A stretch of 64,000 nt of DNA, taken from the NCBI GenBank assembly GCA_015709575.1, contig CP054190.1, positions 3,470,616 through 3,534,615 of the forward strand, in the 5' to 3' direction. A model generated the notes under the pieces. It was not told the origin of the DNA. It made no database searches and saw nothing but the letters and a program-made list of their open reading frames with translations. Of the stretch, positions 1 through 64,000 are shown one piece after another. A program made the translations under genes and the position numbers. Numbering within the stretch: position 1 is the stretch's first letter; each line of letters starts with the position of its first letter. The DNA comes from Planctomycetia bacterium (GTDB lineage: Bacteria > Planctomycetota > Phycisphaerae > UBA1845 > Fen-1342).

Positions 1-1
1 G

Positions 2-493
2 GATGAGTCGCAGGCTGCCGTTGAAGCCGGCGGACTGCTGGCCGAGCTTGACGCGGACCCGTGCACGGTTGACGTGCGCCTCGAGCGCGCGTTGCGCGAC
101 CGCGGGCCGCGGTTCGATCCTTCCCGCATGATCGCGGGCGAGCGCGGCGGCTGGACGGACGTGTGGTGGGAGCGCGTCGAGGCGTGGTCATTCGAACCGT
201 CGCCGGACGCCGCCGCGCATGCCGTGCCTCACCGCGAGCCGCCCGACGAGATCACGCCGCGCCCCTCCGCAACCCCAGCCCGCTCGCCGTCGCTTTCCCT
301 CGATCCGGCACTGCCGACTGAGCGCATGCTCCCCCCGAGAAACGACCCGCCGCCGGTTCCGAGCGCGGGGGTTCGACCAACGGGCAAGCCACCGGCGCCG
401 CCCGCATTCCGCGGTTATGGCTGGCAGGCCGCCGTCGGCGTCGCCGCGCTGCTGGGGACGTGGTTCGTCGCCTGGGCGCTGCTGGTGCGCTGA
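2..493 (+). CDS. Partial hypothetical protein with C-terminal membrane anchor
   Basis: The reading frame is open from the left edge, so the 5' end lies outside the window; an internal GTG at 74 is possible but the frame upstream is also coding-like. About 163 residues are visible. They hold a polar proline-rich middle and one C-terminal hydrophobic helix (GWQAAVGVAALLGTWF onward) ending two residues before the stop. This is the layout of a tail-anchored or single-pass membrane protein. No family is recognised. It precedes a DUF255 lipoprotein gene on the same strand by about 80 bases. Confidence 0.5.
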   Translation, partial: DESQAAVEAGGLLAELDADPCTVDVRLERALRDRGPRFDPSRMIAGERGGWTDVWWERVEAWSFEPSPDAAAHAVPHREPPDEITPRPSATPARSPSLSLDPALPTERMLPPRNDPPPVPSAGVRPTGKPPAPPAFRGYGWQAAVGVAALLGTWFVAWALLVR

Positions 494-571
494 CGCTTCC
501 GTTCTCCAGGGCACTTCGTCGGCTGGAACCCCGCTGCGCCATCTGGTCCTCCGCGGGTACGATGACGGGTA

Positions 572-2862
<2,291 letters not shown>

Positions 2863-2866
<4 letters not shown>

Positions 2867-3948
2867 AGCGGCGCGAGCGTCACCCGTCGGCCGCGAACCT
2901 CCAGCCGCTGCGGGCGATTCAGCGCCAGCGGCGTCATCGGCCACACGTGCCCGAAGCTGCGCGTCAGCACGACCGGCGTATCGCGCGCGGGGTTCAGGTG
3001 GAATCGCAGCATCTCCAGCACGGCGCGGCGCTGATCGGGCTCCTCGGTCGTGTGAAAGTCGCCGATCAGCACGCCGGCGACGCGCTCAAACCAGCCCGCG
3101 ATTCGCATCGACGCCAGCATCCGATCGACGCGGTAGGGTGCTTCGTTCACGTCCTCCAGCAGCAGCCACCGCCCGCGCGGGTCCACGCTCCGCCCGATCG
3201 GCCCGCCAATGCAGGTCGTCAGCACGCTCAGGCAGCCGCCCGCCAGCCGCACCACCGCGCTGCGCGCCGTGCCCTGCACCAGCGTCCCGCGCAGCGGCTC
3301 GGATCCGATCGCGTCCGCGCCGCGCGACGCGCCCGCGGCCCGCGCTTCCGCAATCCGCGAATCCGTGCGCGACGCAATCGCTGCGCCGCTCATGCTTCCC
3401 CGCGCCGCGGCGAACCGCTCCAGCCATTCGGGCATCCGCCGCCAGAACTCGTCGTACGCCGCATGCGCCGCGGCCGCGGGCTTGACCTTCCAGCCCAGGT
3501 AGTTGGGACAAAGCCAGTACACGCCGCGTCCGTATCGCCGCCGCGCGACCAGATTCACCCAGCCGGTCATCTCGGAAAAACCGGTCGCCAGCAGCGGGCG
3601 CTTTCGTCGATCCAGCGGCGACAGGTCAATGTCCGGCAGAATCCGCGAAAAATACGCGCCGCCGTTGAGCGCAATGATCGCGACTGTCCACGGGTCGCGC
3701 AGCGCGTCGTGCATGTCGCGGACGCGGGCGCGGTCGTCGCGCCGCCCGCCGCGCTGCTGGTTCTCCGGCGCCTCCAGAATCCGCGGGTCGGCCGTCAGGC
3801 GATATGCCCCCGGCAGCGCGTTGCGGATGCGCTCGATAAGTCCCGCTGCGCTGCGCACGCCCAGGCGGGAAAAATCCTTGGCCGACGGATTGGCATGCCC
3901 CAGCAGGTGAACCCGCGGCAGGGCGGATGAAGGGCGTTTGCGACTCAC
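2863..3948 (-). CDS. LD-carboxypeptidase (peptidase S66, LdcA/MccF family)
   Basis: A 361-residue S66 family protein. Family members cut the L-D bond of murein tetrapeptides or related amides. The likely nucleophile Ser lies in [10 protein letters not shown] (residue 125), the position of GYSD in LdcA. The Glu and His of the triad fit [17 protein letters not shown] and [10 protein letters not shown]. No signal peptide is visible, so it is probably cytosolic, as expected for murein recycling. The start is GTG at 3948, overlapping the upstream stop as GTGA, with AGGAGA before it. It is the last gene of an overlapping operon, and its stop overlaps the 3' end of the DUF255 gene on the other strand. 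Confidence 0.85.
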
Positions 3949-4733
3949 GTGGGAGGTTCTCCTCGGACGCTCGTGCCGGGCCGAATCGCGCGAACCCGCC
4001 GGCGAATGCGCAGCAGGTCCAGCAGCACCCGCGGCGCGTCCAGCAACGGGCGGACGTGACTCTGCGGCTGGTGACTCCAGGTGATGCCGACCTCGTCGAT
4101 CCGCAGGCCGAAGCGCTCCGCCAGGGCGAGCAGCTCGACGTCGCCGAGCCAGCCGTCGCAACGGGCGTGCGGCAGAATAGCGCGGATCGGCGCGATTCGG
4201 AACAGTTTGAAGCCGCATTGCGTGTCGCGGATGCCGGGCAGCAGAATCTGTCGCCGAATGGCGCGAAACGCCAGCGCCGCCCAGCGCCTCGCGAGCGGCT
4301 GGGCCGGAGCGAGCTGCGCGCCCGGCGCATCGCGCGAGCCGATGGCGATGTCCGCCCCGGCCGCAATCGCGTCGCGCAGCCGGCCGAACTCGCCGAACGG
4401 CGCCGCCCCGTCGGCGTCGCACACCAGGGCCAGCTCGCCGTGCGCCGACTCCAGTCCCGTTCGGACAGCAGCGCCTTTGCCACGATTGCGGTCATGGCGG
4501 ATGACGCGCAGCGCGAAGGCCGAGTCTGGCGCTCCGCCCGTGCCGGTCGATTGAGTCGCGGGACAGGCCTGTTCCGCCGCGCGAGAAGTATCGTCCGTGC
4601 TGCCGTCATCCACGACGATCATTTCGACCACGTTTGCGCGCTCGCGGACGAAGTCGTGCGCCGCCCGCAGTGTCGTCGGCAGCCGCGCGGACTCGTTGAA
4701 CGCCGGGATGATGATCGACAGATCGGGGGTCAT
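3945..4733 (-). CDS. Family 2 glycosyltransferase (dolichyl-phosphate glucosyltransferase-like)
   Basis: A 262-residue GT2 enzyme. It shows LSIIIPAFNES at the N-terminus, IVVDDGSTDDT for nucleotide binding, LVCDADGAAPF as the DxD-type metal site, and IRDTQCGFKLFR as seen in polyprenyl-phosphate glycosyltransferases (ALG5/DPM1 type). No C-terminal membrane helix is present. The start ATG overlaps the stop of apbE as ATGA. With the Agl23-like membrane protein two genes upstream it could form a lipid-linked sugar donor pathway; that link is inferred from context. Confidence 0.85.
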   Translation of the reverse strand: MTPDLSIIIPAFNESARLPTTLRAAHDFVRERANVVEMIVVDDGSTDDTSRAAEQACPATQSTGTGGAPDSAFALRVIRHDRNRGKGAAVRTGLESAHGELALVCDADGAAPFGEFGRLRDAIAAGADIAIGSRDAPGAQLAPAQPLARRWAALAFRAIRRQILLPGIRDTQCGFKLFRIAPIRAILPHARCDGWLGDVELLALAERFGLRIDEVGITWSHQPQSHVRPLLDAPRVLLDLLRIRRRVRAIRPGTSVRGEPPT

Positions 4734-5722
4734 TCCGCACCGCCCGACGCGCTCCGGAAATCCGCCGTCGTCGTGAGCGCGCGAACCACGCCAGGGGCCT
4801 CGGGTGCAATGACGAAGGCCTTCACCCCTGCCAATATCGCGTTCGACGCCTCGCGCCGCAGGCAGTCCACCGCCTCGTCCGTTTTCACTACCATCAGCGC
4901 GGTCGAGACGCCGTCGGAAACCGCCGCCGTCGGCGCGATCGCCCAGGCCGCGAGGTGTCCGCCGGCCGGTTCGCCGCTGCGCGGGTCGATGATGTGGCCC
5001 GCCTTGAGCGTGACCGCCGATCCGCTCAGTGCGGCATCGCGCAGCCACACGTCGCCGACGCAGCGCTGCGGGTCAGCCGGGTCGCGCAGGCGCAGCTGCC
5101 AGCCGGGCGCGCATTTCAAGTCCGCCGCTGCCGGCTGTGAGCCAGTCGGCGCACCAGGGCAGCCCGCCCCCAGCGCGTACACGCTGCTGGTCCCGCTGTG
5201 CAGCAGCGCCCGTTCAATCCCCCACTCGCGCAGCACCGCGACGGCCGCGTCCAGCGCAAAACCCTTGCCGATCGCCCCCAGGTCGAGCGATGCATCGGCG
5301 CGCAGGCGCGTGACGCTCCGCTCGGCCGCGTGAATCGCCACGCCCGGCCCGCTCGCCGGCGGCGCTGCCGGGGCACCGACCCCGGGTCGCGGAACGCGCA
5401 GACCGATGGTCACGTCGATCGCGCCGTCAAACGCCGATTGGAGCTGGTGCGCGAGCAGCAGCACTCCGATCGTGTCCGCCGAGACGCGCACCGCGGTTCC
5501 CGGCGCAGCGGCGTTGATCCGCGAGATGTCGCTGTCACCGATGAAGCGGCTCAACTCGCGCTCCAGCCGATCGACTTCCGCGAACGCGGCCCGCGCCGCC
5601 TGCTGTGCGTAGGTGCGATCCGCATGCGGAATGAGGGCCGCCCATTCGCACGCCATCGCCTGGTGGGCGCATCGCACGAACGGCTCGTCGCCGGACGTCT
5701 GATCGGCAACCGCGTCGATCAC
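4730..5722 (-). CDS. apbE: FAD:protein FMN transferase ApbE
   Basis: A 330-residue ApbE-family protein. The family attaches FMN covalently to Thr or Ser of target flavoproteins, using FAD and Mg2+. Visible motifs are SLDLGAIGKGFALDAA (family DxGAIAKGYAVD), FIGDSDISRIN, PRSGEPAGGHL and SDGVSTALMVV near the C-terminus. No signal peptide or lipobox is clear, unlike many periplasmic ApbE proteins, so a cytoplasmic form or a misplaced start is possible. The GTG start overlaps the upstream stop as GTGA. No Rnf, Nqr or obvious flavoprotein target is in the window. Confidence 0.88.
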   Translation of the reverse strand: MIDAVADQTSGDEPFVRCAHQAMACEWAALIPHADRTYAQQAARAAFAEVDRLERELSRFIGDSDISRINAAAPGTAVRVSADTIGVLLLAHQLQSAFDGAIDVTIGLRVPRPGVGAPAAPPASGPGVAIHAAERSVTRLRADASLDLGAIGKGFALDAAVAVLREWGIERALLHSGTSSVYALGAGCPGAPTGSQPAAADLKCAPGWQLRLRDPADPQRCVGDVWLRDAALSGSAVTLKAGHIIDPRSGEPAGGHLAAWAIAPTAAVSDGVSTALMVVKTDEAVDCLRREASNAILAGVKAFVIAPEAPGVVRALTTTADFRSASGGAE

Positions 5723-7560
5723 GGCGTGCTCGTCATGCCGACCGACGTGCCGGCCGCGGCGAAGGCCTCATAGAGCGCGCGCTCCACGAACACTTCATAC
5801 ACGGCATCCGCGCGCTGCCCATGGTAAAACGGCCCGGCCGGGTCGTCGCCGATCCAGCGCGCGATGGACGGCCCGGCGACCGCCGCCGATGCGGCTCGCG
5901 GAGTCGTCGCCTCAAGACCGGAATCGCCCCCGGGGCGGTACTCGTCGTGCGCAGCGATTCGCGCCACGATGAGAACGGCCGGCCGCGGCAAAGCGGCATC
6001 CATCCGCGTTTCGTCGCTCCAGTAGCCGGTCGCGCGCATCGCCCGCAGGTACCACGGCAGCGGCCACGGATCATCGCCGATGACGTACACCGGCAGCGCG
6101 CGCCCGCGCGGGTCGACCGTCGCCAGCCGCTCGACGAACGCCCCGAGCCTGCGAGCGCCGTCCAGCGACTGGCCGTAGACGAACCGCTCAGCAACACCGC
6201 GGAGCGGATCGACCGCCGCCCCGCGCGAGATCAGGCCGAGGCGACCAACACTCAGCATGAGGATCAACGCCAGCGCCGCAGCGCCGAGCCGGCTCACGCG
6301 AACACTCTCCCACATCACGCCCGCACCGATGCCGGCGAGCAGCGTGAGCAGGTGCACCACGCCGAGAAACGACCACGGCGTCTTGTATGGCAAAATGGTG
6401 TAGGCGATTCCCAACAGCAGAACGAACGCGGCGAAAAAACGCGCGAAGCGCGGATCGGCGCCGTCCGCTGCGCGGGGGAGGTGCGGATCGTCCGCTGCCG
6501 CGGATCCCGCCGATGACCAAGCTGCTGGTCGAAGCGAATGCGCCCCCACGCGCGACCGAACGAACGCAAACCACGCCCCGACCGCTGCAAAGATAGCAAC
6601 CAGCAGTTGCGCCCCGGCCAGCCGGTCGCCGCTGCGCGGCAGGAAATGCCGCTCCAGGTAAAAGCCCCATGGATGCCGATGCGGCCCGGCCTCCGCGTCA
6701 CGAGAATCCACCGACCCGCGAATGGCGCGCTGCGCATACCCGCCGACCGCAACGCCTGCATCGATCACGCCGCGCGGGTTGCGACCGAAGTTCGTATGAA
6801 GCGCCGCCGACACCGCCGCGGCCGTCGCCGTCCCCACCAGCAACGCGCGGAATCCGCCGCTTGATCGCAGCTGCGCCGTCAGCCCGGCGCCCTGCGTGAG
6901 CAGCAACGCCGCAGCCGCCGCGCCGAACACGATCAGGCTTGTCTCCTTCGTGCCGTGCATCAGCCCCGCCGCCGCCCCGCACGCGATCATCCAGCCTGTG
7001 CCCCCGCTGCGCGCGAATCGCCAGCCGGCGCACACCGCCGCCAGCGTGAACGTCACCAGCAGCGTTTCCTGGATGTAATAGCTCGCGTAGAACCCCAGCG
7101 CCGGCAGCGTGGCCGCGAACAGCGCTGCGATCACTGCCCCCGCGCGCCCCAGTGCATCACGCATCATCAGCAGCAGCAAGACTCCCGCTGCCGCAACCCC
7201 CACCGGCACGATCCGGAACATCCACGCCTCGGCGTCGGCCGGCTCGCGCACCCCCGCCGTCCGCAGGACCGGCAGCGTCAGGTAATACAGCGTCGGACCG
7301 TGATAGTCGTGCGGGTCGTAGACATACTCCCCGCTTTGAAGCAGCGTCAGGCACTTGTCGGCGTGAATCGCCTCATCGGTGTGCATCGGCCGGCGATCAA
7401 GGTCCGCGCTTCGCAGCCAAACCGACAGCGCCGCGGACGCGACGATCACAACCGAGACGAAAACCCGCCCCGCGCGCGGCACCGCGCTCAACCCGCGTCC
7501 CGCCTCGGCTGCAGCGCTCGCCGCCGCTCGCACAGCCCGATGCTCACTTCCCGGCCGCAA
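5719..7560 (-). CDS. Agl23-like (TIGR03663) polytopic membrane protein, GT39-like
   Basis: A 613-residue integral membrane protein with about ten or more hydrophobic helices. The segment MHTDEAIHADKCLTL followed by DPHDYHGPTLYYLTLP is typical of the TIGR03663 / flippase activity-associated Agl23 family, related to GT39-type glycosyltransferases that take sugars from polyprenyl carriers. The acidic pair in the first external loop matches GT39-like catalysis. The start used is TTG at 7560, overlapping the upstream gene by 17 bases; a slightly later in-frame GTG is possible. It lies in one operon with a GT2 enzyme, suggesting a glycan transfer or export step at the membrane. Confidence 0.8.
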   Translation of the reverse strand: MRPGSEHRAVRAAASAAAEAGRGLSAVPRAGRVFVSVVIVASAALSVWLRSADLDRRPMHTDEAIHADKCLTLLQSGEYVYDPHDYHGPTLYYLTLPVLRTAGVREPADAEAWMFRIVPVGVAAAGVLLLLMMRDALGRAGAVIAALFAATLPALGFYASYYIQETLLVTFTLAAVCAGWRFARSGGTGWMIACGAAAGLMHGTKETSLIVFGAAAAALLLTQGAGLTAQLRSSGGFRALLVGTATAAAVSAALHTNFGRNPRGVIDAGVAVGGYAQRAIRGSVDSRDAEAGPHRHPWGFYLERHFLPRSGDRLAGAQLLVAIFAAVGAWFAFVRSRVGAHSLRPAAWSSAGSAAADDPHLPRAADGADPRFARFFAAFVLLLGIAYTILPYKTPWSFLGVVHLLTLLAGIGAGVMWESVRVSRLGAAALALILMLSVGRLGLISRGAAVDPLRGVAERFVYGQSLDGARRLGAFVERLATVDPRGRALPVYVIGDDPWPLPWYLRAMRATGYWSDETRMDAALPRPAVLIVARIAAHDEYRPGGDSGLEATTPRAASAAVAGPSIARWIGDDPAGPFYHGQRADAVYEVFVERALYEAFAAAGTSVGMTSTP

Positions 7561-8251
7561 TGCCGAAGACCGAGACCTCGGTGTAGTGATTCTGGTCGTC
7601 GGCGGTGCTGCCGCGGCTGTACAGCCGCACGTAGCGGGCCTTTGCCCCGGACGCCTCGATCAGCTTGCCTTCAAACGTCTCCCAGTATTCCTTCTCCCGC
7701 CCGACGCCCAGCCCGGCCGAGTTGTCATGATCGTTATTGAAGAGCGTCCGCACTCCATTGATGAAACCGGCGTCATCCGAGACCTGCACAATCACGTCAT
7801 GGTAAATCCGCGCGCTGGCATGGAAGTGCCAGACGACCACCGCGTGCAGCTCCGCCGGCGCGCCCAGGTCGATCTGCACCCATTGCGTACCCGGCCCCAG
7901 CTCCACGTATCCGCCCTCGTTCGCCTCCGCGTCGCCGTCGGTCACCAGCGCCAGCTTGCCGACGATCGGGTCGCTGTCGCTGCTCGTCACCCGCGCATCC
8001 TTCGACAGCAGCGTCACACCCGGCGGCACCATCAGCGGCGGGCGCGGGCCGCGCCGCGCCGGCTCCAGGTTCGCCCCCTTCGGCGCATCCTTCGGCGTGC
8101 CCTTGAAGGCCGGCTTGGGCAGCTTCAGCTCCAGCGCCACCTTGGCCGACGCCGGCTGCGACCCCGGCGGGTCATCCGCCCGCACCACCACCGCCGGCAC
8201 GACCAACCCGGCACAACATCCGATCAGCAGCATGGATCGAAACCACGGCAT
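7544..8251 (-). CDS. Secreted protein with F5/8 type C (discoidin)-like domain
   Basis: A 235-residue protein with a signal peptide (MPWFRSMLLIGCCAGLVVPAVVVRA). Its C-terminal two thirds look like a discoidin fold: TQWVQIDLGAPAELHAVVVW, a YHDVIVQVSDD strand, and ARYVRLYSRGSTADDQNHY at the end. Such domains usually bind carbohydrate. The start is ATG at 8251 because GGGGAG lies six bases upstream; a second ATG two codons earlier is possible. Its 3' end overlaps the next gene. Enzymatic activity is not indicated. Confidence 0.7.
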   Translation of the reverse strand: MPWFRSMLLIGCCAGLVVPAVVVRADDPPGSQPASAKVALELKLPKPAFKGTPKDAPKGANLEPARRGPRPPLMVPPGVTLLSKDARVTSSDSDPIVGKLALVTDGDAEANEGGYVELGPGTQWVQIDLGAPAELHAVVVWHFHASARIYHDVIVQVSDDAGFINGVRTLFNNDHDNSAGLGVGREKEYWETFEGKLIEASGAKARYVRLYSRGSTADDQNHYTEVSVFGIAAGK

Positions 8252-8264
8252 GGCCATCTCCCCG

Positions 8265-8738
8265 TCAGGCTCGCGGACGCGCCGCCGACAGCCGGCGAGC
8301 ACTCCAGGTCACCACGAATAAGCCGATGAACACGATCGCCGCGACCCGATGTACGCCGACGAGCGTCGCTTGTGTCACAGTCTCCGCAAGCCCCGATAAC
8401 ACGATCAGGATCGAGATTCCGACTATCAGCGCGCTCAAATGCGTCAGCCAGGCGCAAATCGCGACAATTCCGCGCTCACGAGCGCCCGGCATCGCGTCTG
8501 CACCCGCGAAGCGCAGCATCACTCCCGCCGCCAGCGCCGCCAGAAACAGCGGCCCCAGCCCCGAGTGCACCGACAGCGCCACGCCGGACATCCGCCCCAG
8601 CCCCCACCAGCCGCCCAGCCCCGTCGCCGCCAGCAGCAACGCAGCGACGAAAGCGACCACGTCGCACCACTGCCCGGCGCGCGCCATAGCCCGATTGCCG
8701 GTGGCGCTGTGGCATATCGGAGCAACAGGGGCCGACAC
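8265..8738 (-). CDS. Four-helix membrane protein, possible cytochrome b561-like
   Basis: A 157-residue protein with four predicted membrane helices. Histidines occur at the start of helix 2 (ALSVHSGLGPLFLAAL) and helix 4 (LVGVHRVAAIVFIGLF), plus LTHLSALIVG in helix 3, an arrangement that recalls di-heme cytochrome b561 or DUF4405-type proteins. Heme binding is only an inference. GTG at 8738 is the longest start; the ATG of MARAGQ is an alternative. The stop lies 14 bases before the secreted discoidin-like gene, so it probably heads that operon. It is divergent from dus. Confidence 0.55.
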   Translation of the reverse strand: MSAPVAPICHSATGNRAMARAGQWCDVVAFVAALLLAATGLGGWWGLGRMSGVALSVHSGLGPLFLAALAAGVMLRFAGADAMPGARERGIVAICAWLTHLSALIVGISILIVLSGLAETVTQATLVGVHRVAAIVFIGLFVVTWSARRLSAARPRA

Positions 8739-8776
8739 GTGAATCTCCAGGTCTGCGATGGAGGCGGACCGCCCCG

Positions 8777-8782
8777 TATACT
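8777..8782 (+). promoter_or_regulatory. Candidate -10 element of dus
   Basis: TATACT ends only seven bases before the dus ATG, so transcription would begin at or next to the start codon, giving a leaderless message. No good -35 hexamer is seen 16-18 bases upstream. Confidence 0.35.
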
Positions 8783-8789
8783 AGTGGAA

Positions 8790-9836
8790 ATGCTGCGAAT
8801 CGGCCCGATTCAGCTCGATCTGCCGGTGATCCAGGCGGCCCTCTCCGGCTACAGCGACGCCGCGATGCGCCTGATCGCGCGGAGCTGCGGCGCGCCCTAC
8901 GCCATTCACGAGGTCGTGCTCGACAAGATCGTCGTGCACTCCCCGAAACTGCGCCGCCAGATCGTCGCCATTCCACCGAACGATCACCCGGTCGGCGGGC
9001 AGCTCATGGGGGCGGAGCCGGCGCTCTTCGCGCAGGCGGCGCAACTGCTGGCCGAGTGCGGCTACGACGTGATCGACATCAACTTCGGCTGCCCGGTGCG
9101 CAAGGTGCTGGGACGCTGCCGCGGCGGATACCTGCTGAGCGAGCCGGCCACCGCGATTTCGATCCTGCGCAGCGTGCGGGCGGCGGTCCCGGCCGCCATC
9201 CCCGTCACCCTGAAGATGCGCCGCGGCATGGACGACTCGGCCGACAGTGAGCGGGCCTTCTTCACGATCTTCGACGCCGCGATTGAGGCCGGTCTCGCCG
9301 CCATCGCCGTCCACGGGCGCACCGTCGAGCAGAAGTACGTCGGCCCGGCCTGCTGGCGGTTCATCGAGCGGGTCAAGCGTTACGCGGGCGAATTCACGAT
9401 CCTCGGCAGCGGCGACGTGTTCACCGCGACGGATGCGGTGCGCATGCTCGAATCAACCGGCGTGGACGGCGTCTGGGCGGCTCGCGGCTGCATCGGCAAT
9501 CCGTGGCTGTTCGCCGAGGTGCGGGCGCTGCTGTCAGGAGCGCCGCTGCCGGAGCCGCCATCGGTCGCGGAGCAGGGGCGCGTCATTCGAGCACATTTCG
9601 AGCTGTCCGAGGCGCATCACGGCGATAAGGCGGCACGCATGATGCGCAAGTTCGGGATCAAGTATTCGGAGCTGCATCCTTCGGGCGAAGCCGTTCGCGA
9701 CGCCTTCATCGCGGTGCAGAATCGCGATCAATGGCTGGACGTGCTCGATCGCTGGTACGACCCGGAGCGCGACTGGCCGCCGGGGGTGCGGAAGGAAGGA
9801 CCCGGCGCGCTGATCGCGGCCGGTGCGGAAGCCTAG
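8790..9836 (+). CDS. dus: tRNA-dihydrouridine synthase
   Basis: A 348-residue TIM-barrel flavoprotein of the Dus family, which reduces uridines in the tRNA D-loop using FMN and NADPH. Motifs are PVIQAALSGYSDAAMR, the Dus signature IDINFGCPVRKVLGRCRGGY, VTLKMRRGMDD, AIAVHGRTVEQKYVG and ILGSGDVFTATD. The ATG at 8790 starts just before the first beta strand; GTG six bases upstream is an alternative. No Shine-Dalgarno sequence is visible. Confidence 0.92.
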   Translation: MLRIGPIQLDLPVIQAALSGYSDAAMRLIARSCGAPYAIHEVVLDKIVVHSPKLRRQIVAIPPNDHPVGGQLMGAEPALFAQAAQLLAECGYDVIDINFGCPVRKVLGRCRGGYLLSEPATAISILRSVRAAVPAAIPVTLKMRRGMDDSADSERAFFTIFDAAIEAGLAAIAVHGRTVEQKYVGPACWRFIERVKRYAGEFTILGSGDVFTATDAVRMLESTGVDGVWAARGCIGNPWLFAEVRALLSGAPLPEPPSVAEQGRVIRAHFELSEAHHGDKAARMMRKFGIKYSELHPSGEAVRDAFIAVQNRDQWLDVLDRWYDPERDWPPGVRKEGPGALIAAGAEA

Positions 9837-9932
9837 CCAGCCGCGAGACCCCTGATCCCGGCGGGCGTCGTTTGCCCGGCACCGCAGTGCCCGATATGCT
9901 CGCGGCGAGGTTGTTTTCGGAGACTTCACCCC

Positions 9933-10403
9933 ATGCCCCAGACCGTTCGCGTCGCGCTCGATGCCGCCGGTGTGCGCGTCGCGATTGTTGCCTCGCGCTT
10001 CAACGATTTCATCACCACCCGGCTGATCGACGCCGCGCTGGCCGAGCTCGCTCGCCACGGCGGCGACCCCGACAAGGTCACGCTGGCATGGGTACCCGGC
10101 GCGTTTGAACTGCCGCTGGTCGCGCAGCGGCTGGCGAAAAGCGGTAAGTATGACGCCGTGCTGTGCCTGGGATGCGTCATCCGCGGACAGACGCCGCATT
10201 TCGATCACGTCGCCGGCAACGCCGCCCGCGGCATCGGACAGGTTTCGCTGGAGACGGGCGTGCCCGTGATCTTCGGCGTGCTCACGACCGACACCGTCGA
10301 GCAGGCCATCGATCGCGCCGGCGGAAAGCACGGCAACAAGGGCGCGGACGCCGCACTGGCGGGAATCGAAATGGCCCGGCTGCTCAAGGCGATCGGCGGA
10401 TGA
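9933..10403 (+). CDS. ribH: 6,7-dimethyl-8-ribityllumazine synthase
   Basis: A 156-residue lumazine synthase, the penultimate enzyme of riboflavin synthesis, which joins 5-amino-6-ribitylaminouracil and 3,4-dihydroxybutanone phosphate. Visible parts are [39 protein letters not shown] and [24 protein letters not shown]. The family usually has RGET before the catalytic His (PHFDH retained here); this copy has RGQT. The stop overlaps the start of nusB as ATGA, a pairing common in bacteria. Confidence 0.95.
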
Positions 10404-10921
10404 GCAGCGCGTCCGAATCCAGCGCGGCCCGGAAGCACACCTATTCCAAGCGCACGCAGGCGCGGATGCTGGCCATGCAGGCGCTGTGCCTGTTCGACAG
10501 CCTCGGCGATGCCTTCAACGCGCAGCTCGAGCATTTCCTGGCGGATCGCGTGGTGCAGCATGACCTGCCGCTCGCCGAGCCGCCGCCGCCGGAATCGCAG
10601 CGCCTGGCGCGCGAGCTGGCCCGCGGCGCCTGGCGCGACCGGCCGCGGCTGGACGCGTGGATCACGCGCGCAACGCCGGAGTGGGCGCTCGACCGGCTCT
10701 CACCGGTTGATCGAAACATCCTCCGGCTGGGGGCCTACGAGTTGTACGAGTCGGTGGACACGCCGCCGGAAGTGGTGATTGACGATGCGGTGGAGCTGGC
10801 CAAGCTCTTCGGCAACACTGACTCACCGGGTTTCGTGAACGTGCGGCTCGACGCTCTGCGGCGCGAGCTGGGCGTAGGGCGGCGCGGGTTTGGGGACTCG
10901 GACCAGCCGCGTCAGGTGTAG
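10400..10921 (+). CDS. nusB: Transcription antitermination factor NusB
   Basis: A 173-residue NusB. The family binds boxA RNA with S10 and supports antitermination of rRNA operons. The N-terminus has the basic [16 protein letters not shown] helix, and the C-terminal half contains [16 protein letters not shown] and [30 protein letters not shown], the family hallmark. The ATG overlaps the ribH stop, indicating translational coupling. The last 20 residues are variable and charged. Confidence 0.93.
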
Positions 10922-11141
10922 TCCCGCGGACGACACCAGCCGACGCGCCGATTGACATCACTTGCGTCGACTCCGCGTGCATGCGCAGCAATTGATCGGG
11001 CGGCCAAATCCGACATGCGGCGTCCGACCCCGTCACCAGGCCACTGGCAGTCGGACGCTGAATGTGATGACCGGCACGGGCGGGAACTGAAAGCGAGTCC
11101 GCCCCATGTGGACAAATTTGACGGGACGCGCCGGACGATCA

Positions 11142-11621
11142 TCACCACGCGTAGTGCGCAAACGCCTTGTTGGCGTCCGCCATGCGGTGCACGTCCTCGC
11201 GCTTCTTGATCGAATCCCCCTCACCACGAAACGCCATCATCAGCTCGTCGGCCAGACGCTTGGCCATTTCGCCGCTGCCGCGCTTGCCGCGCGTCGCCTC
11301 CAACACCCAGCGAATCGCCAGCGACTGGCGGCGGCGCTGCCCGACCTGCATCGGCACCTGGTAGTTCGCACCACCGACACGCTTCGAGCGAACCTCGACG
11401 GCCGGCTTGATGTTCTCCAGCGCCTTCTCGAACACCTCGTTCGGAGGAGCGTCCTTCACCTTCGACGCGATGATGTCCATGGCGTCGTAAAACAGCCGCT
11501 GCGCGACCGACTTCTTGCCGTCCAGCATCAGGCAGTTGATGAACTTCGAGCAAAGGCGGCTGTTGTAGCGCGGGTCGCCCTTGAGCTGGGAAGACGATGC
11601 CGTGAATCTCTTGAACGCCAT
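11142..11621 (-). CDS. rpsG: 30S ribosomal protein S7
   Basis: A 159-residue S7, the primary assembly protein of the 30S head that contacts 16S rRNA and E-site tRNA. Clear blocks are [48 protein letters not shown] and [11 protein letters not shown]. It lies 124 bases downstream of rpsL on the same strand. fusA and tuf do not follow; the gene converges with nusB across about 220 bases in which no clear terminator hairpin was recognised. Confidence 0.97.
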
Positions 11622-11745
11622 TGCTCTGCTGCTCCAAACGCCGGCTCAACCTGCACGCCGCGGCTCGCCCGCGACCGGCCCGCCGGACCGCTGATTCTCA
11701 AACCACCCAAGCCGACCCGTTGCGCCCGGGCCGCCTCTTGTACCG

Positions 11746-12138
11746 CTACTTCTTCTTGCGCTTCACGCCGTACTTGCTGCGGCTGCGATTGCGCTCCTTG
11801 CCTTCCTTGTCCTTCCCGCACCCCGCGCAGTCCAACTGCCCGCGCACGATGTGGTAGCGAACACCCGGCAGATCGCGCACACGCCCGCCGCGGATCAGCA
11901 CGCGCGAGTGCTCCTGCAGGTTGTGGTCGATCCCCGGAATGTAGGCCGTCACCTCGCGACCGTTGCTCAGGCGCACGCGGGCCACCTTGCGGATCGCGGA
12001 GTTGGGCTTCTTCGGCGTCTGGGTCTTCACGATCAGGCACACGCCCGCCTTGAACGGGCTTTTGTCCAGATCGCGGACCTTCGACTTGGCGGGAAACGGC
12101 CGCCGCGGATGGCGCACAAGCTGATTGATCGTCGGCAT
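11746..12138 (-). CDS. rpsL: 30S ribosomal protein S12
   Basis: A 130-residue S12 of the decoding centre. [15 protein letters not shown] and [20 protein letters not shown] cover the loops altered in streptomycin resistance, and both contain the wild-type Lys (KKPNS). The C-terminal part is longer than usual: between QLDCAG and RSKYGV there is an inserted charged stretch beginning [10 protein letters not shown]. It is the first gene of an rpsL-rpsG pair. Confidence 0.97.
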
Positions 12139-12215
12139 CGGTGCCTCGTGTTGCGAACATCCCGAAGATACGGGCTACCTCACCGGCGGACGCCCGGCCG
12201 GCCGGCGAGCCGAGT

Positions 12216-12221
12216 AGTATA
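12216..12221 (-). promoter_or_regulatory. Candidate -10 element of rpsL-rpsG
   Basis: On the minus strand TATACT lies about 80 bases upstream of the rpsL ATG. A TTTCGC-like hexamer sits about 16 bases further upstream, a weak -35. No other promoter-like site is visible between rpsL and the neighbouring minus-strand gene. Confidence 0.4.
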
Positions 12222-12356
12222 GCACGACGCCGAACGGGCGAAAGGGGGCCGACCGACCGCAAATCGGGAATTGCCCGCCCTCCCAATCCGCGCTACCCAC
12301 ATCCGTAAGCGGTTGCGAAGTCTGCCGTTACGCTGACGCCGGCCCGACCAATACGG

Positions 12357-14063
12357 CTATTCGACCAGCAGATCGAAGCTCTTGCCCGCGAAACGCACGC
12401 TGCGGGCCTCGATCCCCTCGCATTCCGCCGGCGAGGCCCTGAAGATCGCCAGCCGCGCCGCAAGCTGGCCATCGGCCTTCCACGCCTGGCCGGGCGAAGT
12501 GCCCAGCGCCGCCAGCGAGGCCGCCAGTTGCACCCGTCCCACCTGCTGTTCAATGGCGGTCAGCAGTTCCACTCCAATGCCTGCATCGACGCACACCACC
12601 GCCGTCCGCGCACCACGCTCACGAAGTCGCGCCAGCAGCGCGTCGCGCCCGTCGAACGCGAGCAGTTCATAACCATTACCTCTCTGCGCGCGCGAGAGGA
12701 TGACGCCAAAGAGCCGATCTCCTTCTTGCACCAGCTCGATTACCGCGTCATACGTGGCGCTGACAATCTGACCACCCCCGGCGGCCGCCACGGTCGTCGC
12801 CAGGTTCTCGTTCGGGAGATTCCCCGGCAGCATGTCAACCACCGGCGCGGCGGCGCCTGTGATCCCCGTGGCACGGGCCTTTCTCGCCTGAACAGCGGAG
12901 AGCAGGTCGAGCGGATTCGCCGTCGGCTCAAGCGGAGCGGAAGCGGCAACCGCGACCCACGGCTCCTGAACGCTGGCAAGCTCCGGGACGGCCGGCGCGT
13001 CGGCCCGCAACCCGAGATACCAGTCCAGCCACTCGGCAACGGCGGTGTTCCCGTCTCGCGCCGCGCGCGCCCGACGCCCGATCAGCGTCGCGAGCTGGGC
13101 GCCGCGCGGTGCGCGCGGAGCGCCGACGTCGCGCGCCACCTGCGCCGCCAGCGCGTTCGGAGGAGGCGGCGGTGGCGCCGCCATCGGCCGAATCACCGTC
13201 GCCGACATCGCGGTCGGCAATTGAACCTCCAGCGGCCACCAGGCCTCCGCCGACGGCCCCGGCGCTGCGGTCACTGCCAGCGCAATCGTGTACTCGCCCG
13301 CCTGTTCGGGAATCGCCAGCGAAAGCTCGATCAACTCAAGGCCCGCGGCGTCGCGCTGGGCGGTGGTGCTGATCGCCGGTGTGTTCCCCGGAGTGGTGGC
13401 CTGAAGCGTGAAAGCAAGTTGCGCCGTCTGGGCCGGGATGGCCGGATCTGCGCCGCTCCACGCCGGCGTGAATCGCACCGCGACCGGCTCCGCGCCCGCC
13501 GGCAACCGCAACGGCTCGCTCGTCACCGCCTGCCCGCCGATCGTCCACGCGCCGAACTGCAGCGCCGGTCGCCGGGCGTTCGCGCTGCGCAACGCCGTGC
13601 TGCGGCCCTCTGCTGCGGTGCGAACCTCCGCGCCCCCCGCGGCGTCCAGCGCGCCGCCGCCGCTCGCATCCGCCAGCGCTGCCAGCCACGCGGTTCGATC
13701 ACGATATTGCGCCAGGTCGGACAGCGCCTCCGCCGGACAGACTTCGTCGATCTCCCCCAGCAGCCATTTCACGCGATCAGCCCGCACCGACAGCGCACCG
13801 CTGAGCGCGAGCAACTCGGGCGCTGTCAACGATGCGACGACGCGGCGTTCGGCCGACAGCGCGGCCAGCTCATCGGGAAAAACGGCGGCTTGGGCGGCCG
13901 GACGGGCGGGCGTCGCTCGATCCTGGGCGATCGCAGGGACCGCGCCGCCGCCGAGCGCAAGCGAAAGAAACACCCCGGCGAAGACATGCCCAAGGTTCGC
14001 GACGGAAGGTTGCCGCGCGGCGGCCCGAAGCACTGGCCGTTGTTCGATGAACGATGGCGACAT
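12357..14063 (-). CDS. Secreted hypothetical protein, 568 aa
   Basis: A large exported protein with an N-terminal signal (NLGHVFAGVFLSLALGGGA then PAIAQ, probable cleavage near residue 46). The body is alanine- and proline-rich with beta-rich segments; a proline stretch (APPPPPPNALAAQVARD) separates an N-terminal half from a C-terminal half. No catalytic motif or family is recognised. It is the last gene of a minus-strand run of envelope proteins starting at 17.9 kb, suggesting a shared role. Low cysteine content fits a periplasmic or surface protein. Confidence 0.55.
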   Translation of the reverse strand: MSPSFIEQRPVLRAAARQPSVANLGHVFAGVFLSLALGGGAVPAIAQDRATPARPAAQAAVFPDELAALSAERRVVASLTAPELLALSGALSVRADRVKWLLGEIDEVCPAEALSDLAQYRDRTAWLAALADASGGGALDAAGGAEVRTAAEGRSTALRSANARRPALQFGAWTIGGQAVTSEPLRLPAGAEPVAVRFTPAWSGADPAIPAQTAQLAFTLQATTPGNTPAISTTAQRDAAGLELIELSLAIPEQAGEYTIALAVTAAPGPSAEAWWPLEVQLPTAMSATVIRPMAAPPPPPPNALAAQVARDVGAPRAPRGAQLATLIGRRARAARDGNTAVAEWLDWYLGLRADAPAVPELASVQEPWVAVAASAPLEPTANPLDLLSAVQARKARATGITGAAAPVVDMLPGNLPNENLATTVAAAGGGQIVSATYDAVIELVQEGDRLFGVILSRAQRGNGYELLAFDGRDALLARLRERGARTAVVCVDAGIGVELLTAIEQQVGRVQLAASLAALGTSPGQAWKADGQLAARLAIFRASPAECEGIEARSVRFAGKSFDLLVE

Positions 14064-14101
14064 GGGTCAGACGATCCTGCCGGACCGATGAATAAAGCCC
14101 G

Positions 14102-14347
14102 CTACGGCCGGCCGCCGCGCGGCTGGTCCACCGTGCTGCTGCCGCGGCCGTAATCCGGCCGAGGGGCGGGCGACGACGACCCACGCTCCTTTTCAAGCTC
14201 GCGTTCCGCGCGCACGGCGTCGTCATGGGCCATCGTCTCAGCCGGGTCAGCCCGACCGCCGGACGGCTCTTTATCGCTCGACGACGAACACCCCGGCGAG
14301 CCGAAGCCCACCGCGGAGATCGACAGAATCACGAGAGCGGTTCTCAT
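14102..14347 (-). CDS. Small lipoprotein, 81 aa
   Basis: A short lipoprotein with MRTALVILSISAVGFGSPGC, where the final Cys fits a lipobox, followed by a serine-rich and then charged disordered tail. A strong GGAGG precedes the ATG. It lies 38 bases upstream of the 568-residue secreted protein gene on the same strand. The function is unknown. Confidence 0.55.
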   Translation of the reverse strand: MRTALVILSISAVGFGSPGCSSSSDKEPSGGRADPAETMAHDDAVRAERELEKERGSSSPAPRPDYGRGSSTVDQPRGGRP

Positions 14348-14428
14348 GAGGATGAATCCTCCGATGTGCCGTGCACGCCGAATTTTGCACCCAGCGTGGA
14401 ATGTATCCCGCGGCCGCCCGCCATGTCG

Positions 14429-15436
14429 CTACGGAGCCGGAGGCACGATCAATGAGCCGGGGCCGACGACCCCGCCCGCGCCGCCGACGAAGTTGATCCC
14501 CAGCAGCGCGAAGCCGTTCGTCCCCAGCCCGCGGCCATCGCTCGACGGCGGACGCTGGTTACGCCCCTCGGCCGCGGACGCAATCCCCGCGGGCGACTCC
14601 GCCCCCGGCAGACGCAGATTTCCGATCGCCGCCCCGGCCGCAACACCGCCCTGGCTGGCCGTGCTGGACAGGCCCGTGCCGACCTGCGCATTGGACGCAA
14701 CGTTCACCACGCGCAGCTCGCCAACCGCCAACGCGCGCTCAATCACCACGGATTTCGCCGACGTATCCACCGCGAGCAGATTCAACACCAGGTCGCGCTG
14801 CACGATCAGGCGCTGCGAGCGCGCCGCGCCGATGCCGATCGAATTGAACGCGTCATCATTGATCACAAAGGAGTCCGCCAGCCCGCCGCGCTCCACGAAC
14901 CGCCCCTCCGCCCACACCAGCCGCCGCGCCGGCGCCACCGATCCGACGCCCTGAAGCGACTGCGGCACCCCGCCATCCAGCGGCTGATAGCCGAATTCCA
15001 GCGAGGTCGGCCCGGCCGCGATCTGCATCGTGCCGCGCACCAGCGGCCCGCCGACGGCCGGCACGTCGCCCGGGGCGATGACGCGAAACCGCACGCGCTG
15101 CCGATCGGTCGGCACGCCCGAGGCGAGCGTCACGGCGCCGCTGCGGATCACCACCTCTTCCCCGAACTCCGCGAACTCGATCTCCGCCGGGCCGCCGACC
15201 AGCAGCAGCCCCTGCGCATCCGGCCCGTCGGTGAAGAGCGCCACGCGCTGCCCCGCGGCCAGCGAAAAACGCCCTTCCTCGATCCGTCCGCCCGGCATCG
15301 GCCCTGCCTGCGGATGCGCCAGGATCTCCTCCAGCGCCGCCGGTTCGGCGGACATCAGCCGCCATTCGCCTGCGAGCGCCGGAAGCGCCGCGAGAATCAG
15401 CCCGGTCGCGCCCGCAAGCACACCAATGGTTCGCAT
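14429..15436 (-). CDS. Secreted hypothetical protein, 335 aa
   Basis: The N-terminus is a clear signal peptide (MRTIGVLAGATGLILAALPALA). The first half alternates short hydrophobic strands and resembles FecR-like periplasmic beta domains (GQRVALFTDGPDAQGLLLVG), but the match is weak. The second half is valine-, alanine- and glycine-rich with NVASNAQVGTGLSS and a glycine-rich C-terminus. No enzymatic motif is present. It follows the TPR/beta-barrel gene by 27 bases, with GGAGAT before the ATG, so the two are likely co-transcribed. Confidence 0.55.
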   Translation of the reverse strand: MRTIGVLAGATGLILAALPALAGEWRLMSAEPAALEEILAHPQAGPMPGGRIEEGRFSLAAGQRVALFTDGPDAQGLLLVGGPAEIEFAEFGEEVVIRSGAVTLASGVPTDRQRVRFRVIAPGDVPAVGGPLVRGTMQIAAGPTSLEFGYQPLDGGVPQSLQGVGSVAPARRLVWAEGRFVERGGLADSFVINDDAFNSIGIGAARSQRLIVQRDLVLNLLAVDTSAKSVVIERALAVGELRVVNVASNAQVGTGLSSTASQGGVAAGAAIGNLRLPGAESPAGIASAAEGRNQRPPSSDGRGLGTNGFALLGINFVGGAGGVVGPGSLIVPPAP

Positions 15437-15463
15437 GAAACGGATCTCCGCGCGGCCGGCGGT

Positions 15464-17536
15464 TCAGAAGCTGACTTGCAGGGCCAGCCAGTACTGCTGC
15501 CGGTCATACGAGTATATGTCCTGGCTGGCGGAATCCGTCACGTTTCCATCCTGGATGACGAAATCCGCCGCCGCCCGCAGCCGCACCTCGAGCGTCCGCG
15601 CCTCGGCCGCCTCGCCCCGTCCGACGATCGTGTAGCCCACGCCGAAGGTATGCACCTGCCGCATGTCGTCGCGCGTGTCACGCGTCGCGTCAAACAGGCT
15701 GTATTGGTTGTAGTCATCCCATGACAGGCGCAGACCGTAGTCCACGCTCAGCCGCAAAGGCAGCGGTACTTCAAGCCCCGCCAACAGCGAATGCCCGTTC
15801 AGGTCAAATTCGTTGCCCTGGGTGCGCTCGTCGCGGAATTCATATCCGATGTAGCCGCGCAGCCAGCGCCGTCGATCATTGTCCGCCGCGACGCCTTCCT
15901 TGCCTTCATAATGAGCCGCCCAGATCCGATCCGCCCGCAGCAGATCCACCGATTGGCGGATGCCCAGCAGGTGATAGTTGCCGTCGCGATCCAGGCGATG
16001 GTCCGCCACGGGGTCGTAATACCGGCGGCTTTCATACTGGTAATAGCCGCTGAGGTAGGTGCCGAAGCTGAACTCCTCCGGCCGCGAGAAGCGCCGCGTC
16101 AGGCTGACATACCCGCTGTGCGTGCCGATGAACGGCTCATGCCCCAGCTCGGTGTTGGAGAACTGATATTCCCAGTAATTGAACCAGTCCTCGGCCGGCT
16201 CCCACACCGCAAAGACCCGTCCGCGATACTGATTGATGTCGTACTCGCGGATGCGCGTATGCCAGCGGTGTGACGTGTCCGCCCCGAAGCCGACCGTCAG
16301 CGCGCGCCCGAGCGAAAACCCGTCCTGCTCCGACGTGAAACGCCGCGACAGATCAAAACCCGCCAGAATCTCGCCAAACCAGTCGTTCTGCTTCGAAATG
16401 CGCCGCGGCAGCGCTGTCCCCTCGCCCAGCAGGATCACGTTCGAGTCGTACCCGCCGCCGATCTGCACGTTGCCGCGAAAGTCAATCTGCCCCAGCGGCG
16501 TGCCGAAGCGGATCGGCTCATACCCCTGCCCGGCCTCGATCGCCTTTTCACGCAGCCGCGTCGCGTCCGCCCGCAGCGCCTCCAGCACGGGATACTCGGC
16601 CGCTCGACCGGCGACGCCGTCCAGCAGGCGGATGCCCAGCTCACGATCCCCGCCGAGCACGTTCGAGACGCCCTCGTAATAGGACTTGTACAACTCGACC
16701 GCCGTTCGCTCCGGCGGCACGCCGGCCGGCGCGGGCAGCGACGGATCCGGCTGCGGCGCCAGCTCCAGCGCCCGCTCGAAGGACACGCTCGCCGAGCTGC
16801 GCATCGACGCGTCGCGGCCCCAGACGCCAAGACGCCACTTTGCAATAGCGAGAAAGAAGTGCCCGAGGTAATCCGGCGTCCCCGCCGCCTCCATCTCGGT
16901 GTTGTAGGCCTCGAGCGTCCCGACCGCGCCGCGCGCCAGCGCAAGCTGCTCGCGATCGGTGCCCGCGAGCTGCGCAATTCCAAGCGTCAATCCCGCTTCC
17001 ACGGGGCGCACGCGGCGCACCTCGGGATCGCTGGCCGCCAGCTCGAGCAACCGGCCCAGATGCCGCTGCGCATCGCCAAACGCCCGCCGCGCGTCGCTGT
17101 CGAGCGCCTGCACGCGCCCAGCGTCCGTCGTGGCCCGCGCGTCGCGGCGGGCCTGCAGGCCGCGCTCCATCTCGATCAGTCCGGCCCAGTAGAGCGCCGC
17201 CGGCTCATTCGGATCGCGCTCCAGCACGGCCAGAAATCGCGCATACGCGGCGTCTCGATCCCCGGCGCGATAGGCGTAAATCGCTCCCAGCACGTCAAAG
17301 CCGGTGCCGGTCTGCGGTGCGGACGCGTCCGATGGCGGGTTCGCCGCGGTTGCGCCGGCTGGTGGGGCGGAATCGGCCGGCCGCTCATCATCCTGTGCCA
17401 CCGCCGGGGCGACCATCACGAAAAGGATGCCCGCCGTCGCGAACCATCGCGAATTGAATCGATGAATCACGCTATGTCCCCGAGAAGGGCCGCGCGCCAT
17501 CCGCGCGGAATCGGTCCGCCGCCGGATCAGCACCAT
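15464..17536 (-). CDS. TPR domain plus outer-membrane beta-barrel-like protein
   Basis: A 690-residue exported protein. After the signal (WFATAGILFVMVAPAVAQ) come helical repeats (AIYAYRAGDRDAAYARFLAV, PNEPAALYWAGLIEMERG) typical of TPRs up to about residue 300. The C-terminal 350 residues are rich in aromatic, alternating strands (RIREYDINQYRGRVFAVW) and the protein ends in Phe (LALQVSF), the usual end of outer-membrane barrels. The ATG overlaps the stop of the 55-residue lipoprotein gene as TGATG. Such TPR-barrel fusions occur in exopolysaccharide and surface-structure export; the cargo is not evident here. Confidence 0.65.
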   Translation of the reverse strand: MVLIRRRTDSARMARGPSRGHSVIHRFNSRWFATAGILFVMVAPAVAQDDERPADSAPPAGATAANPPSDASAPQTGTGFDVLGAIYAYRAGDRDAAYARFLAVLERDPNEPAALYWAGLIEMERGLQARRDARATTDAGRVQALDSDARRAFGDAQRHLGRLLELAASDPEVRRVRPVEAGLTLGIAQLAGTDREQLALARGAVGTLEAYNTEMEAAGTPDYLGHFFLAIAKWRLGVWGRDASMRSSASVSFERALELAPQPDPSLPAPAGVPPERTAVELYKSYYEGVSNVLGGDRELGIRLLDGVAGRAAEYPVLEALRADATRLREKAIEAGQGYEPIRFGTPLGQIDFRGNVQIGGGYDSNVILLGEGTALPRRISKQNDWFGEILAGFDLSRRFTSEQDGFSLGRALTVGFGADTSHRWHTRIREYDINQYRGRVFAVWEPAEDWFNYWEYQFSNTELGHEPFIGTHSGYVSLTRRFSRPEEFSFGTYLSGYYQYESRRYYDPVADHRLDRDGNYHLLGIRQSVDLLRADRIWAAHYEGKEGVAADNDRRRWLRGYIGYEFRDERTQGNEFDLNGHSLLAGLEVPLPLRLSVDYGLRLSWDDYNQYSLFDATRDTRDDMRQVHTFGVGYTIVGRGEAAEARTLEVRLRAAADFVIQDGNVTDSASQDIYSYDRQQYWLALQVSF

Positions 17537-17703
17537 CAGGCGGAGGCCTGGACGGCGAGCGTCACGATCTGGCCGACGAGGCTCGAGACCGCCAGAACGA
17601 CCTGCGACCGGCCAAACTCAATGAGCTGCTGCGAAGTGGCGCAGCTCCCCAGCACGAGCAGCCCGCCGGATGAGAGAATGGAGAGAACGTGCAGCTTGCG
17701 CAT
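17536..17703 (-). CDS. Very small lipoprotein, 55 aa
   Basis: A short gene between larger ones: it encodes 55 residues beginning MRKLHVLSILSSGGLLVLGS with Cys at residue 21, a good lipobox. The mature part is about 35 residues with a repeated hydrophobic pattern (VVLAVSSLVGQIVTLAVQ), likely a surface-associated amphipathic helix. Its stop overlaps the next ATG by one base (TGATG). It resembles in size and pattern the 71-residue lipoprotein just upstream. The function is unknown. Confidence 0.55.
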   Translation of the reverse strand: MRKLHVLSILSSGGLLVLGSCATSQQLIEFGRSQVVLAVSSLVGQIVTLAVQASA

Positions 17704-17728
17704 GGAATGTCCCGCTGATTCGCGGTCG

Positions 17729-17944
17729 TCAGCCGACCGCGCGCACGATGGCGTTGTTCAGGAAAAAGCCGACGGTGTTAGCGAACAGGTTGCCGATCAC
17801 CACGGACGATATGCGGGTCGTCTCCGTCTGGAGCTGGTCCAGCTCCAGCGCGTTGAGGCTGCACGCGCCGGTCTGAAGCAGCGTGGCGGTGGACAGGCCC
17901 AGCACGATCCGGCGATACAGCGGCAGACGACGGGTCATACGCAC
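17729..17944 (-). CDS. Small lipoprotein, 71 aa
   Basis: Starts at GTG 17944, with GGAGG seven bases upstream; ATG two codons later is an alternative. The N-terminus RRIVLGLSTATLLQTGAC has a basic n-region, a hydrophobic core and a Cys in lipobox position. The mature part is polar, then hydrophobic (ISSVVIGNLFANTVGFFLNN). It is the first gene of the minus-strand envelope run and lies 25 bases from the 55-residue lipoprotein gene. Confidence 0.55.
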   Translation of the reverse strand: MRMTRRLPLYRRIVLGLSTATLLQTGACSLNALELDQLQTETTRISSVVIGNLFANTVGFFLNNAIVRAVG

Positions 17945-18282
17945 GGGAATTCCTCCGGGGGCGAGCCTGTGACGCTAGGCGAGATAAACCCCGCACCATT
18001 CACGCCAATCGGGGTCGATCCGCGCGGATTATGCGGACGTTGCCCATCGGTGTCAAACCGATCGGTGTTCCAACGCAAAACCGCTCTCGGCGTAAACACC
18101 GCCCGCCGCTGCTCGCCAATGGGAAATCTCAGCCGTAGCAAGCAGGCGGGGACGCTGGTGCCGCCCTTAGTGGGCTGGTGCCGAGCATCGCGAGGCCCAA
18201 CCCCTGCTCCGCGCCGCCCGCCCGTCACGCGACGCCCGCCACCGGCGCCGCGGCCCACCGCGAATCCCCACCCCGTGGCGGC
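17945..18282. other. Intergenic region without a clear gene
   Basis: No convincing gene is seen. The segment near 18150-18200 (GTGCCGCCCTTAGTGGGCTG and following) looks like a dispersed non-coding repeat; a related GGCTGGTGCTAAGCG sequence occurs near 25827. Confidence 0.3.
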
Positions 18283-18873
18283 TCACCCCCCGGCGTCACC
18301 GCTCGTCGGCGTCGCCACCCGCCCCCCTGCCTCGACGACTGCCCCACCGCGCAGCGCCGCCTCGCGCAGCGCATCCCGCAGGTTCTGATGCTTCGGTAAA
18401 TCCTCAAAGTCGTACGACCGCAGCTCCTCCATCGCCCGCTCGACCGTCCACCCCCGTCGAACAATGCGGTGCAGCCCGATCGCCAGCCCCGTCCGATTCG
18501 AACCCGCCGCGCAATGCACCAGCGTCGGGCCGTTATCCGCCCGCTCCAGCGCTTCGAGAATTCGCGCGCGATCCCCCGCGGTGCTCGATCCGTCTCCGCG
18601 CAGCGGGATGTTCACCCACCGCAGCCCCAGTCGCTCCGCGGCCGCCCGCTCGCGCTGCGACACCGGGGCGGATGGATCCAGCAGCGAGATGACCGTACGA
18701 ACGCCGCGCTCGCGCGCCAGGTGCGCGAGCTGCCGCGGCGATATCTCGCCGCTGCGATACAACTCGCCGGCCTCCACCACGCCGAAGCGCCTCGGCAGAT
18801 CGGGGCGCGTGTCCCACGTCGCCGCCAGCGCCAGCGCCGCCATGACCGATAGCAGGGTGCCGCAGCGTCTCAT
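18283..18873 (-). CDS. Exported or anchored protein tyrosine / dual-specificity phosphatase
   Basis: A 196-residue protein with the cysteine phosphatase P-loop VHCAAGSNRTG (Cys121, Arg127; consensus HCxxGxxR). An N-terminal hydrophobic stretch (TLLSVMAALALAA) suggests secretion or membrane anchoring. FGVVEAGELYRSGEISPRQL and VRTVISLLDP match the entry strands of dual-specificity phosphatases of the DSP/Siw14 type. The acidic residue preceding the P-loop is less certain. Start is ATG at 18873. Confidence 0.8.
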   Translation of the reverse strand: MRRCGTLLSVMAALALAATWDTRPDLPRRFGVVEAGELYRSGEISPRQLAHLARERGVRTVISLLDPSAPVSQRERAAAERLGLRWVNIPLRGDGSSTAGDRARILEALERADNGPTLVHCAAGSNRTGLAIGLHRIVRRGWTVERAMEELRSYDFEDLPKHQNLRDALREAALRGGAVVEAGGRVATPTSGDAGG

Positions 18874-18904
18874 CAGCAGCGTCTCATCTCGCGGCCGCGT
18901 TCCG

Positions 18905-20158
18905 CTACGGCCGCGCCGCGCCCCCGCCGCCCGACCCGTTCGTGTCCGATGCTTCCTTTGGCGGCGCCTGGGCCGGAACGGCCGGCTCGACCTTCACTTC
19001 CCCATCGCCGTCCGATCCGCCAGCCTTATCCGCCGCCCCTTCACGACGCATCGTGCCGCCGCGCCCGCGACCATCGTCCTTGCGCGACTCCGCCAGCGCC
19101 GCTTCCTGCTTCTGCTTGAGCGTCGGAATCTTGTCCAACCCCGACTTGAACGTCTCAAACCGCCGCACCAGCGGCCGCTTCACGCGGTCCAGTTCCGCCT
19201 TGGCCGACTGCTTCTCCTCGTCCGACTTGGCGTCGGCCAGCTTCTTTTCCGCCCGCGTCAGGTCGGCCGCGATCCGCGTCGCGAACCCGTCGCGCTCCTC
19301 CATCGCGTTCCGCAGGCGGCTGCGCGCCAGGTCCGACTGCTCGTCGTTCAGCTTGTAGCGGCGAATGAAGTCCTCCGTGTACTTGACCCACTCATCCGAC
19401 GCCGCCAGCGACGCCGTCTTGCGCGGGGCGCGCTGCGCATCGTTGCGGCTAGGGGGCTTGCCGGGCGCATTCGGGCCCTCGGGATCCAGCGACGTGCCGC
19501 CCAGTGCCGCGATTCGCGCATCGCGCGCCTCGCGCATCGCCGCCACGCGCTTGCGATCCTCCGCGCGCATGATCCGCCGCTGCTCCGGCGTGCCGATCCA
19601 TTCACGCTCCGGGTCGTAACCGCCGTCGGCCCATTCGCTGAGCTTGTTCGTCACCATGCCGATGCCGGTCTGAAACGCGGCGAACTCCCCCTCCAGCATC
19701 ACGCGCTGATCGTCCGTCATGAAGCTCGACATCTCGCCCGTCACATCGCCCATCATCTCGCTGAAGCTGCCCACCAGCGGCGCGACCCGCTGCGCCCACG
19801 CCGCCACCACCTCCGGCGTCGGCGCCTCCGAGTCCAGCAGCGCCTCGAAGTAGGCGTTCATCAGCGACTGAATCTCGCCCCGGTTCTTCTGCATCCACTG
19901 CGGGAAGCGGTCAAACGCCTCGCGCGCCCGCATCATCTGCTCATCATCCAGCTCGTAGTGGTCCGACACCTGCTCGACAATGCGATCAAGCATCCGGGTG
20001 AGCATCTTTTCCGTCGGCCAGAACCCCTCCGTCGGGATCACCGGCTCCTCGGTCCGCTTCTCCTCCGCCGGCGCATCCTGCCCCAGTGCCCCCGACGAAT
20101 ACCCCCCCACCAGCGCGGCCAGAAGCCCGCAAGCCATCCAGCGAGCCGCGATTCGCAT
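18905..20158 (-). CDS. Secreted charged coiled-coil protein, 417 aa
   Basis: A signal peptide (MRIAARWMACGLLAALVGGY, then SSGALGQ) is followed by a mostly helical, highly charged protein. Long stretches such as LTRAEKKLADAKSDEEKQSA are coiled-coil-like, and the C-terminus is disordered and Gly/Pro-rich. ATG at 20158 is chosen over an upstream in-frame start because AAGGAG lies about nine bases before it and the signal peptide begins there. No family is recognised. Confidence 0.6.
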   Translation of the reverse strand: MRIAARWMACGLLAALVGGYSSGALGQDAPAEEKRTEEPVIPTEGFWPTEKMLTRMLDRIVEQVSDHYELDDEQMMRAREAFDRFPQWMQKNRGEIQSLMNAYFEALLDSEAPTPEVVAAWAQRVAPLVGSFSEMMGDVTGEMSSFMTDDQRVMLEGEFAAFQTGIGMVTNKLSEWADGGYDPEREWIGTPEQRRIMRAEDRKRVAAMREARDARIAALGGTSLDPEGPNAPGKPPSRNDAQRAPRKTASLAASDEWVKYTEDFIRRYKLNDEQSDLARSRLRNAMEERDGFATRIAADLTRAEKKLADAKSDEEKQSAKAELDRVKRPLVRRFETFKSGLDKIPTLKQKQEAALAESRKDDGRGRGGTMRREGAADKAGGSDGDGEVKVEPAVPAQAPPKEASDTNGSGGGGAARP

Positions 20159-20308
20159 ACGCTCTGCTCCTTCGAAGTGCACAGGCGCAACCCGGCGCGC
20201 GGAGCCTTCCGCGACCCGGGCCGTCACCCAACCCTGTATCTTACCCGCACACGTCCCGAAACCGCGCTTTCCCGCGCGTTCCGACAATCCCCGACACCCG
20301 CCCCGCGC

Positions 20309-20336
20309 TTGACTTCGCCGCCGCTGCCTATATCCT
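20309..20336 (+). promoter_or_regulatory. Candidate promoter of the cobalamin riboswitch transcript
   Basis: TTGACT at 20309-20314 and TATCCT at 20331-20336, spaced by 16 bases. Transcription would start near 20343, just before the aptamer P1 stem, which is what a functional riboswitch leader requires. Confidence 0.55.
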
Positions 20337-20345
20337 GCCCGCCAC

Positions 20346-20550
20346 GGTTGCTGGTGTCCCGCCGCTCGGTGCCGCGGGAAGAATAGGGAATCCGGTTAGA
20401 CTCCGGAACGGCCCCGCCGCTGTAACCGGGAACGAACGCTGCACGAAGTCATTGGCCGCTCAGCGGCCGAGAAGGCGCAGCAAGTAGGCGTCGATGGCCC
20501 GATCGGGCCGCCCGACACGCCCGGAAGTCAGAAGACCTGCCAGCGAAACC
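20346..20550 (+). ncRNA. Cobalamin (B12) riboswitch
   Basis: The conserved core is readable in order: GGTG near the 5' end, GGGAATCCGG with ACTCCGG, a CCCCGCCGCTGTAA block, and GGAAGTCAGAAGACCTGCC near the 3' end. The 5' GGTTGCTGG pairs with 3' CCAGC..AACC to close the P1 stem. This matches the AdoCbl/cobalamin aptamer (Rfam RF00174 type). It lies 244 bases upstream of the start of a three-gene operon of surface proteins on the same strand. The expression platform is unclear; no terminator with a U-run was recognised. Confidence 0.92.
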
Positions 20551-20793
20551 AATCACCGCAGGCGCCTTCGTGGGTGAGGGCCGTCGGCATGTCGCGCGCG
20601 ATTGTTCCATTCTGATGCGAACTCTCTGAATTCAACGCACGTTGGCGCGTGGTGATGGCTGCTGCGCCAAAATCGTCCGTCGGTTCATGCGCGCTACCTC
20701 CGTCGTCTCATTCCCCTGATCGCACTGCCCGAACCGCCGTGCGTTGCCAGGCGCAACGCGCGCGGACCGCGGAAAACGCAGGAGATGTTTACG

Positions 20794-21636
20794 ATGCGAG
20801 GAATCTCACCATTGCGCGCGTTCAACAAATGGCGCGCGGCGGCGACGGCGCTGCTGCTCGGCTGCGGCGCGGCCCTGGCGCACGCTCAGGATCCCTGGGC
20901 GGATGATGTCATCAGCTACGGCCCGGGGAGCAACTTCGAGCTGAACAACGACAACCCCAACACGGTGCTCGGAGCGCCCGAGCGCATTACCGGCGAAACA
21001 GTGTTCGATCCGTGGGACTTCCCCGCGACCGTGACGCCCTTCAGCACGCCCTACCAGCGCGATGAGATCGTCAGCGTCGGCGCCGGCGGGCACCTGGTCG
21101 TGCGCTTCGATGAGCCGATCCGCAACGATCCGGCCAATCCCTGGGGCCTCGACCTGATCCTCTTCGGCAACGGCTTCTTCGCCGACACCGCGCCGAACTT
21201 CGACGGCACCGTCGCCGGCCTGTTCGGCGAAGGGCCTTTCAGCGTGTCCGTCAGCCTCGACGGCGTCGAGTTCTTCACCATCGCCACCAACCTCAACGAC
21301 GGGCTGTTCCCGATGCTCGCCTACCGCGACGTCGGCGGACCCTACACCTCCACGCCGGGTCTGATCCCCACCGATTTCCGCAAGCCGATGAACCCGGCCC
21401 TCTCGCTGACGGATTTCATGGGACTGGGCTTCGCCGATGTGCTGGCGCTGTACGGCGAATCCGGCGGCGGAATCGCCCTGGACATCGCATCCAGCGGACT
21501 CGCCGAAGCGCACTACGTGCGGATCGACGTGCCCGAGGACGCCGCCAGCGCCGAGTTCGCCGCCATGTCCGCCGTGCCCGAGCCGGGCGCGGCGCTGCTG
21601 ATGCTGATGTTGTTGCCGGCTCTCCGGAGGCGCTGA
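20794..21636 (+). CDS. PEP-CTERM cell-surface protein downstream of a B12 riboswitch
   Basis: A 280-residue exported protein with a signal (ATALLLGCGAALAHAQ) and a C-terminal PEP-CTERM sorting signal: VPEPGAALLMLMLLPALRRR, i.e. the PEP motif, a hydrophobic helix and an Arg cluster at the very end. The middle (LVVRFDEPIRNDPANPWGLD, LILFGNGF, VSVSLDGVEFFTIATN, YVRIDV) resembles beta-sandwich surface domains that in other phyla occur beside cobalamin transporters. The ATG at 20794 is used because GGAG lies nine bases upstream; ATG 20785 is in frame. Corrinoid binding is inferred from regulation alone. Confidence 0.72.
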   Translation: MRGISPLRAFNKWRAAATALLLGCGAALAHAQDPWADDVISYGPGSNFELNNDNPNTVLGAPERITGETVFDPWDFPATVTPFSTPYQRDEIVSVGAGGHLVVRFDEPIRNDPANPWGLDLILFGNGFFADTAPNFDGTVAGLFGEGPFSVSVSLDGVEFFTIATNLNDGLFPMLAYRDVGGPYTSTPGLIPTDFRKPMNPALSLTDFMGLGFADVLALYGESGGGIALDIASSGLAEAHYVRIDVPEDAASAEFAAMSAVPEPGAALLMLMLLPALRRR

Positions 21637-21723
21637 GGCAGACCCGAACCCGCCCTCCGCCCCAGGCCGGCGGGGGGCGGGCGGGCCGGGATGTACTGCC
21701 GCGCGAAGCAGACGGCTGAGAGA

Positions 21724-23268
21724 ATGATGCAGAAGCAATTACCGAACGCGGTTCTTTCGACCACGGCCGCCATTCTGCTGCCGGCCGCCGCGCTGTTCGC
21801 CACAGCGCACGCCTTCGCAGGCAGCCCATCCGCCGACGTCTGGACGCACGTCGCGGGCGATGCAGCACGCAGCGGTACGTCCCCGACTGCACTGCGATCT
21901 CTTTTCCGCATCCGCTGGACCGCCGCGCTGGACGCCGACGAAATGCCTGTGTCGCTGGCCTCCCCGGTCGTCGGCCCGGACACGGTCATCGTAAACCTGC
22001 GCGTCTTCGAAGACGGGCTGCACGTCGCCAATCGGCTGGCCGCAATACGGCGCACCGACGGCGGCCGCGCCTGGAGCGCCGAGCTGGAAGCCGACGTGCT
22101 CGATAGCTGGTCCGGCGCCGCCATCGACCTGCCGAATGGCACGGCCATCATCGGCACCGCCGCCGCACTTCAGGCATTCCACCTGGAGGATGGTTCGGAG
22201 GCGTGGCGAACGCCGCTCACGCGCAGCGTGGTCAACGCCTCGCCCGCCGTCAGCGCCGACCTGCATCGCGACGGCGTACCCGCCAACCGCGCCTTCATCA
22301 CCGACTTCGGCTTCGGCGTCGCGTCTCTCTATGCCGTCAACGTCGATCCCTATCACCCGCTGCACAACCCGCTCGAGCCAGGGCAAATCGCCTGGAGCGC
22401 CACCCTGCCCGGCGGCAGCGGCAACTCGCCCGCCTACGCCGACGGCCGCGTCTACGTCGCCACCCGCGGTGGCGACATCCGCGCCTACGACGCCCGCGAC
22501 GGCGGCCCGCCGCTCTGGGTGCGCCCGGCCGTGCACGGCTTCTTCGGCGGAGCGGCCCTGCGAAATGAAGCGGTCTACGCCGCCACCTACAACTTCAGCG
22601 GCGGCGAAAACAACAGCCGCCTCTACAAACTCGCTCGCGACTCCGGCGCCGTGCTCTGGAGCATCGCCTGCGAACGCACCGACTCCATCCCGCTGATCGC
22701 CGGCGGGCGCGTCTATCTCTCCGGCGGCGTCAACGGCTTCGGCTCGCGCGAGAAAGTGCAAAGCTTCCACGACCTCGGCGCATCCGCCGCGCTGGCCTGG
22801 CAAACCCCCGGACCGCCCGCCACCGCCCTGGGCGGCTGGCGACTGCAACCCGCGCTCGCGGGCGGCCTGCTGCTCGCCGGCGCGCCGCCCGTGACGCCGG
22901 GAACGGATGCGTACACCGCGCTGGCGCTGCTGCGAACCGACCGACTTCCCGGCGACCCCGGCTTTCTCGCGCAATCCCTGACCGGATCGGGCGGCAGCCC
23001 GGCCATCGTCCGCGACGCGGTGTTCTCGATCGGCGCGGACGGCGTTATCGCGTACGACGTGCAGCAGGCCGGCGATCTGAATTGCGACGGGCTGGTCAAC
23101 AACTTCGACATCGACCCCTTCGTGCTCGCGATCATCGACCCGCTCATCTACGCGACGGCCTTCCCCGATTGCAGCCTCGCCGGCGCCGACCTCGACGGCG
23201 ACGGCACCGTCAACAACTTCGACATCGATCCATTCGTGCAGCGCCTGCTCGAGGGAGCCGCGCCATGA
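21724..23268 (+). CDS. Secreted PQQ-like beta-propeller with dockerin-like tail
   Basis: A 514-residue exported protein (signal within the first 43 residues, ending near HAFAG). Repeated blade motifs such as AAIRRTDGGRAWSAELEADV, LQAFHLEDGSEAWRTPL, GDIRAYDARDGGPPLWVRPA and LYKLARDSGAVLWSIA indicate an eight-bladed PQQ-like propeller. The C-terminus has two Ca-binding dockerin-like repeats: GDLNCDGLVNNFDIDPFVLA and DLDGDGTVNNFDIDPFVQ. BtuG of Bacteroidetes, a B12-capturing surface protein, is also a beta-propeller, so a corrinoid role is plausible but unproven. GAGAGA precedes the ATG. Confidence 0.75.
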   Translation: MMQKQLPNAVLSTTAAILLPAAALFATAHAFAGSPSADVWTHVAGDAARSGTSPTALRSLFRIRWTAALDADEMPVSLASPVVGPDTVIVNLRVFEDGLHVANRLAAIRRTDGGRAWSAELEADVLDSWSGAAIDLPNGTAIIGTAAALQAFHLEDGSEAWRTPLTRSVVNASPAVSADLHRDGVPANRAFITDFGFGVASLYAVNVDPYHPLHNPLEPGQIAWSATLPGGSGNSPAYADGRVYVATRGGDIRAYDARDGGPPLWVRPAVHGFFGGAALRNEAVYAATYNFSGGENNSRLYKLARDSGAVLWSIACERTDSIPLIAGGRVYLSGGVNGFGSREKVQSFHDLGASAALAWQTPGPPATALGGWRLQPALAGGLLLAGAPPVTPGTDAYTALALLRTDRLPGDPGFLAQSLTGSGGSPAIVRDAVFSIGADGVIAYDVQQAGDLNCDGLVNNFDIDPFVLAIIDPLIYATAFPDCSLAGADLDGDGTVNNFDIDPFVQRLLEGAAP

Positions 23269-24131
23269 AGCCGCCGCTCGCTCGATCGCACCCGCGCGCA
23301 CCGGTCCGCTCAGCCCCGGCCGCGGCGGCCCGTCGTTTCGCACCGCCCGGCTTCTCGCTGGTCGAGCTGCTGGTCGTCGTCGCCGTCATCGCCATGCTCC
23401 TCTCGATCCTGCTGCCCGGCCTCGCCGCCGCGCGGGCCGCGGGCCGCGAGACGCGCTGCCTCGCGGCGCTGCGCCAGCTCGGCGCCGCCCTGCATCTCTA
23501 CGCCGCCGATTTCTCCGGCGCGGCCATGCCCGCCGCCTACACCGACGCCGCCGCCGTCGCCGCGGCCGGCGGACCGATTTACTGGTGGGGCGTCGTCACC
23601 GAGTCCGCCATACGCCCCGAGCACGGCCCCCTCTGGCGCTACCTCACCGCCGACCTGCGCACCGGCGGCGCGCTCGAATGTCCCGACCAGCCGCCCGGCT
23701 CCTTCGACGACGCGCAAGCGCTGCCCGGCATCATCACCAGCACATACGGCTACAACGGCTACTACCTCACTCCCGCCCAGACCCCCGGCTGGTCCATGCA
23801 GATCGGCCGTCGTCCCTGGCAGCGGCTCGAAACCGTGATCCGCCCGCCCAGCACCTTCGCATTTGCCGACACGCTCCTCGACCTCGGCGGCCGCTCCCGG
23901 AACGTCGCCCTGCTCGACCCCCCGACGCTCTATTCCAATGGCCGCTGGAGCGCCAACGGCAGCCCCACCACCGCCTTCCGCCACCGCGGCCGGGCCATGG
24001 CCGCCGGCGTGGACGGCCACGCAGCGGGCCACCGACCGGCCGGCGGCGCCCTGACCAGCCCGCCGTTCGGCATCGGCTCCGTCAGCCGCACGAACGATCC
24101 GCACTATGTGCCCGACTGGCGGGCCTGGTAG
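23265..24131 (+). CDS. Pseudopilin-like protein with H-X9-DG motif
   Basis: A 288-residue protein with a type IV pilin/pseudopilin N-terminus: GFSLVELLVVVAVIAMLLSI, Glu at +5 after the prepilin peptidase site, preceded by a long basic leader. Near the C-terminus HRGRAMAAGVDG fits the H-X9-DG motif of planctomycete pseudopilin-like families. The ATG overlaps the propeller gene stop as ATGA, so the two are co-translated. It belongs to the operon behind the cobalamin riboswitch. It may anchor or export partners through a type II secretion-like system; no secretion machinery lies in this window. Confidence 0.75.
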   Translation: MKPPLARSHPRAPVRSAPAAAARRFAPPGFSLVELLVVVAVIAMLLSILLPGLAAARAAGRETRCLAALRQLGAALHLYAADFSGAAMPAAYTDAAAVAAAGGPIYWWGVVTESAIRPEHGPLWRYLTADLRTGGALECPDQPPGSFDDAQALPGIITSTYGYNGYYLTPAQTPGWSMQIGRRPWQRLETVIRPPSTFAFADTLLDLGGRSRNVALLDPPTLYSNGRWSANGSPTTAFRHRGRAMAAGVDGHAAGHRPAGGALTSPPFGIGSVSRTNDPHYVPDWRAW

Positions 24132-24160
24132 GGGGTTACGCGGGGCACCGGCCTACCGGG

Positions 24161-24166
24161 TATAAT
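24161..24166 (+). promoter_or_regulatory. Candidate -10 element for the 195-residue protein gene
   Basis: A perfect TATAAT lies 55 bases upstream of the ATG at 24221. It is flanked by CCGGG and CCCGG, forming a small palindrome. The -35 region is weak. Confidence 0.4.
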
Positions 24167-24220
24167 TCCCGGCCCGCTGCGGACCGCCGCGGCGGTCGAA
24201 CCGAAAGGCCCGCAAACCGT

Positions 24221-24808
24221 ATGAAGCTTCCGCCGCTGGACGATCCCGCCCGCTACCGCCGCCTGTATGTCTTCGATTTCGGCGAGTGGGTCGCCGTCGG
24301 CTACACCGCCGACGAAATCGCGATGCTGCTCGAGAGCGAGCGCTTCCGCGACGGGCGCGTCTTTCAGATCTACAACGCCTGGCCGGACGGACGAATGGAG
24401 CTGCGCGGCATTTCCAACGCGCGGTTCCAGCTCGAGTCGGGCATGCTTTTCTTCCGCGGCGACTCCGCCGCCGCCGCCGCCGACTTCGACGAATTGCTCC
24501 GTACCGCCGACACCGCCCCGCCTCCCTGCCGGGCCTTCCTGCACCTGGCCACGCTCGGCGAAGGCGCTGACGCCCGGCACGTCACCGTGCTGGGCTATCC
24601 CGCCGAGTACGACGACGAGATCGGCGACTGGCTCACCCGCATCGGCTACGCCGGCGGCGATTGGGTCGAGGGCGGCTCGAGCTGCATCACCACCTATCAG
24701 GACACGCAGCGCACCGTCCACCGCCGGGCGCAACTGACCGCCCGCGAGCACGCCTCGCGCAGCCGGGAAGAGGTGTATTCATCCATCCGCAAGGCCGTCC
24801 AGCGCTGA
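24221..24808 (+). CDS. Hypothetical cytosolic protein, 195 aa
   Basis: No family is recognised. The protein is soluble and acidic, with no signal or membrane segment. Features are LYVFDFGEWVAVGYTADEIA at the N-terminus, a predicted alpha/beta core, and a basic C-terminal helix (EEVYSSIRKAVQR). It lies downstream of the riboswitch operon but has its own TATAAT, so it is probably a separate unit. Confidence 0.6.
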   Translation: MKLPPLDDPARYRRLYVFDFGEWVAVGYTADEIAMLLESERFRDGRVFQIYNAWPDGRMELRGISNARFQLESGMLFFRGDSAAAAADFDELLRTADTAPPPCRAFLHLATLGEGADARHVTVLGYPAEYDDEIGDWLTRIGYAGGDWVEGGSSCITTYQDTQRTVHRRAQLTAREHASRSREEVYSSIRKAVQR

Positions 24809-24813
24809 AGCTC

Positions 24814-25068
24814 GTGCTCCCGCGCTCGGGGGGCTCGCGGCACTCATCGGCGGCGCGCCGCGCCATCGCCCGGCGCCTGCTCCGCCTATTGACCACGATC
24901 GTCTGGATGCTGGCGGTGTGGATCAGCTCGCTCTGGCGGCGCCGCGCATCCGCCGCTGAGCTGCGCCGCGCTGCGGGACACCGACAATCGACGCAGCGCA
25001 TGGGCGTGACCATGACGCCGACGCTCCGCGACCGGTTGCGCCCACGCTGGCTGCGGGTGCGGCGATGA
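24814..25068 (+). CDS. Possible small membrane protein upstream of plsY
   Basis: A GTG-started frame of 84 residues with one hydrophobic helix (LLTTIVWMLAVWISSLW) flanked by many Arg residues. Its TGA overlaps the plsY ATG as ATGA, which favours a real, coupled gene. Against this, it has no recognised family, composition is biased, and no strong ribosome-binding site is seen. Confidence 0.35.
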   Translation: MLPRSGGSRHSSAARRAIARRLLRLLTTIVWMLAVWISSLWRRRASAAELRRAAGHRQSTQRMGVTMTPTLRDRLRPRWLRVRR

Positions 25069-25772
25069 CGCTGCTGCTGCTGGCGCTCGGGGCGTATCTG
25101 ATCGGGGCGATACCGTTCGGGCTGCTGCTCGGTCGCCTGCGCGGCGTGGACGTGCGACAGCACGGCAGCCGCAACATCGGGGCGACAAACGTCGGCCGCG
25201 TGCTGGGACGCAAATGGGGCTTTCTGTGCCTCGGGCTGGATGTTATCAAGGGGCTGATCCCGGCCCTGGCGGCGGGATACCTGCTGCTCGCAGCACACGG
25301 GCCGCCAGCGGGATCGTCGCCCGCCGCGGGGTCACTGCCGCCCACAGAATCACTGCCGACGCAGGACGAATCTCGCGACGCGATGTTCTTCGCGCGCTGG
25401 CTGCTGGTCGCCATCGCGGCCGTGCTGGGCCACGTCTTTCCCGTCTACCTCGGCTTTCGCGGCGGCAAGGGCGTCGCCACCACCATCGGCGCGGGGCTGG
25501 GCGTTTTCCCCTATCTCGCGATTCCGATGGTCGCGTCGCTTCTGGTTTACGCCGTTGTCCGGAAGCTCACGCGGCGCGTATCGGCCGGTTCACTGGCCCT
25601 GGCCGTGAGCCTGCCGGTCGCATTTTTCGCAACGGCCCTGGCGATGGACTGGCCGATGGGGCGGGTCTGGCCGTTGCAGGCGGCCGCGGCCCTGCTGGGC
25701 GCACTGATCGTCCTGCGCCACACGGCCAACATCCGCCGCCTGATCCGCGGCGAAGAGCTGCCGGTCACCTGA
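25065..25772 (+). CDS. plsY: Acyl-phosphate:glycerol-3-phosphate acyltransferase PlsY
   Basis: A 235-residue polytopic membrane enzyme that makes lysophosphatidic acid from acyl-phosphate and glycerol-3-phosphate. Family motifs: GSRNIGATNVGRVLG (motif 1), GFRGGKGVATTIG (motif 2) and IVLRHTANIRRLIRGEE at the C-terminus. Between helix 2 and motif 2 there is an extra Ser/Pro-rich stretch of about 30 residues, making it longer than typical (about 200). No other phospholipid gene is adjacent. Confidence 0.92.
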   Translation: MTLLLLALGAYLIGAIPFGLLLGRLRGVDVRQHGSRNIGATNVGRVLGRKWGFLCLGLDVIKGLIPALAAGYLLLAAHGPPAGSSPAAGSLPPTESLPTQDESRDAMFFARWLLVAIAAVLGHVFPVYLGFRGGKGVATTIGAGLGVFPYLAIPMVASLLVYAVVRKLTRRVSAGSLALAVSLPVAFFATALAMDWPMGRVWPLQAAAALLGALIVLRHTANIRRLIRGEELPVT

Positions 25773-25957
25773 CGCCGTCGGAGCAGGCCGCCGCTGCGCG
25801 AAACCGTACGCCGGCGCCGTGCCGTAGGCTGGTGCTAAGCGCAGCGAAGCCCAGCGTTGCTGGGTCGCCCGCGCGGCACGCCTCCGTGAGCCGTGCATCG
25901 GACGCACCGCGGTGCGGTATCGACGCGCTCCGAACACCTGTTCAGCAGGATCGATGA

Positions 25958-26254
25958 ATGCACATCCGCGAGTTTCAGCAGCTCATCGAGCAGATGTACT
26001 CCGCCAAGGACCGCGAGCGCGGCTCCGCCCGCACTTTCATCTGGTTCGTCGAGGAAGTCGGCGAGCTGGCCCGCGCCATCGCCCGCCGCGAGACCGACAA
26101 TCTCGCCGGCGAATTCGCCGACGTCTTCGCCTGGCTGGTGACGCTCGCCAACGTCGAGGGCGTCGATCTGGAGACGGCGATTCGCAAGTTCACCGACAAG
26201 GGCTGCCCCGGCTGCGGACAGGCCGTCTGCACCTGCACCGCCAAGCTGACCTGA
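25958..26254 (+). CDS. MazG-like nucleotide pyrophosphohydrolase
   Basis: A 98-residue single MazG-type all-alpha NTP pyrophosphatase domain. The metal-binding pattern is present: EEVGE at residues 32-36 and EFADV with Glu52 and Asp55. It ends with a possible zinc-binding tail (CPGCGQAVCTC), an addition to the core. MazG-like enzymes hydrolyse NTPs to NMP and pyrophosphate, often as house-cleaning; the nucleotide preference cannot be read from sequence. Confidence 0.82.
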   Translation: MHIREFQQLIEQMYSAKDRERGSARTFIWFVEEVGELARAIARRETDNLAGEFADVFAWLVTLANVEGVDLETAIRKFTDKGCPGCGQAVCTCTAKLT

Positions 26255-26405
26255 CGAGATGCGCCGGCCCCGGCGTAAAACGGCCCCCGGGTCGCTGGAT
26301 GCCGTGCAACGACCCCTTTCGAGCCGGCCTGCGATTCGCCGATCACCCACCCGGCACCCGCTAAGATTCATTAAGTTCGGCCCTGGCCGACACACGGAGC
26401 GCCAC

Positions 26406-27680
26406 ATGCACATTCGATGCAGTCGGAATCCGTACACCGCGCACGCCCAGCGCGACGCGCTCGCCTTCCGCTCCGCCGGCGCGGCGTGCACACCCTGCCG
26501 CGCCCTGCTCCTGACCGGCATCCTCGCGCTGACGCCCCTGCTCGCCGCACCGGCGTCCGCGCAGACCGCCGCGCTCAGGCGCTACGAAACAAAGTACTAC
26601 ACGATCTTCACCGACCTCGACGCCGACGCCGTTCGCGAGGCCACGCTGCGCATCACGCACATGGCCGAGGAATACCAGCGCCGCACGCGCGGCTTCGCCG
26701 GCGAGATCCGCGAGCGCCTGCCTTTCTACCTGTTCAACAAGGCCCAGGACTACGTCGCCGCCGGCGCGCCGGCCGGCACCGCGGGCGTGTTCATGGGCGA
26801 CCGCCTGATGGCCATCGCCGGCGAGGACGCCGGCGGCCACACCTGGCACACCGTCCAGCACGAGGGCTTTCACCAGTTCGTGCACGCCGTCATCAAGGGC
26901 GACATCCCGATCTGGGCCAACGAGGGGCTGGCCGAGTATTTCGGCGAATCGGTCTGGACCGGCGACAGCTTCGTCAGCGGCGTCATCCCGCCGCAGCGCC
27001 TGGCACAGCTGCGCCGCCGCATCCGCGAAGGCTCGCTCAAGTCGATCGAGGAAATGATGCTGCTGTCGCACGCGATGTGGAACGCCGAGGGCGCGCTCGC
27101 GAACTACGACCTGGCCTGGTCGATGGTGCACTTCCTGGCGCACGCCGAGGACGGCAAGTATCAAAAACCGTTTGCCGGGTTCCTGCGCGGCGTCAGCGGC
27201 GGGGACAAGTGGCCCGAGGCCTGGCGGCGGAACTTCGGCTCCGACGTGCAGTCGTTTCAGCAGCGCTGGCGGCAATACTGGGAAGGCCTCGAGCCCGACC
27301 CCACCCGCGACCTCTACGCCCGCGCCAGCGCCGCCACGATCGCGTCCTTCCTCGGCCGTACCCAGACGCAGCGCCAGTTCTTCAAGGACTGGGGCGAGTT
27401 CGAGACGGCGGCGAAGGACGGCCGCGTCACCGTCGGAAAGAAAGACTGGCTGCCGCCCGCGCTGCTCGACGAGGCCCTCGCGCGCACCCGCCGGATCGGC
27501 GACTGGTCGCTGGAGCGCCGCGGCGGTACGACGCGCGTCCTGTGCCGCCTCGACGACGGTACGCAACTGGTCGGCTCCTACAGACTCAAGGCCGGCCGCT
27601 TCGACAGCGCCGACGTGAAGGTGACCCCCGCCCCGAAGGCGCCGCCGAAGCCAGCGACCCCGAACACGCCGAACCCCTAA
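26406..27680 (+). CDS. DUF1570-type secreted metallopeptidase-like protein
   Basis: A 424-residue exported protein with an N-terminal signal (ALLLTGILALTPLLAAPASA). It has a gluzincin-like zinc site: HEGFHQFVH (HExxH at residues 152-156) followed by WANEGLAEYFGE, which supplies the third ligand Glu about 20 residues later, as in DUF1570 proteins common in planctomycetes. A later domain with WQ/R-rich helices and a C-terminal beta region (VLCRLDDGTQLVGSYRL) follows. Substrate unknown. Directly after the stop starts a large repeat region. Confidence 0.75.
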   Translation: MHIRCSRNPYTAHAQRDALAFRSAGAACTPCRALLLTGILALTPLLAAPASAQTAALRRYETKYYTIFTDLDADAVREATLRITHMAEEYQRRTRGFAGEIRERLPFYLFNKAQDYVAAGAPAGTAGVFMGDRLMAIAGEDAGGHTWHTVQHEGFHQFVHAVIKGDIPIWANEGLAEYFGESVWTGDSFVSGVIPPQRLAQLRRRIREGSLKSIEEMMLLSHAMWNAEGALANYDLAWSMVHFLAHAEDGKYQKPFAGFLRGVSGGDKWPEAWRRNFGSDVQSFQQRWRQYWEGLEPDPTRDLYARASAATIASFLGRTQTQRQFFKDWGEFETAAKDGRVTVGKKDWLPPALLDEALARTRRIGDWSLERRGGTTRVLCRLDDGTQLVGSYRLKAGRFDSADVKVTPAPKAPPKPATPNTPNP

Positions 27681-27684
27681 ACCA

Positions 27685-27828
27685 GCGGCGGGTGGCATGC
27701 TTTCGCGCGCGGCGGGTGGCATGCTTTCGCGCGCGGCGGGTGGCATGCTCTCGCGCGCGGCGGGTGGCATGCTCTCGCGCGCGGCGGGTGGCATGCTCTC
27801 GCGCGCGGCGGGTGGCATGCTCTCGCTG
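27685..27828. repeat. Six 24-bp tandem repeats
   Basis: Six units of GCGGCGGGTGGCATGCTYTC plus GCGC, starting four bases after a stop codon. The unit is half of the dispersed GCATGC palindrome family, so the array looks like an expansion of one arm. Confidence 0.9.
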
Positions 27829-28517
27829 TACTCAGCGTGAGCATGCATCAGACGACCAGCCCACCACCCACCACCCCTGCATGCCTACGCGGAGTACCGC
27901 GAAGGCATGCCACCCGGCCGGATCGAACGAGCCGCCCCTGACTATCCGCTGCACCAACGGTGCAGCCCAGTTTCAGCCCAGGGCAACGCCCTGGGTATCG
28001 CGTCGCCGTCCGTGCAAGCCCTGAAGGGGCGCTTCAACGCCGCAATCGCGCTGCGTCCGACGCCAGCGCCCCCTTGCGCGGCGGGTGGCATGCTCTCGCG
28101 CGCGGCGGGTGGCATGCTCTCGCTGTACTCGGCGTGAGCATGCATCAGACGACCAGCCCACCACCCACCACCCCTCGCATGCCTACGCGGAGTACCGCGA
28201 AGGCATGCCACCCGGCCGGATCGAACGAGCCGCCCCTGACTATCCGCTGCACCAACGGTGCAGCCCAGTTTCAGCCCAGGGCAACGCCCTGGGTATCGCG
28301 TCGCCGTCCGTGCAAGCCCTGAAGGGGCGCTTCAACGCCGCAATCGCGCTGCGTCCGACGCCAGCGCCCCCTTGCGCGGCGGGTGGCATGCTCTCGCGCG
28401 CGGCGGGTGGCATGCTCTCGCTGTACTCGGCGTGAGCATGCATCAGACGACCAGCCCACCACCCACCACCCCTCGCATGCCTACGCGGAGTACCGCGAAG
28501 GCATGCCACCCGGCCGC
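27781..28517. repeat. Tandem direct repeat of about 298 bp (two full copies and one partial)
   Basis: Copies begin at 27781, 28078 and 28376, each opening with the GCGGCGGGTGGCATGC unit. Spacing is 297 then 298 bases, and copies differ by very few bases. The third stops after about 142 bases. Each copy includes a GCATGC hairpin and a GCAACGCCC-type palindrome also seen near 42960. Near-identity implies recent duplication. No gene is supported inside. Confidence 0.9.
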
Positions 28518-28677
28518 GTAAACAGGGGCGCCCGGGCGGCACGGCTCCTCGATACCGCCGCTCGAGCGCGAATGGCATTGTCGCGCCGCCCCGCTATGCT
28601 TCCTATCGATCCGGTCACCACGCCGGGCCGCCCGACCGCGCAACACGACTCGCCGATCGTCATGCAGGAGACGCCCG

Positions 28678-29148
<471 letters not shown>

Positions 29149-29227
29149 CCGCGCTCTGCCGGCGCCGCGCAGTTCGACCGCGGTGGCGCACTTCCTGAAT
29201 CCGCCCCGGCTTGGTATCACCTACCCC

Positions 29228-30121
29228 ATGTCCGCCCCCTTCCCGCATCGCGCCGCGACCGGCATTTCACGCGCCGGCCGTGCGCGCCGGCCGTCGAGCC
29301 TGCCCTCGGCGGCCCTGATCGCCGCGTGCCTGCTGGGCGGCTGCGGCACCCCGGTCCAGCCCCGCGGACCGGGCGCCCCGCCGCCCACCGCCCGCGAGCG
29401 CCTCAGCGAGATCGCCGCCATGCCCGGCCAGCTCGCTCGTGAGATCGACCCGCGCCGACCGATCACCGACGCCACCAGCGACGTGCGCACCCTCGCGCAG
29501 ACGCTCGAGGGCAAGATCCGCGAGCTGGACATCTTCGCGGTCAACGAGCGCATGGCGCAGCTCGGCGACCTGCTCTTCTCGCTGCAGCGCCGCCTGGATG
29601 CGCTGCCGCCGGATTTCGCCGCCCGCACCGCCGAGCGCGTGGACAAGCTGGAGGTCGAGCGAATCGTGTCGCAGGCCGATGCGCTGATACACCGCTGCAC
29701 GCCCCTCGTGGAGGAAGCGCAACAGGTGCTGGCTCTCTCGCGCGAGCAGCTTGCACACCTGCGGGTAGAGGAGCTGAACGGCGCCATCGCGGCGCTGCGC
29801 GAGGGCGTGCAGAAACTCTCGCTGCGCGTCGAGGAGCTGGACGTCGCCGGTGTGAATCGCGCCGTGACGCAGCTTCAGGAAGTATTGCCGAAAGTCTCCG
29901 ACAACCTGACCTCGCTCGGCGGCCTGCTCGCCGACGCGCGCGCCTCACTCTCCGAGGAAGACCTGCGGGCCGCCACCAGCAACCTGCGAACCGCCAGCGA
30001 CCAGGCCGCACCGCTCGGCCGCGCGCTGCTCACGGCCGCCTGGCTCGGTAACGCGCTGCTGGCGGCGCTGTTCATTCTGGTGGTGCGACGGGTGGTCTGG
30101 CCGCCCCGCACGGCAACTTGA
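29228..30121 (+). CDS. Coiled-coil lipoprotein with C-terminal membrane helix
   Basis: A 297-residue protein with a lipobox (LIAACLLGGC), a long helical, coiled-coil-like body (ELDVAGVNRAVTQLQEVLPK and similar heptad stretches) and a C-terminal transmembrane helix (AWLGNALLAALFILVV) followed by a basic tail. Two anchors could hold it between membranes or loop it at one. No specific family is recognised; the helical region vaguely recalls MCE-associated or methyl-accepting-type coils. Confidence 0.6.
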   Translation: MSAPFPHRAATGISRAGRARRPSSLPSAALIAACLLGGCGTPVQPRGPGAPPPTARERLSEIAAMPGQLAREIDPRRPITDATSDVRTLAQTLEGKIRELDIFAVNERMAQLGDLLFSLQRRLDALPPDFAARTAERVDKLEVERIVSQADALIHRCTPLVEEAQQVLALSREQLAHLRVEELNGAIAALREGVQKLSLRVEELDVAGVNRAVTQLQEVLPKVSDNLTSLGGLLADARASLSEEDLRAATSNLRTASDQAAPLGRALLTAAWLGNALLAALFILVVRRVVWPPRTAT

Positions 30122-30173
30122 ACATCTCCCGGCCCCGCAAGCGGCCGGCTTCGACGAACAGGAGCAAGGAACG

Positions 30174-31580
30174 ATGAGCAAGCGTGACTCCACCTCGCGG
30201 CGCGACTTCCTGACCACGGCCGCGGCGGCCGGCGCCATCACCGTGCTCTCCGGCGCGCGCCGGCAGGACGAGAAGGACGCCGATTCGCTCGACCGCAAGG
30301 AGGAGGCAAAGCCGACCTTCCCCAAGCTGCGGGTGGCCTTCATCGGCACGGGCGGCATCTGCACGTCTCACATCGAGAAAGCCCAGGAGTTCGGCGCGCT
30401 CTGCCCGGTCTTCTGCGACGTCGATACGCGCATGCACGAGAACGCCGGAAAAGTCTGGCCCGAGGCGCGCGCCTACCAGGACTATCGCGAGATGTTCGAG
30501 CGCGAGCACGCCAACTTCGACGCCGTGATGGTCGGCACCCCCGATCATCACCACTACCCCGCCACGATGCTGGCGCTCAAGCATGGCAAGCACGTCTACA
30601 CGCAGAAACCACTGACGCACACGCCCTGGGAAGCGCGGCAGTTGCAGCACGCCGCGGCCATGGCGGGCGTCGCCACCCAGATGGGCAACCAGGGCCACGC
30701 CGGCGAGGGCTGGCGGCTGCTCTACGAATGGGTGCGCTCCGGCGCGCTCGGCGACGTGATCGAAACGCACACCTGGACCGATCGCCCGATCTGGCCGCAG
30801 GGCATGGAGCGCGGCGACGACGAGGACGTCCCGCCGCGCTCGCTCAACTGGGACGCCTGGTGCGGCCCGGCCCCGCTCCGCCCCTTCCGCCGCGACAAGT
30901 ATCACCGCTTCAACTGGCGCGGCTGGTGGGATTTCGGCGCAGGCGCCCTGGGCGACATGGCCTGTCACACGATGGACGGCGTCTTCTGGGCGCTGGCCCC
31001 CGGCGCGCCGCTCTGGGTCGAGCCGGTCGCCAGCACGCCGATCACCGCCGACGCTTTCCCCAAGGCCTCGATCGTGCGCTGGCGCTTCCCGCAGCGCGAG
31101 GTGCGCGATGCCGCCGGCGGCCCGAGCTGGAGCGCCGCCGCCTTCGACGCCTACTGGTACGACGGCGGATTGCGCCCGAAGTTCCCGGATGACCTCGAAA
31201 CCGGGCGGCGCTATTCCGATTCCGGCAATCTCATCATCGGCACGAAGGCGTCCATGCTGATCTCCGGCGACTACGGCGAGAGCCCGCGCATCTATCCCGA
31301 GTCCAAGATGAAGGAGATCGGAAAACCCGCGCCGATCCTGCCGCGCAGCGACGGCCACATGCTCGAGTGGTTCCGCGCCGCCGCCGGCGAGCGGCCCGCC
31401 GATTCCCCCGTCTCCAACTTCGCCTATGCCGCCCCCTTCTCCGAGGTCGTGCTGCTCGGAAACGTCGCCCTGCGCGTCGGACGGCGGCTGGAGTGGGACG
31501 CCGCGAACATGAAGTTCCCCAACTTCCCCGACGCCGACCAGTATGTCAGCAAGGAGTATCGCGACGGCTGGAAGTTCTGA
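30174..31580 (+). CDS. Tat-exported Gfo/Idh/MocA family oxidoreductase
   Basis: A 468-residue NAD(P)-dependent oxidoreductase-like protein. It begins with a twin-arginine signal (TSRRDFLTTAAAAGA), then a Rossmann fold (LRVAFIGTGGICTSHIEKA), and VYTQKPLTHTPWEA in place of the usual EKP block. The tail ends in YVSKEYRDGWKF, as in the many planctomycete Tat-exported members. The substrate, probably a sugar derivative, cannot be assigned. GGAGCAAGGA precedes the ATG. Confidence 0.85.
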   Translation: MSKRDSTSRRDFLTTAAAAGAITVLSGARRQDEKDADSLDRKEEAKPTFPKLRVAFIGTGGICTSHIEKAQEFGALCPVFCDVDTRMHENAGKVWPEARAYQDYREMFEREHANFDAVMVGTPDHHHYPATMLALKHGKHVYTQKPLTHTPWEARQLQHAAAMAGVATQMGNQGHAGEGWRLLYEWVRSGALGDVIETHTWTDRPIWPQGMERGDDEDVPPRSLNWDAWCGPAPLRPFRRDKYHRFNWRGWWDFGAGALGDMACHTMDGVFWALAPGAPLWVEPVASTPITADAFPKASIVRWRFPQREVRDAAGGPSWSAAAFDAYWYDGGLRPKFPDDLETGRRYSDSGNLIIGTKASMLISGDYGESPRIYPESKMKEIGKPAPILPRSDGHMLEWFRAAAGERPADSPVSNFAYAAPFSEVVLLGNVALRVGRRLEWDAANMKFPNFPDADQYVSKEYRDGWKF

Positions 31581-31630
31581 CGGCCGCGGCGCACGGCGCT
31601 CCACTTCGCACCGACAACGGGGCGACGACG

Positions 31631-33160
31631 ATGCAGATCATCACCGACGCCGGCCGCGCCCACCTCGCCTGGTCCCTGTGCGAAGGCGTCGGACCGACCC
31701 GCTTCCGCCGCATCGTCGAGTGCTTCGGCGACGCCGCGGCAGCGCTGGCCGCCCCCGTCCGTGAACTCGAGCGCGTCCCCGGCATTGGCCCCGAGACGGC
31801 CGATGCCGTCGCCCGCACCCGCGACCCGCAGCGCGTCGAGCGTGAGATCCTGGCGGCGGCCGAGCTGAAATGTCGCATTCTGTGCCCTTCTGACGCCGAT
31901 TATCCCCCCGGCCTGCGCGAAATCCCCGATCGCCCGATCGTCCTCTACGTCCGCGGCGAGCTGCGCCCGACCGACGCGCTCGCCATCGCCGTCGTCGGCA
32001 GCCGCCGCTGCTCGATCTACGGCGGCGAGCAGGCGCGGCGCTTCGGCGAGCTGCTGGCGCAGGCGGGATTCACGGTCGTCAGCGGCCTGGCCCGCGGCAT
32101 CGACGCCTTCGCCCACCACGGCGCGCTCGACGCCGGCGGGCGCAGCATCGCCGTGCTGGGCAGCGGCGTGCACGAAATCTATCCGCCGGAAAACGCGCCG
32201 CTGGCGGAAAAGCTGCTGGGGCGGGGCGCCTGGATCAGCGAGCTGCCGTTGTCCGTCCCGGTGCGCGCCACCAACTTCCCGGCCCGCAATCGCATCATCG
32301 CGGGACTGGCGCTCGGCACGCTGGTCATCGAGGCCGCGGCCCGCAGCGGAGCGCTGATCACGGCGCGGCTCGCGTCCGAATACAACCGCGAGCTGTTCGC
32401 CGTGCCGGGGCGCGTGCAGGATCCGATGTCGATCGGGACCAACGCGCTGATCCGCGACGGCGGCGCAAAGCTCGTCACCTGCCTCGACGACATCCTGAGC
32501 GAGCTGGGTGACATCGGCGAGCGCATGAAGCGTGGCATCGAGATCCGCGAGCCGTTCTCCGCTGCCGGCCGCGCCGCGGCGCGGAATCCCGAGGCGGCGG
32601 CGGCCGGCAAAACCACCTCAGCAGGACCGGGCGGCGCAGGTAGATCGAGCGACGCAGGCGGATCCCGAGATGCCGGCGGACCCAGCGATGCGGGCGGATC
32701 CTGCGATGCGGGTGGATCCCGCGATGCCGGCGGACCCAGCGATGCGGACGGATCCTGCGATGCGGGTGGATCCCGCGATGCCGGCGGACCCAGCGATGCG
32801 GGCGGATCCTGCGACGCGGACGGATCCTGCGATGCGGGTGGATCCCGCGATGCCGGCGGACCCAGCGATGCGGGTGGATCCTGCGATGCCGGCGGACCCA
32901 GCGATGCACATGGCGCGGCCCAGCGCGCCGACGCGCGTCGAACAAGTGAGGGGCCGCGTGGCGCCGCGTCCGGACTGTCGCTCGTCGAGCGCCGCGTGCT
33001 GGAGCTGATCGGCGAGGAGGGCGCATCGCAGGATGCGATTCTCCGCGGCTGCGACCTGCCGCCCGGCGAGGTGATCGCCGCATTCACCTCACTGGAGCTG
33101 AAAGGCTTCGTGAAGCGTTTGCCGGGGCAGTTGATGCAGCGCCGCCGCGGGCATGCCTAA
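31631..33160 (+). CDS. dprA: DNA processing protein DprA with unusual repeat linker
   Basis: A 509-residue DprA (Smf), which loads RecA on incoming single-stranded DNA. Order: helix-hairpin-helix-like N-terminus (LERVPGIGPETADAV); Rossmann DprA domain with VVGSRRCSIYGGEQA, SGLARGIDAFAHHGAL and TNFPARNRIIAGL; then a low-complexity linker of 14 six-residue units GG(S/P)(R/S/C)DA at residues 343-426; and a C-terminal winged-helix (SLVERRVLELIGEEG). Typical DprA is about 360-400 residues, and the excess is mostly the linker. Confidence 0.92.
   Translation: MQIITDAGRAHLAWSLCEGVGPTRFRRIVECFGDAAAALAAPVRELERVPGIGPETADAVARTRDPQRVEREILAAAELKCRILCPSDADYPPGLREIPDRPIVLYVRGELRPTDALAIAVVGSRRCSIYGGEQARRFGELLAQAGFTVVSGLARGIDAFAHHGALDAGGRSIAVLGSGVHEIYPPENAPLAEKLLGRGAWISELPLSVPVRATNFPARNRIIAGLALGTLVIEAAARSGALITARLASEYNRELFAVPGRVQDPMSIGTNALIRDGGAKLVTCLDDILSELGDIGERMKRGIEIREPFSAAGRAAARNPEAAAAGKTTSAGPGGAGRSSDAGGSRDAGGPSDAGGSCDAGGSRDAGGPSDADGSCDAGGSRDAGGPSDAGGSCDADGSCDAGGSRDAGGPSDAGGSCDAGGPSDAHGAAQRADARRTSEGPRGAASGLSLVERRVLELIGEEGASQDAILRGCDLPPGEVIAAFTSLELKGFVKRLPGQLMQRRRGHA
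32657..32908 (+). repeat. 18-bp coding repeat array in dprA
   Basis: Fourteen in-frame 18-bp units, each encoding GG(S/P)(R/S/C)DA with minor variants (DGSCDA). Six-residue periodicity keeps the reading frame, so copy number can change without frameshift. Confidence 0.92.
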
Positions 33161-33778
33161 CAGTCCGTTGAAAATCACATGCAGCGGAAAACTGTCGCGC
33201 GCCGCGCTCGAAGAAAATGGTAGCCGCGGGCGGCTGTCCTACATCGTTCAACGCGCTGCTCAGGGCGCCAGCTGCTTCGACGCGGCGTCCCGAAGAAGTC
33301 ATGCTCCCGCCCGAAGGGCGCACGATCGTAGCCAGGGGTTTCAACCCCTGGGGCGCGCGACAAACGCACCCCCGTCCGATCTTCGCCCCGCCCGGGGCGA
33401 GGGGTTGTAGCCACGGGTGGAGTCGCCGCGCAGCGGCGACGGAACCCGTGGACAGACTCGGACGCGCTCCGCCGCCCCGGCAGGGGCGGAGGAAATTTCG
33501 GATGAGGGAGATTGCCAGCCACGGGTTCCGCTTCGGCGGGCTGCGCCGCGCCGCCGCTCCACCCGTGGCTACATTCCGTCGCCCCGGCCGGGGCGGGAGA
33601 CGCGCACGCGCAGCAGCGCGCTTCCCGAACGGCGCTGCGCGCAGCAAACGCCGGGTGGATTCTTCGCCCCCAGGGCGCACGATCGTAGCCAGTGACTTCA
33701 GTCACTGGTCCGATGTCACCGATTACCGCGCCCGCTCCTGATCCTCCCGCCCGCAGTGCGCACAGACGCACACGCGCC
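33161..33778. repeat. Intergenic cluster of dispersed palindromes
   Basis: No gene is supported. It holds CAGTCCGTTGA directly after the dprA stop; two CCAG-arm-TTCA-arm-CTGG hairpins (33332-33351 and 33690-33709) with different arms; and two copies of the CCACGGGT hairpin (33408-33451 and, inverted, about 33518-33571). Confidence 0.75.
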
Positions 33779-34816
33779 TCACCCCTCTGCCAGCCAGCAC
33801 GCACTGAATCCATCATCCCCCTTCGACCGCACCGGCGGCGGAACTTCCCTCCGGCAACGATCCACCAGCGGCCGGTCGCAGCGCGGATGAAACGCGCACC
33901 CGCCCGGCCGGCGCAGCGGCGACGGCGGCTCACCCGCAATCACCGGCAGCAGTCGCCGCGCCGTACCCACGCTCGAACCCCCGCGTTCACTCTGCACTGC
34001 CCCGGAGCGCACGCCCGCGCCCGCACCCTCATCCACCCCCGGCGCACAGCGCAGCAGCGCCTGCGTATACGGATGCCGCGGCGCGGAAAGCACCCGCCCC
34101 GCGCTGCCCGTCTCCACGATCCGCCCCGCATACATCACCGCCACGTCGTCGGCCGTCTGCGACACCACCGCCAGGTCGTGCGTGATGAACAGGATCCCCA
34201 TCCCGAAGCGCCGCTGAAGATCCCGCAGCAGCGCGAGAATCTGCGCCTGCACGGTCACATCCAGCGCCGTGGTCGGCTCATCCGCGATCAGCAGCGCCGG
34301 GCGGCAGGTCAGCGCCATCGCGATCATCACCCGCTGCCGCATGCCGCCCGAAAGCTCATGCGGATAATCATGCAGCCGCTCGGCCGCGGCCGGGATGCCG
34401 ACCGCCCGCAGCAGCTCCAGCGCTTCGCCCATCGCCGCACGCCGCGACATCCGCCGATGCAGCATCAGCGGCTCGCACAGCTGCGCCCCGATGCTCAGCA
34501 CCGGGTTCAGGCTGCTCATCGGATCCTGGAAGATCATCGCGATGCGATTGCCGCGCAGCGCCCGCAACTCCGCCTCCGGCGCACCCACCAGCTCGCGCCC
34601 CTCGAACACGATGCTGCCCCCCGCGATTCGCACCCCCGCCGGCAGCAGGCGCACAATCGACAACGCCGTGATGCTCTTGCCGCTGCCGGACTCCCCCACC
34701 AGCGCATGCGTCCGCCCCGCCTCCACCCGCAGGCTGACGCCCTCCACCAGCGCCACCTCGGAGCGCTCCATCGCGCCGCGCGCACACGTCACCAGGTCTC
34801 GAATCTCGAGCAGCAT
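33779..34816 (-). CDS. Oligopeptide-type ABC transporter ATP-binding protein
   Basis: A 345-residue OppD/DppD-type ATPase. Motifs: Walker A GESGSGKS, signature [12 protein letters not shown], Walker [13 protein letters not shown], and the H-loop ITHD. The C-terminal [15 protein letters not shown] is the oligopeptide-binding-type extension. No permease or binding protein is nearby, so it is an orphan here. The start used is the ATG of LLEIRDLV; the frame extends nine codons upstream. Confidence 0.88.
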
Positions 34817-34956
34817 GGGCGGAATTGTAAGGTCGCGCAGCACGGTTTATCGGCGGGCTGATAATCGCGGCGGACTTTGGAAACCCCCCGTTTCACGGAC
34901 TATAGTTACATGCGCGGGCGCGCTACGGGGATCGCTCCTCACGGAACCGGGCAACG

Positions 34957-37203
34957 ATGCAGCACGCTGATCGTCGATCCATCGCTCCCGGCCAGCCGCC
35001 GGCGCGCCGCCCGCTCCGCGCCGCGCGCCGCCCGCGCCCTGCCGCCGGCTCTTTCCTGCTCCTCACCGCCAGCCTCGCAATCGCATGGGCCGGCTCCAAA
35101 ACCCCCGCCGCCCGGGCCTGTGACCTTCACCCAGATGCCCCATCCGACGCGACAACGATTTCTCTCACTTCGCTCTCAACTCCCGGCGTCGAACTGGTGA
35201 ACCTCGATCCGCCGCAGCCCTACGACGGCGAGCAGACGCTTCTCATCCCCATCGACGGCGCGATGGAGGTCATCACGCTGCACCCGGCCCGCATCCGATC
35301 GGATCATCTGCGCGTCGTCATCGCGTCCAAAGCCGGGTCGATCGAGTTTGATCCGCCGCCGGAAAGCACCTATTCCGGGGTCGTAGAACGCCTCGACGGC
35401 TCGCGCGTCGCGCTCACGGCCGGCCCCTTCGGCTGGACCGGCGTGATCCTGATTCCATCCGCCGCCGCCGGCTCACCGGCGTGGCGCGTACTCGGCGTCC
35501 AGCCGGCCGCGACGCTCGACACCTTTCGCCCCGCATCGAATGATGTCAGCAACGGCGCAGCCGCGCTGCACGTCGTGCATGAGGCATGGGCCTTTCCGGC
35601 CGACGTCGAGCACGGCTGCGCGGTCGAGCCGGGCACCCCCGCCAAGCCGGTTCCGCCGACCGGCGGAATCGCCGGCCCGTCGTTGCGCGTCGCGGACGTC
35701 GCGATGGACACCGACGTGGAATACGTCACGCACGTCGGCGGCGTCACCGCGGCGTTGCTCGACATCGAGACGGTGATGCACAGCGTCAACGCCATCTACG
35801 AAGCCCAGCTCGGCATCCGCCACGAGCTGTCCTACGTCGTGATCCGCACGGACACCGACCCCTACGACACCAATGTGCCGGCCACGATGCTGAACCTGCT
35901 CCGCAACCACTGGAACGCCTCGGCCTTCAACGCCCGCCGCGACACCGTGCACATGTTCACCGGCCGCACGCTCGATAACGGCCGCATCGGCATCGCCAAC
36001 ATCGGCGAGCTGTGCGACCTGGTGAATGCCTACGGCCTGTCGGCCACCACGTTCTCCACGATCGCGTTCCGCCGCACGGCGCTGACCGCGCACGAGCTGG
36101 CCCACAACTGGAACGCCGTGCATTGCAACGAAGCGCCGATCTTCGACGCCGACTGCCGCATCATGTGCGCGACGCTCTGCGGCTGCGGAAGCTGCACCAC
36201 CTTCGCCGCCCGCGCCGTGAATGACGTGACCGCCTTTCGCAACGCGCTGCCGACCTCCTGCGTGCCCACCCTGCCGCCGCCGCTGCCGCCGCCCTTCGCG
36301 GACAGCTTCTCCGGCGAGGAAATCGACACGATCCGCTGGACCTACGTCAACGACGCCAACATCTTTGCCGGCTCGCAAAACCCGCCCAGCCCGCCCAACG
36401 CACTGCTGCTCAACGCCTTCGGACCGGGCACGTTCGAGGATGACGAGATCCGCTCCAACGTGATCCTGCTTGGCGGCGCAGGCAACATCGCCCTGTCCTA
36501 CTTCACGCAGCACCGCTTCGTCGAGCCGGGTGAATCGCTGATCGTGGAGTATTACAACGTCTCGCGGCTCTGGACCGAGATCAACCGCGTCATTTCCGAC
36601 GGCTCCGACCCCGAGTTTTTCACGCTCTGGATGCACGCGCTGCCCGCCGACGCGAAGCACAACGGCTTCCGACTGCGCTTCCGTGTCGAAGTCGATGAGA
36701 ACAACGACCAGTGGTTCGTGGACGACGTGCGCATCGCCGCGCCCGGCGTGCTGAACGTGCAATCCACCCCCGCGCCGGTGGACGTCGCGCTCTCGCCTTC
36801 CGACGCCAACGGCGCCGCCGGCGGCCTCACGCCCTTCGCCCGCAGCTTCCCCACCGGCATCAGCGCCTCGCTCACCGCCCCCGGTCGCGTCGGCGGCCTC
36901 GTATTCCTGCGATGGGTGCTCGACGGCGCGCCGCAACCCGACGCCCAGCGAACCGCCTCAATCACCGTCGGAACCACCAGCAGCGCCACCGCCTCGTACG
37001 CCGTCCTGGGAGACATGAACGGCGACGGCGCATTCAACAACTTCGACATCGACCCCTTCGTGCTGGCGCTGGTGAACCGCCCCGTGTACGAAAGCTGGTT
37101 CCCGGGCGTGAACGCCGACATCGTCGGTGATTACGACGCCAGCGGATCGTTGACGAACTTCGACATCGCTGATTTCATCGATGCCTTGCTGAACATCCCC
37201 TGA
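34957..37203 (+). CDS. Secreted metzincin-like protease with dockerin-like C-terminus
   Basis: A 748-residue exported protein. The active site HELAHNWNAVH at residues 379-389 fits HExxHxxxxxH of metzincins, but has Asn where Gly is typical; a Met turn is suggested by RIMCATLCGC. The N-terminal part (FDPPPESTYSGVVERLDGSR) resembles the prodomain region of reprolysin-type enzymes. A beta-sandwich (about residues 450-600) follows, then a BNR/repeat-like strand region and a dockerin-like pair (GDMNGDGAFNNFDIDPFV and DYDASGSLTNFDIADF). It probably acts outside the cell. Confidence 0.78.
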   Translation: MQHADRRSIAPGQPPARRPLRAARRPRPAAGSFLLLTASLAIAWAGSKTPAARACDLHPDAPSDATTISLTSLSTPGVELVNLDPPQPYDGEQTLLIPIDGAMEVITLHPARIRSDHLRVVIASKAGSIEFDPPPESTYSGVVERLDGSRVALTAGPFGWTGVILIPSAAAGSPAWRVLGVQPAATLDTFRPASNDVSNGAAALHVVHEAWAFPADVEHGCAVEPGTPAKPVPPTGGIAGPSLRVADVAMDTDVEYVTHVGGVTAALLDIETVMHSVNAIYEAQLGIRHELSYVVIRTDTDPYDTNVPATMLNLLRNHWNASAFNARRDTVHMFTGRTLDNGRIGIANIGELCDLVNAYGLSATTFSTIAFRRTALTAHELAHNWNAVHCNEAPIFDADCRIMCATLCGCGSCTTFAARAVNDVTAFRNALPTSCVPTLPPPLPPPFADSFSGEEIDTIRWTYVNDANIFAGSQNPPSPPNALLLNAFGPGTFEDDEIRSNVILLGGAGNIALSYFTQHRFVEPGESLIVEYYNVSRLWTEINRVISDGSDPEFFTLWMHALPADAKHNGFRLRFRVEVDENNDQWFVDDVRIAAPGVLNVQSTPAPVDVALSPSDANGAAGGLTPFARSFPTGISASLTAPGRVGGLVFLRWVLDGAPQPDAQRTASITVGTTSSATASYAVLGDMNGDGAFNNFDIDPFVLALVNRPVYESWFPGVNADIVGDYDASGSLTNFDIADFIDALLNIP

Positions 37204-37215
37204 GCCGATGCCGCG

Positions 37216-38262
37216 GTGCCCATGCCCGATGATCGCGAACACCTGCCCCCCGACGAAATCGCCGCGATACTGGGCGCATTCGGCGTCTCCGCCACCCAGA
37301 GCGTCCGCGAGCTGGCCCGCGGCTCGCGCCACTCTCCCAAGCTGCTGATCGAATCCTCACTCGGCCGGCTGGTGCTCAAGCGCCGCGCTGCCGGCCGCGA
37401 CAAGCCCGAGCGCGTCCGCCAGTCGCACCGCCTGATCGCCCGCCTGCGCGACTTCAACCTGCCCGCCCCGCGCGTGCTGCTCACCACCGGCGGCGCCTCC
37501 TTCGTCGAGCGCGACGGCCGGATCCACGAATTGATCGAGTTTCTCCCCGGCGAGGCCTACGACGGCTCCCTCTCGCGCACCACCGCCGCCGGCGAGATGC
37601 TCGCGCGCCTGCACGCGGCGCTGGCCGACCTGCCCGCCGACCCCGGCGCTTCGCGCGCCAGCTATCACGACCTCCGCGCCGTCCGCAACGGCCTCAACGC
37701 AATTCCGACCGTCACGTCCGGCCACGACTCCGTCGTCGGCCGCGAGGCCGAGCTGCTGGCCGCCACGCAATGGATGCACGAGCAGTATGACGCGGCCGCC
37801 GACGAGGTGAACGCGGCCGGATTCGCCGAGTGGAACGCCGCCTGGATACACGGCGACTGGCACCCCGGAAACCTGCTCTTTTCCGGCGGAGACGTCTGCG
37901 GAATCCTCGACCTCGATTCCGCCCGAATCGCGCCCGCCGTCATCGACCTCGCCAACGGCATGCTGCAATTCTCGATCCTGCGCGGCGGCGGCGACCCCCT
38001 GGCATGGCCGGCCTATTTCGACGAAGCCCGCATGCGCCGCTTCCTGCTCGGCTACCAGGGCGTCACTCCCGTGCCCGCCGTGCAGCGGCGCGTGCTGCCG
38101 GCCCTGATGGTCGAATCCCTGATCGCCGAATCAGTCGTGCCGATCGCCGCCACCGGCTCCTTCGGCCGCATGCCCGGCTACGGCGTGCTGATGATGGTCG
38201 CCCGCAAGGCCCGTTGGATCCGCGAAAACGAATCCGACCTCCGCCGCTGGATCATGGACTGA
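37216..38262 (+). CDS. APH-family phosphotransferase (homoserine kinase/CHK-like)
   Basis: A 348-residue soluble kinase-like protein. It has the catalytic loop HGDWHPGNLL (residues 212-221) and the metal-binding GILDLDSARIAP, the APH/choline kinase pattern, and RLVLKRR with the nucleotide-binding Lys near the N-terminus. The substrate cannot be predicted. The start is GTG at 37216, with an in-frame ATG at 37222. Confidence 0.8.
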   Translation: MPMPDDREHLPPDEIAAILGAFGVSATQSVRELARGSRHSPKLLIESSLGRLVLKRRAAGRDKPERVRQSHRLIARLRDFNLPAPRVLLTTGGASFVERDGRIHELIEFLPGEAYDGSLSRTTAAGEMLARLHAALADLPADPGASRASYHDLRAVRNGLNAIPTVTSGHDSVVGREAELLAATQWMHEQYDAAADEVNAAGFAEWNAAWIHGDWHPGNLLFSGGDVCGILDLDSARIAPAVIDLANGMLQFSILRGGGDPLAWPAYFDEARMRRFLLGYQGVTPVPAVQRRVLPALMVESLIAESVVPIAATGSFGRMPGYGVLMMVARKARWIRENESDLRRWIMD

Positions 38263-38823
38263 TCCTGTCAGTCATCCCGGGCATGCAGCGGTTTCAGAAA
38301 CGCTTCGCCCTGCCGCCGCTGATTCGTGGACTTCACCGCGCGCCACTGCTGACTCAGACATCCCGCCATGTGCCACCGCTCTCTCAGCGATCCATCCGTG
38401 TGCCACCGCTCTTGAGCTGTGACGTTCCCCGATTGCGCGCGCCGATGTCGAAGCGTCGCGCCGTGCCACCGCTCTTGAGCCGTGACGTTCCCCGATTGCA
38501 CGCGCCGATGTCGAAGCGTCGCGCCGTGCCACCGCTCTTGAGCTTGCTGTTACCCACATCTTCACCCCGACAGGGGTGTCGGGATGTAGCCACGGGTGAA
38601 GCGCAGCCCGGCGACAGCCGGGCGAAGCGAAACCCGTGGAATCCTGCGCGCACTCTCTGCCCCGAAGGGGCAGAGGAGGTCTTTCGTCCTATTCTCCCTG
38701 TGAGTGACAAATGCAGCAGCATTCGCCCCATCCGCAAGTGATCCAATGAACACGGAATACCCGTCACTCGGGCTGGGCCGCGCAACCCCGACGGAACCCA
38801 TGAGAATTCGCCGGCGAACACGC
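38263..38823. repeat. Intergenic region with 68-bp duplication and a palindrome
   Basis: No gene is supported. A 68-base unit containing GCCACCGCTCTTGAGC and a GACGTTCCCCGATTG block occurs twice plus a partial copy between about 38398 and 38550. A CCACGGGT-type hairpin with a different insert lies at 38587-38640. Confidence 0.7.
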
Positions 38824-39945
38824 TCAATTCAATCCGCCCGCCCAGCGCGCAAAACGATCCGCGTCCGCCGGGCTGACCGAAGGCGGCGTCCGCGACAGCG
38901 CCTCGACCAGGTCGCTCATCGCGATCGGCCGCGCCTCGCTTCCCCGCTGCACCGACTCCAGGAAAACCGCCGACGCCGCCCGCGCGCACACCGCCGCGAC
39001 GTCCGCGCCGCTGTAGCCTTCGCTCACCTCCACCAGCGCCGCGAAATCCACGTCGTCCGCCAGCGGCCGCTTCGACAGGTGAATCTCAAACAACCGGAAT
39101 CGCGCCGGCGGATCCGGCAGCGGGATCAGGATTTTCACGTCAAACCGCCCCGGCCGCATCATGGCTGGGTCCAGCGTCCACGGCTCATTCGTCGCCCCGA
39201 GAAACAGCAGCGCCCGCTCCCCCTTTCGCTCAAACCCGTCGATCTCCTGCAGGATCTGCGGCACCACCCGCTGCATCACGCTGCTGTCCACGTCGCGCCG
39301 CGCCGGCACCAGCGCCTCGATCTCGTCAATAAAAATCACGCACCGAGCCTCGCCCCGCGCCGCGTCAAACAGCTTGCGGACGTTCTGCTCCGCCTCGCCC
39401 ACCCACTTGCTCATCAGTTGCGCCGGCGTGATGACGAACATCGTCGCGTCCAGTTCCGTCGCCACCGCCCGCGCCATCATCGTCTTGCCCGTCCCCGGCG
39501 GCCCGTAGAGCAGCACGCCGCCCCCCGCGCCCACCCCATAGTGCCGCGCCAGCTCCGGATGCGCAAAGGGGTACAGCATCTTCAGCCGAAGCTCCTGCTT
39601 CACGTCATCCAGCCCCGCGATGTCGTCAAAGCGGATGTTCGGCTTCTCGCGAACGATCCAGTCCGACGCATCCGCCCCCTGCGATTCATCCCCCTCCCGC
39701 GCGCGGTCGCGCGGCCGCACGCCCCCCGCCCCGCGCCGGTCGCATTCCTTCGCCAGCTCCAGCAGCTCGCGGGCATACTGCTCCTGCTCCGTGCGGCGCT
39801 TCGCGTCCGGGTTCGACGCGGCGATTTCAATCATGCAATCCGCCGCCTGCAGCAGGAACGGCCGAGCCGTCGCCGCGTCCCCTGCGCGCAGCGCCGCCAG
39901 CCCCTTGTCCTTCAGCCGCACGAACGTCGCAAACGAAACCGCCAT
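38824..39945 (-). CDS. VPS4/katanin-like AAA ATPase with MIT-like N-terminus
   Basis: A 373-residue classic AAA protein: Walker A GPPGTGKT (148-155), Walker B VIFIDEIEAL, sensor LLFLGATNEP, MMRPGRFD with arginine finger, and a C-terminal helical lid. The order and sequence (FDDIAGLDDVKQELRLKMLYP) resemble the VPS4/katanin/fidgetin group. The first 70 residues form a three-helix candidate MIT-type domain (LKDKGLAALRAGDAATARPF), as in VPS4. The ATG at 39945 fits; an in-frame start lies 16 codons upstream. A membrane-remodelling role is inference. Confidence 0.78.
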   Translation of the reverse strand: MAVSFATFVRLKDKGLAALRAGDAATARPFLLQAADCMIEIAASNPDAKRRTEQEQYARELLELAKECDRRGAGGVRPRDRAREGDESQGADASDWIVREKPNIRFDDIAGLDDVKQELRLKMLYPFAHPELARHYGVGAGGGVLLYGPPGTGKTMMARAVATELDATMFVITPAQLMSKWVGEAEQNVRKLFDAARGEARCVIFIDEIEALVPARRDVDSSVMQRVVPQILQEIDGFERKGERALLFLGATNEPWTLDPAMMRPGRFDVKILIPLPDPPARFRLFEIHLSKRPLADDVDFAALVEVSEGYSGADVAAVCARAASAVFLESVQRGSEARPIAMSDLVEALSRTPPSVSPADADRFARWAGGLN

Positions 39946-40102
39946 TCGATCTCGCCGATGAGCCGCAACCGCACCGCGCATTCCCGCTCGCAACCGCCGA
40001 CTGCGCCCCGATCCGCGCAGAAAGACGCCGCGGACCGCCGAGTGAATTCGGCCGATCCGCGGCGCTATTCTACGATCATCCGCTGATTCGCGCTGCCTGC
40101 CG

Positions 40103-40618
40103 TCAGCGTCGCAGCCGACGCCGCTCGATCACCGGCAGCGGCCGGTGCGACGATGCCTGCGTCGAAGCGATCACCCGACCGCGCGGATCCGTCCGCCCGC
40201 CGGCCAGCGCCACCGCCGGCCGATGCGACCCCGCCGACCCCGACGCCGTCACCTCGCGGAACTGTCCGCCGCGGGCGATGCTCACGCCGTTGGCCGTCGA
40301 AACATCGCCGTCCCTCCCGATGTTCAGGTTGAACGTCGAGGCAATCGCCGGTCCGCGACCCGGCGCCACCGCCGTGCTCAGCGACAGCGCCACCCCGTTC
40401 TCATCCACCCCGACCGCAACGCCGCGGGCGACGTTTACCGGTCCCGTCGCCGAGCTGGTCCGCGCAAACCCGTGATCGCCGCTGTAGCGGGCGGTCGCCT
40501 GCGCCGAGCCGCCCGGACGGTTGTTCGCCGTCGCCGACGTGTGCGCGTCAGCGCCCAGCGCGTTGATCGGCAGCGAAAGGAGGGCCACGCACGCGAAAGT
40601 GATGCGGAAGGTCTTCAT
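40103..40618 (-). CDS. Secreted hypothetical protein, 171 aa
   Basis: A signal peptide (FACVALLSLPINALGA) precedes a low-complexity Gly/Ala/Ser/Asn-rich mature part with a short repetitive beta pattern (NVARGVAVGVDENGVALSLS), recalling extracellular fibre or adhesin-like proteins. No family is recognised. Confidence 0.55.
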   Translation of the reverse strand: MKTFRITFACVALLSLPINALGADAHTSATANNRPGGSAQATARYSGDHGFARTSSATGPVNVARGVAVGVDENGVALSLSTAVAPGRGPAIASTFNLNIGRDGDVSTANGVSIARGGQFREVTASGSAGSHRPAVALAGGRTDPRGRVIASTQASSHRPLPVIERRRLRR

Positions 40619-40838
40619 GACATTGCTCCCTGATGGTTGACCGCCGCTCCGGCGGTCGTCAGGGATTGGACGGCCGGGACGGCCGGAGTATTCACACCCC
40701 CCAGGCGGAATCCCAAGGGGTGGTGGGTCCGAAATTCAGCCCCCGATTCGGGCCGCAATCCCACGAACGGCCCGCAGTTATCGCGGGCGAGCGCGAAGGA
40801 ACATCCGGACAGCGAAAGTCGCGTCGACCCGCCACGAA

Positions 40839-42137
40839 TCACTCAAACGCGATCGCCACCAGCGTACGGTCGTCCCGCGGCGGCAGACCTTCAGCGAAGC
40901 TGCGGATATCCGCCAGCACGCGGTCCACGATGCCCTGCGCTCCGCACGCGCACTGACGCAGCGATTCATCCAGTCGCTCCAGCCCGTAGATCGACCCGCC
41001 CCGGTTGAACGTCTCCGTGATCCCGTCGGTGTAGAGCAGCACTCGATCACCCGGCCGCAGCTCGATCGTCTGCTCCGCCAGCTCCGGCTCGCTGATGATC
41101 GCCAGCGGCAGGCCGTCCGTCATGGGCATGCCCTCGACTCGCCGATCCGGCGCCCGCACCACCCGCGGCGGGTCATGCCCCGCCATCGCATAGTGAATCG
41201 TGCGCGTCCGCGGATCGAGCACGCCATAAAACGCCGTGACGAAGTTCCGCAACTGCATCGTCTCGTAGAGCCGCTCGTTGAGCAGCCGCAGCACGCCCGC
41301 CGGCCCGCAGCCGCCCGCAGCGCAATAGTGCGGTGCGTGCAAAATCGCGTGCATCATCGCCATCACGACCGCCGCCGGCGGACCATGCCCGCTGACGTCC
41401 GCGATCATGATCCCCCACGTGCCGTCCGGTCGCGGAAAAAAGTCGTAGTAATCGCCGCCGGCGCTCGCGCTGGTTTCGTAGTGCGTCGCGACCGTGACGC
41501 CCGGGATCTCCGGCAGCTTCTGCGGCAGCAGGTCGCGCTGGATCTCTCCGACGATCCGCACCTCGCGATCCAGCGCCGCGTACGCCAGCTCCAGCTCGCG
41601 CGACAGCATCAATTGTGCCGTCGCCGTGCCCACCAGGTTCGCCGTCAGCGTCAGCGTCGCCAGCTCATCCGCCGTGAACGGCTCGTGCTCGCGCATCGCG
41701 ATCAGCATGTAGAGCGGCTCGCCGGAGTAGAAAATCGGCACGCCCGCGTAGTACGCCATCCCCGAGATGTGCTCCGACACCGCGTCATCCGCCGGAATTT
41801 CGCTCGAGTCAAACCGCACCGGAACTCCGGCGGTCATCAGCCGCAGCACCAGCGGCGACTCAATGGTCGGAATGCGGTCCGGCTCGGCCCACGGATCGAT
41901 CAGCTCCGCCCAGCGCGTGCTGCGCGTGATCTTCACCGCGCCGTCCCGCACGTTGCGACGACTGAAGCTCACCGCGTGCTCGTAGTTCACGACGAACCGC
42001 GCCCGCGAGCGATACGAATTCAGAAGTTCCGCCGGCCGGCGCTGAAGGCTCATCTCGCGCACCAGTGCGAGATACTCGCGAAGGCGCAGCTCGGCGGAAA
42101 GATCAGCGGGGGGCGCACTGGGTTGGATCATGGTCAT
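40839..42137 (-). CDS. GAF-like plus SpoIIE/PP2C-type serine phosphatase
   Basis: A 432-residue regulator. The N-terminal half is a GAF-like sensor domain; the C-terminal half is a SpoIIE-type PPM phosphatase with SASAGGDYYDFF, IADVSGHGPPAAVVMAMMH, LLYTDGITETF and PPRDDRT, which supply the metal-binding Asp residues. Such proteins usually act in partner-switching with anti-sigma/anti-anti-sigma factors; none is adjacent. Start ATG at 42137, with another ATG two codons later. Confidence 0.85.
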   Translation of the reverse strand: MTMIQPSAPPADLSAELRLREYLALVREMSLQRRPAELLNSYRSRARFVVNYEHAVSFSRRNVRDGAVKITRSTRWAELIDPWAEPDRIPTIESPLVLRLMTAGVPVRFDSSEIPADDAVSEHISGMAYYAGVPIFYSGEPLYMLIAMREHEPFTADELATLTLTANLVGTATAQLMLSRELELAYAALDREVRIVGEIQRDLLPQKLPEIPGVTVATHYETSASAGGDYYDFFPRPDGTWGIMIADVSGHGPPAAVVMAMMHAILHAPHYCAAGGCGPAGVLRLLNERLYETMQLRNFVTAFYGVLDPRTRTIHYAMAGHDPPRVVRAPDRRVEGMPMTDGLPLAIISEPELAEQTIELRPGDRVLLYTDGITETFNRGGSIYGLERLDESLRQCACGAQGIVDRVLADIRSFAEGLPPRDDRTLVAIAFE

Positions 42138-42305
42138 GGATTCTACGCTTGATACCGCCCCGCGGCGAAACTCAGTGCAACCACCCGACGAGGCTCGATA
42201 TCGTCCCGCTGCCCATCGAGTCATACGCTAGCGCGAGAATCCTTTCTATGCTGGTGCTCGCTGGTGCGAGAATCATCTTTTGCTGGTGCGAGAATCATCT
42301 TTATG

Positions 42306-42535
42306 CTGGTGCGAGAATCCTTTCTCGCACCCCGGTTGGTGGCTGCGCTGGTGCAAGAATCATCTTGTTACTGGTGCGAGAATCCTTTCTCGCACTCCGG
42401 TTGGTGGCTGCGCTGGTGCAAGAATCATCTTGTTACTGGTGCGAGAATCCTTTCTCGCACTCCGGTTGGTGGCTGCGCTGGTGCAAGAATCATCTTGTTA
42501 CTGGTGCGAGAATCCTTTCTCGCACCCCGTTGGGG
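42306..42535. repeat. 65-bp tandem repeats with GTGCGAGAA palindromes
   Basis: At least three 65-base units at 42306, 42371, 42436 and a partial at 42501, each carrying the inverted pair GGTGCGAGAA / TTCTCGCAC. Shorter related copies lie just upstream (42256-42305). Palindromes with other arms (GCGGGAT / ATCCCGC and GTGCGAGAT / ATCTCGCAC) follow at about 42555-42603. No gene is supported between 42138 and 43080. Confidence 0.85.
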
Positions 42536-42755
42536 GAAATCCTTTCCATCCTCAGCGGGATGGCAATCCCGCCCCACCGCGTGCGAGATGGGAATCTCGC
42601 ACGAGCGGTCTGGCACGAGCGACCCGTGACTGAAGTCACTGGCTACGACCGCCCGCCCTCCGGGCGAAAACCCCACCCGCGCCGCCCCTGCAACTCCTCT
42701 CGAGCAATGCATCAGCGCACGTCCACGCCTTGTGCCGATGCTCCTGAGCAGTGCC

Positions 42756-42916
42756 CTCTCTCCGCTCAATTCACCACCCTCTCTCCGCTCAATTCACCAC
42801 CCTCTCTCCGCTCAATTCACCACCCTCTCTCCGCTCAATTCACCACCCTCTCTCCGCTCAATTCACCACCCTCTCTCCGCTCAATTCACCACCCTCTCTC
42901 CGCTCAGTTCATCGCC
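42756..42916. repeat. Seven 23-bp tandem repeats
   Basis: Seven units of CTCTCTCCGCTCAATTCACC plus ACC, the last one degenerate. Units are contiguous with no spacers, so this is not a CRISPR array. The 23-base length breaks reading frames, so it is not coding. Confidence 0.9.
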
Positions 42917-43080
42917 CTCGTGCAGCATCTAATCGCACCGAAGGTGCATCCCAGCTTCAGCCCAGGGCAACGCCCTGGGTTATGCACACCGCCCCGGCTA
43001 TCGTGCCCATCGCACATGCAAGCCCTGAAAGGGCGCCCCAACCCCCCAACCGCGCCGCATCCGGCCCCAAGCGCGCACTT

Positions 43081-43299
43081 TCATGGCCGTGCTGAACGAC
43101 CCGCATCCTCGTGCGCAATGCCCAGGATCAGCGCTACGCCGACCCCCAGCACCGTCACAACCGTCTCCTCGCTGAACACGAACCCCGCCTGTGCCGCATA
43201 TGCAGCCACGACCGTCGCCACAGCCACCTGCACCTTGCGGCTGCGCAGCGGCCACATCCAGCGCGCCCACGTCCCCGACGTCTGCAACTCCGAACCCAT
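43081..43299 (-). CDS. Small two-helix membrane protein (holin-like)
   Basis: A 72-residue protein with two hydrophobic helices (VQVAVATVVAAYAAQAG and TVVTVLGVGVALILGIA) and charged ends, at the end of a Mu-like head cluster. Size and topology suggest a holin, but no family match can be shown. AAGGAA precedes the ATG at 43299; a longer upstream frame runs through repeats and is ignored. Confidence 0.5.
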   Translation of the reverse strand: MGSELQTSGTWARWMWPLRSRKVQVAVATVVAAYAAQAGFVFSEETVVTVLGVGVALILGIAHEDAGRSARP

Positions 43300-43437
43300 C
43301 ACACGTTCCTTTCTGATCGATGACGGATGCTCCGGATTGGTTACCCGGCCATCGGTTTTCCCTTCGCGACGACACGAGATCACATGCGCCCGCTGCGTGC
43401 GCCGAATCCAGTGGCACGTGAGCTTGCAATCGTCGGC

Positions 43438-43660
43438 ACCGTTCACCCCTGTCCCCGCACCATTCACCCCTGTCCCCGCACCGTTCACCCCTGTCCCCGC
43501 ACCGTTCACCCCGGTCCCCGCACCATTCACCCCTGTCCCCGCACCGTTCACCCCTGACCCCGCACCGTTCACCCCTGTCCCCGCACCATTCGCCCCGAAC
43601 CCACAACCGTTCACCCCTGACCCCGCACCATTCGCCCCGAACCCCGCACCGTTCGGCCCT
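43438..43660. repeat. About ten 21-bp tandem repeats
   Basis: Contiguous units of ACCRTTCACCCCTGTCCCCG plus C with variants toward the right. They lie between two phage-region genes. The 21-base period keeps an open frame in several directions, which gives long meaningless reading frames. Confidence 0.85.
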
Positions 43661-43772
43661 GAAAGGGCCGCGGGCTGTAGCCACGGGTGGAGTCGTCGCG
43701 CAGCGACGACGAAACCCGTGGATGGGGTTCGTTCATGATTCAAGCCCCGAAGGGGCGCAGGAAACAGGATCA

Positions 43773-44318
43773 CTACGGCTGCTGTCCCGCTCTCTCCGGC
43801 ACATCTCCCTTCGGCACATCCAGCATTCCGCCCATCACCCCCGCCGCCGCCTCACCCGCCCGATCCGCCCGCCGCAGCATGTCCTTCACCAGCAGGTCCA
43901 CCGCCGATTGATCCGCGTAGAGCCTGGCATCCACGCCGATCAGGCGCAGCGCCGCCGCGCGCTCATGCTGAATCAGCCAGAACTCCAGCAGGTCGCGCTC
44001 CGACCATGCCCGCTCAATCGCTTCGATCTGCGCCGCGCTCAACGCCTGCGATCCGAGCGAATCCAGCCGCGCACGCAGCTCCCGATGCAGCAACAGGCGC
44101 AGCGCCTCGTGCTGCCGCTCCACCACAGTCTGCTGAACGTCGTTCGACCGCCGCTGCGCCTCGATCGCCACGCGCGTGCTCTCCGCGCTGCACCCGCCCG
44201 CCAGCGCACTCGCCATCATCGCGCTGACCGCAATAGCGCCGTCCCCACGCCATCGTCCCGACCGGCGGCAACGCCGTACGACACCGCTCCGGCGTTCGCC
44301 GTCCGCCTCTCGCAACAT
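43773..44318 (-). CDS. Phage-region lipoprotein-like protein, 181 aa
   Basis: The N-terminal segment has a hydrophobic run ending ALAGGCSAES, which fits a lipobox, but about 45 residues precede it, so the start may be further downstream. The remainder is helical and charged (LLLHRELRARLDSLGSQALS). The ATG overlaps the stop of the upstream 102-residue gene as TGATG. It could be a lysis accessory protein; this is speculative. Confidence 0.45.
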   Translation of the reverse strand: MLREADGERRSGVVRRCRRSGRWRGDGAIAVSAMMASALAGGCSAESTRVAIEAQRRSNDVQQTVVERQHEALRLLLHRELRARLDSLGSQALSAAQIEAIERAWSERDLLEFWLIQHERAAALRLIGVDARLYADQSAVDLLVKDMLRRADRAGEAAAGVMGGMLDVPKGDVPERAGQQP

Positions 44319-44626
44319 CACGCCCCACCTCCGATCATCACCAACGCCGCCACCGCTGCCGTAAAGCCCTCGCGCCACTTCTCCGCCGCCAGTGCTTCGC
44401 TCATCCGCTGCGTCGCGGCGCGCAACTCGTCCGTCGCGATCCAGCCGCCCACCGGCGCCGCGCGGTTCAACCCCGCGCTGCCCGAATAGTCCAGCGGCGC
44501 CGGCGTCTGCGTCTGCCGAACCCGTTCCGCCTCGATCAGCAGCGCGTCGACCACGTGCCGCGCCGCCTCCACGAACCGCCGCGCCGTCCGCGCGTCGATC
44601 GCCCGTAACACAAGATCAAGATTCAT
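44318..44626 (-). CDS. Phage-region hypothetical protein, 102 aa
   Basis: A 102-residue protein: a helical N-terminus (VLRAIDARTARRFVEAARHV), a small variable middle and a C-terminal hydrophobic helix (GFTAAVAALVMIGGGA). Its stop overlaps the next start. No family is recognised; its position is in the late part of the Mu-like cluster. Confidence 0.5.
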   Translation of the reverse strand: MNLDLVLRAIDARTARRFVEAARHVVDALLIEAERVRQTQTPAPLDYSGSAGLNRAAPVGGWIATDELRAATQRMSEALAAEKWREGFTAAVAALVMIGGGA

Positions 44627-44700
44627 GCGATATCCTCCCCGCCACCGTTTCGATCAATCACTTCATGCCCCGCAGGCGCGTAGCGGCCTGCCCAACATTG

Positions 44701-44988
44701 CTACGCCGCATCTACCGCCCCCGGCCGACACACCAGCCGCGACAGCCACTCCCCCTGCGCACACCGCAGCGAGCGCAACTCCTCGCGCAACCCGACCAGC
44801 GCCTGCGTGTTCGACTGCACCACGTCGAGCAGCCGCTCATTCAACTCCGCAAGCTGCACCGATCGCCCCTGCGCGTCGCGCCGCTCCTCCATCGCCCGCT
44901 GCCGCTCCAGTCGCTCATGCCACCACATGACGAACAGCAATCCCGCCACTCCCAGCGACGGCAGTTGCGTCAACAGCTCGCTCATCAC
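44701..44988 (-). CDS. Small membrane-anchored coiled-coil phage protein (DUF2730-like)
   Basis: A 95-residue protein with one N-terminal membrane helix (LPSLGVAGLLFVMWWHE) and a coiled-coil-like tail (LERQRAMEERRDAQ, LNERLLDVVQSNTQALVGL). This layout is like the small DUF2730 proteins of Mu-like phages. The ATG overlaps the stop of the gp36-like gene as ATGA. Confidence 0.5.
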   Translation of the reverse strand: MMSELLTQLPSLGVAGLLFVMWWHERLERQRAMEERRDAQGRSVQLAELNERLLDVVQSNTQALVGLREELRSLRCAQGEWLSRLVCRPGAVDAA

Positions 44989-45437
44989 CAGCCCTCCAGC
45001 TCATCACGCGACAACGTCGGCGCCGACGCACGCACCACCGGCCGATCATCCGCCGACGTGCGACCCGGCGGCGGCGACCCCGCCGGCAGATTCAGTTCCC
45101 CGCGCGCCACCTGCGACAGCCACTCGATCGCCCGCTCGCGCAGCGCACGAACCCGCGCCGGAATGCCGCTCACGAACGGCGACGACGCCCACGCCCCGTA
45201 TTCCGCCAGGTCCAGCACCCGCGTCACCAGCAGTGGCCCCAGCTCCGGATGCTCCGCGAGATTCACCGGCGTCGCGTAGCGATGCGCCAGGTGCGCATCC
45301 GCCTCCGCACACGCCGCCGCCGCCAGCTCCGCGCCGACCGTGGCGTCGGCGCTCTCACCATGCGCACGATCCGTCAGGCGGGCATACAGTGGCCCGCCGA
45401 GGCGCTGCTGCAACTGCCCTGTCGTGATGTAGCTCAT
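44985..45437 (-). CDS. Mu gp36-like protein (DUF1320)
   Basis: A 150-residue protein that begins MSYITTGQLQQRLG, the usual start of DUF1320 proteins of Mu-like phages (gp36, head-tail region). ATVGAELAAAACAEADAHLA followed by HRYATPV matches the family core (helical, with Y(A/R)xP). It follows the capsid gene on the same strand after about 190 bases in which no gene is supported. Confidence 0.75.
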   Translation of the reverse strand: MSYITTGQLQQRLGGPLYARLTDRAHGESADATVGAELAAAACAEADAHLAHRYATPVNLAEHPELGPLLVTRVLDLAEYGAWASSPFVSGIPARVRALRERAIEWLSQVARGELNLPAGSPPPGRTSADDRPVVRASAPTLSRDELEGW

Positions 45438-45630
45438 GTCGCCTCCATGAGTGAATCCAGCCACCGGCGTGGCGGGCGGGGGTCGCGGTCTGCCATCGGC
45501 TTCCCGACGCGCAACGCACCCGCCCGCGCTGGCGGCTCAGGCGAATCCTCGCGCGCGAGTCGCACCCAAACCCCGCGCGCCCCTCGAACCCGCAAGACCC
45601 GCCTCACCCCCCGCCCCGAAAACCCGCGGA

Positions 45631-46560
45631 TCACACGAAGTGAATCAGCACCGCCCCCTGCCAGAACCCATAGCCGGCTGCGTGAATCGCCTTCACGCCG
45701 TACTGGTGCTGGTTCTCGTTCACCTCCAGCTCGCTGCCCTCCGCCAGCGCGTGCACCTGCACCGGCAGCTCTTCCTGGAAAATGAACGGCCGCGCCTCCG
45801 TGTCCGTGCGAAACAGCACCGCCCGGTCCTCCCACGTCATCCGCGGGTTCGCGATCACGTCCACGCGGAACGGCTCGCTCAGGCTCAGCGGGTTCGAGGT
45901 CGCCCCGTGCATCGCCCCGCGCACCGCCGACAGCAGCGGCGGCAGCAGTGACGGCGCCGCCATCACGACAAACTCGCGGGCGTCATCATTCAGCGGCTCC
46001 CCCGCGTCATCACGAAACGACAGCAGCCGCCCCAGCGCCAGCATCACCCCCGCGAACGCCTCCTCCAGCGTCGGACCCGACACATCCGACAGCGACGCGG
46101 ACACGATGTTGGATTGAGTCCCGGAGTCCCCCTCCACGTGCGACTCCGAGAAGAACGCCGCACCGTCATACCCGACCCCCGTCAATCCACCCTGGATCAG
46201 CGATGAAATCAGCGCGTTCGGGTGCGACGCCACGCGCCGCGCCATCTCGTTCACCCGTACCAGCAACTGCCCGCTCTTGTCACGCCGCGCCTCGTCGGCG
46301 TCGACGCGAATCGTGGACTCCCACACGCGATTCTCGATCGTCACGCCATTCGCGCGCAGCGGGCGCACCCGCCGCCCGCCCACCCACTCGCGCACCTGCG
46401 GCACCATCCCCAGCCAGCGGTACGTCTCGCTGCCCTGGTCGCTGCCGAACCGCATCGCCAGCCGCGTCCACCACGCCCGCTGCGCGTGCTCCTCCAGCCT
46501 CCGGTAGAAACGCCCGATCACGGCCCGCGAACTCAACCCCGTATCGATCACAAGGGACAT
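45631..46560 (-). CDS. Mu gpT-like major capsid protein
   Basis: A 309-residue protein of the Mu-like major head subunit family (gpT). The N-terminus SRAVIGRFYRRLEEHAQ and middle NALISSLIQGG, YDGAAFFSESHVEGDSGTQS resemble family members, including the typical YDGxxFFxxxH block, and the C-terminus ends in the family-like FWQGAVLIHF. The reading frame is intact. Together with the gpI-like protease it defines the head module. Confidence 0.85.
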   Translation of the reverse strand: MSLVIDTGLSSRAVIGRFYRRLEEHAQRAWWTRLAMRFGSDQGSETYRWLGMVPQVREWVGGRRVRPLRANGVTIENRVWESTIRVDADEARRDKSGQLLVRVNEMARRVASHPNALISSLIQGGLTGVGYDGAAFFSESHVEGDSGTQSNIVSASLSDVSGPTLEEAFAGVMLALGRLLSFRDDAGEPLNDDAREFVVMAAPSLLPPLLSAVRGAMHGATSNPLSLSEPFRVDVIANPRMTWEDRAVLFRTDTEARPFIFQEELPVQVHALAEGSELEVNENQHQYGVKAIHAAGYGFWQGAVLIHFV

Positions 46561-46622
46561 CTCGATATCTCCCGATGCACGATTGTTGATTTCCCCGAAA
46601 CCCGCCCCCGCGCAACCCGCGC

Positions 46623-47360
46623 CTACGCGATGTCGCGCGCCAGGATCACCCACTCCGCCCCCGTGCACACCACGATCACCGTGTCATACGCGGCGTCCAC
46701 CCCGCCGAAGGTCGCCTGTCCGTCGATCGTCTCACTTCCGTTCGGGTCGAGCGTCACCGCAAACGCCGCCGCACTGGTCTTCACCAGCGCAAACCACGCC
46801 CCCGCCCGACAGCTCGCCGCCGCCGGCAGCGTCAGCGTCCGCGCCGCGGTGTTCGCAATGAACAGAACACGGTTCATCTGCTCCACCGCCAGCGTCGCGC
46901 TGGCGTCGCCCAGCGTCGTCGCCGCGAACCCCTCCAGGATCCCGCTCAGCGAGCCGATCGGCCCGCACCGCACCCGCACCGACGCGGCGCTCTCCCACGA
47001 CACGATCCGCCCCACGCGCGACCCCCCCGCCGGCGACAGCGTCAGCGTCCCGTCGTCCGACGCAAACACCGGCCGTCCAACATCCGATGCACCCGAGAAC
47101 GGCACGCCGTGCACGATGTCCACCACCTGCTGCACGCGCACGCGCTTCGCCCCCGCCACCGCCCCAACCGCGCTGTGGTCGCAGTGCCCCAGCGCGACCC
47201 CCACGAACTCATCCCCCGCTGTCAGCGGCCGCGCGTAATTCGTCGTGCGGTTGCGACCGACGAACGCTCCCTTGTAGATGACCACCTCGGCATCGACTCC
47301 CAGCTCGATCGAATCCGCCGATGCGAAATAATCCACGTCCCGATCCGCTGTCAGCGCCAT
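46623..47360 (-). CDS. Phage decoration/cement-like protein, 245 aa
   Basis: A beta-rich protein whose N-terminal half (VVIYKGAFVGRNRTTNYARP, ADEFVGVALG-like turn) resembles the DUF2190/gpD-like capsid decoration proteins placed next to gpT in Mu-like clusters. The C-terminal half has a separate beta domain (NTAARTLTLPAAASCRAG). It sits between the protease and capsid genes. Confidence 0.55.
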   Translation of the reverse strand: MALTADRDVDYFASADSIELGVDAEVVIYKGAFVGRNRTTNYARPLTAGDEFVGVALGHCDHSAVGAVAGAKRVRVQQVVDIVHGVPFSGASDVGRPVFASDDGTLTLSPAGGSRVGRIVSWESAASVRVRCGPIGSLSGILEGFAATTLGDASATLAVEQMNRVLFIANTAARTLTLPAAASCRAGAWFALVKTSAAAFAVTLDPNGSETIDGQATFGGVDAAYDTVIVVCTGAEWVILARDIA

Positions 47361-47496
47361 GAGAATCCTCCCCTCGGACCACGCGCACCGCGCCGGTCCG
47401 ATGTGTGATCAGACAAACCCCCCCAAACCCACCGAGTCAGAATCCGCCACAGGCCCGCCCAGGAAGCATTCGCTTGCAGTGCCTGCATGAACTCCG

Positions 47497-48543
47497 TCAC
47501 GCCCCCGCCGACCCGCCGATCCGCACACGACCCGCCGCCTCGGCGCGATCGAATGCCGCCAGGTCCGCCGCCTCGATCCCGCCCTCGCCCGACCGGACCG
47601 CCGCAGGAAGCCCGCCCGGCCGAATCACACGCCCCGGCGCCAGCACCACCGGCGCACGCAACAGGCGCTCCGCAGCGCGCCCCGGATCGCGCAGGTAGTC
47701 CTCGCGCCAGTCGGCGCGCGTGCTCTCCACGATCCGACCGCTGCGCATTCCTTCCAACACAAACGCATCCGCCGCCTGCTCCGCAAGCTGCTTGCGCAGT
47801 GCCGCGATCTGCGCCTGCGGATCATCATCCGACGCACCGCCGCCGGCCCGACCCGCCGTCAGCGGCGCGACGCCGCACATCGCCGGGTCATTCGTCAGCG
47901 CCACCGGCCCCAGCGCCGAAACGTCGCTGTACTCGCGGTCGGTCCAGTAGATCACCGGCGAGAAGTAGCGATACTCCCCGCTGCGCAGCAGCTCCGCCGC
48001 GCGCGCCGTCCACGTCACCCCCGCCGCCCAAAGTCCGTCGTCCCGCGCCTCCAGCCGCGAGATCCAGCCCGCCGCCGGTCGCAGACCGTCCTCCCGCACG
48101 GCGCGCCCCTCCAGCGATTGATGCTCATAGTCGATCGCCAGCTTTCGCCCGAGACGCTCGAACCAGCGGATCGCCCCCAGCGCGTGACGTCGCGTGAATT
48201 CAAAGTCGCGCCCCGCCAGCGGCCCATCCACCTGCACAAAGCCGAACGGCACCAGCAGAAACTCGCTCACCGGCTCCGCGCTCGACAGCACCGACGTGCA
48301 GCGCGAATGCGGCCGCCCCTCCGTCGCGGGTGCTTCCGGTGCCTCGCCCGCACCGCCGCCGGACGAAAGGCTCCACGCCCGCACGCGGTCGCGCACGTCG
48401 TCCAGCAGGTCAAGCAGCGCCCCCGCTTCGGCGGACGAGGAGGACTCCGCTGCGTCCAGCGCCTCGCGCAGCCGCACCAGCACCTGGGCGCGGGCAAAAG
48501 CGTCGAGCGCACACATCGAGTCATGTTCTACGCGCAGATTCAC
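47497..48543 (-). CDS. Mu gpI-like prohead protease/scaffold
   Basis: A 348-residue Mu-like protease I protein. The middle shows FEFTRRHALGAIRWFERLGR, LAIDYEHQSL, AAGWISRLEARDDGLWAAGV and GEYRYFSPVIYW, typical of this family, in which a C-terminal coiled part (here QIAALRKQLAEQAADAF) serves as scaffold. Its ATG overlaps the stop of an acetyltransferase gene. Confidence 0.85.
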   Translation of the reverse strand: MNLRVEHDSMCALDAFARAQVLVRLREALDAAESSSSAEAGALLDLLDDVRDRVRAWSLSSGGGAGEAPEAPATEGRPHSRCTSVLSSAEPVSEFLLVPFGFVQVDGPLAGRDFEFTRRHALGAIRWFERLGRKLAIDYEHQSLEGRAVREDGLRPAAGWISRLEARDDGLWAAGVTWTARAAELLRSGEYRYFSPVIYWTDREYSDVSALGPVALTNDPAMCGVAPLTAGRAGGGASDDDPQAQIAALRKQLAEQAADAFVLEGMRSGRIVESTRADWREDYLRDPGRAAERLLRAPVVLAPGRVIRPGGLPAAVRSGEGGIEAADLAAFDRAEAAGRVRIGGSAGA

Positions 48544-49121
48544 GGTTGCTCCTTTCGCGTGGTTGCAAGGACGGTGGGCGTGTCGGCGTTCGTCGCCGAC
48601 GGCGCCGCCATCAGCTCAATGTTGGGTTTGCGGGCGGTCGTGCCTGCCGAGACGAAGCCCAGAGCGCGGAAGAAGCCTCGCGGGTCGCCGTCGCTTCCGT
48701 CGATCTTGACCCGCGCGTCCACCGGCGCCGCCGCCCGCACCAGCGCTCGCGCCAGGCCGATTCCGCGACAGGCCGGATGAACCAGCAGGTTCACCAGCCG
48801 CGCCCGCGCTGACGTAATCGCGACGCCGACCAGCACACCCGCCAGCTCCGCCACCCAGACGCGGTGACGACCGCCGCGCAGCATCTCCCGCAACTGACCG
48901 CGCCGCAGGAAGTAGTCGCGCCGCAGTGTCGTGTCGAAGAAGAACTCCAGCGGCACAACGTCGCCCGCCAGCGCCGGACGGATCTCCAGCGCTGCCCGCA
49001 CCTCCGGATCGCGCTGCACGTCGCCGACGGCCTTCTCGGACGGCGCGGCGGAGTCCGCCGGCAATGGAGCCGCCGCGGGCCATGCCGGCTGCACACCCGC
49101 CTCGACAGGCAGTTGATTCAT
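48540..49121 (-). CDS. GNAT acetyltransferase within the head module
   Basis: A 193-residue protein with a GNAT domain in its C-terminal two thirds: VWVAELAGVLVGVAITSA, then LLVHPACRGIGLARALVRAA, which fits the acetyl-CoA loop (R/Q-x-x-G-x-G/A), and FFRALGFVSAG. The N-terminal 50 residues are Pro/Ala-rich. AGGAGG lies nine bases before ATG 49121. Its stop overlaps the start of the protease gene, so it is part of the phage operon. Confidence 0.75.
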   Translation of the reverse strand: MNQLPVEAGVQPAWPAAAPLPADSAAPSEKAVGDVQRDPEVRAALEIRPALAGDVVPLEFFFDTTLRRDYFLRRGQLREMLRGGRHRVWVAELAGVLVGVAITSARARLVNLLVHPACRGIGLARALVRAAAPVDARVKIDGSDGDPRGFFRALGFVSAGTTARKPNIELMAAPSATNADTPTVLATTRKEQP

Positions 49122-49228
49122 GGTCATGCCCCTCCTCGATCGTGCGTCGTCGGTTCCCGTCATGTGCGTCCCCCCTCCGACCCCCCGTTCCGCGGCGCCG
49201 CTCGCGGCGACCGCCTGGGCCTGCCGCG

Positions 49229-50509
49229 CTACAGCAGCGCGTCCTCCGGCCCCGCCTCCGGAATGCCCAGTGCCCGATGCGCCCACTCGCGCGGGATGCG
49301 CAGCTTCAATCGCTCGCTCGCGATTGACAGCACCTCCGCCAGCTCGCGCGTGCTCGCCGATTGCGACAACGACCGCGCAAAGTGCGGCACCGCCGCCGCC
49401 GGCCCGAAGCGTGCCCGCACCAGCGGCGTCAGCAGGTCGCGCCGCAGCGTGCGCCGCTCCTCGGCGATGTCATCCGCCAGAAGATCCTCGCGCACGCGGT
49501 CATGCACCTCCGCCGCGGCGCGCGAGCCGCTGCCGGGCAGCTCCGTCGTCAGGTGCTGACCGAGCCACAGAATCGTCACTTCCGTGTTGCAGTGGCGCTG
49601 AATCGCCTCATACGGCTTGCCCGACGCGCCGCTCGCCTCCATCAGCCGCAGGTCAATCGCCTTGCTGAACGCCGCCGCCGCGTCCGTGCCCAGCGCCGAG
49701 AGCGCCCGCAGCAGCTCCTCCTTCTCGCTCGCGGGCGTGCCCGGCTCGAACTGTGCGATGCGCAGCGGCATGCCCGCGATCTGCGAATACGTCAGCCAGT
49801 CCTTGAACGACAGGCTCTGCGCCAGGAACAGCAGCGCCGACGTACGGAGCAATCCGCCGTCAAACCAGCGCCCCATCCGCGCCGCCCCGGGCGTGTGCAC
49901 GATCCACTTGCCGGGCTGCTCATCCAGGGCGACGCCGTCGTGCGGAAACTCCTGCGTACGCAGGCGCAGGCGCCACGGCTCCCGCTCATCCACGACCAGG
50001 CGCCCAAACGGCGCTGGAACAACATCCACCAGCCGCGCGTCCTCCCACACCAGCTCCGCCACCGCCACGCCGTATCCCACCGCGCCGGCCAGGTGATCGA
50101 GCGCCTCGTCAAAGCGCCCCAGCTCGCGCAGCACGTCACGACAATGGTCCGCCACGCGCTGTGGATCGGGCGCGGACGCCGATGCACCCGCAGCCGCGGC
50201 AGCAGGCGTAATGTCCCAGTCCAGCGCCGTGAGCGCCAGCCGCCGCGTCGCGGCGACCGCCGCCAGCCGCGTCCACTTCCGCAGCATCTCGTCAAACAGC
50301 TCGAACTGCGCCTCCGGCCGGCCGGCGTCCGCCGCCCCCAGCCGCGCGAGAACCCGCGACGGCGTGAGCGCGCCGGAGTGCATCCCGCGCAGCGCGTCCT
50401 CCCGCCACGGCCGGATCACGCGCTGCGCGTCGGACGACGCCGATCGCCCCAGCAACGAGCCGAGGGCCGACAGGGCGCTGCGAATCGGCTGAAGCAGGGC
50501 GGCGTTCAC
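49229..50509 (-). CDS. Mu gp29-like portal protein (DUF935)
   Basis: A 426-residue protein of the DUF935 portal family. Blocks: ALTALDWDITPA, AVGYGVAVAELVWE, FGRLVVDEREPWRLRLRTQE, RMGRWFDGGLLRTSALLFLA, SFKDWLTYSQIAGMPLRIAQ and EVTILWLGQHLTTE. It is the first visible gene of the module; no terminase large subunit precedes it, which is unusual for a Mu-like cluster. Confidence 0.88.
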   Translation of the reverse strand: MNAALLQPIRSALSALGSLLGRSASSDAQRVIRPWREDALRGMHSGALTPSRVLARLGAADAGRPEAQFELFDEMLRKWTRLAAVAATRRLALTALDWDITPAAAAAGASASAPDPQRVADHCRDVLRELGRFDEALDHLAGAVGYGVAVAELVWEDARLVDVVPAPFGRLVVDEREPWRLRLRTQEFPHDGVALDEQPGKWIVHTPGAARMGRWFDGGLLRTSALLFLAQSLSFKDWLTYSQIAGMPLRIAQFEPGTPASEKEELLRALSALGTDAAAAFSKAIDLRLMEASGASGKPYEAIQRHCNTEVTILWLGQHLTTELPGSGSRAAAEVHDRVREDLLADDIAEERRTLRRDLLTPLVRARFGPAAAVPHFARSLSQSASTRELAEVLSIASERLKLRIPREWAHRALGIPEAGPEDALL

Positions 50510-50966
50510 ATCGTCCTCCGGTTCCGTCCATGCGGACCGCGCCGCGCGTCGGTCCGTTCCGTTGCGCCCGGCGTCCGGGGCCGCACTGCGCGACCCGCTG
50601 TGATGTAGAATAGCTCATGTTTCTAGAAATGTCGGACTCGCGGAGAGGATTGTCGCGCCCTGCGCTGATTCGCTGCGGGCGGCGCGCCGAATCGCGCCGA
50701 TCCGCGCAATTTGACGCCGGCTGTCGCCCCCCTCCCGCCAGCTCCGCCGGTCCCGCACTTTCCCGGAACCCCCCAGGCCGGACGCCGGTTCTGCGGTCCC
50801 TCGATTCGGGGACGCCCCCGCCACGGACCGGAACGAACCCCTCATGCGCCGCCGACGAACCCGCTGACGCCCCGATTTGTTAATTCTGCGGACGCAGGGC
50901 GCTTGCCCTTCATGAATTCCGCCTTCCCCGCCGATCTGGATGGGACACAGCTCGGAGGGTCAGGCG
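50510..50966. other. Intergenic region without a supported gene
   Basis: No convincing gene, RNA or repeat was seen. A short plus-strand frame (50617-50883) lacks a ribosome-binding site and has unnatural Arg/Pro/Ser composition. Confidence 0.4.
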
Positions 50967-51437
50967 GTGCATCCGCAATTCCGGGAGTTCCATTCAGCCC
51001 AGGTCGCGTCGGCCGAGTTGCCGATCGCGCCGGGAACGATGCCCGCCGCCGCGACGACGGTGCTGCGCCGAGCGTTCTCATTCGTCTGGCTGGAGCGCCC
51101 GCGACGGGTGCTGCTGGCCCTGACGACGGTCTGGGTGCTGCACCTCTTCGACCTGTGTTTCACCATGCGCGAATCGCAGGAGCTGCACTTCGTCGAGTTG
51201 AACCCCATCGCGGCAAAGCTGCTCGCTGGGCCGGAGCATTGGATCATCAGCTACAAGTTCGCGCTGGTGACGCTCGGCTCGGCGATCCTGCTGCTGTTGC
51301 GGCGGCACTCGATCACGGAGCTGGCGAGCTGGTTCCTCGCGGCGGTCTCGGTGTACGTCGCTGCGCGGTGGTACGTGTACTTCCAATGCCTGATCGACGA
51401 CCGCTACAGCCCCTTCGTCGCCATCGGCGGACCATAA
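50967..51437 (+). CDS. DUF5658-like membrane protein
   Basis: A 156-residue protein with about three or four hydrophobic helices: VLLALTTVWVLHLFDLCFT, FALVTLGSAILLLL and LASWFLAAVSVYVAARWY. The pattern LxxLFDLxFT...ELNPIA is typical of DUF5658-like membrane proteins. GGAGGG lies eight bases before the GTG at 50967; a frame nine codons longer is possible. Confidence 0.65.
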   Translation: MHPQFREFHSAQVASAELPIAPGTMPAAATTVLRRAFSFVWLERPRRVLLALTTVWVLHLFDLCFTMRESQELHFVELNPIAAKLLAGPEHWIISYKFALVTLGSAILLLLRRHSITELASWFLAAVSVYVAARWYVYFQCLIDDRYSPFVAIGGP

Positions 51438-51447
51438 AACCTGCTTG

Positions 51448-51924
51448 TTATCGCCGCCGCCCGCCCCGATCGGCGCGGCGCGGAGCCGGCGCTTCCTTGC
51501 GCTTGGGCTGCCGTGCATTCAGCACCGCCGTCGCCTTCGGAATGTCCGACACCTTGAAGATGCCCAGCGTCTTGCCGCCCGGTGCGCCGGTCGTGCAGTA
51601 GGCGTAGTTCACGTTCACGTGCGACTCGGCCAGCCGCTCAACCACGTCCGCCAGCGCCCCCGCGCGGTTCGGCAGCGTCGCCACCAGCACCTGTGTCTCG
51701 TTGTTGGGCAGGTCGAGGTCGGAGAGAGCGGCCCGCGCCCCCGCGATGTCATTCGTCACGACGCGCAGCACGCCATGCTCGGTCGAGTCCATCATCGTCA
51801 TGCCGATGATGTTCACCTTGGCCTGCGCCAGGCGATGGCAGACGCGCGACAGCACGCCCGGCTTGTTAACGAGAAACACGGTCAATTGCGTGTCGGTGCG
51901 AATCTCGTGGCTGTTCCCGCTCAT
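51448..51924 (-). CDS. Tandem ACT domain protein
   Basis: A 158-residue protein with two ACT domains: one at about residues 14-75 (LTVFLVNKPGVLSRVCHRLA, VNIIGMTMMDS) and one at about 79-140 (LVATLPNRAGALADVVERLA, VNVNYAYCTT). ACT pairs bind amino acids or other small ligands allosterically. The C-terminus is basic and disordered. The gene converges with the DUF5658-like gene, whose stop lies ten bases away. Confidence 0.8.
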   Translation of the reverse strand: MSGNSHEIRTDTQLTVFLVNKPGVLSRVCHRLAQAKVNIIGMTMMDSTEHGVLRVVTNDIAGARAALSDLDLPNNETQVLVATLPNRAGALADVVERLAESHVNVNYAYCTTGAPGGKTLGIFKVSDIPKATAVLNARQPKRKEAPAPRRADRGGRRR

Positions 51925-52536
51925 GCTGCGTCCTGTCCAAACGGCGTCGCCGGCTGAAAGCCCGCTGCACAACCGTCGGCGTGAAGAGATGGGCGCGCCG
52001 GACAGCCGCCGCGACCGCGCGACGCTGTGCTGCCGAACCGCTGCCACATCCTGACCGGGCGAATATATCCCAACCTCCATACCCCGAAAAGCTCGCCACA
52101 CCACCGCTCCACCCATCGCATACCAACCACCCGACTCTCCGCCCACCACTCCCCCTGCGCCGCTGCTCTTGAGCGGTACAACCTTTCCGCATGCTTACGC
52201 GGAGTACCGCGAAAGCATGCCACCCGCCGCGGAGTACCGCGAAAGCATGCCACCCGCCGCGCCACAATTTCGGCCCCGAAGGGGCCGCGGCATGCGGCTA
52301 TCGCTGTCAGCGTCAAGCCGAACTCCCGCAGCGCCCCACTTTCGGCCCCGAAGGGGCCGCGGCATGTAGCCACGGGTGGAGTCGCCGCGCAGCGGCGACG
52401 AAACCCGTGGAAATCATCTCAGCAAAACAAGCGCCCCGGAGGGGCGCAGGATGCACCCCCGCTTCCGCTCCACCCGCCGCCATTCCGCTACTACAATCCC
52501 CGGCTTTGCCGAAAACCGGCACAGGAATCGACTCCC
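51925..52536. repeat. Intergenic palindrome cluster upstream of alaS
   Basis: No gene is supported. A GCATGCTT...AAGCATGC palindrome lies at 52189-52220, with its right half repeated to 52250. A CCACGGGT hairpin sits at 52367-52410, and a GCTGCTCTTGAGC motif near 52156. TACAAT at 52492-52497 is a possible -10 for alaS. Confidence 0.65.
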
Positions 52537-55446
52537 ATGCCCCCCAACGTCCGATCCGCCGCCCAGATCCGCCGCGAATTTCTCGACTACTTCCGCGACC
52601 GCGGCCACGCGATCGTCCCCGCGTCGCCGGTGATTCCGCACGACGACCCGACGCTGCTCTTCACCAACGCCGGCATGAACCAGTTCAAGGACGTCTTTCT
52701 CGGCAGCGGAACGCGCGGCTACGCACGCGCCGCCGACTCGCAGCCCTGCATCCGCGCCGGCGGAAAACACAACGACCTCGACGACGTGGGGATGGACACC
52801 TATCACCACACCTGCTTCGAAATGCTCGGCAACTGGTCCTTCGGCGACTACTTCAAGGCCGAGGCGATCGAGTGGGCCTGGGAGTTGCTCACGCGCGTCT
52901 GGGGGCTGGACCCGCAGCGCCTGCACGCCACCTATTTCGAAGGCGACCCCGCCCAGGGCGTCCCCGCCGACACCGAGGCCCGCGACCTGTGGAAAAAAAT
53001 CGCCGGCCTGCCCGACGCGCGCATCCACCCCGGCAACCGTAAAGATAATTTCTGGGAGATGGGCGAGACCGGACCCTGCGGCCCGTGCAGCGAAATCCAC
53101 ATCGACCTCACCCCCGACGTCAGCGGCGGCAAGCTGGTAAATGCCGGCGACGCGCGCGTCATGGAAATCTGGAACCTCGTTTTCATCCAGTTCAACCGCA
53201 ACCCCGACCAGTCGCTCACGCCGCTGCCCGCCCGCCACGTCGACACCGGCATGGGCTTCGAGCGCATCTGCTCCGTCGTCCAGGGCATGGACCACGGCCG
53301 CCTCGGCCGCTTCAGCAACTACGACACCGACGTCTTTTCGCCGCTGTTCAACGCGCTTCGCGACATTTCGAAAGCGCCGGCCTACGCGGGAACACTGCCC
53401 GACCCCGCCGGCCGCAGCCGCGCCGAGTCACCGCAGGTGATGATCGACGTCGCCTATCGCGTCATTGCCGATCACATCCGCACGCTCACCTTCGCCATCG
53501 CCGACGGCTGCCTGCCGGACAAGGAGGGCCGCGGCTACGTCCTGCGGCGCATCCTCCGCCGCGCCGTTCGCTACGGCTATCAATACCTCGGGCTGAAGCA
53601 GCCCTTCCTGCATCGCCTCGCGCCGACCGTCGCCGATCTGCTCGGCGACGCCTTCCCGCGCCTGCGCGAGAACCCGCAGCGCGTCTCCGAAGCGCTTCGC
53701 GAGGAGGAGGCCTCCTTCGGCCGCACGCTCGAACGCGGCCTGGCGCTCTTCGAGGAAGCCGCCGACACCGCCCGCCGCGAGCACCACGGCGAGCTGCGCG
53801 GCGCGGACGCCTTCCGCCTGCATGACACCTTCGGCTTCCCGATCGACCTCACGCAGATCATGGCCGCCGAGCACGGCCTGCGCGTCGACATCGGCGAGTA
53901 CGAGCGCCTGATGGAGCAGGCCCGCGAGCGCGCCCGCGGCGGCGGTCGATCCGCCACCGCGGCCATCGACGCGCCCACCGCCGCCCGCATCACCGCCTTC
54001 GGCGCGACCGACGATCACTGGAAGTTCGAGCAGGAAGCGCTCACCGCGCGGATCGTCGGCCTGCTGCGCGCCGACGGAGACGCGCTCCGCCCGCTCGACG
54101 GCCCAGCGTCAAGCCTGTCCAGCGGCCAATCCGGCGCGATCGTGCTCGATCGCACCTGCTTCTACGGCGAGCAGGGCGGCCAGGTCGGCGACAGCGGCGT
54201 CATCCGCTCCGCAACCGCCGAGTTCCGAGTCGAGCGCACGCTGCGCGTCTCCGACTCCATCGTCCACGCCGGCACGCTCGGCTCGGGAGCGCTCCGCACC
54301 GGCGACAGCGTCGAGCTGAGCGTCAGCCCAGAGCGCGCCCGCACCCGCTCCAATCACACCGCCACGCACCTGCTCAACTGGGCGCTGCGCGAGGTGCTCG
54401 GTGAGCACGTGCAACAGAAAGGCTCGCTGGTCGACGCCCAGCGCACCCGTTTCGATTTCTCAAACCCCCGCGCGCCCGAGCCGGCCGAACTGGAGCGCGT
54501 CGAGCGCCTCTGCAATGAGCAGGCCCAGCGCGGCCTGGTGGTGCACGCCGCCGAGGCGCCGCAGGCCGACGCACTGAAGATCAACGGCCTGCGGGCCGTC
54601 TTCGGCGAAAAGTACCCCGACCGCGTGCGCGTCGTCTCCATCGGCCCCTCCGTCGCCGACCTGCTGGCCGACCCCGCGAAGAGCGACTGGCGCGGCTACT
54701 CCGTCGAGTTCTGCGGCGGCACGCACGTCCGCAACACGCGCGAGATCGGCCGCTTCGCGCTCGTTTCCGAGGAAGCCGTCGCCAAGGGCGTCCGCCGCGT
54801 CGTCGGCCTCACCGGGCCAGACGCCGATCGCGCCGATGCGCAGGCCGATGCGCTCCTGGCACAGGCGGACGCGCTCGCGCGCGAAAAGGCGCCTGAAGCG
54901 CTATCCGCCGGCCTGTCAGCCCTCAACGCCGAGCTGGCCGGCGCGATGATCCCGCTCGTCCGCCGCGCCGCCCTGCGATCGGCGCTCGAATCGCTCCAGG
55001 CGCGTCAGAAGGAGCAATCCCGCGCCAATGCCGCCGATTCTCTTGCAATCGCCGTCCAGCGCGTGGACGAACTGATCGCCGCGGCAGAGCGCTTCGGCGA
55101 TTCATCCATCGTCGTCGGCGAGATGCCCGACCTGCCGGCCGAGCAGCTCAAGCACGCCGCCGACCTCGTGCGCTCGCGCTGCGGCAGCTGCGCCGTGCTG
55201 TTCGGCGTGCGCGTGCCGGCCGGTGAGAAAAGCCCGCCCAAGGCAATCGTGCTGGCCGCCGTATCAGATGATCTCATCCGCCGCGGCGTGAAGGCCGGCG
55301 ACCTCGTTAAGGCCATTGCCCCGCTGGTCGATGGCGGCGGCGGCGGCCCACCTACGCTCGCCCAAGCCGGCGGAAAAAGCCCCGAAAAGCTCGACCTGGC
55401 GCTGCGCGCCGGCCGCGACTGGATCCACGAGCGCCTGGCGAAATAA
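52537..55446 (+). CDS. alaS: Alanyl-tRNA synthetase
   Basis: A 969-residue AlaRS, slightly longer than the usual about 880. Aminoacylation domain: TLLFTNAGMNQFKDVFLG, QPCIRAGGKHNDLDDVG, ETGPCGPCSEIH and HVDTGMGFERI. The editing domain has HTATHLLNW (HxxxH) and FCGGTHVRNT (C...H), the zinc-binding residues. The C-Ala domain (GGGGGPPTLAQAGG) closes the protein. Start ATG at 52537. Confidence 0.97.
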   Translation: MPPNVRSAAQIRREFLDYFRDRGHAIVPASPVIPHDDPTLLFTNAGMNQFKDVFLGSGTRGYARAADSQPCIRAGGKHNDLDDVGMDTYHHTCFEMLGNWSFGDYFKAEAIEWAWELLTRVWGLDPQRLHATYFEGDPAQGVPADTEARDLWKKIAGLPDARIHPGNRKDNFWEMGETGPCGPCSEIHIDLTPDVSGGKLVNAGDARVMEIWNLVFIQFNRNPDQSLTPLPARHVDTGMGFERICSVVQGMDHGRLGRFSNYDTDVFSPLFNALRDISKAPAYAGTLPDPAGRSRAESPQVMIDVAYRVIADHIRTLTFAIADGCLPDKEGRGYVLRRILRRAVRYGYQYLGLKQPFLHRLAPTVADLLGDAFPRLRENPQRVSEALREEEASFGRTLERGLALFEEAADTARREHHGELRGADAFRLHDTFGFPIDLTQIMAAEHGLRVDIGEYERLMEQARERARGGGRSATAAIDAPTAARITAFGATDDHWKFEQEALTARIVGLLRADGDALRPLDGPASSLSSGQSGAIVLDRTCFYGEQGGQVGDSGVIRSATAEFRVERTLRVSDSIVHAGTLGSGALRTGDSVELSVSPERARTRSNHTATHLLNWALREVLGEHVQQKGSLVDAQRTRFDFSNPRAPEPAELERVERLCNEQAQRGLVVHAAEAPQADALKINGLRAVFGEKYPDRVRVVSIGPSVADLLADPAKSDWRGYSVEFCGGTHVRNTREIGRFALVSEEAVAKGVRRVVGLTGPDADRADAQADALLAQADALAREKAPEALSAGLSALNAELAGAMIPLVRRAALRSALESLQARQKEQSRANAADSLAIAVQRVDELIAAAERFGDSSIVVGEMPDLPAEQLKHAADLVRSRCGSCAVLFGVRVPAGEKSPPKAIVLAAVSDDLIRRGVKAGDLVKAIAPLVDGGGGGPPTLAQAGGKSPEKLDLALRAGRDWIHERLAK

Positions 55447-55632
55447 ACCACCCCCGGCGTAGAAGCGTCGCGCCAGCCCGTGGATCTTCGCCCAGCGCAG
55501 GCGCGTCGCGCCAAGCCTTGGGTCTTCGCCCGTCAGGGCGCGCGATCGCTGCCAGCCGCTTCAGCGTCCGGGGCGCCGTCCCCCCTCTTGCGCCAATGCC
55601 CTTGAGCGGCGGCACGACGCACGCATCCCGCC

Positions 55633-57150
55633 TCACACCCCGTACAGCGCCCGATACTTGCCGTTCAGGTAATCCAAAAACGGCCGCGGCGACAACTCCG
55701 ACCCGCTCACCACCTTCACCAGCTCATGTGCCCGATACCGCCGCCCGTGGTGATGAACGTTCGTCCGCAGCCAGTCCAGCAGGGGGCGCATCTGCCCGGC
55801 CGCGATCTTCGCTTCGAGGTCCGGCATCGCCCGCTCCGCCGCCGCATAAAGCTGCGCCGCGTACAGATTCCCCAGCTGATACGTCGGGAAATAGCCGAAA
55901 ATGCCCAGCGACCAGTGGATGTCCTGCAGGCAGCCGGCCGCGTCATCCGGCGGCGTGATCCCCAGCAGCGACCGAACCCCCTCGTTCCATGCCTGCGGAA
56001 TGTCCGCCACCGCCAGCTTCCCGGCGATCATCCGCCGTTCAATCTCGAACCGCAGCATGATGTGCAGCCCGTACGTGACCTCGTCCGCCTCCACCCGGAT
56101 CAGGCTCGGCCGCACATTGTTGATCGCGAACACCCACGCGCTCTCCGGCACGTCGCGATACGAATCGAACTCCGCCTGCAACCGTGGGTAGAAGTGCCGC
56201 CAGAACGCCGCCGACCGCCCGACCATGTTCTCCCACATCCGCGACTGCGATTCGTGGATCCCCAGCGACACCGCCGCCGCCATCGGCGTAAACTCATGTT
56301 CCGCAAGAAACCCCTGCTCATACAACCCGTGCCCGACCTCGTGCATCACGCCAAACAGCGACTGCGGCATGTAGCGTTCGTTGTAGCGCGTCGTCAGTCG
56401 CACATCGCGGGTGGTGATCCCGGTGCAGAACGGGTGCGTCGAGATATCCAGCCGACCGGCCGTGAAATCAAAGCCCATCGCCTCCGACACCAGCCGGTTG
56501 AACCGCTGCTGCCCCTCCACCGCCGCCGGCCGCGACAGCAGCGCCAGGTCCGGCTGCCGCTTCGCCGACGTCAGCGCTTGCACCAGCGGCACCAGCTCGC
56601 GCTTCAGCTCATCGAACACGCGCTGCACGTCCGCGGCCCGCGCCTGCGGCTCGAATTCATCCATCAGCGCGTCATAAGGCTCGCTGTCCCAGCCCACCCG
56701 CTCCGCCACCTGCCGCTTGAGATCGAGAATCTGCTGCAGGTGCGGCGCGAAGGCGGAAAAGCTGCGATCGGCCCGCGCCCGGCTCCACGCCTCTTTCGCG
56801 ACGGTGGTCGAACGGGCGATCTCCTGCACCAGCGCCGTCGGCAGCTTCACCGCCCGCTCATGCACGCGCCGCATCTCGCGGACGTTCGTCTCGCGCACCG
56901 GGTCGCCGCCTGTTTCGCGCGCAGCGCGCTCCAGCAGCGCGCCCAGTTCATCGCTCGTGCGCCGCTCATGCGCCACCCCGGCGATCAGCGCCGCCTGCTC
57001 CCCGCGGTGCGCCGCCGCCCCGCGCGGCATGTACGTCTCAGAATCCCAATCGAGAATCTGCTCGATCGAGTCCGCCACCCGCAGCTCGCGCATTCGCGTC
57101 AACAGGGCGGAATAGGCGTCAGTGGGCGCTATTACGGGCGATTTGGACAC
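55633..57150 (-). CDS. M32 family carboxypeptidase Taq-like
   Basis: A 505-residue cytosolic zinc carboxypeptidase. The HExxH site is in FGVMHEVGHGLYEQG (270-274), and IHESQSRMWEN supplies the third ligand Glu, as in the TaqCP/PfuCP family. It removes C-terminal residues from peptides. AGGAGCGTTC before GTG 57150 supports the start. Confidence 0.92.
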   Translation of the reverse strand: MSKSPVIAPTDAYSALLTRMRELRVADSIEQILDWDSETYMPRGAAAHRGEQAALIAGVAHERRTSDELGALLERAARETGGDPVRETNVREMRRVHERAVKLPTALVQEIARSTTVAKEAWSRARADRSFSAFAPHLQQILDLKRQVAERVGWDSEPYDALMDEFEPQARAADVQRVFDELKRELVPLVQALTSAKRQPDLALLSRPAAVEGQQRFNRLVSEAMGFDFTAGRLDISTHPFCTGITTRDVRLTTRYNERYMPQSLFGVMHEVGHGLYEQGFLAEHEFTPMAAAVSLGIHESQSRMWENMVGRSAAFWRHFYPRLQAEFDSYRDVPESAWVFAINNVRPSLIRVEADEVTYGLHIMLRFEIERRMIAGKLAVADIPQAWNEGVRSLLGITPPDDAAGCLQDIHWSLGIFGYFPTYQLGNLYAAQLYAAAERAMPDLEAKIAAGQMRPLLDWLRTNVHHHGRRYRAHELVKVVSGSELSPRPFLDYLNGKYRALYGV

Positions 57151-57446
57151 GAACGCTCCTCCTCATCTTCATTCCTACTCAAACGACGAGTCACGCGCTG
57201 CCGTTCCCCGCCGTCCGATGGCCCGCTTCACAAGTTCACGCGCTCGCCGGGTTCAGCGTGGGCATCCGCTCGTACCAATACATCACCCGACGCACATCCG
57301 CAATTCCGCTCATTGCCGCACGCCCTCCCATCGAAACCGTTACCGGACCATCGATTTTTCCCGCGCCCGGTCGATAGAATCGTGGTACCCTTCACTGTCG
57401 GGCCTGCAACCCCATGCTCGCCCGATCCGTATAAGGCGGTGAGTCG

Positions 57447-58079
57447 ATGGTCGCATCCGACGCGGCAAACGCGGACGCCCAGATGCCCAGGACCGAAGAA
57501 GCCCAGTTGATCGCGCGCGCCCAACGCGGACGGCCCGAGGCTTTCCGCGCCCTGGTCAGCGCCTATCAGCAGCGCCTCTACGGCTTCGTCTGGCGCCTCG
57601 TTCGCGACCACCACGAGGCCGAGGACGTCTGCCAGGCGGCCTTCGTCAAGGCGTATGAATCGCTCGCCAGCTATTCCGCCGAATACGCCTTCTCGACCTG
57701 GCTGTTCACGATCGCCTATCGCGTCGCGCTCAATAACATGCGCAAGCGCAAGGCGCTCACCGGCGACGTCGATTTCTCGCGGTTCGACGCCGGATCGGAC
57801 GCCGCCGCCGACAGCGTGGCCAACACCGAAGAGGCCCGCCGGATGCGCGAGCTGGTCTGGACCGCGGTGGACGACCTGACGCCGGTGCAGAAGAGCACCG
57901 TGCTGCTGTTCTACAAGGAAAACAAGAGTTGCCAGACGATCGGCGAAATCCTGGGCATCCCGGCGGTCACGGTGAAGAGTCACCTGCACCGCGCCCGGGA
58001 GAAGCTCCGCGGCGCGCTCGAAGCGCAGCTGGCCGACGGCTGGGGCACGATCCGGTTCAACGACGCGGCCTCCGCCTGA
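57447..58079 (+). CDS. ECF-type RNA polymerase sigma factor
   Basis: A 210-residue sigma-70 family ECF factor. Region 2: EAFRALVSAYQQRLYGFVWR, HEAEDVCQAAFVKAYESL and AFSTWLFTIAYRVALNNMRK. Region 4: SCQTIGEILGIPAVTVKSHL and HRAREKLRG. The start is ATG 57447. The next gene, 32 bases downstream, encodes a zinc-binding anti-sigma-like membrane protein. Target promoters are unknown. Confidence 0.93.
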   Translation: MVASDAANADAQMPRTEEAQLIARAQRGRPEAFRALVSAYQQRLYGFVWRLVRDHHEAEDVCQAAFVKAYESLASYSAEYAFSTWLFTIAYRVALNNMRKRKALTGDVDFSRFDAGSDAAADSVANTEEARRMRELVWTAVDDLTPVQKSTVLLFYKENKSCQTIGEILGIPAVTVKSHLHRAREKLRGALEAQLADGWGTIRFNDAASA

Positions 58080-58111
58080 TACACGCGGACGCCCTGATTG
58101 CGAGAGCGGCG

Positions 58112-58720
58112 ATGCATTGCTCCGAATGGGAACGACTGCTCGACGCCCACCTCGATGGGCAGCTCTCCGGCTCCCTGCGCCTGGAGTTCGACGCCCACCG
58201 GCTGCACTGCCCGCGCTGCCAGCAGATCGTCGCGATGATGGAAACCATCAGCACCGTCATCACCGCCGACGAGCCGCCGCAACTCTCATTGGACTTCGCC
58301 GATCGCGTGATGGCGCGGATCGAATCCGCCCCCGCACCCGCTCCCTGGTATCGCCGTCCGCGCGTGCTCGCCGGCCTCGGCGCCATGAACGCCGTCGCCG
58401 CGGCACTGCTGGTCTTTGTCATCCTGCCGCGCGTCGGATCGCCGGGCGGGTCGTCGCCCCCGTCGGATGCTTCGATGGGCGCCCTCGACCCGCGCACCAT
58501 CGACCCGATCGACCTCGCGGATTACATCTGGGCCCGCGCCGAAGCCGCCCGTCGCGGCGTCTCGTCCGATCTCAGCCAGCTCGCACAGATCCCGCTCGGC
58601 CTTTCTCTGCCGGACGGTATGTCCGCAACCGGCCTGTCCGGCATGCTCGACATCCTCGTCCCCGGCGCGACCACCGCCGCGCCCCCGGCCGCCGAGGACG
58701 ATTCAACCCACGCGCTCTGA
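58112..58720 (+). CDS. Zinc-finger (ZAS-type) anti-sigma factor, membrane anchored
   Basis: A 202-residue protein with the anti-sigma HxxxCxxC signature at residues 29-36 (HRLHCPRC), one membrane helix (GAMNAVAAALLVFVILP) and an extracytoplasmic tail. It is immediately downstream of the sigma factor gene, the standard arrangement. The stop is followed directly by a small inverted-repeat element. Confidence 0.88.
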   Translation: MHCSEWERLLDAHLDGQLSGSLRLEFDAHRLHCPRCQQIVAMMETISTVITADEPPQLSLDFADRVMARIESAPAPAPWYRRPRVLAGLGAMNAVAAALLVFVILPRVGSPGGSSPPSDASMGALDPRTIDPIDLADYIWARAEAARRGVSSDLSQLAQIPLGLSLPDGMSATGLSGMLDILVPGATTAAPPAAEDDSTHAL

Positions 58721-58817
58721 CAGTCCGTTGAAGAAATCCACTCGGGGCATTCTCGACCCCGCTGGCGCTGTCGATAACGCGGTTTTTCAGAGCCGCGGCG
58801 ACTTTATCAACGGACTG
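58721..58817. mobile_element. Possible MITE with 11-bp terminal inverted repeats
   Basis: A 97-bp segment bounded by CAGTCCGTTGA and its exact inverse TCAACGGACTG, beginning the base after the anti-sigma stop. The same 11 bases occur alone right after the dprA stop (33161). No coding content. A transposase source is not visible here, so mobility is inference. Confidence 0.55.
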
Positions 58818-59640
58818 TTCGGCCTTCGCCCGGCAGGGCGCGCGGTCGTTGCCAGACGCTTCAGCGTCTGGACCGCATCGCCCCATCTCCATTCCGTAAC
58901 TTTCTCCTGCTCGCCCAGCGGGCGAACGAGCCCACCCGCCCCGCGGTGATTTTTAGAATCGGCGCGCCGCTCTCGAATTGTCTCACTGCTCTTGAGCAGT
59001 CCCGAGCTTCCGCATGCTTACGCGGAGTACCGCGAAAGCATGCCACCCCCCGCGGTTACAGAGTCGGCGCGCCGCTCCCAGATTGTCTCAACTGCTCCTG
59101 ATCCGTGCACCTCGCTGACCGCGTGCTCGCCTTGTGCTTGTGCCATCACCCTTGAGCAGCGCCCTTCGCCAAGCACGTTCTCGCCCTGTGCCACTGCCGT
59201 GCGAAATCCTCTCATAAGCAGTGCGCTCGCAGCTTCGGCCCCGCAGGATGACCGGCCGCCGGAACGACCGCCATGCCGCGAAAAACCTCACGATCTGCCC
59301 GCTCGCAATTTCGGCCCCGCAGGGGCCGCGGGTTGTAGCCACGGGTGGAGTCGCCGCGCAGCGGCGACGAAACCCGTGGACGCAAGTTAACGAAGATTCA
59401 AGCCCCGGAGGGGCGCAGGAAGCGCGCCGCTTCAAAAACCACCCTCGGCACCCCGCCAACCTCAGTTGTGCCCGCCCGCTCACCCGGCCGTCGTCCGTAA
59501 AAACCCACCGATTCGCGACCGCGTTGTCCCGCAGGCCGATTTCCTCATCCCGCCGCCGGCCCCGCCACCTTTCCGCCGGATTCGCGTACAACTCGCTGCT
59601 GCCGCGACGCGCAACTCCGCGGCCTGGGATGCCCATGTAG
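58818..59640. repeat. Intergenic palindrome cluster
   Basis: No gene is supported. It contains a CCAGACGC-TTCA-GCGTCTGG hairpin (58852-58871), CTGCTCTTGAGCAG (58986-58999), a GCATGCTT palindrome (59012-59043) and a CCACGGGT hairpin (59336-59379). Confidence 0.7.
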
Positions 59641-61734
59641 ATGGTCCGACGACCTGCGTCCAATTCGCGCCGCGCCCCGGCGCTGCTGCTGCTGCTGATC
59701 GCTGCGGCCGGCGCCAGCGCAACCCGCGCCGCGGCCCAGCCGGCCGCCTCGCTCGCGCGGCATGTGCCGGCCGACGTCACGCTTTTCGTCGAGCTGGGCG
59801 GCGATGCCGACCTGCTGATCCCACTCACCGACGCGCACGTCTGGTCCACGCTGGCCGAGCTGGCCGGCCAGCCCGCCAGCGCCGACGACGCCGCCGAGTG
59901 GCGCCGCCGCGTCAATCACACGCTCCTCATGGAGCCGGACGAGGCCATCCGCCTGCTCTTCTCGCGCGGTGTGGCCTTCATCGCCGGCGACGGGCCAGCC
60001 CCCGAATCCGCCCTGCTCTGCCGCCTCGCACCCGGCACGACGCTGCTCGAATTAGCCACGCGCTGGCAGGCCCGCCCGATCCCCTTCGCTGACAAGGCCG
60101 CCGTCTACCAGTTGCGCAACGGCATCGGCCTGGGCGCTTTCGACGATCGCATGATCTTCGGCGACCCCGGCCCCGAGTCCACGCTCTTCCCCGCTCTGCT
60201 GCGCAGCATCGCCGATGAGCCGGTCGAATCGCTCGCCGACGACGAGCAGTATCGATCCTTGCTGCGCCGCGTGCCCGACCGACCCGACGGCGTGCTCTTC
60301 ACGCGCCTCGCCCCCCGCCCAGCGCCGCGTGCCGACACCCAATCGACGACCACCGCCCCGGCCGAGGTGCGCACCGCCGCGGCCATTCCGCCCCGGCCGC
60401 TGCCCGCCCTGCGGGGCGTCACCGATCTGCCCGGCCCCTTCCGCGGCTCGACCTCGGTGCTGCTGGCCCTTCATCGCAAGGCCGAAATCCTGCAATTCAC
60501 CGCCGTCGGCGATGCCCCCGCGCAGCCCCGCCGCGAGGATGACGCCGACGCCGCCCGCCTCATCGAGCGCCTGCCCGAGCGCACCCTGCTGGCCTGGGGC
60601 GGCGTACTGGATCACACCGCCCTGCTCCGCGCCGCCGACTCGCTTCCGGCCCAGAACCTGATTCGCGTCGCCGTCGGAACGCAGGCGCAGCCGCTGGGCC
60701 GCCTCACCGCCGCCCTCACCGGCTCAACCGCCGTCGCCATCGGCACCGTTCCGGCCCGCGATGGCGCTCCGGCGCCGGCCCTGCCGGCCGCCGCCGTCCT
60801 GCTGCGCGCCCGCGACGCCCAGGCCGCCGAGGACGAGTTGACGCGCTTCCTGCAATCGCTGGTGTCGGTCTACAACCTGCTCTCTCTGCGGGCCGGCCTG
60901 CCGCTGCTGGAGGCTTCCTCCGATCTCACCATCGCCGGCAGCGCCGCACACGCGATTGATTTCACCCCACTGGCGCAATCCACGCTGGGCGAAGCCTACG
61001 GCCGCATCGAGCTGACCTGGGCGCGCGACGACGACGTGCTGATCGTCGCCTCCCATGCCGACTGGCTGCGGCAGATTCTCGAAGCCCGCAAGGGCCGCCG
61101 TGCCGACCTCTCGCGCGTTACGCGCCTCGGCCAGCGCCCGCCCTCACCCGCGTCGGAGACCCTCATTGTCGCGCACCTCGGCCCGATCGCCGACCTGTGC
61201 GCCGACTGGCTCACCCACTTCGAGCAGGCCCAGCCGCAGGTGCTGCGAGAGGACTACTGGCGCATCCGCCAGCCCGGCCCGCCCCGCCTCGGCATCAACG
61301 TCGCGCAGCCGCCCGAGCAGCGCCGGCTCGAAGTCGTGTCGCTCGAGCGCGGCGCAGCCGCCGCAGGTCTTGTCCGTCCCGGCGATTGGATCGTCGGCGC
61401 CGAGGGTCGCCGCTTCTCCACCGCCCAGCCCGTCGCCGAGTTCCGCGAAGCCATCACCCAGCGTCGCAACTCGCGCCGCGTCGAGCTGCTGGTCGAGCGC
61501 AGCGGCGTCATGACCCCCGTCTCCATCCACGTTGAATTCCTGGATCCCGTCTCGGTGCTGCGTCGCCTGCGGGCGCTCGGCACCATCGCCCAGCGCGTTG
61601 TCTATCACGACGATCGCCCCGATGGCGCTGGCCCGCGCGGCTTCCTCACCGTCGAGCTGCGCGCCAGTCGCGCCCGGCTCTTCTCATTCCAGGAACCCCC
61701 CGCCGTCGTGCCCGCCGCCCCCGACGACCGTTAA
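59641..61734 (+). CDS. Secreted PDZ-containing hypothetical protein, 697 aa
   Basis: An exported protein (signal ALLLLLIAAAGASATRAAAQ) whose body (VPADVTLFVELGGDADLLIP and related segments) is alanine-rich and unassigned, but the region near residues 535-620 is PDZ-like: LGINVAQPPEQRRLEVVSLE, GLVRPGDWIVGAEGR, RVELLVERSG. No catalytic Ser protease or zinc motif was found, so it may be a binding or chaperone-like factor. It is convergent with ctaA. Confidence 0.6.
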   Translation: MVRRPASNSRRAPALLLLLIAAAGASATRAAAQPAASLARHVPADVTLFVELGGDADLLIPLTDAHVWSTLAELAGQPASADDAAEWRRRVNHTLLMEPDEAIRLLFSRGVAFIAGDGPAPESALLCRLAPGTTLLELATRWQARPIPFADKAAVYQLRNGIGLGAFDDRMIFGDPGPESTLFPALLRSIADEPVESLADDEQYRSLLRRVPDRPDGVLFTRLAPRPAPRADTQSTTTAPAEVRTAAAIPPRPLPALRGVTDLPGPFRGSTSVLLALHRKAEILQFTAVGDAPAQPRREDDADAARLIERLPERTLLAWGGVLDHTALLRAADSLPAQNLIRVAVGTQAQPLGRLTAALTGSTAVAIGTVPARDGAPAPALPAAAVLLRARDAQAAEDELTRFLQSLVSVYNLLSLRAGLPLLEASSDLTIAGSAAHAIDFTPLAQSTLGEAYGRIELTWARDDDVLIVASHADWLRQILEARKGRRADLSRVTRLGQRPPSPASETLIVAHLGPIADLCADWLTHFEQAQPQVLREDYWRIRQPGPPRLGINVAQPPEQRRLEVVSLERGAAAAGLVRPGDWIVGAEGRRFSTAQPVAEFREAITQRRNSRRVELLVERSGVMTPVSIHVEFLDPVSVLRRLRALGTIAQRVVYHDDRPDGAGPRGFLTVELRASRARLFSFQEPPAVVPAAPDDR

Positions 61735-61842
61735 CGCACATCACGTTCGCGCCGGTCGAACGCTGTGCCGCGTATCGTCCGCGAGTTGCCCGCACCCGCG
61801 CAACCGCGTCGTCCCTTCAACGGCTGCTGCTCCACACAGTGG

Positions 61843-63219
61843 CTACGACCGAACCGCCGCTCCCGCCTCCGTGCGAACCACATCCGCCTCGACAAACGTC
61901 ACCCGCCGATGCCACAGCGCCAGCGTCGCCGCCACCGCCAGCACGATCGCCCCCATCGTCTGGTGCGCCGTCGTCACCGCCACCGATACCGGCGTCGGCG
62001 CCTGCGGCACGCTGTTGTCTCCCACCACCAGGAACGCCCCCACCCCCATCAGCACCTGCACCACGATCAGCACCGTCAGCCAGCCGCCCAGCGCCGCAAC
62101 CGGCGGGTGATTCTCGTACGCCAGCCACGCCCGCAACCCATACGCCGCCGCCAGCAATCCCGACAGCACACCCAGCAGCAGGTGCAGGTTGAAGTCCACG
62201 TGCAGGTGTCGCAGCCGCGCACCCAGAGTAATCTGCGCCAGCAGCAGACCCGACACCCAGATTCCCGCCGATCGCTCAAAGCCGCCGGCACGAAACGCCG
62301 GCGGCGGCGCCACCCGCCAGCGCGGCGAAAGCGCCGCGTGCAGCAGCAGCAGCCCCGCGAAAAACCCCTGCGCCAGCACCCCGTGAAACGCCGCCAGCGT
62401 CGGGCTGTTGTCCACCACCCGCCGCCCGCCCAGCACCCCCTGCACGATCACCGCCGCCAGCAGCGCCACCGCCCCGACCCGCACCCACCCCCGACGATCC
62501 GTGCACACCACATACGCCGCCAGTGTCAGCGTCGTCAGCCCGACCAGCGACCCGAGCAGCCGGTGCGAGTGCTCGAAGTACACGCCGCCGGTCATGTGCG
62601 CCAGCGGGTACAGGAACATGTTGTAGCCAAACGTCCCCGGCCAATCCGGGACCGCCATCCCCACCTCCAGCCCTGTCACAATCCCGCCCGCCACCAGCAG
62701 CAGCGCCGTCGCGCTGACCGTCACCAGCGCCAGCCGCCCCGCCCACGGCGACACGGCCGGGGTCTGTCGCGCGTAAGAAATTCCCGCCCCGATCGGCGTC
62801 GCCTCCGCCGGCACGCTCCCATCCACGGTCGGCGCCCGTGTGATCACGCCGTCCGCCAGTTTCGCCCCAACGACGACCAGCAGCGCGCACAACGCAAACC
62901 ACCCCGGCACCGCCCACGCCGCCGTCGCCACCAGCGCCCGCGTCTCATCGCGCGACAGCACGCTACCAAGAATCAACAGGTTCAGCGCCCCCACCAGCAG
63001 TCCCACCCACACGCGGTCGCGCATTCCATGCGGCCCGATCCGGGCGCACATCGCCGCCCCGCCGATCATCACCGCCAGCAGCGTGAAGAACAGCGCCCAG
63101 TTCGGCATCCCCGCCGTTCGAGCGGCATACCCGGCCGCCCACATCGCCACCGTCGTCCCAAACCCCAGCGCCAGCACCGCCCCGACCCGCTCCGTTTTCG
63201 TTCCGGCCAACCCGCTCAT
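61843..63219 (-). CDS. ctaA: Heme A synthase (CtaA/COX15) with extended N-terminus
   Basis: A 458-residue polytopic membrane protein of the COX15/CtaA family, which oxidises heme O to heme A for cytochrome oxidase. It shows GLEVGMAVPDWPGTFGYNMF, YFEHSHRLLGSLVG and HLHVDFNLHLLLGVLSG, with paired His in helices as heme ligands, and TAHQTMGAIVLA. About 130 extra N-terminal residues form additional helices before the canonical start. It is divergently oriented to ctaB. Confidence 0.88.
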   Translation of the reverse strand: MSGLAGTKTERVGAVLALGFGTTVAMWAAGYAARTAGMPNWALFFTLLAVMIGGAAMCARIGPHGMRDRVWVGLLVGALNLLILGSVLSRDETRALVATAAWAVPGWFALCALLVVVGAKLADGVITRAPTVDGSVPAEATPIGAGISYARQTPAVSPWAGRLALVTVSATALLLVAGGIVTGLEVGMAVPDWPGTFGYNMFLYPLAHMTGGVYFEHSHRLLGSLVGLTTLTLAAYVVCTDRRGWVRVGAVALLAAVIVQGVLGGRRVVDNSPTLAAFHGVLAQGFFAGLLLLHAALSPRWRVAPPPAFRAGGFERSAGIWVSGLLLAQITLGARLRHLHVDFNLHLLLGVLSGLLAAAYGLRAWLAYENHPPVAALGGWLTVLIVVQVLMGVGAFLVVGDNSVPQAPTPVSVAVTTAHQTMGAIVLAVAATLALWHRRVTFVEADVVRTEAGAAVRS

Positions 63220-63247
63220 CCTGGCGTTCTCCCGTCGCGGACCCGCG

Positions 63248-63277
63248 ATTCCGGCAGCGGCGTTCCGCAGATATAAT
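63248..63277 (+). promoter_or_regulatory. Candidate promoter of ctaB
   Basis: TATAAT at 63272-63277, 43 bases upstream of the ctaB ATG, with a weak ATTCCG at 63248-63253 in place of -35, spaced 18 bases. Confidence 0.42.
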
Positions 63278-63319
63278 GGTATGTTCCGCCCGCTGTTTGT
63301 GGGCGTTTCGTGAGTGGGA

Positions 63320-64000
63320 ATGTCGGAGTCCACCGGCCTCATGCAACCCGCGCCGCTCGCCGCTCCATCGACCGCTTCCGACCGCGCCGCCGACCCGCTG
63401 GGGCTGCTCAGCGCCTACATCGAGTTGTCCAAGGCTCGGCTCAGCGCCCTCGTGCTGGCCACCACCGCCGTCGGCTTCGTCCTCGGCACGCAGATGAACA
63501 CCCCCCGCGCCTGGGCGCTGCTCTTCTGGACGCTCGTCGGCACCGCCCTCTGCGCCTTCGGCGCAAATGCGATGAACCAGTGGATCGAGCACGCCCGCGA
63601 CGCGCGGATGGAGCGAACCCGCGGCCGTCCGCTGCCTGCCGGCCTGCTCTCCCGCCCACACGCCCTCACCTTCGCCCTGCTCACGGCGATTGGCGGGCCG
63701 CTGCTGCTCGCATGGCAGACCAACCTGCTCACCGCCATGCTCGGCCTGCTCACCACGCTGCTCTACGTGGCCGCCTATACGCCGCTCAAACCGCTCACGC
63801 CGCTCAACACCGTCGTCGGAGCCGTCTGCGGGGCCATCCCGCCGATGATGGGCTGGACCGCCGCCACCGGCGAACTGGCGCTGCCCGCGTGGATACTCGG
63901 CGGCCTGCTTTTCCTTTGGCAGATCCCCCACGCACTGGCGCTGTCGTGGCTCTACCGCGACGACTACGAGCGCGGCGGATTCCGCATGCTGCCGATCATC
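63320..64000 (+). CDS. ctaB: Protoheme IX farnesyltransferase CtaB/CyoE (partial, 3' end outside window)
   Basis: 227 codons are visible and the frame is open at the right edge. It is a UbiA-family prenyltransferase that makes heme O from heme B. YIELSKARLSALVLATTAVG, the polyprenyl-binding NAMNQWIEHARDARMERTRG then RPLPAG, and YAAYTPLKPLTPLN-like region with LFLWQIPHALALSWLYRDDY are clear. It is transcribed divergently from ctaA. Confidence 0.93.
   Translation, partial: MSESTGLMQPAPLAAPSTASDRAADPLGLLSAYIELSKARLSALVLATTAVGFVLGTQMNTPRAWALLFWTLVGTALCAFGANAMNQWIEHARDARMERTRGRPLPAGLLSRPHALTFALLTAIGGPLLLAWQTNLLTAMLGLLTTLLYVAAYTPLKPLTPLNTVVGAVCGAIPPMMGWTAATGELALPAWILGGLLFLWQIPHALALSWLYRDDYERGGFRMLPII

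Follow-up and report, generated by a model that had tools for sequence, protein, structure and literature searches.

What kind of AAA ATPase does this planctomycete locus encode, and does the enzyme have a partner of the ESCRT-III type? The locus lies in a stretch of 64,000 nucleotides from a Planctomycetia bacterium, referred to below as the window. Recent reviews assign the membrane-remodelling pair ESCRT-III/Vps4 to archaea and eukaryotes only, and describe bacteria as being without such systems. The initial annotation, made from the sequence of the window, had nevertheless read here a single AAA module of VPS4 type behind an MIT-like N-terminal domain, and had seen no ESCRT-III-like gene next to it.

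The features of the gene and its neighbours are collected in Table 1. Residues are counted from the ATG; the Pfam search was run on the 389-aa open frame, whose residue numbers are shifted by 16.

Table 1. Features of the ATPase gene and of the genes beside it (positions in the window)
Feature	Position	Strand	Basis or remark
CDS, Vps4-like ATPase (P0001)	38824..39945	-	373 aa + stop; ATG at 39945, stop ends 38824
MIT-like three-helix N-domain, residues 1-73	39727..39945	-	AlphaFold2, Foldseek, VIA-align, hhalign
Charged flexible linker, residues 74-96	39658..39726	-	pLDDT <50 for residues 73-96, full-length model
AAA core (Pfam AAA), residues 144-276	39118..39516	-	Pfam match
Walker A GPPGTGKT, residues 148-155	39481..39504	-	sequence
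Pore loop 1 K-W-V in SKWVGEAE, residues 180-182	39400..39408	-	sequence; alignment with human VPS4B
Walker B IFIDE, residues 204-208	39322..39336	-	sequence
AAA lid (AAA_lid_3), residues 298-337	38935..39054	-	Pfam match
Vps4_C-type C-terminal helix region, residues 338-368	38842..38934	-	Pfam, above cut-off
Phosphotransferase-like protein beside ATPase	37216-38262		read from window
Short protein beside ATPase	40103-40618		read from window
SpoIIE-type phosphatase-like protein near ATPase	40839-42224		read from window

The frame is a real gene rather than a chance one, since more than 80 of the 101 genomes of the order to which the window belongs contain a full-length ortholog, a single one each, at 55-71% identity. 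Orthologs at 45-54% identity are found in other planctomycetes and one, at 48%, in a Chloroflexi MAG, while relatives at about 40% occur in Clostridia. Pfam recognises the AAA core (E 1.3e-41) and AAA_lid_3, and the C-terminal helix scores 23.1 bits with Vps4_C, above the cut-off of 21.3. The NCBIfam models for CDC48 (255 bits), CdvC (NF041006, 233.5), PAN (232) and FtsH (192.6) all remain far under their cut-offs, and with 233.5 bits against the 650 set for NF041006 the protein is classed as Vps4-type and not as CdvC. With archaeal CdvC/Vps4 and eukaryotic VPS4 (ESCRT-IV) it shares the order MIT, linker, single AAA and Vps4_C helix, the tryptophan in pore loop 1 (SKWVGEAE, compared with SKWLGESE in Vps4) and the PW-LD motif; however, it keeps RPGRFD where Vps4 has RRRF. 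The alignment with human VPS4B spans linker, AAA and C-terminal helix and leaves a gap where the eukaryotic beta-domain sits, so that the ATPase is not classed as a eukaryotic-type Vps4. This insertion does not define the wider family, as it is also missing from the archaeal CdvC compared, with which no such gap appears. A fold search with the whole protein puts p97 first, a ranking that cannot separate AAA clades and was set aside. As a separate observation, the window holds intergenic tandem repeats at 42260-42533, 42754-42919, 43436-43661 and 38342-38543 (units of 22-65, 23, 21 and 30-63 bases; copies up to 97% identical), which in some frames translate to repetitive peptides.

The relationship of the AAA domain was examined by maximum likelihood on 61 AAA domains, a check that the initial annotation had proposed. 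The bacterial ATPases form one clade (support 100/99) inside a Vps4-type clade (99/97) that contains archaeal CdvC, human and yeast Vps4, spastin and a second planctomycete Vps4-like family. Outside it fall both CDC48 domains, the single-AAA haloarchaeal proteins and the FtsH-like protein of the same genome. By its sequence, the domain is thus placed in the Vps4-type (meiotic) clade and, together with the Vps4_C match, this bears out the reading of a single AAA module of VPS4 type. Another origin is conceivable. Outside the bacterial orthologs, the highest raw identity (about 45%) is to archaeal CDC48 D2 domains, and the ATPase might derive from a CDC48-D2-like AAA with an independent TPR- or MIT-like adaptor, serving as unfoldase for other clients beside coiled-coil neighbours unrelated to ESCRT-III. 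The unconstrained tree speaks against this, and constraining the bacterial clade to join CDC48 D2 lowers the log-likelihood by 25 units; with p-AU 0.066 that grouping is disfavoured, although not strictly rejected.

The N-terminal domain is relevant to the same question. AlphaFold2, given residues 1-74 and an alignment of bacterial relatives only, predicts three helices (5-20, 24-43 and 48-73) with a mean pLDDT of 94.6. In a Foldseek search of the PDB, MIT domains head the list, most of them with a TM of about 0.8: katanin p60 (the best single match), the chitin-synthase MIT, an archaeal Vps4 MIT, MITD1, and yeast and human Vps4. The E-values are weak (none <0.1), which is to be expected for a domain this short. 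By VIA-align, MIT chains reach Z around 12, and the TPR domain of AIP and SRP-related chains score nearly the same; values under about 13 may reflect an arrangement common among helical bundles, and the fold alone is therefore no proof of MIT. Profile comparison is more discriminating. Over the whole domain, hhalign gives E 8.6e-6 for MIT versus 0.012 for the consensus TPR; in the local comparison the MIT score is 30.8, the null averaging 12.8 +/- 2.9 and reaching at most 25.2. The match to the Chitin synthase 1 domain (2mpk), which we take to be an MIT domain, covers residues 13-69 (E 4.9e-5). The first two helices do resemble one TPR motif, as the CDC48-derived origin would allow, but TPR profiles match only about residues 13-38, and instead of tandem two-helix repeats the model shows one three-helix bundle. 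By predicted fold and full-length profile, we therefore regard the domain as a probable MIT domain. The Pfam MIT model finds no match in the ATPase of the window itself; searched over whole genomes, it has clostridial orthologs as top match in two genomes (20.6 and 18.0 bits, cut-off 30), and one acknowledged archaeal CdvC (L073) does no better (14.6 bits). The earlier claim of an MIT-like domain hence stands for the fold and the full-length profile, but not at the level of a Pfam match in the protein itself. Two side observations concern this region. In one planctomycete ortholog (L053), the N-terminus seems, from its sequence, to hold two tandem MIT-like domains; just upstream of the Chloroflexi ortholog (L067, 3439-3747) there is, by eye, a truncated second MIT-like N-terminus, separated from the ortholog by a PIN-like gene.

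A candidate partner came to light in Clostridia, where a protein of about 200 aa resembling CHMP2 is encoded directly upstream of the ATPase orthologs in three clusters (L068, L069 and L070). For two of these three proteins, Pfam Snf7 is the top family (E 2.8e-4 and 7.9e-3) and matches over nearly the whole model. A profile built from the three clostridial partners (A6) detects a single full-length match in each of 20 genomes out of 25. One of the 20 is the genome of the window, where the protein, here called ESC3A, is encoded at 60.3 kb on the same chromosome as the ATPase (E 6.7e-19). The absence of an ESCRT-III-like partner is thus correct within the window but not for the chromosome. In this genome, the Pfam models MIT, Snf7 and PspA_IM30 match nothing above cut-off, and ESC3A itself has no Pfam Snf7 match; the partner search suggested by the initial annotation succeeded with the A6 profile and not with the Pfam models. 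An apparent Snf7 match in the same genome (L165, E 1.0) was dropped, as it overlaps repeat-rich frames.

Is ESC3A an ESCRT-III protein? A search of PDB sequences with its profile found no ESCRT-III chain, and profile-profile comparison with nulls was therefore used. The alignment of 16 bacterial members was compared by hhalign with the PDB chain sequences of CHMP1B, CHMP2A and CHMP3, the last 14 residues of CHMP2A being added from outside these chains. The score is 55.0 (E 5.1e-8) over 154 colinear columns, whereas the reversed profile gives 14.1 and block-shuffles 13.7 +/- 2.4 with a maximum of 21.2, none of 150 being as good; as a scale, CHMP1/2/3 against Snf7/CHMP4 gives 33.6. One divergent planctomycete member has Snf7 as its top Pfam family (E 3.3e-4), and the Snf7 scores of three members all lie under Pfam's cut-off of 27.3 bits. 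With archaeal CdvB there is no profile match, the CHMPs themselves matching CdvB weakly (22.8). On these comparisons, ESC3A appears to be a homolog of the Snf7/CHMP proteins. It equals CHMP1/2/3 in length and, at its extreme C-terminus, carries an amphipathic helix, usually with the spacing of MIM1, which reads LRAE(L/I)xxLK in the order of the window and takes other forms elsewhere. Of 49 distinct tails, 40 show the spacing [LIVM]xxx[LI]xx[LIV], whereas shuffling gives a mean of 3.7; the tails are related, and the count is therefore not one of independent cases. The strict MIM1 consensus is present in 3 of the 49 (e.g., EDKVSSRLDSLR). ESC3A differs from its eukaryotic counterparts in its sub-threshold Snf7 score and in the MIM1 arginine, which is mostly replaced by Glu or Gly.

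ATPase and ESC3A occur together. With an enlarged profile (A8), ESC3A is detected in 85 of the 101 genomes of the order: 82 have both genes, 14 neither, 2 the ATPase alone and 3 ESC3A alone (Fisher p 1.5e-12). A sample of the phylum gives 32 with both, 3 with the ATPase alone, 22 with ESC3A alone and 237 with neither (p 6e-25). As genomes share descent, these p-values overstate independence, and the fact that the pair is conserved across divergent families weighs more. Of the 64 pairs listed, 60 share a contig; the two genes are no more than 3.5 kb apart in 56 and no more than 150 bp apart in 19. Many of the 22 genomes with ESC3A alone fall in one family (f36), two examples of which (L235 and L236) have a Vps4-like gene of the second type about 1 kb upstream of ESC3A, the only Vps4-like gene seen near it; the ESC3A tails of this family are without the MIM1 spacing.

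The usual gene order in the relatives is kinase, a 480-aa protein, a second coiled coil of about 200 aa (ESC3B), ESC3A, the ATPase and a protein of about 600 aa; the genes linked to ESC3A thus differ from those of eukaryotic ESCRT systems. In the genome of the window, the system is split over three loci: the kinase (Pkinase E 6e-33), the 480-aa protein and the second coiled coil are together at about 452-455 kb, ESC3A lies among unrelated genes, and the ATPase, at 3.51 Mb, has unrelated genes on both sides. This dispersal explains why no partner had been seen from the window. ESC3B is homologous to the C-terminal part of the 480-aa protein (score 64, null 15). We do not claim either as ESCRT-III, their merged score of 22.7 (null 11.1 +/- 1.6) being suggestive at most. 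By eye, the 480-507-aa protein (L229 7154-8674; about 453.2-454.7 kb in the genome of the window) has a winged-helix-like middle followed by a coiled coil, a layout that recalls CHMP7 or CdvB, with no Pfam match. In some planctomycetes (L220, L222, L223, L226, L227 and L237), the cluster also contains a second gene for a Vps4-like protein, along with more genes for coiled coils. This second family, with a helical N-domain of its own, was noted at L222 5574-6758, L223 8750-10015, L226 4851-6110, L235 5402-6646, L236 5097-6332 and L237 9231-10481. The planctomycete protein of about 600 aa was considered as an SPFH protein and rejected: it has no Pfam Band_7 match, and its hhalign score against clostridial SPFH is within the null maximum. 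In Clostridia, the L068 cluster does contain a clear SPFH/Band_7 protein (E 3.7e-14), and ESCRT-III-like and Vps4-like genes accompany a Band_7/SPFH-type protein at L068 3318-8635, L069 3139-10898 and L070 196-7948. The same clusters hold, by eye, a trypsin-like protein in L068 as well as large proteins that contain a TIR-like stretch; a role in stress or defence is one possible reading of them.

The computed domains, homology, gene linkage, co-occurrence and conserved C-terminal motif lead us to consider the gene very probably the Vps4-type ATPase of a bacterial ESCRT-III/Vps4-type system. Against this count the Snf7 and MIT scores below the Pfam cut-offs, the missing CdvB match, the replaced MIM1 arginine, the p-AU of the CDC48 grouping and the dispersal of the genes in this genome. 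The derivation from a CDC48-D2-like AAA is unlikely, as a co-occurring partner that matches CHMP1/2/3 would be unexpected for an unrelated coiled coil. Less probable still is a severing enzyme of the same AAA clade, like katanin or spastin, whose substrate would be a tubulin- or actin-like cytoskeletal filament and not ESCRT-III: katanin p60 as top fold match for the N-domain and the position of spastin in the tree agree with it, but what is conserved and linked is an ESCRT-III-like gene whose product has a MIM1-like tail, and inspection of the conserved neighbourhoods by eye revealed no tubulin-like gene. A conventional FtsH-like protease ATPase or proteasome-type unfoldase, suggested by the general AAA similarity behind the sub-threshold FtsH and PAN scores, is already disfavoured by tree and architecture and scarcely credible, given that the 373 aa end at the Vps4_C helix with neither protease domain nor HEXXH and that a distinct FtsH-like protein (L031), which carries HEAGH, is encoded in the genome and falls outside the Vps4-type clade.

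How the bacterial ESCRT-III/Vps4-type system may work can be proposed by analogy with established ESCRT biology. ESC3A would polymerise on the cytoplasmic side of a membrane, possibly with the two further coiled-coil proteins as co-subunits. The MIT-like domain of the ATPase would catch the amphipathic MIM1-like helix at the C-terminus of ESC3A, and the ATPase, assembled as a ring, would thread ESC3A subunits past its aromatic pore loop. Threading would remodel or disassemble the polymer, whereby the membrane would be bent, cut or repaired. On a bolder reading, which we hold to be an even matter, Planctomycetota and some Chloroflexi and Clostridia would possess a complete bacterial ESCRT machine of several subunits that cuts or shapes membranes, either an old bacterial branch or an early transfer. 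Its parts would be the MIT-Vps4, a CHMP1/2/3-type ESCRT-III with MIM-like tail, other coiled-coil subunits (among them one fused to what may be a winged-helix region), the kinase and sometimes a second Vps4.

As in CdvC/VPS4 systems, the ATPase gene is usually linked to an ESCRT-III-like gene; unlike CdvC/VPS4, the ATPase is bacterial and forms a separate, supported clade. PspA/Vipp1 are the known bacterial members of the ESCRT-III superfamily, through which a deep kinship with ESC3A is possible (PMC8281802). However, no profile signal links ESC3A to PspA/Vipp1 (15.9, null 15.8), and PspA_IM30 matches nothing in the genome of the window. VPS4-like AAA proteins in bacteria are described by Ravi et al. 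(2024; PMC11237479), with ACB74714.1 as example and snf7 reported as displaced by a TPR/6TM gene, so that the presence of a Vps4-like ATPase in a bacterium has some precedent. In contrast to that account, ESC3A co-occurs with the ATPase here and is usually linked to it, ACB74714.1 being compared by its description only. Among the papers searched, which include no preprints, none was found to describe a CHMP-like partner with MIM-like tail that is linked to the ATPase in Planctomycetota and Clostridia, and priority for a linked bacterial ESCRT-III/Vps4-type pair is uncertain.

A co-inherited, linked pair of MIT-AAA and CHMP-like protein in many planctomycetes contradicts the statement that bacteria lack such systems. 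The pair bears on the origin of the eukaryotic membrane-traffic machinery and, in the organisms that carry it, is a testable candidate for shaping the unusual membranes of planctomycetes.
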